Source of the DNA: an uncultured Pelagibacteraceae bacterium
GTDB taxonomy: Bacteria > Pseudomonadota > Alphaproteobacteria > Pelagibacterales > Pelagibacteraceae
Assembly: GCA_902557385.1 (NCBI GenBank)
Contig: CACDZF010000009.1
Span: 1-32,540 of the forward strand
DNA length: 32,540 nt
Direction: 5' to 3'
The number at the start of each line of letters is the position of its first letter. Position 1 is the stretch's first letter. This document shows, piece after piece, positions 1-32,540 of this stretch. Made by a program: the position numbers and the translations under genes. The notes beneath the pieces were generated by a model. That model saw nothing but the letters and a program-made list of their open reading frames with translations. It made no database searches and was not told where the DNA came from.

Positions 1-1239
1 CGCAACTACTGTTGATAAAAGGCCTATTATTGCTAAGAAATACATTGACTGCTGGAGCACAGCTTTAAAAAATGTAAAATTTTGCAAAAAAACCTGCCAT
101 GGGTGGAATTCCAGCCAGTGAAAACAATGTGACTAATAATGAAAGTGCAATCAGTGGATGATTTTTTCGATAAACCTGACAAATCATCAATATTTTCGTA
201 ATATTTGTTTTCTCTTTTTAGCATAAATAAGCAACTAAAAAATCCAAAATTCATTACAAGATATATAGTTATATACAATACTGAACTTTGAATTCCTAAG
301 TTGGTTCCGGCACATAAGCCTGCTAATGCATAACCCATATGTCCAATAGAGCTATATGCAATTAGTCTTTTAAGATTTTTTTGACCTATTGCAGCTACTG
401 CTCCAAAAATCATCGAAGCAACAGATAGAAAAACTATTATTAATTGCCATTGATCAATTACATTAAAGAAAGGAACATATAAAAACCTAATAAAAACAGT
501 TATTGCTGCTATTTTTGGTGCTACTGCAAAAAATAATGTAACGGACGTTGGTGAACCTTCATAAACATCTGGAGCCCACATGTGAAAAGGAACTGCAGAG
601 ATTTTAAAAGCTAAACCGACAAGTATAAATACTATTCCAAATGTAAGTCCATATTGATTATCATCCATTATAATAGAAATCTCTTCAAAATTCGTTGTTC
701 CTGAGAAACCATATATTAATGAACATCCATATAATAAGAGTCCTGAAGATAAAGCGCTTAAAACGAAATATTTAAGCCCAGCCTCAGATGAACTAACTTG
801 ATCTCTATTAAAGGATGCCAGGACATACAAAGCTAATGATTGCAACTCAAGGCCAATATAAAAAACAATTAAATCGTTTGAACTTATCATCACAAATATT
901 CCCAATATAGAAGATAAAATTAGTATTTGATATTCTATTTGAAATATTTTAAAAATTTTTAAAAATTTAGATGATGTTATTAAAACAAAAATTCCTGACA
1001 ACACTGTTAAAATTTTCATATACGATGAGATAAAATCAATTTTATAACTTCCATTAAAAATCTCTATATTGGTATTTGCTGGATAGTTAAAAATTAAAAC
1101 TAAAGTTACAATAAGGGTCAATATTGATAGAATATTTATTAAATTGGAACTATTTTTTTTTAAATACACCTAAGATTAATAAAAACATTATTGAAAGTGA
1201 AATAAATATTTCAGGGTAAATAAAGTTAAGATTATCCAT
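1..1239 (-). pseudogene. nuoN: nuoN, complex I subunit N, frame broken at three homopolymers, 3' end beyond the window
   Basis: NuoN is an antiporter-like proton-pumping membrane subunit of NADH:quinone oxidoreductase. The true start is the ATG at 1239, read as MDNLNFIYPEIF; it overlaps the nuoM stop by 8 bases. The frame hits TAG at 1150-1152 after a run of nine A (1153-1161). Dropping one A lets reading continue through typical NuoN sequence (FYIGLELQSLALYVL, FKISAVPFHMWAPDVYEG, LKRLIAYSSIGHMGY). A second shift lies in six A at 162-167, where one base fewer gives SKNHPLIALSLL. A third lies in six T of the coding strand at 67-72, where one base fewer gives FYIFKAVLQQSMYF. After the three corrections about 412 codons run in frame to the window edge, so roughly the last 70 residues would lie outside. 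Every correction is removal of one base. A GTG at 1169 opens the longest uninterrupted frame, but it is not the natural start. Sequencing error, slippage or real decay are all possible. Confidence 0.85.
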
Positions 1240-2731
1240 TGCTATTGCCTGAAATTATTAAGTTATTATTATACATTTGTATTAAATTACTTACAGATAC
1301 TTCAACAGTGTTTAATAAAGGTTCAGGATAAAATCCAAAAAATAAAACAGGTAAAGTCAAACAAATAAGTATAAATAATTCAGATTTATTTAATTCGTCG
1401 ATAGTTAAGAGTTGTTTGTTTTTCAATTCTCCGAATATAACTCTTTTATAAAGCCACAACATATAGGCTGCTCCTAAAATAACACCTAAACTGGCAACTG
1501 CCGCTACAATAAAATTATCTTGAAATGCTCCTATCAAAATTAAAAATTCTCCTACAAATCCACTTGTTCCAGGCAATCCAACAGCGGCTAACGTGAATAT
1601 CATTAGTAAAATTGAATATTTTGGTATTAAAGAAACAAGACCTCCATAAGTTTCAATTAATCTTGAATGAGTTCTATCGTACAAAACACCCACAGAAAAA
1701 AATAACGCTGCTGCAACTAAACCGTGGCTAATCATTTGAATTATACTTCCTTCTAAGCCTTGTTGTGTAAATGTAAAAATTCCAAGTGTTACGAAGCCCA
1801 TATGAGCAACTGAAGAGTAAGCTATTAATTTTTTCATGTCTTCTTGCATAAGAGCAACTAAAGAAGTGTAAATTATTGCAATAAGACTGAGACCATAAAT
1901 TAATGGAACAAAAAATTCTGACGCTATTGGAAATAAGCCAACTGAAAACCTTAAAAAACCATAACCAGCCATTTTTAGCAGTATTGCAGCTAAAAGTACT
2001 GAACCAGCTGTTGGTGCCTCGACATGAGCGTCGGGTAACCAAGTGTGTACTGGCCACATGGGAGTTTTAACTGCAAATGAACTGAAAAATGCTAGCCATA
2101 ACAAGTTTTGATAATCAGTATTAATTCCTAAATCGTATAATTTTACAACGTCAGTAGTTCCAGAAGTTAAGTAAATTACAATAATAGCAATTAACATTAA
2201 AACTGAACCTAAAAGTGTATATAAGAAAAACTTAAAAGCAGAATAGACCCTTCTTTCGCCACCCCATATACCAATAATTAAAAACATTGGGATTAATCCA
2301 CCTTCGAAAAATAAATAAAAAACGACTAAATCTAATGAACAAAATACACCGATCATCAAACTTTCTAAAATCAAAATTGCTATTAGAAAATCTTTTAATC
2401 TGGATTTAATGCTATTATTTACAGAAATTATACACAAAGGAGTTATAAAGGTAGTTAAGATAATAAATAAAATTGATATTCCATCAACACCGACCTTGTA
2501 ATTGACAAAACCATCTAACCATATTTTTTCTTCAACGAATTGAAATTGATAAATAGATTTGTCAAATAGATACCAGAGATAAATTGATATAAAAAAATTA
2601 ACAAAAGTTACAAACAATGCAACATATTTAATAGTTTGTTGACTTTTTATAGTTGACACTTTTGTAAATAATAAAAATAAAGCACCTACAGTAGGTAATA
2701 ATATGAGTGAAGATAAAATTGGAAAATCCAT
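1232..2731 (-). CDS. nuoM: NADH-quinone oxidoreductase subunit M
   Basis: NuoM is one of the three antiporter-like proton channels in the membrane arm of complex I. The 499-residue protein is almost wholly hydrophobic, with about 14 predicted membrane segments, and has the family's normal length. The charged residues needed for pumping are present: Glu143 in FFEGGLIPMF, Lys222 in FAVKTPMWPVHTWLPDAH and Lys253 in AAILLKMAGYG, matching E. coli Glu144, Lys234 and Lys265. A second conserved block, KKLIAYSSVAHMGF, follows. Its ATG shares one base with the nuoL stop (TAATG), and its own stop is overlapped by the natural nuoN start, so translation is probably coupled on both sides. Identification is secure. 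Confidence 0.97.
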   Translation of the reverse strand: MDFPILSSLILLPTVGALFLLFTKVSTIKSQQTIKYVALFVTFVNFFISIYLWYLFDKSIYQFQFVEEKIWLDGFVNYKVGVDGISILFIILTTFITPLCIISVNNSIKSRLKDFLIAILILESLMIGVFCSLDLVVFYLFFEGGLIPMFLIIGIWGGERRVYSAFKFFLYTLLGSVLMLIAIIVIYLTSGTTDVVKLYDLGINTDYQNLLWLAFFSSFAVKTPMWPVHTWLPDAHVEAPTAGSVLLAAILLKMAGYGFLRFSVGLFPIASEFFVPLIYGLSLIAIIYTSLVALMQEDMKKLIAYSSVAHMGFVTLGIFTFTQQGLEGSIIQMISHGLVAAALFFSVGVLYDRTHSRLIETYGGLVSLIPKYSILLMIFTLAAVGLPGTSGFVGEFLILIGAFQDNFIVAAVASLGVILGAAYMLWLYKRVIFGELKNKQLLTIDELNKSELFILICLTLPVLFFGFYPEPLLNTVEVSVSNLIQMYNNNLIISGNSNG

Positions 2732-4671
2732 TAATTTAAAATTAGAAATGTTAAAATTGCTGAAAATCCTAGAAGCATAATAAATGCATATTGGTAAATA
2801 TATCCACTTTGAAAAGTTTTAGCTTTTAATGAGAAAAATTTGACTAATTTAGAAATTCCATCTGGTCCAAACTTATCAATAATTTTTACATCTATCGATT
2901 GCCAAAAAAATAAACCGATTTTCTTTGCAGGTTCAACTAAAATGAATTTATACAATTCATCAAAATACCATTTGTTAAGAAAGAAATTATATAAAAATTT
3001 ATTTGCCTCAACAATTGAATTAGTAATTTTTTTATTTTTAATAAAAAGATAATATGAGATAGGAATTGATAAAATAACTAAAATTGGAGTTATTATTATT
3101 ATAGAGAGAGGTGGATGCTCATTACTTAATGGATTTAAAAATTTTATTGAGTCATTCCAGAAGTTGAAATTATCTGATAAACCTATAAATAGATCTTTGA
3201 ATAAAAAACCAGCAAATATAGATCCAACTGAAAGAATTATTAAAGGTAAAATCATAACAATTGGAGATTCGTGTATTTTTTCTTTTTTAATTTCTTCATT
3301 GTTAAATTTGCCATGAAAAGTTTTAAAAATTAATCTCCAAGAGTATAACGATGTAAGAAAGGCTGTAAAAATTCCTATATATGAAGCTATAATTCCCGTT
3401 GTATTTCCTTTTAAATAAGCAAATTCTATTATTGCATCTTTAGAGTAAAAACCTGATAAAAATGGAAAACCAGTTAATGCTAAAGTTCCAATGATCATCA
3501 TTATCCAGGTATATGGAATTTTTTTCCAGACATTGCCCATTTTGTTAATATTTTGTTCATTGTTAAAAGCGTGAATTACTGATCCTGAGCCTAAAAAAAG
3601 TAATGCCTTGAAAAAGGCATGGGTAAACAAATGAAACATTGCAACATTGTAAGCTCCTACACCAGCAGCAAAAAACATGTAACCTAATTGACTACATGTA
3701 GAATAGGCAATGATCTTTTTTATATCTGTTTGAACCAATGCTACAGTCGCAGCAAATAAAGCAGTGGACATTCCAATAATTGTAACTACGTTTAAAGCCA
3801 AAATAGAATATTCAAAAATTGGTGAACATCTTACAACTAAAAAAACTCCTGCTGTTACCATAGTTGCAGCATGAATTAATGCAGAAACTGGCGTTGGTCC
3901 TTCCATTGCATCTGGCAACCATGTATGTAAAAAAAGTTGTGCAGATTTTCCCATAGCACCTACAAACAAAAATAAGCAAATTATATCTATAGATCTAACT
4001 TCGGTCCCTAAAAATGCAAAAGGAGAAGAATTATTCAATAATGAAATTTCTTTGTTTACAAGCTCGGGTATTTTAAGAAAAACTTCATCATAATTAACGG
4101 TTCCAAATAAATAAAAAATTAAAAAAATTCCAAGTGCTAGTCCAAAATCACCAACCCTATTAACTAAAAAAGCTTTAATTGCAGCAGCATTAGCTGTGTC
4201 TTTTTTAAACCAAAAACCTATTAAGAAGTATGAACAGAGTCCTACTCCTTCCCATCCAAAGAATAACTGTAAGAAGTTATCTGCAGTGACCAAGGTTAAC
4301 ATGGCAAAAGTAAATAAAGATAAGTAAGCCATGAATCTCGGCTTGTGAGGGTCATGAGTCATGTAGCCAATTGAATATATATGTACAAGTGCGGAAATCA
4401 CCGTTACCACAACTAACATTACGGACGATAGTGGATCTATTTTTATTGACCAATTTACATTTAATGTTCCTGAGCTTATCCAGGATGCAATAACAATATT
4501 ATTTTCATATCCGTTTGTTATTACATTATAAAATATTGATATTGATAATAACGCTGAAACTATGACAAATAAACTTGTGATAATCTCAGAATTCCTATCT
4601 CCAATATATTTTCCAAAAAAACCTGAAATGATTGAAGCTATAAGTGGTAGAAATAAAAGTGAAATTTCCAT
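2731..4671 (-). CDS. nuoL: NADH-quinone oxidoreductase subunit L
   Basis: NuoL is the distal antiporter-like subunit of the complex I membrane arm; in this family its long C-terminal amphipathic helix runs along NuoM and NuoN. The protein has 646 residues, a normal length. Visible signatures are FGWEGVGLCSYFLIGFWF around residues 138-155 with the key Glu141, NRVGDFG at 171-177, and GKSAQLFLHTWLPDAMEGPT from 241 with the key Lys242. A further conserved block, KKIIAYSTCSQLGYM, lies in the middle of the protein. The gene starts one base after the nuoK stop and its stop overlaps the nuoM start. Nothing unusual was seen. Confidence 0.97.
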   Translation of the reverse strand: MEISLLFLPLIASIISGFFGKYIGDRNSEIITSLFVIVSALLSISIFYNVITNGYENNIVIASWISSGTLNVNWSIKIDPLSSVMLVVVTVISALVHIYSIGYMTHDPHKPRFMAYLSLFTFAMLTLVTADNFLQLFFGWEGVGLCSYFLIGFWFKKDTANAAAIKAFLVNRVGDFGLALGIFLIFYLFGTVNYDEVFLKIPELVNKEISLLNNSSPFAFLGTEVRSIDIICLFLFVGAMGKSAQLFLHTWLPDAMEGPTPVSALIHAATMVTAGVFLVVRCSPIFEYSILALNVVTIIGMSTALFAATVALVQTDIKKIIAYSTCSQLGYMFFAAGVGAYNVAMFHLFTHAFFKALLFLGSGSVIHAFNNEQNINKMGNVWKKIPYTWIMMIIGTLALTGFPFLSGFYSKDAIIEFAYLKGNTTGIIASYIGIFTAFLTSLYSWRLIFKTFHGKFNNEEIKKEKIHESPIVMILPLIILSVGSIFAGFLFKDLFIGLSDNFNFWNDSIKFLNPLSNEHPPLSIIIITPILVILSIPISYYLFIKNKKITNSIVEANKFLYNFFLNKWYFDELYKFILVEPAKKIGLFFWQSIDVKIIDKFGPDGISKLVKFFSLKAKTFQSGYIYQYAFIMLLGFSAILTFLILN

Positions 4672-4672
4672 T

Positions 4673-4984
4673 TTAACCTTTTAGGCTTTGTATTTTTTCA
4701 ACATCAATATCTGAAGTATTACGATAATAAACAACTATTATAGCTAATCCTATTGCGGCTTCGGCGGCTGCTACAGTCAGAATAAATAATGTAAAAATTT
4801 GACCAGTTAAATCGTTTAAAAATATTGAAAAAGAAACAAGATTAATATTTACAGATAACAAAATTAGCTCAATGCTCATAAGTATAACAATTATATTCTT
4901 TCTATTTAAAAAAATTCCAGCTACACCAATTGAAAAAATTATAGCACCTAAAGTTAAATAATGACCTAAGCCTATATCAATCAT
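4673..4984 (-). CDS. nuoK: NADH-quinone oxidoreductase subunit K
   Basis: This small membrane subunit of complex I (103 residues, three membrane helices) belongs to the MrpC-like family and helps form the fourth proton pathway with NuoJ and NuoH. The two membrane glutamates essential in this family are present: Glu39 in [12 protein letters not shown] and Glu75 in [15 protein letters not shown], equivalent to E. coli Glu36 and Glu72. Its start overlaps the end of nuoJ by 8 bases and its stop lies one base before nuoL, as expected in a tightly coupled operon. Confidence 0.97.
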
Positions 4985-5612
4985 CTATATTAACTCCTTT
5001 GTTACTTTCAACTTCAATTAACTTAACGCTGTCGCTTCTTTCTCTTGAAATTTGAGAAAAATAACTTTGTCTTTTTAAACCTGATCTTTTTCTAAAAGTA
5101 AGCACGATAGCTCCGATCATTGCAACTAACAAAACCATTCCACTTAATTGAAAAAGATGAATATAGTCAGTATACAAAACATTTCCTATTGAATGTGTAT
5201 TTGAGATATCTGTATCATTAAAAGAAAGTGAAATTGATGAGACTACATCTGGCTTAAACTTCCACCCACCAACCACAATAATTAATTCAAAAAAAATAAT
5301 TACGCTTATTAGAAAGCCTAGTGGAATATGTTTTGAGCTTTCTGTAGAGCTAAACCACTGTTTTTTTTGTTGAGCTACGTTAAGCATCATTACAACAAAG
5401 AGAAATAGAACTGCAACAGCTCCTACATAGACTATTAACATAATCATTCCTAAAAACTCTGCCCCAATCATGATAAATAGACACGATACACTTATAAAAT
5501 CTAATATTAAAAAAAATACTGAGTGAACTGTATTTTTGGATGCCGTTACCATTATCGCTGAAAAGATTGCAATAAATGCAAATATATAAAAAAATAATGA
5601 ATGTGCTAACAT
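4977..5612 (-). CDS. nuoJ: NADH-quinone oxidoreductase subunit J
   Basis: NuoJ is a five-helix membrane subunit of complex I, next to the quinone-site end of the proton path. The family signature [20 protein letters not shown], followed by [10 protein letters not shown], spans about residues 48-77; it corresponds to the helix that carries a pi-bulge in known structures. The protein has 211 residues, and its polar C-terminal tail of about 40 residues is weakly conserved, as is usual. It starts five bases after nuoI ends and overlaps nuoK by 8 bases. Confidence 0.96.
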
Positions 5613-5617
5613 AACTG

Positions 5618-6103
5618 TTATCTATACGGTTTGTCTGCTCTAATATTAGCTGCTAAAATAGTCTCCCAACGATCGCCATTATCAAGTAATTTTTCTTTAT
5701 TGTAGTAAAGTTCCTCTCTAGTTTCTGTACTAAATTCAAAATTTGGACCTTGAACAATAGCATCAACAGGACATGACTCCTCACAAAGACCACAATAAAT
5801 ACATTTCATCATGTCAATGTCGTATCTTGTAGTTTTACGGCTACCATCGCTTCTCTCTGCTGATTCAATTGTAATTGCTTGTGCTGGACAGACAGCTTCA
5901 CATAATTTACATGCTATACATCTTTCCTCACCATTAGGATATCTTCTTAAAGCATGTTCTCCTCTAAAGCGTGGGCTAATCTTTCCTTTTTCAAAAGGGT
6001 AATTAATTGTTTTTTTATTTTTAAAAATCTCTTTAAGAGCAATTAGCAGACCGCTTAAAATATCTAATAATAATATCGTTTTAAAAAATCTTGAAATTTT
6101 CAT
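5618..6103 (-). CDS. nuoI: NADH-quinone oxidoreductase subunit I, 2x[4Fe-4S] ferredoxin-type
   Basis: NuoI (TYKY homologue) carries clusters N6a and N6b, which pass electrons from NuoG toward NuoB. Both CxxCxxCxxxC ligand sets are intact: Cys62, 65, 68 and 72 ([11 protein letters not shown]) and Cys101, 104, 107 and 111 ([11 protein letters not shown]). The N-terminal stretch (residues 1-30) is the amphipathic segment that lies along the membrane, followed by the conserved [18 protein letters not shown] region just before the first cluster. The length of 161 residues is typical of alphaproteobacteria. It sits 2 bases after nuoH and 5 bases before nuoJ. Confidence 0.98.
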
Positions 6104-6105
6104 AA

Positions 6106-7107
6106 TTAGTTGCTCGGTAATAAATCAAAATAAAATAAGTATGAAGCTGTAATAACAACCCATATAAGTGACATTGGTAAAAATATTTTCCAACCTAATT
6201 TCATTAATTGATCGTATCTATATCTGGGTACAATAGCTTTTACTAATGAAAACAAAATAAAAAGAAACAATATTTTCAATATAAGCCACATAAAATCTGG
6301 GATAAAATTAAAAGGGAATGCTTCAATAGCTGGAAGCCAACCTCCTAAAAACAAAATTGAACCTAAGGAACACATTAACAATATATTTGCATATTCCCCA
6401 AGCCAAAACATTGCATACATCATTCCAGAATATTCTGTTTGGTATCCAGCAACTAATTCTGCCTCTGCCTCAGGTAGATCAAATGGCGGTCTATTTGTTT
6501 CTGCTAAAGCTGAGATAAAAAAAATAACAAACATTGGAAATAATGGAATTACAAACCAAAGATTTTCTTGTGCTAAAACAATATCTGTTAAATTAAGAGA
6601 GCCCACGCATAATAAAACATTTATAATTATTACACCTATTGAGACTTCATAAGAAACCATTTGTGCAGCAGATCTAATTGAGCCTAAAAATGGATACTTT
6701 GAGTTTGATGCCCATCCACCCATAATAATTCCATAAACACCTAACGAGGAAACAGCAAACAAGTATAGTATACCAACATTGATATCAGCTATCACTAAAC
6801 TTTCATTAAAAGGAATAACTGCCCACGCAACTAATGCAAGTGTCATTGTAACTATTGGAGCTAATATAAAAATAATTTTATTTGAGCTTGCTGGTATTAT
6901 TATTTCTTTGAATAGATATTTAAGCGCATCGGCCAATGATTGAAATAATCCAAATGGACCAACGACATTTGGACCTCGTCTTTTCTGTACGAAAGCCCAT
7001 ACTCTTCTATCAAGCCAGACCATCAATGCTACAGCTGTTAAAACTGGTAATAACAAGAATAAAACTTTATAAGTTTCTAAAAAAATTATATTTAAATATT
7101 CAAACAT
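6106..7107 (-). CDS. nuoH: NADH-quinone oxidoreductase subunit H
   Basis: NuoH (ND1 homologue) is the membrane subunit that forms much of the quinone chamber and joins the peripheral and membrane arms. Diagnostic sequences are [20 protein letters not shown] near residues 30-50, [19 protein letters not shown] directly after it, and the acidic loop [20 protein letters not shown] followed by [20 protein letters not shown]. The protein is 333 residues with about eight membrane helices, the expected size. The gene starts one base after nuoG and ends two bases before nuoI. Confidence 0.98.
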
Positions 7108-7108
7108 T

Positions 7109-9151
7109 TTAACCTTCTGTACCTGTTGATTTTAACTTATTTTTTTCGCTCCTACACTCAAACATAGTTTTAGAAGCTCTTGCAATAGAGTTTGAGTAAT
7201 AATAATCCAAATTTTTAATTTCGATTTTCTCATTTGAAAAAGTCAAATCTTTTGTATCATTGCTTTCATTTGGTAAATCTTTATTATTTGATAAATTTAA
7301 ATAATTTAATAAACTACTTTCTAATTCATCTTTATTTTTAAATAATTTTTTATTACTAACAAACTCTGCTAAATTATTTATAATTTGCCAATCCTCTTTG
7401 GCGTCACCAGGTGGATAAGAGGCCTTATAAGCCTTTTGAAGTTTTCCCTCTAAATTAGTAAAATAACCATCTTGCTCAGTGTAAGCGGCCCCAGGTAAAA
7501 TTATATCCGCAATTTCAGCTCCTTTATCTCCATGGCTTCCTTGATAAATTACAAATTCATTTTTTTTTTTAAAACTTAAACTGTCTTGGCCTATTAAAAA
7601 GACTAAATCATATTTATGGTTCTGCAAATTTGATAAAGTAGTATTATAGCCACTGTTTTGTTTAAAAATTCCTAAATCTAAGCTTCCTACTGTAGAGGCA
7701 TTTTCTGAAATAATATTAAAAGAATTCCATTCATCATTTATTTTATTATTTTTTTTTAAAAAATGTTTCATTGAATCAAAAATAAATTTTCCTGATTTAG
7801 ATAACAAAACTGACTGACCTAGAATAATTATTGGTTTTTTTGATTGTTTAATAAAATTTGAAACTTCGTGATTATCTTCAACAATATTCTTTATAGTCTC
7901 TGACATTCCATTTAAATGCTCGTAAGGATAAGTTAAATTTCCAACATTGTTTAATGAGATAATCTTTGTTTTGTTTTTTAAATAAGCTTTTCTTATACGG
8001 GCATTTAATAATGTCGCTTCATATCTAGGATTTGATCCAACGAGAAAGATAAAATCACTCTCTTCAATTCCGTTAATTGTGGAATTAAATAAGTAATTTT
8101 CCCTTTTTTCCGGATTTAAATAAATATTCTCACTTCTGGATTCTAGGTTATTTGATTTTAAAATTTTATAAAAAAATTCTTTAAAAATATATAAAGTTTC
8201 CATATTATTTAGATCCCCAGTAAAGCCACAAATTTTCTCATTGTCTGTTTCGTTAATTTTAGCTTTAATAATATTAAAAACCTCTTTCCATGAAGCTTTA
8301 TCAAATTTATTGTTGTATTTTACAAATGGTGTATCAAGCCTTTGATTTAGTAATCCATCACATGCATATCTTGTTTTATCAGATATCCATTCCTCATTAA
8401 TATCTTCATTAATCCTTGGTAAAATTCTTTTTACCTCCCAACCATATGTGTCTACTCTTATATTGGATCCAACTGCATCCATTACATCTACCGTCTCAGT
8501 CTTTTTAAGCTCCCAAGGTCTAGCTTCAAATATATACGGCTTTGAAGTTAATGCTCCAACTGGACATAAATCTACTACATTGGCTGATAATTCAGATTCC
8601 ATTGACTTCTCTAAATAAGTTGTGATTTCCATATTTTCACCTCTGCCAATTGCTCCAAGTTCTGAAACTCCTGCTATCTCAGTTGCAAATCTTATACATC
8701 GAGTACAATGTATACATCTTGTCATCTGAGTTTTTATTAGAGGTCCCATATATTTTTCTGGGACAAATCTTTTATTTTCCTTGTATCTTGATTTGTCTAC
8801 ACCATAGAACATTGATTGGTCTTGTAAATCACACTCACCACCTTGATCACAAACGGGACAATCAAGTGGATGATTTGCTAACAAAAATTCCATAACGCCT
8901 TTTCTTGCTTTTTCAACAAACTTAGTGTTAGTTTTGATATTCATTCCTTCTGCAGCTGGCATTGCGCATGAAGCAACTGGTTTAGGAGATTTTTCAACTT
9001 CAACTAAACACATTCTACAATTACCTGCTATTGATAGCTTTTCATGATAACAAAATCTTGGGATTTCAACTCCAGCTTTTTCACAGGCTTGCAATACAGT
9101 TAAGCCCTCTTCTATTTCTATATCTTTGTTGTTTACTTTTATTTTAAGCAT
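7109..9151 (-). CDS. nuoG: NADH-quinone oxidoreductase subunit G
   Basis: NuoG is the large iron-sulfur subunit of the peripheral arm of complex I. It begins with a ferredoxin-like [2Fe-2S] domain (N1b ligands Cys34, Cys45, Cys48, Cys62). It continues with His94, Cys98, Cys101 and Cys107 for cluster N5, and Cys146, Cys149, Cys152 and Cys196 for cluster N4. From about residue 215 it follows the molybdopterin-oxidoreductase fold without the cofactor, as in other NuoG proteins, with a [20 protein letters not shown] block near residues 550-570. Its 680 residues match the shorter alphaproteobacterial form. The Asn/Lys-rich C-terminal 70 residues are poorly conserved. It overlaps nuoF by 8 bases, and nuoH follows after one base. 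Confidence 0.98.
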
Positions 9152-10475
9152 TTTTTTTATCTAATAAGTGTTGGTCAACTAAATAAGGAATATTTTTATT
9201 TCTATTTACTAATGGATTAAAATTGTTTCTTTTCTCTATTTCTTTTTTAAAATGTCTCAACAAACCTTGAACTGGCCACGCTGATCCTTCTCCAAATGCA
9301 CATATAGTGTGACCCTCGATTTGTTTTGTAACATCCATCAGCATATCTACTTCATCTTTTGATGCTTCACCTTTTGCCATTCTTTCTAACATTCTCCACA
9401 TCCATCCAGAACCTTCTCTACATGGAGTGCATTGACCACAACTTTCATGTTTATAAAATCTAGCTATTCTAGCCATGCATTTAATAATATCTTGGTCATT
9501 ATTAATAACAACAATGCCAGCTGTACCCATTCCACTTTTTTCAGCAATTAAAGAGTCAAAATCCATTTTTATCGTATCGCAGATTTTTTTTGGTAAAAGT
9601 GGCATTGATGAGCCTCCAGGAATTACAGCTTTTAAATTTTCCCATCCACCTATAACCCCTCCCGCATGAGTTTCGATTAAATCTTTTAACGGAATACTCA
9701 TTTCCTCTTCAACGTTACAAGGATTATTTACATTTCCTGATATACAAAAAATTTTAGTTCCTGTATTTTTAGGTTTACCTAAAGAAGAAAACCATTTCGC
9801 ACCTTTTCTTAAAATTGTTGGGACTACTGAAATCGTTTCAACATTATTGACTATTGTTGGGCAGCCATACAATCCAACTAAAGCGGGAAAAGGTGGTTTT
9901 AATCTTGGCTGACCCTTTTTTCCCTCTAAACTCTCAAGTAGAGCAGTTTCTTCTCCGCATATGTAAGCACCAGCACCATAATGAATATAAATATCTAAAT
10001 CCCAACCTGTTCCAGAAGCATTTTTTCCTATTAAATTATTTTTATAAGATTCATCTATTGCGTTTTGTAATAGTTGGCCCTCATTAAAATATTCACCTCT
10101 TATATAAATATAACATTTGTTTGAATTGACAGCATATGATGCAATTAAACAACCCTCTATGAGTTTGTGAGGTTCAAATCTTAAAATATCCCTATCTTTG
10201 CAAGTCCCTGGCTCTGACTCATCGGCATTAATTACTAAATAATGGGGTCTTGATCCTTTTTCCTTTGGTGCGAAAGACCATTTTAAACCAGTGGGAAATC
10301 CAGCCCCACCTCTTCCTCTTAGTTCTGATGATTTAATTTCATTAATAATCCAATCTCTTCCTTTTTCAAAAATTTCTTTAGTATTGCTCCAATCTCCTCT
10401 TTTTTGGGAAGAGATTAAATCTTTTCCGAGGTCATTATATAAATTTTTAAATATTCTATCTTCGTCTTTAAGCAT
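9144..10475 (-). CDS. nuoF: NADH-quinone oxidoreductase subunit F, NADH and FMN binding
   Basis: NuoF is the electron entry subunit: it binds NADH and FMN and holds cluster N3. The FMN/NADH glycine-rich motif [13 protein letters not shown] lies at residues 54-66, and the second nucleotide motif [13 protein letters not shown] begins near residue 167. The [4Fe-4S] ligands are Cys346, Cys349, Cys352 ([15 protein letters not shown]) and Cys392 (GHTICAFG). At 443 residues it is full length. The start overlaps the end of nuoE by 8 bases and its end overlaps nuoG by 8 bases. All expected cofactor residues are present. Confidence 0.98.
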
Positions 10476-11076
10476 TTTTTACATCCAACAAAGTTTTTCT
10501 ATTATTTTCTGGTTCACTATTTACTCTTCCCCTGTAAGAACCAGGTTTAGGAGACTCACCTTTTAAAATCTGATCTAAAATCTTTAATGTTTTTTCTTTA
10601 TCTAAATCCTCGTAATAATCTTTATTAATTTGCATCATTGGAGCATTGACACAAGCACCTAGACATTCAACCTCTACCCAAGAACATTGTTTATCCTTAG
10701 ATAATTCATTTTCATTTTTTGATATTTTTTCTTTACAGGCCTCTACTATTTTATAAGCACCTCTAATCATGCAAGGAGTTGTTGTACATACTTGTATAAA
10801 ATTTTTTCCAACGGGAGATAAATTATACATTGAATAAAATGTAGCTACCTCGTAAACTTTTATATAGGGCATATTCAAAAACTTAGCTATATATTTCATT
10901 GCAGCTAAAGGTATCCAATTTTCATTTTGCTCTTGGACCAAGTAAAGTAGTGGCATTACTGCACTTTGTTGTTTTCCTTCTGGATAATTTGTTAAAATTT
11001 TTTTTGCAATTTCATTATTTGTTGCATTAAATTCAAATTTTTCAGGCTGCTCTTTAGAAATTTTTTTTACACTCAT
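10468..11076 (-). CDS. nuoE: NADH-quinone oxidoreductase subunit E, [2Fe-2S]
   Basis: NuoE is a thioredoxin-like [2Fe-2S] subunit (cluster N1a) of the NADH dehydrogenase module and pairs with NuoF. The four ligands are Cys97 and Cys102 (CTTTPC), and Cys138 and Cys142 ([12 protein letters not shown]). The preceding [13 protein letters not shown] block near residues 74-86 is the family's helical signature. The protein has 202 residues, including a short C-terminal extension after the fold with KPGSYRGR, which is common in alphaproteobacteria. It overlaps nuoD by 4 bases (ATGA) and nuoF by 8 bases. Confidence 0.97.
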
Positions 11077-12248
11077 CTATCAATTTCTCCAAAAACAATA
11101 TCTAATGATCCTAGAACTGCTGGTACATCTGCCAACATATGTCCCTTAATTAAATAATCCATTGCTTGTAAATGTGAAAAACCCGGTGCTCTAATTTTAC
11201 ATTTATAAGGCTTATTAGATCCGTCAGAAATTAAATATACACCAAATTCACCCTTTGGTGCTTCGACTGCAGTATAAATTTCATCTTCATCAACTCTGTA
11301 ACCTTCTGTAAATAATTTAAAATGGTGAATTAAAGACTCCATTGACTCTTTAATTTCTTTTTTCGATGGAGGTGTAATTTTTCCGTCTGGTGATTTGACT
11401 GGTCCCTTTGGCATTCTTGCTAAGCATTGATTAATAATTTTTACACTTTCACGCATTTCTTCAATTCTACAAATATACCTATCGTAACAATCACCGTTTT
11501 TTCCTACTGGGATTTTAAATTCTAATTGATCGTAACATTCATAAGGCTGTGACTTTCTTAGATCCCAAGCTACACCAGAACCTCTTAACATTACTCCTGA
11601 AAAAGAATAGTCCAGAGCATCCTCCTTGCTGACTATTCCAATATCAACATTTCTTTGTTTAAAAATTCTATTATCAGTAAGTAATGTTTCAAGATCGTCT
11701 ATAACTTTTGGAAAATGATTGCAAAATTTACCTATATCTTGATCTAAATTTCCTGGTAAATCTTGATGAACTCCTCCTGCTCTAAAATAATTAGCATGCA
11801 ATCTAGATCCTGACGCACGTTCATAGAAAGTCATCAAAGTTTCTCTTTCTTCAAAACCCCATAAAGATGGTGTCAGTGCACCAACATCTAAAGCTTGCGT
11901 TGTTATATTTAAAATATGACTTAAAATTCTTCCGATCTCACAAAAAATTACTCTTATATATTGAGCACGAATTGGTACCTCAATATTTAATATTTTTTCA
12001 ATTGCAAGAGCAAATGCGTGTTCTTGATTCATCGGCGCTACATAATCAAGCCTGTCAAAATATGGAACTGCTTGCATATAAGTTTTATTTTCGATTAATT
12101 TTTCAGTACCCCTGTGAAGTAAGCCTATGTGGGGATCAACTTTTTCTACAACTTCACCATCAAGTTCCAAAATTAATCTTAAAACTCCATGTGCAGCAGG
12201 GTGTTGAGGGCCAAAATTTAGATTTAAAGTTTTAGTTTTTTTTGTCAT
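11073..12248 (-). CDS. nuoD: NADH-quinone oxidoreductase subunit D
   Basis: NuoD (49 kDa homologue) forms the quinone-reduction pocket with NuoB. I chose the ATG at 12248, giving [21 protein letters not shown], because it puts the family's normal N-terminus first; a longer frame reaches 12329 but the added 27 residues are just nuoC read in another frame. Conserved blocks are GPQHPAAHG at 13-21, [32 protein letters not shown] and [19 protein letters not shown]. The C-terminus ends with the usual VFGEIDR. The predicted length is 391 residues. The chosen start overlaps nuoC by 17 bases and the stop overlaps nuoE by 4. Confidence 0.97.
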
Positions 12249-12840
12249 TATCTTTTTTTGTTTGTTCCTTAATATATTTTGTTCCTTCCCAAGGGCTCTC
12301 GTAATCGAAATTTCTATAATTTTGTTCAAGCTTTACTGGCTCATAAACAACTTTTTTTTTGTCTTCATTATATCTAACCTCGGTATGACCAGTTAAAGGA
12401 AAATCTTTTCTTAAAGGAAATCCTTCAAAATTATAATCAGTTAATATTCTTCTAAGATCAGGGTGATTTTTAAATTTAATACCATACATGTCGAAAACTT
12501 CTCTTTCCATCCAGTTTGCTGCAGGAAAAATTTTAGTTAATGAAGTAACATGCTCGTTCTCATTTAAAAAAAAACTTAAGATAATTCTTTGATTAAATTT
12601 ATGACTTAAAAATAAATAGACCATTTTAAACCTTTGTGTTTTTTCTGGATAATCAACAGCGGTAATATCAATTAATTGTCTAAATTTTGTTTCACTATTA
12701 GTTTTGAGAAAAGTTACTACATCTAATAAGTCTTCATGATCAATTTTTAAATATATTTGATTATGAGATATTTTTGTCTCGTTAATTTTTGTTGTAAGCT
12801 CAGAATTAATTTTTTTTTCTAAGTCTGCTAAATCTTCCAT
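12232..12840 (-). CDS. nuoC: NADH-quinone oxidoreductase subunit C
   Basis: NuoC (30 kDa homologue) is a structural subunit of the connecting module next to NuoD. Recognisable sequence is [19 protein letters not shown] near residues 108-126, then [20 protein letters not shown] and [12 protein letters not shown]. NuoC and NuoD are separate proteins here, as in alphaproteobacteria, rather than fused as in E. coli. The protein has 202 residues with a Lys/Asp-rich tail of about 12 residues that is probably disordered. It starts 6 bases after nuoB and its end overlaps the chosen nuoD start. Confidence 0.97.
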
Positions 12841-12846
12841 TTGTTA

Positions 12847-13368
12847 TTATCTTTCTAAAGAACCTTGATTTCTAATTTTTTTTTGTAACTGTAAAACTCC
12901 ATATAATAAAGCTTCAGCTGAAGGTGGACATCCTGGAACATACACGTCAACTGGAACGATCCTATCACAACCCCTTACAACAGAATAAGAGTAATGGTAG
13001 TACCCACCGCCATTGGCGCAACTTCCCATAGAGATCACGTACCTCGGCTCTGGCATTTGATCGTATACCTTTCTTAAAGCTGGAGCCATCTTATTAGTTA
13101 AAGTCCCAGCTACAATCATTACATCAGATTGTCTTGGTGATGCTCTTGGGGCAGCTCCAAATCTTTCTAAATCATATCTAGGCATTGATGTATGCATCAT
13201 TTCTACGGCGCAACAAGCAAGACCAAAAGTCATCCAGTGTAGAGATCCAGATCTTGACCAGTTGATCAGATTATCTAAAGAAGTAGTGATGAAGCCTTTG
13301 TCGCTAAAATCTTTTGCTAACTTTTTAAATTCTTCTGGAATTTGTTTCAATTTTTCTTCTGAATTCAT
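12847..13368 (-). CDS. nuoB: NADH-quinone oxidoreductase subunit B, cluster N2
   Basis: NuoB carries the terminal cluster N2 that reduces quinone. Numbered from the ATG at 13368, the ligands are the tandem Cys52-Cys53 ([10 protein letters not shown]), Cys117 ([10 protein letters not shown]) and Cys147 ([13 protein letters not shown]). The block [20 protein letters not shown] also identifies the family. A TTG two codons upstream (13374) would add Met-Ile; I prefer the ATG, but no clear Shine-Dalgarno sequence decides it. The protein is 173 residues, complete, and sits in the usual place between nuoA and nuoC. Confidence 0.97.
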
Positions 13369-13384
13369 AATCAATTTTATATTT

Positions 13385-13753
13385 TTATTCCCAGTCTAAT
13401 GCACCTTTTTTCCACTCGTAAATAAAACCAATGGTAAGAATAAATAAAAATATCATCATCGAACAAAAACCTAACAAACCAATATTTCCTAAAGAAATAG
13501 CCCATGGAAATAAAAAAGCTATTTCTAAATCAAATATGATAAATAAAATCGCAACTAAATAAAACCTTACATCAAATTCCATTCTTGAATCATCAAATGG
13601 TTCAAATCCACATTCATATGCAGAAAGTTTTTCAGGATCGGGGTTCTTTGGTGAGAAAATAAAATTTAACACTATAAAGCTTATGCTCAAACCGAGAGCA
13701 ATAAACAAAAAAATTATTATAGATAAATAATCTTTTAAAAATTCTGAAAGCAT
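13385..13753 (-). CDS. nuoA: NADH-quinone oxidoreductase subunit A, first gene of the nuo operon
   Basis: NuoA (ND3 homologue) is a three-helix membrane subunit at the junction of the two arms of complex I. The loop between helices 1 and 2 has the family sequence [28 protein letters not shown], including the conserved Cys of the ECGFEP motif, followed by [13 protein letters not shown]. Its length of 122 residues is normal. It is the first nuo gene. The 85 bases between it and tRNA-Asp contain no promoter I would defend, so the operon may use a weak local promoter or read-through from the tRNA promoter at about 14018-14045. Confidence 0.97.
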
Positions 13754-13838
13754 TAATATCTATATAGCACCTTTTTTTATTAAAATAAGTGCGTTAAGGT
13801 TGCATTTTTTAAACAATAAAACATTGATAAATGAGTGA

Positions 13839-13915
13839 TGGCGGGAGTGAAGGGACTCGAACCCTCGACCTATCGCGTGACAGGCGATCGCTCTAACCAA
13901 CTGAGCTACACCCCC
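13839..13915 (-). tRNA. tRNA-Asp (anticodon GTC)
   Basis: A complete 77-base cloverleaf on the minus strand. The 5' acceptor strand GGGGGTG pairs with CACTCCC, followed by discriminator G and an encoded CCA. The anticodon loop is CTGTCAC between ATCGC and GCGAT, so the anticodon is GTC (plus-strand bases 13879-13881). The T-arm GGTTCGAGTCC and D-arm AGCTCAGTTGGTTAGAGC are canonical. It lies 6 bases downstream of tRNA-Val, almost certainly in the same transcript. Confidence 0.97.
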
Positions 13916-13921
13916 GTGTTA

Positions 13922-13997
13922 TGGTGGGCAGTAAAGGACTCGAACCTTTGACCCCCTCGGTGTAAACGAGATGCTCTACCAACTGAGCTAACCGCCC
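13922..13997 (-). tRNA. tRNA-Val (anticodon TAC)
   Basis: A complete 76-base cloverleaf on the minus strand. The acceptor strand GGGCGGT pairs with ACTGCCC (one G-T pair), followed by discriminator A and encoded CCA. The anticodon loop is TTTACAC between CTCG and CGAG, giving TAC (plus-strand 13962-13964). The T-arm GGTTCGAGTCC and D-arm AGCTCAGTTGGTAGAGC are canonical. It is the first gene after the promoter at 14018-14045 and precedes tRNA-Asp. Confidence 0.97.
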
Positions 13998-14017
13998 TAA
14001 TAACAAAATCATTGTGG

Positions 14018-14045
14018 TTTATATCTGTTAGTACAATAAGGTCAA
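14018..14045 (-). promoter_or_regulatory. sigma70-type promoter for tRNA-Val/tRNA-Asp
   Basis: Reading the minus strand, TTGACC (14040-14045) is followed after 16 bases by TATAAA (14018-14023), close to the housekeeping consensus. The expected transcription start is near 14010, about a dozen bases before the tRNA-Val 5' end at 13997. Position and match are both good; this is inferred from sequence only. Confidence 0.6.
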
Positions 14046-14061
14046 GATCTATTAAGCTTTA

Positions 14062-14895
14062 TTATTTATAATGATTGGAAATATCTTTTCTAATAAAAAC
14101 ATAATTAGATAAATGATAAATGTTATTTTCAGGTCTTGAAGGATCTACTTGAATTAATTTTTTACCATAAGGTAGTATTTTAAAAACATCTGAAAAATAA
14201 ATTAATTTTGAAATATTGTATAATGACTGATTTTTTATTAGATGATGCCAACCAAATTCAATTTGAATAAATTTAGGCTTATGCTGATCTAGGATTTTTG
14301 TAGCACCTTTTAAAACTTCATATTCAAAACCCTCGGTATCAATCTTTATAAGGTCGATTTTTTGCTTACTAAAGTAACTTTCAAAGTCATCTAATTTTTT
14401 TACATCAATCAGCGTTTTATTTTTATTTTTATCACCAATTAAAGAAATTTCTTCTAAATTTGAAACAAGCGATGCTTTTTCAGATTTTTCATGTTCATAA
14501 AAAATATTTTGTTTTTTAGTTTCAGCACCTAAAGCAATATTGTGTATCTCAGATCTATCTTTGAATTGTAAGTGAATTTTTTTTAATTCTTCAAAAGCAC
14601 CTTTCAAAGGTTCAAAAGATATAACTTTAGACTCTGTTTCTAAAAGTAATAATTTTGTATAATCACCTATATTAGCACCAATATCTATACTTAAATCTAT
14701 TTCATTTTTAATAAGTTTTATAAATGATTTTTCTCCGGAATTAAAAAAATGTGCATAATGCTTATAACCTTTTGCGTCTAGCGATAATGAAAAAATTATA
14801 TCATTTATAAATTGCATTTGTTTCCGGCCAAATAAAAAAACATATAATTTAGAAAATTTAAGATAAACATAAGTTAGTAATTTTTTATTAAACAT
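14062..14895 (-). CDS. FkbM-family S-adenosylmethionine methyltransferase
   Basis: This 277-residue protein belongs to the FkbM methyltransferase family, whose members methylate hydroxyl groups on sugars, polyketides or other small molecules. The SAM-binding motif DIGANIGDYT lies at residues 71-80, the acidic motif SFEPLKGAF near 93-101, and the family's C-terminal signature KIDTEGFEYEVLKGA at 184-198, followed by a predicted strand FIQIEFGW. There is no signal peptide. The gene stands between lon (46 bases upstream) and the tRNA-Val promoter, so it is an extra gene at the border of two housekeeping blocks; it could be co-transcribed with lon. The substrate is unknown; surface polysaccharide is a guess based on family habit and on similar genes elsewhere in the window. 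Confidence 0.88.
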   Translation of the reverse strand: MFNKKLLTYVYLKFSKLYVFLFGRKQMQFINDIIFSLSLDAKGYKHYAHFFNSGEKSFIKLIKNEIDLSIDIGANIGDYTKLLLLETESKVISFEPLKGAFEELKKIHLQFKDRSEIHNIALGAETKKQNIFYEHEKSEKASLVSNLEEISLIGDKNKNKTLIDVKKLDDFESYFSKQKIDLIKIDTEGFEYEVLKGATKILDQHKPKFIQIEFGWHHLIKNQSLYNISKLIYFSDVFKILPYGKKLIQVDPSRPENNIYHLSNYVFIRKDISNHYK

Positions 14896-14941
14896 AATTC
14901 AAATCGATGATGCTTATGGAATTAATATTAAAAATTAGCAA

Positions 14942-17329
14942 TTATTGAATACTTGCTTGTGATTTATCTTCTTTTTTTGTTTTCGAAAGGTTATCAACCT
15001 CTGTCCATTCAACTCTCTTTAATTCATTTTTTAACGCAATTTTAAGAACCTCATCAACAGTTTCTACTGGTGTTATTTTAATATCTTCTCTAACTTTTGT
15101 TGGTATATCAACTAAGTCCTTTTCATTATCCTTAGGAATTATCACATGCTTAATTCCTGCTCTATGAGCTGCTAGTAATTTTTCTTTAAGTCCACCTATC
15201 TGCAAAACTTGTCCAGTAATTGTAACTTCTCCTGTCATTGCAATTTTTCTATTTACTGGATTTTTTGTTATTGATGATACAATTGAGGTAACCATACCAA
15301 CGCCTGCTGATGGTCCATCTTTAGGAGTTGCCCCTTCTGGAACATGTATATGAAAATCCTTTTTTTCAAAAATAGGAGGTATAATTCCATATTCTAAACT
15401 TTTTGATCTAACAAAAGATTTTGCTGCCTTGACTGATTCCTGCATTACATCACCTAATTTTCCTGTAATTTGCATTCGTCCTTTGCCTGGCATATGAACC
15501 GTCTCAATTTTAAGTATTTCTCCACCAAATTCTGTCCATGCTAATCCTGTTACTATTCCAACTCTATCTTCGCTTTCTAATTCTCCGTATTTAAATTTCT
15601 TCACACCTAAAAAATCAGATAGATTTTTATCATTAATTAAAACCTTTTTTTCTTCATTATTAACAACTTTTTTAACTGCTTTTCTTATAACTTTTGAAAT
15701 TTCTCTCTCCAAATTTCTAACGCCAGATTCCCTTGTGTAGTTTCTAATTATTTCTTTAATTGTGCCATCTGTGATTTCTAATTCTCCATCCTTAACACCA
15801 TTATTTTTGATTTGTTTTTCTAATAAAAACTTTTCAGCAATATTGATTTTTTCATCCTCTGTATAACCAGGTATTCTAATAACTTCCATTCGATCTAAAA
15901 GTGGTGGTAAAATATTTAAAGTATTAGCGGTTGTTACAAACATTACATCAGATAAATCATAATCTACTTCTAAGTAGTGATCATTAAATGTTGTATTTTG
16001 TTCTGGGTCTAATGCCTCTAATAATGCTGACGAAGGATCTCCTCTGTAATCATTGCCGACTTTATCTATTTCATCAAGTAAAATTAATGGATTTTTAGTT
16101 CCAGCTTTTTTCATCATATGAATTATTTTTCCAGGCAATGATCCTATATAAGTTCTTCTGTGCCCTCTTATTTCCGCTTCATCTCTTACTCCTCCTAATG
16201 ACATTCTGACAAACTGTCTATTTACAGCTTTAGCGATAGATTTACCAAGAGAAGTTTTTCCAACACCTGGGGGGCCAACTAGGCATAAAATTGGACCTTT
16301 TATTTTTTCCATTCTTTTTTGAACTGCAAGAAATTCTATAATTCTTTCTTTGACTTTATCTAAACCAAAATGATCTTCATCAAGAGTTTTAGCAGCTTTA
16401 TTTAAATCAATATCGACTTTATCTTTTTTATACCAAGGTATATCTATCATCCAATCTAGATAGTTTCTTACAACAGTTGCTTCTGCAGACATTGGACTCA
16501 TATTTTTCAATTTTTTAAGTTCGCTCATACATTTTTTTTGAACATCTTTAGGCATTTTGGCTTTCAATATAGCTTTATTGAGATTTGATGTTTCGTCTTT
16601 TCCATCTTCAATCTCTCCTAATTCTTTTTGGATTGCTTTTAATTGTTCATTTAAGTAATATTCTCTTTGAGTCTTTTCCATTTGTGTTTTAACACGTCCT
16701 CTAATTCTTTTTTCAACACCAATTATACTTGTTTCGTTTTCCATTATTTTAATAACAGCATTAAGTCTTTTTTTTACATCAAATGTTTCAAATATTTGTT
16801 GTTTCTCTGATATGGTGGAGTTTAAATGTGAGCCTATGTTATCTGCAATTTTAGATGGGTCTTTTAATTGCTTAATATTTTGGATTGTTTCATTTGAGAT
16901 TTTTTTGTTTACTGTTGTTAATTTTTCAAGTCTTCTTACAGCTGTTAATGCTAGTGGCATTAAATCTTCATTTTTATCTATTTCATCATTTTGATATGAA
17001 AAATCACAAGACAAAAATTTTTCATCATCTTTAAAATCAAGTATTTTAACTCTTTTGTGTCCCTCGACTAACACTTTCACAGTTCCATCTGGTAATTTAA
17101 GAAGTTGTAAAATGTTTCCTTCACAACCATACATAAAAACATCAGTATTCTTCGGGTCGTCTACTTCAGAGTTTTTTTGAGTTACGAGTATAATTTTTTT
17201 ATCCTTCTTCATAACTTCATTTAGTGCTGAAATAGATTTATCTCTTCCAACAAATAATGGAAGCACCATACTAGGGAATACAACAATGTCTCTCAAGGGT
17301 AACAGAGGTAATGTGATTTTTACATTCAT
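14942..17329 (-). CDS. lon: ATP-dependent Lon protease
   Basis: Lon is a cytoplasmic AAA+ serine protease that degrades misfolded and regulatory proteins. The 795 residues show the substrate-binding N-domain from LPLLPLRDIVVFPSMVLPL, and Walker A GPPGVGKTS at 352-360. They continue with Walker B LILLDEID at 415-422 and the proteolytic domain with Ser674 in PKDGPSAGVGM and Lys717 in GGLKEKLLAAHRAGIKHV. The Ser-Lys spacing of 43 equals that of E. coli Ser679/Lys722. The C-terminal tail of about 20 residues is Lys/Ser-rich and variable. The gene follows clpX by 61 bases. A 9-bp inverted repeat spans its start codon and may affect initiation. Confidence 0.98.
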   Translation of the reverse strand: MNVKITLPLLPLRDIVVFPSMVLPLFVGRDKSISALNEVMKKDKKIILVTQKNSEVDDPKNTDVFMYGCEGNILQLLKLPDGTVKVLVEGHKRVKILDFKDDEKFLSCDFSYQNDEIDKNEDLMPLALTAVRRLEKLTTVNKKISNETIQNIKQLKDPSKIADNIGSHLNSTISEKQQIFETFDVKKRLNAVIKIMENETSIIGVEKRIRGRVKTQMEKTQREYYLNEQLKAIQKELGEIEDGKDETSNLNKAILKAKMPKDVQKKCMSELKKLKNMSPMSAEATVVRNYLDWMIDIPWYKKDKVDIDLNKAAKTLDEDHFGLDKVKERIIEFLAVQKRMEKIKGPILCLVGPPGVGKTSLGKSIAKAVNRQFVRMSLGGVRDEAEIRGHRRTYIGSLPGKIIHMMKKAGTKNPLILLDEIDKVGNDYRGDPSSALLEALDPEQNTTFNDHYLEVDYDLSDVMFVTTANTLNILPPLLDRMEVIRIPGYTEDEKINIAEKFLLEKQIKNNGVKDGELEITDGTIKEIIRNYTRESGVRNLEREISKVIRKAVKKVVNNEEKKVLINDKNLSDFLGVKKFKYGELESEDRVGIVTGLAWTEFGGEILKIETVHMPGKGRMQITGKLGDVMQESVKAAKSFVRSKSLEYGIIPPIFEKKDFHIHVPEGATPKDGPSAGVGMVTSIVSSITKNPVNRKIAMTGEVTITGQVLQIGGLKEKLLAAHRAGIKHVIIPKDNEKDLVDIPTKVREDIKITPVETVDEVLKIALKNELKRVEWTEVDNLSKTKKEDKSQASIQ

Positions 17330-17364
17330 TGCATTAATATGGAGATTAAAATTAATAATGCAAT
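17328..17364 (-). promoter_or_regulatory. inverted repeat that could hide the lon start codon
   Basis: In the lon mRNA leader, ATTGCATTA (17356-17364) is exactly complementary to TAATGCAAT (17328-17336), with a 19-base loop. The 3' arm includes the A and T of the lon ATG (17327-17329), so a folded hairpin would mask the start codon. The stem is AT-rich with only two G-C pairs, so it would be marginal and temperature-sensitive. Chance occurrence in AT-rich DNA is possible. Confidence 0.25.
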
Positions 17365-17390
17365 AGATATTTGTGTCTTATTAACTTTGC

Positions 17391-18659
17391 TTATGCAGCT
17401 GAAGTTTTGTCTGATTTAGACTTATTGCCTGATTTTGAATATACTGTTATTGGCTGAGTTTGACCTCTTACTGCACTAACATCAACTATTACCTCTTCAA
17501 CATTATTTTGGCTAGGTAGTTCATACATAGTTTTTAATAGTATGCTTTCTAAAATAGATCTTAAACCTCTGGCTCCTGTCTTTTTAGTTATTGCTTTTAT
17601 TGCAATCTCTTTTAGTGCATTTTCTTTAAATGAAAGTTTAGCACCTTCTAATTTAAAAAGTTCTTGGTATTGTTTGATTAATGAGTTTTTTGGTTCCATT
17701 AAAATTTTAATCAATGATTTTTCATCAAGATCTTCAAGTGTAGCTATTATCGGTAGTCTTCCGATAAACTCTGGTATTAGGCCATATCTTAATAAATCTT
17801 CTGGTTCTAAATTTTTAATCCATTCGCCTGTTTTTTTATCTTCTGTAGATTTCACATTTGCTCCAAAACCTATGGCTGTACCTTTGTCTCTTTGTAAAAT
17901 AATCTTGTCCAAACCAGCGAATGCTCCACCACAGATAAACAAAATATTTGTTGTATCAACTTGTAAAAATTCTTGCTGAGGATGTTTTCTTCCACCTTGT
18001 GGAGGTACACTTGCAACTGTACCTTCCATGATTTTTAACAAAGCTTGCTGTACACCTTCTCCGGATACATCCCTTGTAATCGAAGGATTCTCAGATTTTC
18101 TGCTAATTTTATCAACTTCATCAATATAAACAATTCCTCTTTGAGCCTTTTCAACATTATAATCTGCCGCTTGTAATAATTTTAAAATTATATTTTCAAC
18201 ATCTTCGCCCACATAACCAGCTTCAGTCAGGGTTGTGGCATCAGCCATGGTAAAAGGCACATCTAAAATTCTTGCTAAAGTTTGTGCTAGCAAAGTTTTT
18301 CCACAGCCAGTTGGTCCAACTAATAAAATATTCGATTTAGCTAGTTCAACTGTTTTACTTGTTTTGTTTTCGTAGTTAAGTCTTTTGTAGTGATTGTGAA
18401 CTGCAACTGATAATACTTTTTTAGCGTGTTGCTGGCCTATAACATAGTCATCTAAGACTGCACAAATTTCTTTTGGAGATGGTAATCCATCTTGATGTTT
18501 AACAAAAGTGTCTTTACTCTCTTCTTTAATAATGTCCATACAAAGCTCAACACATTCATCGCAAATAAATACTGTTGGGCCAGCAATTAACTTCCTAACT
18601 TCGTGCTGGCTTTTTCCACAAAAAGAGCAGTAAAGAATATTTTTATTATTTGTTGTCAT
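17391..18659 (-). CDS. clpX: ATP-dependent Clp protease ATP-binding subunit ClpX
   Basis: ClpX is the AAA+ unfoldase that feeds substrates to ClpP. The N-terminal zinc-binding domain has Cys11, Cys14, Cys33 and Cys36 (CSFC and CDEC). Walker A GPTGCGKT lies at 115-122, the pore-loop GYVG at 148-151, and Walker B IVYIDE at 176-181. The RKH loop ([10 protein letters not shown]) and sensor-2 segment [10 protein letters not shown] are also present. The 422 residues match the usual length. It lies 88 bases after clpP and 61 bases before lon, the order common in proteobacteria. The tail of about 20 residues rich in Ser and Lys is variable. Confidence 0.98.
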
Positions 18660-18747
18660 AATTTTTTAACGAATCAATTCTAAGACTTTATTACAGAAGG
18701 CAATCAATAATCAAGCTTGGGTTGAAGTCAGAACAATATATTGTGGA

Positions 18748-19359
18748 TTAAATCCTTTTTTCTACTACTTGGTCAATTAAACCAAATTCTTTTGCATTTT
18801 CAGGAGTCATAAAATTATCTCTTTCTAATGCCTTTTTAATATCCTCAGTTGATTGACCTGTATGTTTTGAATAAATTTCATTTAATCTTTTTTTTAATGC
18901 CAGAACTTCATTGGCGTGAATTTCAATATCTGTAGCTTGTCCTTGAAAACCTGCTGATGGTTGATGAACCATTATTCTTGAATTGGGCAGAGAAAACCTT
19001 TTTCCTTTTTCTCCAGCAGCAAGCAAGAAAGAACCCATTGATGCTGCTTGACCTATGCACAAGGTTGATACAGGTGGCTTAATATATTGCATTGTATCAT
19101 AAACTCCTAAACCAGCTGTAACTAAACCGCCTGGGCTATTAATATACAAATATATTTCTTTTTTTGGATTCTCAGATTCCAAAAACAACATTTGAGCTGT
19201 CGCAAGCGAAGCTACATTGTCATTAATGGGTCCAGTTAAAAAAATTATTCTTTCTTTTAAAAGTCTAGAATAGATGTCGTAAGCTCTTTCCCCTTTACTT
19301 GATTGTTCAACAACCATGGGAATTAAAGTATTCATGTGTTCTGATATCTTTGTTGTCAT
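18748..19359 (-). CDS. clpP: ATP-dependent Clp protease proteolytic subunit ClpP
   Basis: ClpP is the serine peptidase barrel of the ClpXP protease. The catalytic triad is visible as Ser107 ([12 protein letters not shown]), His132 (MVHQPSAG) and Asp181 (ERDNFMT). The substrate-stabilising glycine loop SPGG is at 75-78. The protein is 203 residues, including a short N-terminal propeptide-like stretch before IPMVVEQ. It follows tig by 34 bases and precedes clpX, so the three are probably one transcript starting at tRNA-Leu. Confidence 0.98.
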
Positions 19360-19393
19360 AAATTGATTCGCGATCTACTTATACAACTTGTGA

Positions 19394-20827
19394 TTACTTT
19401 TTGCTAACTTTTTTTTTTTTGGTAGGCTTTTTGCTAGTTGTTATGCCTTTTTTTGCTGGAGCAGTTTTTTTTATAGATTTAGTTTTTTTCTCTGAGCTAT
19501 CTTTATTAGAATGATCATCTGAATGTTTATGTTCATGATCATGTGCAGATTTAAGTAACTTTTCTGCTTCTGCTTTACTTATGTTTTTTAAATTTGATTT
19601 TGCTTTTTCTTTAATTAGCTTGAGTATTTTATCTTCATAAATTGTTCCCCTCAAGCTGGCAGTAGCACTTGGATTTTTTTGATAATACTCCATAACCATT
19701 TTTTCTTGACCAGGCATCATCTTAAGTTGTTTTTGAATTTCTTCTTTTATTTCATATTCTTCAACTTTAATTTTATTTTGCTCGCCAAATTCATTCAAAA
19801 TTAATCCTAATTTAATTCTTTTTTTTGCAGTTTCTTCAAATTTATTTTTATTTTTTTTTGACTCTTCCTCATTCATTCCTTGAGATAAAATTTTGATTTC
19901 TTGTTCAATCAAATTCTCAGGTATTTGATCAACCTTAAATTTTTCTAATTGTTTTAATATTTCATTTTTTGTTAAATTTTCTAAAGAATTTTTATATTCA
20001 TCGTTAATTTGTTTTGTAACAAGTTCTTTTAAATTATTTAAATCTTTTGCACCTAAATTTTTTGCAAATTCATCATTAACTTCAACTTCGGAGGGCTTTT
20101 TTACAGTTGTAATTTTACAATTAAATTTTGCTTTTTTATTAGCAAGATCTTTTTGGGGATAGTTTTCAGGTAAAGTTACATCAATATCTTTTGCATCATT
20201 TTTTTTAACTCCAAGCAAATTATTGTCAAAACCTTTAATAAATAAATCTTTACCTAATTCCAATTGAGTGTTTTTTCCTTCACTTCCTTGAAAATCTTTC
20301 CCATCTACCGTTGCTTTGTAGTCAAAAATAACTAAATCACCATTTGATGCTTTATAATCTTCTGATGTCTCTTTAAAATTTTTTTGATTTTTTGCAATTT
20401 CTTTAATTCTTTTATCTGTTTCGCTTGGGTCGATATTCACTTTATATTCATCAAACTTAATGTTTTCTATAGATTGAATATTGACTTTAGGTAGTTCTGT
20501 TACTGAAATAATATATTCAAGATCTTTGCCTTCTCCAAATGTTTTAAGATCTATTTTTGGCTGTCCGGCTGGTTTAATTTTATTTTCATCTAAAGCCTTC
20601 ATAGTCGTATCCTTTAAGACTTTATCTAAAACTTCTCCATAAACAGCTTTTCCAAATTGTCTTTTTAAAACCTCTTTTGGAACCTTTCCTGGTCTGAAAC
20701 CTTTTAAGACAACATTTCTTTTAATCTCATCGTATTTTTCCTCGAGGTAAGTATTGATAGTTTTTTTGTCTATCAAAACTTTTAAATCCTTGTTTAGTCC
20801 TTTTTTATTTTCTACTGTTACCTTCAT
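19394..20827 (-). CDS. tig: trigger factor chaperone/prolyl isomerase with His- and Lys-rich tail
   Basis: Trigger factor binds the ribosome at the exit tunnel and helps new chains fold. The ribosome-binding signature GFRPGKVP is at residues 43-50, an FKBP-type peptidyl-prolyl isomerase domain spans about 155-245 (GDLVIFDYKATVDGKDFQGS), and the helical arm/body domain follows to about 425. The last 50 residues (428-477) are a low-complexity tail: a His/Asp cluster with five His in eleven residues (HDHEHKHSDDH), then a Lys-rich stretch. E. coli Tig has 432 residues and lacks such a tail. A run of A bases in the coding strand near the 3' end encodes part of the Lys block. It starts 16 bases after tRNA-Leu and leads clpP. 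Confidence 0.97.
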   Translation of the reverse strand: MKVTVENKKGLNKDLKVLIDKKTINTYLEEKYDEIKRNVVLKGFRPGKVPKEVLKRQFGKAVYGEVLDKVLKDTTMKALDENKIKPAGQPKIDLKTFGEGKDLEYIISVTELPKVNIQSIENIKFDEYKVNIDPSETDKRIKEIAKNQKNFKETSEDYKASNGDLVIFDYKATVDGKDFQGSEGKNTQLELGKDLFIKGFDNNLLGVKKNDAKDIDVTLPENYPQKDLANKKAKFNCKITTVKKPSEVEVNDEFAKNLGAKDLNNLKELVTKQINDEYKNSLENLTKNEILKQLEKFKVDQIPENLIEQEIKILSQGMNEEESKKNKNKFEETAKKRIKLGLILNEFGEQNKIKVEEYEIKEEIQKQLKMMPGQEKMVMEYYQKNPSATASLRGTIYEDKILKLIKEKAKSNLKNISKAEAEKLLKSAHDHEHKHSDDHSNKDSSEKKTKSIKKTAPAKKGITTSKKPTKKKKVSKK

Positions 20828-20843
20828 AATTGTCCTAATTTAA

Positions 20844-20928
20844 TGGTAGGCGAGAAAGGACTCGAACCTTCACAGTTTGCACTATTGGTTCCTAAGACCA
20901 ACGCGTCTACCAATTCCGCCACTCGCCC
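20844..20928 (-). tRNA. tRNA-Leu (anticodon TAG)
   Basis: An 85-base class II tRNA on the minus strand with the long variable arm expected for leucine. The acceptor strand GGGCGAG pairs with CTCGCCT (terminal G-T), followed by discriminator A and encoded CCA. The anticodon loop CTTAGGA between TTGGT and ACCAA gives TAG (plus-strand 20892-20894). The T-arm GGTTCGAGTCC is canonical. It lies 16 bases upstream of tig. Confidence 0.96.
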
Positions 20929-20941
20929 AAATTACTGAAGC

Positions 20942-20970
20942 TTTATATATTATTGAACTAATTTGTCCAA
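20942..20970 (-). promoter_or_regulatory. sigma70-type promoter for tRNA-Leu and probably tig-clpP-clpX-lon
   Basis: On the minus strand TTGGAC (20965-20970) is followed after exactly 17 bases by TATAAA (20942-20947), with tRNA-Leu starting 13 bases further. Since only 16 bases separate tRNA-Leu from tig, this promoter probably drives the whole chaperone/protease run. A possible opposing promoter for the plus-strand genes (TTGTCC at 20963-20968, TAAATA at 20985-20990) would share its -35 bases; that one is weak. Confidence 0.55.
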
Positions 20971-21012
20971 TTAGAATAATAGTGTAAATATATAAGAAAA
21001 AAAATAAATAAA

Positions 21013-21261
21013 ATGACTATCTCGCCTTGTATAAGTATTTGTAAGACTGATCCTAAAACAGGTTTTTGTTATGGTTGTGGAAGAACTAGTGATGAAAAAA
21101 AAATATGGAAAGATGAAAAAACTTCAGATGAATGGAAGAAAAATAACCTTACAGAAATACAAAAAAGACTAAATGGCTGGCAGCTAGAAAGTTTTAAAGA
21201 ATCGTATCAACATAAAGTTAATAATGGTGTCTCTTTGTATAAAAAGGCTAATTTAAAATAA
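21013..21261 (+). CDS. DUF1289 family small cysteine-motif protein
   Basis: An 82-residue cytoplasmic protein whose first 25 residues carry the DUF1289 pattern: PCISICKTDPKTGFCYGCGR, with Cys6, Cys10, Cys19 and Cys22, then a Trp (IWKDE) as in the family. The four cysteines suggest metal or Fe-S binding, but the function of this family is not established. It is the first gene of a plus-strand run and is followed after 19 bases by a glycosyltransferase. The Lys-rich C-terminal half is less conserved. Confidence 0.85.
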   Translation: MTISPCISICKTDPKTGFCYGCGRTSDEKKIWKDEKTSDEWKKNNLTEIQKRLNGWQLESFKESYQHKVNNGVSLYKKANLK

Positions 21262-21280
21262 GTAAGATTTTAAAATTATT

Positions 21281-22135
21281 ATGTCAAATAATTTAAGTAT
21301 TATAATCACTTTGTTTAAAACTCCTCTTAATAGATTGAAAATATTGAATCAGTACAAAAACTACCCAATTTTAATATTTGACCAAGAAACAAAAAATAAT
21401 TCAGAGCAAATATCAAAAATCATTGATGTAAATTTTGAGTATTTTCACTCAAATAATAATTTAGGTTTATGTAAATCTACAAACTTTTTGATTTCAAAGG
21501 TAAAAACAAAATATTTTTTATTCACTCAAGCAGATATCAAAATTGATGAAAATTCAATAGAAAATTTAATAAAAGGAATGAATACAAAAGAAAATATAAT
21601 TTTTGCAGGACCAGTTTTTAATCAATTGAAAAGTGCTAACGAAATAAAACAGTTAGAGCAAAACTATAAATTAAAATCTGAATTAGATGCATCAGTTATG
21701 CTATGCGATTTAGAGAAAGTTAAACAAATAGGCTTTTTTGATGAAGATTTCTTCTTGTACTGGGAAGATAAAGATTTAATGGAAAGAGTAAATAAATCTA
21801 ACTTTAAAATGATTCAAATTTTAAATTCTTACGTTAATCATGATGCTGGCAAGTCAACACCTGATAATACAAGAGTTAGATTTATTAGAAGAACAAATTT
21901 TAAATATGGTGAACTTTTATTTGATTTTAAACATAAGAAAATTCGTGTAATAAAAATTTTAAGACAAATTTTTCAAAATATTTTTTTTATTCCTTTTAAC
22001 TTAATTGTTTTAAATAAAGCCAATATAATAGAAAATATTTCTCAATTATTAGGTATTTTTAAATTTATTAAGTTTATTTTTTTAAAAAAAAAAAGTAAAA
22101 ATGTTAAAATTTATGAAAAAAATGAACACTACTAA
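21281..22135 (+). CDS. family 2 glycosyltransferase
   Basis: A 284-residue GT-A fold glycosyltransferase of the rhamnosyltransferase-like GT2 type. It starts with the nucleotide-binding strand LSIIITLFKTPLNRLK. NNNLGLCKSTNFLI at 58-71 resembles the family's NxG block, and FLFTQADIKID around 79-89 holds the metal-binding acidic motif. GFFDEDFFLYWEDKDLMERV at 151-170 holds the catalytic ED. A His follows in SYVNHDAGKST. The C-terminal 70 residues are basic and hydrophobic, suggesting membrane association. It probably adds a sugar to a cell-surface glycan; donor and acceptor are unknown. The next small gene overlaps its 3' end by up to 35 bases. Confidence 0.9.
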   Translation: MSNNLSIIITLFKTPLNRLKILNQYKNYPILIFDQETKNNSEQISKIIDVNFEYFHSNNNLGLCKSTNFLISKVKTKYFLFTQADIKIDENSIENLIKGMNTKENIIFAGPVFNQLKSANEIKQLEQNYKLKSELDASVMLCDLEKVKQIGFFDEDFFLYWEDKDLMERVNKSNFKMIQILNSYVNHDAGKSTPDNTRVRFIRRTNFKYGELLFDFKHKKIRVIKILRQIFQNIFFIPFNLIVLNKANIIENISQLLGIFKFIKFIFLKKKSKNVKIYEKNEHY

Positions 22136-22292
22136 CATTATAACAATAATTTATTTTTTAGGTTTAATTTTTGGAGCCTTTTTTCTTGGACTTTGGGATG
22201 CTGAAACAAGTATACAAAAAGGTTTAATGGCTCTTGCTTGGACTGCAATTTTTTTAATTTGCCTTTTTTATACTGATAGAAACAAAGAATAG
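22101..22292 (+). CDS. small two-helix membrane protein, function unknown
   Basis: A 63-residue protein with two predicted membrane helices (about 13-30 and 42-57) separated by a short segment LWDAETSIQKG. The strict hydrophobic pattern and position inside an operon argue that it is real. The start is uncertain: ATGs at 22101, 22113 and 22122 are in frame, and the last would give 56 residues and overlap the glycosyltransferase by only 14 bases. No Shine-Dalgarno sequence decides it. It is followed 7 bases later by a uracil-DNA glycosylase gene. I recognise no family with a known role. Confidence 0.7.
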   Translation: MLKFMKKMNTTNIITIIYFLGLIFGAFFLGLWDAETSIQKGLMALAWTAIFLICLFYTDRNKE

Positions 22293-22299
22293 AAACAAA

Positions 22300-22962
22300 T
22301 TGGAAAAATTAAATAGATCTATTATTAAGTGTCAAAAATGTTCTAGGTTAGTTAAATTTAGAAAAAAAATATCACAAAACAAAAGAAAACAATTCATTAA
22401 CGAAAAATATTGGGGCAAGCCCATTACAGGTTTTGGTGATGCAAAAGGAAAAATTCTTTTCGTAGGGTTAGCGCCAGCAGCACATGGTGGAACGAGAACA
22501 GGTAGAGTATTTACTGGAGATAGATCTTCTGACTTTTTGTACAAATGCCTTTACAAAGTAAAAATTTCTAATAAACCAACATCGAATAATATTAACGATG
22601 GTTTAAAACTAAACAATGCATTTATAACTACAGCTTTAAAATGCGTGCCCCCTGGAGACAAGCCCCTTTTATCTGAACTAAACAACTGCTCTCTTTTTTT
22701 TAACAAAGAAATAAATAATTTAAAAAATTTAAGTGTTATAGTGGCACTAGGAAAAATAGCCTTTGATACTTGTGTTTATTTTTATAAAAAAAACTATAAT
22801 TTAAATGAAAAAATTAATTTTGGACATGGCCAAATTTATTCATTACCAAATAACATTAAACTTGTAGGATGTTATCACCCAAGTCCAAGAAATGTGAATA
22901 CTGGTCGTATTAACGAAAGGATGATGACAAATCTTTTTAAAAAGATTAAAAAATTAAATTAG
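22300..22962 (+). CDS. family 5 uracil-DNA glycosylase (UDGb type, Fe-S)
   Basis: This enzyme would remove uracil (and in this family often other deaminated bases) from DNA to start base-excision repair. The 220 residues contain the family 5 active-site motif GLAPAAHGGTRTGRVFTGD at 56-74, which lacks the Asp or Asn that serves as catalytic residue in families 1 and 4, and the second motif HPSPRNVNTGR at 193-203. Four cysteines fit the [4Fe-4S] ligands: Cys11 and Cys14 (KCQKC region), Cys115 and Cys130. The likely start is TTG at 22300, 7 bases after the previous stop. Its last four bases overlap the end of the convergent ybgC-like gene. Confidence 0.92.
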   Translation: MEKLNRSIIKCQKCSRLVKFRKKISQNKRKQFINEKYWGKPITGFGDAKGKILFVGLAPAAHGGTRTGRVFTGDRSSDFLYKCLYKVKISNKPTSNNINDGLKLNNAFITTALKCVPPGDKPLLSELNNCSLFFNKEINNLKNLSVIVALGKIAFDTCVYFYKKNYNLNEKINFGHGQIYSLPNNIKLVGCYHPSPRNVNTGRINERMMTNLFKKIKKLN

Positions 22963-23357
22963 TTTTCTAATTTTTTCTTAAGTTCATCAGGTATTCTCGA
23001 TGGTTTTCCATTTTTATCAACTGATACCAAATGAACGACCGCATCAGAAATAATTTCGTTGTCTCTCAAAATACTTTGCTTCATTAAAAAAGATGTTTTG
23101 GTAAATGATTGAACTACAGAGATGACTTCAAGTTTATCCTCAAATTTGGCAGGTTTTTTGTATTCAATGTTGCATGATTTAACAATTAGTAAAACTCCAA
23201 ACTTTTCTAATAAAGACGAGTTAGTGTAATCTAATGAGTAAATAGCCTCAGATCTAGCACGTTCTAAAAATTTTAAGTAATTTGCATAATAAACAACACC
23301 ACCAGCATCTGTATCCTCATAATATACCTTCACTGTGAAGTTAAATTTTTTTGCCAT
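22959..23357 (-). CDS. ybgC: YbgC/FadM-type acyl-CoA thioesterase
   Basis: A 132-residue hotdog-fold thioesterase of the YbgC family, which hydrolyses acyl-CoA thioesters and in many proteobacteria is linked to the Tol-Pal cell-envelope cluster. The active-site motif YEDTDAGGVVYYANYLKF at residues 13-30 includes the catalytic Asp17, followed by LERARSEA. Here it is alone, without tolQRAB, convergent to the uracil-DNA glycosylase gene with a 4-base overlap. The start at 23357 is opposed by a very small plus-strand gene 37 bases away. Confidence 0.94.
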   Translation of the reverse strand: MAKKFNFTVKVYYEDTDAGGVVYYANYLKFLERARSEAIYSLDYTNSSLLEKFGVLLIVKSCNIEYKKPAKFEDKLEVISVVQSFTKTSFLMKQSILRDNEIISDAVVHLVSVDKNGKPSRIPDELKKKLEN

Positions 23358-23394
23358 AAATAATATTATTAATTATATTGAAATTAATTTTTTT

Positions 23395-23535
23395 ATGAAA
23401 GTTTTTATTATTTGGCTAATTGGTGTGATTTTATGGAATTTTGGTTATCCATCTGCTTCACCAATAGAAGATGTGGTTGTTGCAGTAATATTGTCTTTTG
23501 TAAGCATGTATCTAAAAAAGTTTATTAAAAACTAG
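23395..23535 (+). CDS. very small membrane protein, function unknown
   Basis: The ATG at 23395 gives a 46-residue protein, MKVFIIWLIGVILWNFGYPS then SPIEDVVVAVILSFVSMYLKK, with two short hydrophobic helices. A longer frame from 23335 runs into the ybgC coding region, so I prefer the internal start. The Pro/Ser-Pro-Ile-Glu-Asp turn between two helices looks designed rather than random. The stop TAG abuts the stop of the convergent DUF3047 gene, forming the palindrome TAGCTA with no base between them. The family is not known to me. Confidence 0.6.
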   Translation: MKVFIIWLIGVILWNFGYPSASPIEDVVVAVILSFVSMYLKKFIKN

Positions 23536-24186
23536 CTATTCAGCCGAAAAGTAAATATTTTGATAATACGCCACTGAGCTTAATTTTGAGTTGTCAGTAT
23601 CAGCCATAATTGCAACCCCATTAATCTCGTCTAAATCAAGATCATGAAACTTCTTAAAATGATCTTTTACATTAACTTTTACAGTAACCCACTCATTTAA
23701 ATGTTCTTTAGTTGTTGCTAAAACATAGTCTATTGATTTTTTTGTATATGGACTTGGGTGAAAAACATCTACATCTTCATTGCTTGAAAAAACATAGTTC
23801 ATTGCTCTGTTTGATAAAGGTGTGGCACCAGTTTTTTTTACAACAAATACCCTCGCTGCATAATCGTGCCCTTTTTTGGTTCTTTCATTGATGCCACTAA
23901 TATCCTTCTCAACTTTCCAGGTTATATTGAGAATGGGTGTATTGTTAAGATCTATTTTAATCTTTTTTCCTAATCCCGAAGCAGCATTATTTGCTGCTGC
24001 TTTTAGAAAATTTCCATTATCATTTTTTCCAACAGAATACTCAGTTTTAGCATCAGCGCCTCTTACTTTTCTGATCTCTAAGCTATCAAGTTCTTCCTGG
24101 CTGAACTCAAAAACTTTTATTTCCTCAGCTAAGGTCGGAAAGCTTAGAATAATGAATAAAAAGGTAAGTTGAATTAAAACTTTCAT
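23536..24186 (-). CDS. secreted DUF3047 family protein
   Basis: A 216-residue protein with an N-terminal signal peptide (residues 1-20, cleavage after TLA-EEI likely), so it is periplasmic or exported. The body matches the DUF3047 pattern as I know it: a SGLGKKI block, ILNITWKVEKD, HDYAARVFVVKK, MNYVFSS, EWVTVKVNVKDHFKKFH and a C-terminal GVAIMADTDNSKLSSVAYYQNIYF. The fold is probably a carbohydrate-binding-like beta sandwich; no function is established. It is divergent from a lipoprotein gene 108 bases away. Confidence 0.85.
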   Translation of the reverse strand: MKVLIQLTFLFIILSFPTLAEEIKVFEFSQEELDSLEIRKVRGADAKTEYSVGKNDNGNFLKAAANNAASGLGKKIKIDLNNTPILNITWKVEKDISGINERTKKGHDYAARVFVVKKTGATPLSNRAMNYVFSSNEDVDVFHPSPYTKKSIDYVLATTKEHLNEWVTVKVNVKDHFKKFHDLDLDEINGVAIMADTDNSKLSSVAYYQNIYFSAE

Positions 24187-24280
24187 TTGAGGCTCATATA
24201 CACATATAAATTAATTTTCAACAAATTATTTAAAATCAAACTTTAGACATGATTTAAACACTCAAAATTCATTATTTAAT

Positions 24281-24286
24281 TATAAT
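24281..24286 (+). promoter_or_regulatory. -10 box TATAAT just upstream of the lipoprotein gene
   Basis: A perfect TATAAT lies only 8 bases before the ATG at 24295, so the transcript would be leaderless or nearly so. No good -35 box is visible 16-18 bases upstream. In DNA this AT-rich a hexamer match alone is weak evidence. Confidence 0.3.
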
Positions 24287-24294
24287 TATTCAAT

Positions 24295-24504
24295 ATGAAA
24301 CAATTAATCTTAATCACTACTTTAATCTTTTTAACAAACTGTTCATCAAATTCAGTTGTGAAATTAGGCAAAAAATGCACGAAAATTGGAGCTGATAACA
24401 CTTATGAAAAATCTTTTGTTTGGATAGTTGATAAAAAAAATATCGAAGCCTTTAGCGCTAAAATAAATAGAGAAAATTGCAAAATAAATGGGGAAAAATC
24501 TTGA
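24295..24504 (+). CDS. small lipoprotein, function unknown
   Basis: A 69-residue protein with a lipoprotein signal: Lys at position 3, hydrophobic stretch LILITTLIFL, and a lipobox LTNC with Cys16 followed by Ser-Ser. The mature part of about 54 residues is basic and contains two further cysteines (KKCTK and RENCK) that could form a disulfide in the periplasm. The next small gene starts inside its stop codon (TTGA). I recognise no family. Confidence 0.7.
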   Translation: MKQLILITTLIFLTNCSSNSVVKLGKKCTKIGADNTYEKSFVWIVDKKNIEAFSAKINRENCKINGEKS

Positions 24505-24632
24505 AAACTTTTTCTTTTTTTGCGTTAATGGTCTACTGGTCAGTAATTATTCTTGCTCCAGTTTTATCAAAAGAATTCAAAATTGATAAAGAGCTACTAG
24601 TTATAAAACCATTAAAAAAACCTAGTAGGTAG
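24501..24632 (+). CDS. 43-residue single-helix or secreted microprotein
   Basis: A TTG at 24501 overlaps the preceding stop (TTGA) and opens a 43-residue frame, MKTFSFFALMVYWSVIILAP then VLSKEFKIDKELLVIKPLKK and PSR. It has a basic residue then a hydrophobic stretch (residues 3-21), like a signal peptide or single membrane anchor, and a Lys-rich tail. GGGGA lies about 7 bases before the TTG, a good ribosome-binding site for this genome. The tight coupling to the lipoprotein gene supports it. The function is unknown. Confidence 0.55.
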   Translation: MKTFSFFALMVYWSVIILAPVLSKEFKIDKELLVIKPLKKPSR

Positions 24633-24642
24633 ATCTACCCCA

Positions 24643-26115
24643 TTAATCATATTTAGTTTGTTTAGATACTAATAAATAGTAGGTAATTGATGACATCAGC
24701 GCTCCTATTAGCCATGAGTATGATTGAAGAAAATTCATATTAATATTCCAAATTGTAGAAGCTGAAAAAATAAAACCTATAATTAAGGCATAAATTCCTT
24801 TGATATGCCAACCGTTTGAAAAAAAATAACTTCCTTCATTGTCTGAAGAATATAAATCCTTATTGTTAACTTTAGCTTTATTTATAAAATAATAATCCGT
24901 TATTATAATTCCAAATATAGGACCAAAAAAAGAACCTATTGTATCCACAATAGATAAAATTCCTATTTGACTTAAAATAGGAGTCCATGATGCTCCAATA
25001 ATCAAACCAATAAAAGCAATAACAATTGCAGTTTTTTTTAAATTTAAGCTTTTAGGAAAAAAATTAAGTAATGAATTTTGAGTTGGGACATAATTTGCAA
25101 TCAAGTTTGTTGAGGCAGACGCAAACAATATAAAAAATATTACAATTATTGTTAAAAAGGTATTATTAAATTTACCAATTATATCTGTTGGATTTGTTAA
25201 AATTCTATCAATTTCTATAAGGTTATTTTTTAAAACAATATCTGATCCCATTACTATTAACACTGAGAAAAAAGAAAAAATAACTAAATTAAACAACAAA
25301 CTTAAATTTCCAATATTAAGCTCTCTTTCATTTTTTACATACCTAGAAAAGTCACCAAAATTAACAATAACAATTGAAAAGTATGCAAAAATAGTTCCTG
25401 CAATAGAAATTATAGGAAAAAAATAATTTTTTGAAAAAATATTTTCAAAAACTAAAAGAGATTTAAAAGAATTGCTTATACTTACAGCATATTCGGACAA
25501 AACAATTATTAAAAAAATAACCAAACCTAAATAAACAAATAAAGCAGAAAAGTTTATAAATGATTTATTAAAATTATGTCCTTTGCTGAATAAAAAAACC
25601 TGTATAATTAAAGCTAAAAAAAATGCGGACCAGTCAATAATATTCATCGCGAAAAAGAATGTTAAAAATATCTCTTTATCAAGCATTGATTGGTCATATG
25701 AATGTAAAGCGATACGAATTAAGTATCCTAATGATTTAGATATAAAAAATGTTTGCACTCCGAACATGAAAATACCAACCAGGCCTCTTAACAATGAAAC
25801 ATATTTTGCTCCCTTAATTCCAAATGATGTTCTTAACAAAACTGGAAAAGGAATACCATGACGTTGGGATGGTTTTCCAATTAAATTACACAAAAAATAA
25901 ACAAATAGTGATCCGATTAAACTTCCGGTTAAAACAACCAAAAAATTCAATTCATAAACTAAATAAAGTGATGCTATCAATGAAAAACCAATTATACTTT
26001 GAACACTATTTCCCCAAAAACAAAAAAGAGTTTTCCAGCTCCATTGTTTATCTGATGGGTTTACAGAAACTATTTCCCAGTTTGTAAGATGAATATTAGA
26101 TTTTTGTTGAGTCAC
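24643..26115 (-). CDS. NCS1-family nucleobase/hydantoin-type cation symporter
   Basis: A 490-residue inner-membrane transporter of the nucleobase:cation symporter-1 family (Mhp1, PucI and relatives), with about 12 membrane helices. It begins with LTNWEIVSVNPSDKQWSWKT, and the conserved NCS1 segments are visible: GIPFPVLLRTSFGIKG from 87, GVQTFFISKSLG near 119-130 with the substrate-contact Gln121, NFGDFSRYVK at 252-261, VPTQNSLLNFFPKSL, and the C-terminal GPIFGIIITDYYF. Substrates in the family include uracil, allantoin, hydantoins, purines and thiamine-like compounds; which one cannot be said. No catabolic gene is beside it. It is divergent from the terC-like gene. Confidence 0.9.
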   Translation of the reverse strand: MTQQKSNIHLTNWEIVSVNPSDKQWSWKTLFCFWGNSVQSIIGFSLIASLYLVYELNFLVVLTGSLIGSLFVYFLCNLIGKPSQRHGIPFPVLLRTSFGIKGAKYVSLLRGLVGIFMFGVQTFFISKSLGYLIRIALHSYDQSMLDKEIFLTFFFAMNIIDWSAFFLALIIQVFLFSKGHNFNKSFINFSALFVYLGLVIFLIIVLSEYAVSISNSFKSLLVFENIFSKNYFFPIISIAGTIFAYFSIVIVNFGDFSRYVKNERELNIGNLSLLFNLVIFSFFSVLIVMGSDIVLKNNLIEIDRILTNPTDIIGKFNNTFLTIIVIFFILFASASTNLIANYVPTQNSLLNFFPKSLNLKKTAIVIAFIGLIIGASWTPILSQIGILSIVDTIGSFFGPIFGIIITDYYFINKAKVNNKDLYSSDNEGSYFFSNGWHIKGIYALIIGFIFSASTIWNINMNFLQSYSWLIGALMSSITYYLLVSKQTKYD

Positions 26116-26259
26116 ATTAGTTATAATAAACTAAAAAATTTTACTGTCCATACAGTAGAGTTGGCAGCTATAGTACTATTATTAGTCCTATTATCTCAAT
26201 ACAAATGCACCTACTATTATGATTGCTGAAAAGGGTGCAGATATGATATTGAATGATTA

Positions 26260-26838
26260 ATGCTATCTGAACAAGTCATTATTTTTTTTCAAATTGTTTT
26301 TATAGATTTAGTTTTAGCAGGAGATAATGCAATCATAATTGGTATGGTTGCTTCCCAATTCCCACTCGAAAAAAGGAAAAAAATAATTTTTTTTGGTATA
26401 GGTGCAGCTGTTATTTTAAGAATAATACTAACTTTGCTCACTGCTTATTTACTTCAAATTAAAGGTTTAAGATTAATAGGAGGATTAGCTCTTCTTTATA
26501 TAGTCTATAAATTATATTTAGATGTAATAAGAAATGAAAATAATGAAGATAGTAAAATTAAAGTTGATGATTCAAGTTTTTTAAAAGCTATATGGACAAT
26601 ATTAATTGCTGATTTTACCATGAGTCTTGATAATGTTTTAGGTGTTGCTGGTGCAGCAAAAGACCATTATTTTTTATTAGTATTTGGTTTGGTTTTATCA
26701 ATTGTGTTGATGGCTACGGCTGCAACTTTAATTTCAAACTGGATTAAAAAATACAAGTGGATCGGATGGGTTGGTTTAGTAGCAATACTAATAGTAGCAA
26801 TTGAGTTGATTTATACTGATTTAAAGTTATTCATATAA
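26260..26838 (+). CDS. TerC/YjbE-family integral membrane protein, putative metal ion transporter
   Basis: A 192-residue membrane protein with about six to seven helices. It shows the family's internal duplication with acidic signatures: DLVLAGDNAIIIGM at 16-29 and DFTMSLDNVLGVAGAA at 118-133. The paired Asp-Asn residues in helices are thought to bind metal. Members of this family are linked to manganese or other cation export, or to loading exported metalloproteins. The 144-base leader has no recognisable manganese (yybP-ykoY) riboswitch. It opens a five-gene plus-strand run, and the SDR gene begins one base after its stop. Confidence 0.88.
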   Translation: MLSEQVIIFFQIVFIDLVLAGDNAIIIGMVASQFPLEKRKKIIFFGIGAAVILRIILTLLTAYLLQIKGLRLIGGLALLYIVYKLYLDVIRNENNEDSKIKVDDSSFLKAIWTILIADFTMSLDNVLGVAGAAKDHYFLLVFGLVLSIVLMATAATLISNWIKKYKWIGWVGLVAILIVAIELIYTDLKLFI

Positions 26839-26839
26839 A

Positions 26840-27607
26840 ATGTTTCTTAAAAAATATAATTTAAAAAATAAAATTGCTTTAGTATCAGGTGCTGGAAAAG
26901 GATTAGGGAGAGCTTGTGCAATTGCCTTGGCTGAAACTGGAACAAATTTAATAATAATAAGTCGAACTAAAAAAGACTTAGATGAAGTATCAAAAAAAAT
27001 TAAAAAATATAAAGTAAAATGTAAATCTTATATTTGTGACGTTACAAACTACAACCAAATTAAAAATATTATAAATCAACAAACAAGAATTGATATTTTA
27101 GTTAACAACGCTGGAAACAATATTCCAGAACATTTTACAAAAGTGAAAACTAAAGATATGGAATACTTGGTTAAAATCAATACTATTGCGGCTTTTAATT
27201 TAGCTCAGTTATGTGCAAATAAGATGATAGAGCTTAAAAGTAGAAAAAAAGTAGGAGGTTCAATTATTAACATGTCTTCACAAATGGGCCATGTTGGTGG
27301 ACCAATTAGAAGTGTTTACAATATGAACAAATGGGGTTTGGAGGGTTTGACGAGAGGTATGGCAGTTGATTTAGCCAAATATAATATAAGAGTAAATACA
27401 GTAGCACCAACTTTTGTTGTAACTCCAATGACTAAGAAGTTTTTAAAAAATAAAAAATTCAAAAAAGAAATTTTGAATAATATACCCCTTGGTAGATTTG
27501 CTGAAATGTCAGAAATAGCTTCTGCTGTTGTTTTTTTAGCCTCTGATGCTGCATCAATGGTGCATGGAACTTCTTTATTAGTTGATGGCGGATGGACTGC
27601 AAAATAA
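26840..27607 (+). CDS. short-chain dehydrogenase/reductase (SDR)
   Basis: A 255-residue NAD(P)-dependent oxidoreductase of the classical SDR type. The cofactor motif SGAGKGLG is at residues 16-23, the NNAG motif at 89-92, Asn114 in the middle, Ser146/147 (NMSSQMG) and the catalytic YNMNK (Tyr160, Lys164). The C-terminus AAVVFLASDAASMVHGTSLLVDGG WTAK form is typical of gluconate 5-dehydrogenase and FabG-like enzymes. The acidic residue expected after strand 2 for NAD is replaced by Ser-Arg (IIISRTKKD), which favours NADP. The substrate is not deducible. The next gene starts 16 bases before its end. Confidence 0.92.
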   Translation: MFLKKYNLKNKIALVSGAGKGLGRACAIALAETGTNLIIISRTKKDLDEVSKKIKKYKVKCKSYICDVTNYNQIKNIINQQTRIDILVNNAGNNIPEHFTKVKTKDMEYLVKINTIAAFNLAQLCANKMIELKSRKKVGGSIINMSSQMGHVGGPIRSVYNMNKWGLEGLTRGMAVDLAKYNIRVNTVAPTFVVTPMTKKFLKNKKFKKEILNNIPLGRFAEMSEIASAVVFLASDAASMVHGTSLLVDGGWTAK

Positions 27608-28386
27608 TAAAATATACTCTATTAATTTTTTTAATTAATTTCAAAGTATTCTCAGCTGAATTTCAAGGACAATTTATTCAAGGGCATTATATAATAGGAA
27701 AAACATCGCCCGGAACTAAAATACTTATTGATAAAAGAGAAGTAAAAGTCAGCGAAGAAGGTTATTTTGCATTTGGTATAGATAAAGATAGAAAATTTGA
27801 TGTAGTTATAACTGAAGGAAGTAAAAAAATAATAAAAAAAGTCCAAAAAAGAAAATATAAAATTCAAAGAATAGATGGATTGCCAGAAAAAAAAGTAACG
27901 CCACCTGAAGAATTTTACGAAAGAATTAAGAAAGAAAATAAATTAATTGCAAAAGCAAGAGCAGTTGAAAGTGATTTATCTTTTTTTAAAGACAAATTTA
28001 TAGTGCCTGTTGATAATGCAATTATTACCGGCGTATATGGGAGTCAAAGAATCTTAAATGGAATACCAAAATGGCCTCATTATGGTTTAGATTTTGCTCA
28101 AAAAAAAGGTTCGCCAATAAAAGCAATGAATAATGGAATAGTAACTTTGGCTGAGCAGGATTTATTTTACACAGGAGCAACATTAATATTTGACCATGGC
28201 CACGGCATTTCTACTTTATACATGCATTTAGATAAAATTTTTGTAAACGTTGGTGATCATGTTAAAAAAGGAGAAGTCATAGGAACGGTTGGATCTTCGG
28301 GACGTGCTACAGGGCCTCACTTAGATATCAGGCTTAATTGGTATGATACAAGACTAGATCCTAATTCAGTTTTAAATATTAAATGA
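27592..28386 (+). CDS. secreted M23-family (LytM-type) metallopeptidase
   Basis: A 264-residue exported protein that probably cuts peptidoglycan cross-bridges or regulates amidases. A signal peptide spans residues 1-22 (FKVFSA-EFQ). An all-beta region (30-100) precedes the M23 domain, where His163 and Asp167 (HYGLD) are zinc ligands, and GHGISTLYMHL contains His212. GPHLDIRLNW contains His243, but Asp245 stands where most M23 enzymes have the second His of HxH. An Asp can serve as zinc ligand, and I believe this HLD form occurs in other proteobacteria, so activity is likely but not certain. The ATG at 27592 overlaps the SDR gene; its stop overlaps the next gene as ATGA. Confidence 0.92.
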   Translation: MDCKIIKYTLLIFLINFKVFSAEFQGQFIQGHYIIGKTSPGTKILIDKREVKVSEEGYFAFGIDKDRKFDVVITEGSKKIIKKVQKRKYKIQRIDGLPEKKVTPPEEFYERIKKENKLIAKARAVESDLSFFKDKFIVPVDNAIITGVYGSQRILNGIPKWPHYGLDFAQKKGSPIKAMNNGIVTLAEQDLFYTGATLIFDHGHGISTLYMHLDKIFVNVGDHVKKGEVIGTVGSSGRATGPHLDIRLNWYDTRLDPNSVLNIK

Positions 28387-29135
28387 GATTTAAATTTAAT
28401 AAAAAAATAGAATTTTTTTTAAAGAAAAATTTCTTACCCCAAAGCTACTTATTTGAGAAAAGAATTAAAAGATCAATAAAAAATAATGATGAAAAAGAGT
28501 TACAGCTTTTAAAAAAAATTATAATTCCTGAAACTGATACTATAGATATTGGGGTCTATAGAGGGGTGTATAGTTATGAAATGGCAAAATATTCAAAAAT
28601 GGTGCACGCGTTTGAGCCAAATCCAATTATATTTAAAGATATCGAATTGAACCTAAGTAAAATAATTAAAAATATTAATTTATATAATTTTGCGTTATCT
28701 GATAAAGAAAATAAAGTTTTGCTCAAAGTCCCCATTAGAAACAAAAATTATGATAAAAGTAATTATGAAGAATATTTTCAGATGGGTAGAGCAACAATTC
28801 ATGAACAAAATGTAATGGGAGATATAGAAACTTTTGAGATTAAATCTAAAAAATTGGATAATTTCACTTTTTCTAATAGAATATCATTTATAAAAATTGA
28901 TGTAGAGGGACATGAAATGTCAGTAATTAAAGGGGCTGAAAATACTATTAAACAATATAAACCAACACTGTTAGTTGAGATTGAGGAAAAACACTCAAAA
29001 CAAAAAGTATTAGATTCAATAAATTACATTAATTCACTGGGATATGAATCTTTTTTTTATGACAATGAATTAAAAAACACTAATAATCTAAATAATTTGA
29101 ATATGTACAACAATTTTATTTTTAAACCTTGCTAA
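28383..29135 (+). CDS. FkbM-family S-adenosylmethionine methyltransferase (second copy type)
   Basis: A 250-residue FkbM methyltransferase. The SAM motif is DIGVYRGVYS at 55-64, AFEPNP lies at 76-81, and the family signature KIDVEGHEMSVIKGA is at 171-185, followed by the strand TLLVEIEEKHS. It differs strongly from the FkbM protein at 14062-14895 and is not a recent copy of it. It is translationally coupled to the peptidase gene by a 4-base ATGA overlap and lies 4 bases before the hydratase-like gene. The substrate is unknown; coupling to a cell-wall peptidase fits an envelope glycan role but does not prove it. Confidence 0.88.
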   Translation: MRFKFNKKIEFFLKKNFLPQSYLFEKRIKRSIKNNDEKELQLLKKIIIPETDTIDIGVYRGVYSYEMAKYSKMVHAFEPNPIIFKDIELNLSKIIKNINLYNFALSDKENKVLLKVPIRNKNYDKSNYEEYFQMGRATIHEQNVMGDIETFEIKSKKLDNFTFSNRISFIKIDVEGHEMSVIKGAENTIKQYKPTLLVEIEEKHSKQKVLDSINYINSLGYESFFYDNELKNTNNLNNLNMYNNFIFKPC

Positions 29136-29139
29136 ATTT

Positions 29140-29907
29140 ATGAAAATTGAAAATTTATCAAAAAAATTAGTTAATGCTTTTTTAAAAAATAAACTAATTA
29201 ATCCGCTTCCTAAAAATATTACTAAAAATATAAAAAAATCCAACGAATTTAGAAAACTATGTGAAAGTAAAATTAAAAAAGAAATAATAGGATTTAAAGC
29301 GGGAGGAACGGGAATTCCCGTTTTAAAGAAACTTAAAGAAAAAGAACCTTTTTATGCGTCAGTTTATAAGCAAAATTTTTTAAAAAGTGGAAAAAATGTT
29401 AAAATAAATAAATATACTTTAGGTGTAGAGCTTGAAGTTTGTTATTTAATTAAAAAAAAGTTTTTTTTATCAGGTCAAAAGATTTCCAAAAATAATATTA
29501 CTAAATATATAAGTCACATGGCTCCCTGTATTGAAGTTGTTGGATACAGACAAAGAAAAAAAGGTATAAAATATTTAGGTGATTTATGTAGCGATTTTGG
29601 CGCAAATATAAAATTTTTGATTGGACAAAAGAAAAAATATAAAAAAATAAATATTGGCAACTTAAAAACAAATATTACTAATAAAAAGAATAATCTATTT
29701 GTTAATGGAAACACAAATACTGTGTATATAAATCCGTTAAATTCACTAAGATTTGTTTTAAATAAAATAAAAAAAGACAGAATAAATTTAAAGAAAAATT
29801 TTTATGTATTTACAGGTTCAACAGTTGGAATTGTTCCTTTAAAAAATAAAGGTATTTATATTGGCAAGATAGAAAAATTGGGTTCTGTAAAAACTCTAAT
29901 TAAGTAA
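29140..29907 (+). CDS. 2-keto-4-pentenoate hydratase-like protein (FAH superfamily)
   Basis: A 255-residue protein resembling MhpD-type hydratases and decarboxylases, which act on 2-oxo acids from aromatic meta-cleavage. Visible family features are IIGFKAGGTG with Lys53, the metal-binding pair Glu97 and Glu99 in GVELEVCYLI, Glu132 in APCIEVVGYR, the DLCSDFGANIKFLIG block, and a late FYVFTGSTVGIVPL. The overall sequence is Lys-rich and diverged, with no aromatic-degradation genes nearby, so the real substrate is open. It is the last gene of the five-gene run, convergent with an SGNH hydrolase gene 7 bases away. Confidence 0.8.
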   Translation: MKIENLSKKLVNAFLKNKLINPLPKNITKNIKKSNEFRKLCESKIKKEIIGFKAGGTGIPVLKKLKEKEPFYASVYKQNFLKSGKNVKINKYTLGVELEVCYLIKKKFFLSGQKISKNNITKYISHMAPCIEVVGYRQRKKGIKYLGDLCSDFGANIKFLIGQKKKYKKINIGNLKTNITNKKNNLFVNGNTNTVYINPLNSLRFVLNKIKKDRINLKKNFYVFTGSTVGIVPLKNKGIYIGKIEKLGSVKTLIK

Positions 29908-29914
29908 TTATTCA

Positions 29915-30895
29915 TTATTTCAAATAACTATATAATTTTTTTCCAATATACCTATGTCCATTTTTATTAATATGATCATCAATTACAAACAAATGTTCTT
30001 TTTGCACTTTGAAATTCATAAATTCAAAATTTTCATATTTTTTATTTTCTTCGTATATTATCTCTTGATGTGGAGGATTAATTAAAAAAACAAATACTCT
30101 TTTACCCTCGCCCTTTAAATTCTGATTTATTACTTTCTCTAAATTATCTAAATGTTCAGTTAAATTATGTTTTTCTTTTCTATCATTTTCAAAAAATAAA
30201 TCATTTAAATGGGTAAATAATAATCGTAATGATTTTTTATAATGTTTTAATAAAAAAATAATTATATTAATGTTATTTTCCTTGGATTTAAAAAATTTGT
30301 CATACTCCATTTGTGTGTAGGTTTTGTTTATATTAAGATTTTTATTTTCAGCAATATCATTTAAATGATATTGAATTATTACAGTATCAACTTGATCATA
30401 AAATTTATTTAATTTTAATCTTTTTATTTCCCTCACTGTTCCATAACTTGAAACCGCAAGATTTATAACTTTTTTATTTGTTAATTTTTGTAGGTTGTAT
30501 GAAAAAGTTTCATTATCATTCACTCCCCAACCCATCGCAACTGAGTCACCTAAAACTGCAATAATTTTTTCATCTTCTTGAATATTGTCATCAACCATGT
30601 TCAATCTTCTATTTTCGTCGAAGTTCAACTTTGTTTTAAATTCTGGGTTCGAAAAAATACATTCTCCAACAACAGGTGCATAAAGAAAATTTTTGTCAAA
30701 TTTTGAACACCCTTTATTTGTCTGCCAAATCTTTACTAAACCATTAACATATAATTTTTTTTGAATATATTTGACCCAAAGTAAATCGTAAGTTTTATTG
30801 TTGATCAAAGATACATAACTAAAGGTAAAGACCAAAAAACTTAATAAAAGATAATTTATAATTATGATAAAAAAATAACCAAAAATTTTTTTCAT
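29915..30895 (-). CDS. membrane-anchored SGNH/GDSL hydrolase-like protein, copy 1
   Basis: A 326-residue protein with one N-terminal membrane anchor (about residues 5-27) and a periplasmic SGNH fold. Block I is LGDSVAMGWG with the nucleophile Ser118; block II is SYGTVRE with Gly152; block III is HLNDI with Asn179; the last block DDHINKNGH offers the catalytic His308. Such enzymes add or remove acyl groups on surface sugars or lipids. The region 225-265 is predicted helical and charged. It is a close paralog of the protein at 31650-32540; the two are separated only by a methyltransferase gene. A 91-base stretch (30095-30185) is identical to the paralog. The substrate is unknown. Confidence 0.85.
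   Translation of the reverse strand: MKKIFGYFFIIIINYLLLSFLVFTFSYVSLINNKTYDLLWVKYIQKKLYVNGLVKIWQTNKGCSKFDKNFLYAPVVGECIFSNPEFKTKLNFDENRRLNMVDDNIQEDEKIIAVLGDSVAMGWGVNDNETFSYNLQKLTNKKVINLAVSSYGTVREIKRLKLNKFYDQVDTVIIQYHLNDIAENKNLNINKTYTQMEYDKFFKSKENNINIIIFLLKHYKKSLRLLFTHLNDLFFENDRKEKHNLTEHLDNLEKVINQNLKGEGKRVFVFLINPPHQEIIYEENKKYENFEFMNFKVQKEHLFVIDDHINKNGHRYIGKKLYSYLK
30095..30185 (-). repeat. 91-base exact repeat, copy A (within SGNH gene 1)
   Basis: These 91 bases match 31836-31926 without a single difference, while the flanking aligned coding sequence differs every few bases. The stretch encodes the charged segment from DRKEKHNLTEHLDNLEK to GKRV. Confidence 0.9.
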
Positions 30896-30902
30896 TAATT
30901 AA

Positions 30903-31625
30903 TTAATATTTTTTATTAATTTTATTTAATATTTTCCTTACCTTGTAATATAAGGCCCATCCCCAGTGGCTCATGTCTTGTGGTGCCATAGTGTAATTTA
31001 AAATTTTTTCTGAATTATTAGTTCTTCCGTTCCTAAAATTTTGTATTTTATTAATGATTCTATCTGGAAATTTATTGCAGAATTTTTCATCTTTAATTGT
31101 GACTGATACATAATCACACCAAATTTCTCTGCCCCTGTGGTCTAAAGTAAAGTGTTCTAAAACCTTTGGATTAAAATTATTTTTCCTTCCCCATTTTTCT
31201 AAAGCTATAATGCTGTCCGGATAAAATCTCCAATTATCAGTTGATTGTCTATGGTAAATACCATTAGATGGCACGTTTAAAAAAAATAGTCCATCAGGTT
31301 TTAAAATTCTAAGTATTTCTAAATAAGTTAACCAAAAAAACTCAGTGTGTTCAAAAGTTGATACTGAAACCACCATATCAACAGAGCTATCAGGTAAAGG
31401 GATTTTATAAGGATCCTTTAAAACAAGATCAACGTTAGGACCGTCCTCAATATCAAGTCCAGTAAATTTGATATTAGGATCTACCAATATTCTCAAAGCA
31501 TCTGATGTAAATTTGTTTTTCTTATTTTTTATCAAAGAACCGATTTCGACAATATGAGGATTTTCAATAAATTTTAAATAAGTATTTGTAAAATTTTTGA
31601 AACTATCTAAAGCTGATTTGTGCAT
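30903..31625 (-). CDS. class I SAM-dependent methyltransferase
   Basis: A 240-residue methyltransferase of the Methyltransf_11 type. Motif I is degenerate (HIVEIGSLIKNKKNKF, residues 24-39), the SAM-ribose acidic segment is FTGLDIEDGPNVDLV, the post-motif is LPDSSVDMVVSVSTFEHTEF, and ILRILKPDGLFFLNVPS at 105-120 is the usual late motif. A conserved-looking STDNWRFYPDS near 128-138 resembles methyltransferases found in O-antigen clusters. It lies 7 bases before SGNH gene 1 and 24 bases after SGNH gene 2 on the same strand, so the three are probably co-transcribed. The substrate is unknown. Confidence 0.87.
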   Translation of the reverse strand: MHKSALDSFKNFTNTYLKFIENPHIVEIGSLIKNKKNKFTSDALRILVDPNIKFTGLDIEDGPNVDLVLKDPYKIPLPDSSVDMVVSVSTFEHTEFFWLTYLEILRILKPDGLFFLNVPSNGIYHRQSTDNWRFYPDSIIALEKWGRKNNFNPKVLEHFTLDHRGREIWCDYVSVTIKDEKFCNKFPDRIINKIQNFRNGRTNNSEKILNYTMAPQDMSHWGWALYYKVRKILNKINKKY

Positions 31626-31649
31626 GTTTTAATTTTAACGTCCTAAATA

Positions 31650-32540
31650 TTAATTTCTAGATAAATAATCAAAAATTTGTTTACCTACGAACTTATGACC
31701 TTTTTTATTCAAATGATCATCTATAATAAATAAATGCTCTTTTTTAATGTCTATTATAAAAAATTCAAAATCACTGAAAACTCTTTTTTCATCATAAATT
31801 AATTTTTGGTGTGGTTCATTAATTAAAAAAACAATTACTCTTTTACCCTCGCCCTTTAAATTCTGATTTATTACTTTCTCTAAATTATCTAAATGTTCAG
31901 TTAAATTATGTTTTTCTTTTCTATCACTTTCAAAAAACAAATCGTTTAAATGCGAAAATAGTAATCTTAAAGATTTTTTATAATTTTTTAGTAAATAAAT
32001 AATAATATTTAAATTATTTTTTTTATTTGAAAAATATTCCTTATACTCATCCATAGAATATGATTTGCTAATATCTAAACTTTTATTTTCATAAATATCA
32101 TTCAAATGATATTGAATTATTACGGTATCTATTTGGTCATAAAATTTATTTAATTTTAATCTTTTTATTTCTCTTACTGTTCCATAGCTAGCAACACCAA
32201 GGTTTAAAATCTTTTTTTTAACTAATTTTTGTAGGTTAAATGAGTAAGTTTCATCACCATTTACTCCCCAGCCCATGGTTAAAGAATCGCCTAGGGCTGC
32301 AATAACTTTTTCACTTTTGCTTATATTATCATTAGTTAAGTTTAATCTTCTATTTTCATCAAAATTTAATTTTGTTTTAAATTCTGGATTAGAAAAAATA
32401 CACTCCCCAACAACTGGAGCGTAAAGTAAATTTTTATCAAATTTTGAGCATTTTGGATCGATATTCCAAAGATTTCTTAAACCGCTAAAATATAGTTTTT
32501 TTTGAATATATTTAACCCAAAGTAAATCATAAGTTTTATT
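31650..32540 (-). CDS. membrane-anchored SGNH/GDSL hydrolase-like protein, copy 2, 5' end beyond the window
   Basis: The open frame runs to the right edge of the window, giving 296 visible residues that begin NKTYDLLWVKYIQKKLYF, which aligns to residue 33 of copy 1; the start codon and membrane anchor lie outside. An internal ATG at 32276 is not the start because strong homology continues upstream (LLYAPVVGECIFSNPEFKTK). Catalytic blocks are LGDSLTMGWG, SYGTVRE, HLNDI and DDHLNKKGH, all intact. It is the upstream member of the SGNH-methyltransferase-SGNH set and shares the 91-base identical patch. Confidence 0.85.
   Translation of the reverse strand, partial: NKTYDLLWVKYIQKKLYFSGLRNLWNIDPKCSKFDKNLLYAPVVGECIFSNPEFKTKLNFDENRRLNLTNDNISKSEKVIAALGDSLTMGWGVNGDETYSFNLQKLVKKKILNLGVASYGTVREIKRLKLNKFYDQIDTVIIQYHLNDIYENKSLDISKSYSMDEYKEYFSNKKNNLNIIIYLLKNYKKSLRLLFSHLNDLFFESDRKEKHNLTEHLDNLEKVINQNLKGEGKRVIVFLINEPHQKLIYDEKRVFSDFEFFIIDIKKEHLFIIDDHLNKKGHKFVGKQIFDYLSRN
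31836..31926 (-). repeat. 91-base exact repeat, copy B (within SGNH gene 2)
   Basis: Identical over 91 bases to 30095-30185. The first mismatch on each side was checked directly: A versus T on the left and T versus C on the right. Confidence 0.9.

Follow-up and report, generated by a model that had tools for sequence, protein, structure and literature searches.

Ectopic gene conversion between bacterial paralogs has been described for the PE/PPE genes of M. tuberculosis (PMC12046097) and for the rRNA operons of E. coli (PMC8022953). The latter study also states that RecA-dependent gene conversion occurs in bacteria and takes 50 bp as the length that RecA needs to recombine efficiently in E. 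coli. For SAR11, homologous recombination is described as widespread in one study (PMC7542561), and another reports the replacement of flexible genomic islands through homologous recombination in bacteria of aquatic habitats, Ca. Pelagibacter among them (PMC4033161). The locus presented here, from a Pelagibacteraceae (SAR11) genome, carries two tandem genes for SGNH/GDSL-type esterases, A and B, that are diverged over most of their length and identical in one short internal tract. No report of it was found among the best matches to literature searches on SAR11/Pelagibacter recombination, gene conversion, SGNH, and carbamoyltransferase, as judged by title and the opening of the abstract.

The window analysed is the entire contig 9 (32,540 nucleotides) of a genome of 959,851 bases in 39 contigs, estimated to be 81% complete. 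The nearest named relatives in the SGNH locus search are uncultured Pelagibacteraceae genomes, of which AG-430-G21 is the closest found. The features discussed are listed in Table 1; the genes of the divergent block were named from Pfam and NCBIfam, the hydratase scoring far below its NCBIfam cut-off. The 5' end of copy B is truncated by the contig end at 32540, the counterpart of the first 32 codons of A is missing, and the alignment of B with A begins at residue 33 of A. Contig 3 of this genome starts within the 3' terminal part of a gene for a carbamoyltransferase. In AG-430-G21 a carbamoyltransferase gene (Pfam PF02543 and PF16861) that is 95% identical to the one on contig 3 is located directly upstream of the SGNH gene (locus L039). 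From this start and this gene order it follows that copy B very probably sits after the carbamoyltransferase gene, with a gap of ~140 bp between the two contigs.

Table 1 Coordinates of the features discussed, in positions of the window
Feature	Coordinates	Strand	Basis
Copy A, SGNH/GDSL-type esterase gene, hydratase side	29915..30895	-	ORF, 326 aa
Copy B, SGNH/GDSL-type esterase gene, carbamoyltransferase side	31650..32540	-	ORF open at contig end
Methyltransferase gene, between copies A and B	30903..31625	-	Pfam PF08241 above cut-off
Identical tract of 91 bp, copy A (codons 237-267); probable donor	30095..30185	-	Exact identity and permutation tests
Identical tract of 91 bp, copy B; probable recipient	31836..31926	-	Exact identity; distances to AG-430-G21
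Divergent block (M23 peptidase, FkbM methyltransferase, and hydratase-like genes), adjoins copy A	27592..29907	+	Nucleotide divergence vs AG-430-G21

Copy B scores above the cut-off of PF00657 (28.7 bits vs 23.6), while copy A gives a sub-threshold match to PF13472 (22 bits vs 32.9). Both resemble the LA_2486-family SGNH/GDSL esterase of NCBIfam, at scores far below the cut-off. In an alignment of 19 sequences, consisting of A, B, and 17 of the 18 Pelagibacteraceae homologs compared below, G116 D117 S118, N179 D180, D306, and H308 are invariant; we take GDS to represent SGNH block I, the N block III, and the D/H pair block V. The spacing of the catalytic D and H is D-x-H in this family, and D-x-x-H is usual among SGNH enzymes. 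An AlphaFold2 model of copy A (pLDDT 89.6) starts with an N-terminal helix (residues 2-31) and matched TesA (1j00) in Foldseek with an E value of 2.3e-5 and TM scores of 0.35 over the model length and 0.60 over the target length. The Foldseek matches in the PDB include the SGNH-type enzymes TesA, EstL5, and CE2 esterases, at an identity of only about 8-15%, and a single weak match, to a lysophospholipase L1-like esterase (E = 0.0065), emerged when PDB sequences were searched with a profile. The fold is thus predicted to be of the SGNH type and TesA-like. The GDS, ND, and D/H residues are common to A/B and the described SGNH/GDSL hydrolases (PF00657, PF13472, LA_2486); the differences are the N-terminal helix, the low identity to solved structures, and the low NCBIfam scores. 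The tract encodes residues of a helix-strand-helix region of the model that lie between the catalytic blocks.

Over 294 aligned codons the two copies have 215 amino acids and 691 of 882 nucleotides in common. The initial annotation had pointed to a 91-bp identity between them, wobble positions included, and this proved to be exact (91/91 bases), with a mismatch at each border. Between gene nt 97 and 975, A and B differ at 188 of 879 sites, all of them among the 788 outside the tract and none among the 91 inside it (Fisher p = 1.3e-10). The next longest identical runs measure 35, 20, and 18 nt. The tract is far longer than the divergence of the paralogs predicts, as none of 20,000 permutations gave a run of 91 nt or longer and the shuffle maximum was 63. 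The excess of identity extends to silent sites: 0 of the 30 whole codons in the tract differ, compared with 55 of the 185 same-amino-acid codons elsewhere (p = 8e-5). The longest series of same-amino-acid codons without a silent difference comprises 39 codons, and a series of that length or longer arose in 3 of 20,000 shuffles of the silent differences within each amino acid. An even spread of synonymous differences had been named as an observation that would speak against conversion; by permutation, the differences are strongly uneven along the aligned genes. Past the 3' border, a lone mismatch at gene nt 802 is followed by 17 further identical nt, and the tract may measure ~109 bp rather than 91 bp. 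As AG-430-G21 agrees with B and not with A at nt 802, A was probably mutated at this position after the event.

Purifying selection on the peptide, the RNA, or the DNA might also hold such a tract identical, and constraint is a fair suspicion because the amino acid sequences of A and B are identical in the tract as well. Of the 36 SGNH loci found, the 18 from Pelagibacteraceae were compared, the AG-430-G21 locus was handled separately, and the 17 from other groups were omitted. Within the tract, all 18 homologs share only 3-10 of 29-31 residues with A; over residues 33-195 the same homologs match A at 69/160 to 100/163 positions. The assembly of AG-430-G21 breaks inside the SGNH gene and covers 66 of the 91 tract bp, 12 of which differ from A and from B alike. 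K265 is the sole tract residue that is invariant in the 19 sequences. When 30-residue windows of A/B were ranked by divergence from nine nearer homologs out of the 18, the window covering the tract (238-267) came 25th most divergent of 264, with zero A-B mismatch despite this high divergence; away from the tract, the divergence between A and B tracks that from the outgroup, with a correlation of 0.64. RNA folding gave nothing unusual (z = +1.0 and +0.9), and an Rfam search of the tract returned no match up to E = 1. Conservation among homologs does not account for the tract, and its poor conservation in relatives contrasts with the conserved patch that had been proposed as refuting evidence. 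The uneven distribution of the differences, combined with this poor conservation, speaks against a constraint on the coding sequence or on the RNA or DNA, so that recombination is left as the explanation. Selection at the level of protein, RNA, or DNA, the latter two having been the alternative given in the initial annotation, was rejected on the basis of the relatives, folding, and Rfam, and is hardly credible. Gene conversion or a short recombination between tandem copies, the event it had put forward, is supported by the statistics of the tract and its low conservation in relatives.

Error correction or graph simplification during assembly could have turned nearly identical stretches into identical ones. 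The window is a full contig of an incomplete 39-contig assembly, copy B is cut at the contig end, and a nuoN gene near the opposite end appears frameshifted at homopolymers. Assembly collapse, however, acts on sequence that is nearly identical, whereas the two genes differ at about 1 base in 4 elsewhere, so that the tract would already have needed a far greater likeness than its flanks. Moreover, each copy keeps its own distinct flanks and an open frame. An artefact is for these reasons very unlikely. The nuoN-like frame (33-1169, minus strand; PF00361) appears shifted twice, near 67-72 and 162-167, and NuoN-like sequence, judged by NuoN motifs, goes on in other frames near the contig end. These frameshifts probably represent an assembly error at the contig end, although the gene is possibly broken.

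The SGNH sequence of AG-430-G21 consists of a 5' fragment at one contig end and a 3' fragment at another, which may derive from one gene (gap of ~150 bp) or from two genes (~1.9 kb missing). The 5' fragment is B-like, with 44/489 differences to B and 82/489 to A, while the 3' flank downstream of the tract is A-like, with 30/174 differences to A and 51/174 to B. The distance from A to AG-430-G21 is 16% in the 5' part, 18% in the tract part, and 17% in the 3' part, and its rate in the tract (12/66) is like that in the adjacent 3' part (p = 0.85). The distance from B to AG-430-G21 is 18% in the tract, like that of A, and 29% downstream; this contrast (12/66 vs 51/174) has p = 0.10 and concerns one relative, whose two fragments may come from different genes. 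Over the 66 tract bases, A and B differ at none and A and AG-430-G21 at 12 (p = 2.8e-4). Set against each other, A-B and A-AG-430-G21 differences change from 55:30 downstream to 0:12 inside the tract (p = 1.6e-5, the counts being not fully independent). Taken with the p of 0.10, these distances are suggestive of a transfer from A, on the hydratase side, to B, on the carbamoyltransferase side. The carbamoyltransferase genes of this genome and AG-430-G21 differ at 7.5% of nucleotides, so a conversion as old as the split should by now show ~7 differences over 91 bp; none is seen, and the conversion would therefore postdate the split from the AG-430-G21 lineage. Eight consecutive informative sites at gene nt 415-435 of L039 agree with A within the B-like half. 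In a shuffle test this pattern arose in 65 of 20,000 trials, the site having been chosen after looking, and it is a possible second mosaic tract.

Divergence from AG-430-G21 amounts to 1.7% for TerC, 5.6% for the transporter, and 7.2% for the SDR gene, and to 22.1% for the M23 peptidase, 26.4% for the FkbM methyltransferase, and 24.6% for the hydratase-like gene. Judged by these values, the latter three genes appear to form a divergent allelic block that ends near the SGNH genes, and comparison with its AG-430-G21 counterpart (L079) points to allelic replacement at a glycan-type cluster. The counterpart contains an extra FkbM-type methyltransferase gene (L079:277-1170).

Protein and DNA searches of this genome for a third SGNH copy yielded only A and B, plus weak matches on contig 2. 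Elsewhere, matches were found in five of 201 genomes, one each, three of them only weak and partial (E 5.5e-8 to 2.5e-4). At E <= 1e-20, four genomes had one match each among 399 genomes besides AG-430-G21, which was recognised in that sample by its contig numbers and positions, and at E <= 1e-30, 12 genomes had one each among 397. The three samples overlap, and a more diverged second copy below these thresholds would go unlisted. A DNA search of 61 genomes with a 263 bp query gave, outside this genome, only short matches (longest ~100 bp), which were left unused. The methyltransferase located between the copies had no match at E <= 1e-5 in any of the nine incomplete genomes with SGNH relatives, AG-430-G21 included. 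In the genus search it found itself and three homologs, being matched at E <= 1e-10 in three of 398 other genomes, and is rare in the genus. Its 49% homologs at loci L092 and L093 adjoin a gene of 269 aa (DUF4422 in L092), and no SGNH gene was present among the ORFs listed there. Pattern-based protein searches of IMG/VR confirmed no SGNH relative, a 63-bp piece of the tract had no exact match, and a phage collection gave only a match of 34% coverage to Staphylococcus phage PH15, of which it contains two records. A phage or viral carrier was accordingly rejected.

The patch might instead mark the site of a crossover through which the tandem was built or remodelled: incoming DNA with a diverged SGNH gene and the methyltransferase would have joined a resident single gene there, making B or both copies hybrids of resident and foreign halves. 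In one version of this scenario, the incoming DNA also brought the divergent neighbours of the SGNH allele. Such an origin would fit the B-like 5' and A-like 3' fragments of AG-430-G21, the missing methyltransferase match in its incomplete assembly, the single SGNH match per genome in the other sampled genomes at the thresholds used, and the divergent block adjoining copy A. A simple single-crossover insertion, however, needs a switch in the distance between A and AG-430-G21 at the tract, where this distance stays level, and two orthologous copies in AG-430-G21 whose middle is absent from the assembly explain the pattern equally well. Both the general scenario and the version with divergent neighbours are unlikely, to the same degree; the latter, if true, would mean that a SAR11 glycan-type gene cluster grows through sub-gene homologous joining.

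The tract thus most likely results from a recent ectopic homologous recombination between A and B, most simply a gene conversion. The two homologous genes, which lie 1,741 bp apart in matching orientation, would have recombined within the gene in a presumably RecA-dependent event. One copy, likelier B, would have had ~91 bp (at most ~109 bp) overwritten by the sequence of the other, likelier A, and this left a patch of identity in a pair of genes that elsewhere differ at 24% of aligned sites. A tract of only 91 bp is short, and flanks that are 20-30% different should hinder RecA recombination; both points count against conversion. This reading is drawn from one assembly and from genome collections with one genome per species.

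The event is of a well-known type with a textbook mechanism and represents ordinary bacterial recombination. The locus offers a clean example of recombination between diverged copies over ~100 bp in a small SAR11 genome, and a warning that tandem genes of this kind can yield mosaic gene trees. As in the PE/PPE genes and the rRNA operons, an exact tract common to two copies in one genome makes for a mosaic gene; in contrast to those systems, the conversion is here deduced from a single assembly, with no unconverted sister strain for comparison. The rRNA operons are also far less diverged outside the tract than paralogs A and B. The replacement of flexible islands likewise places a divergent block beside genes of low divergence in SAR11. 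It concerns whole clusters exchanged between strains, however, whereas the patch described here is smaller than a gene and common to two copies within one genome.
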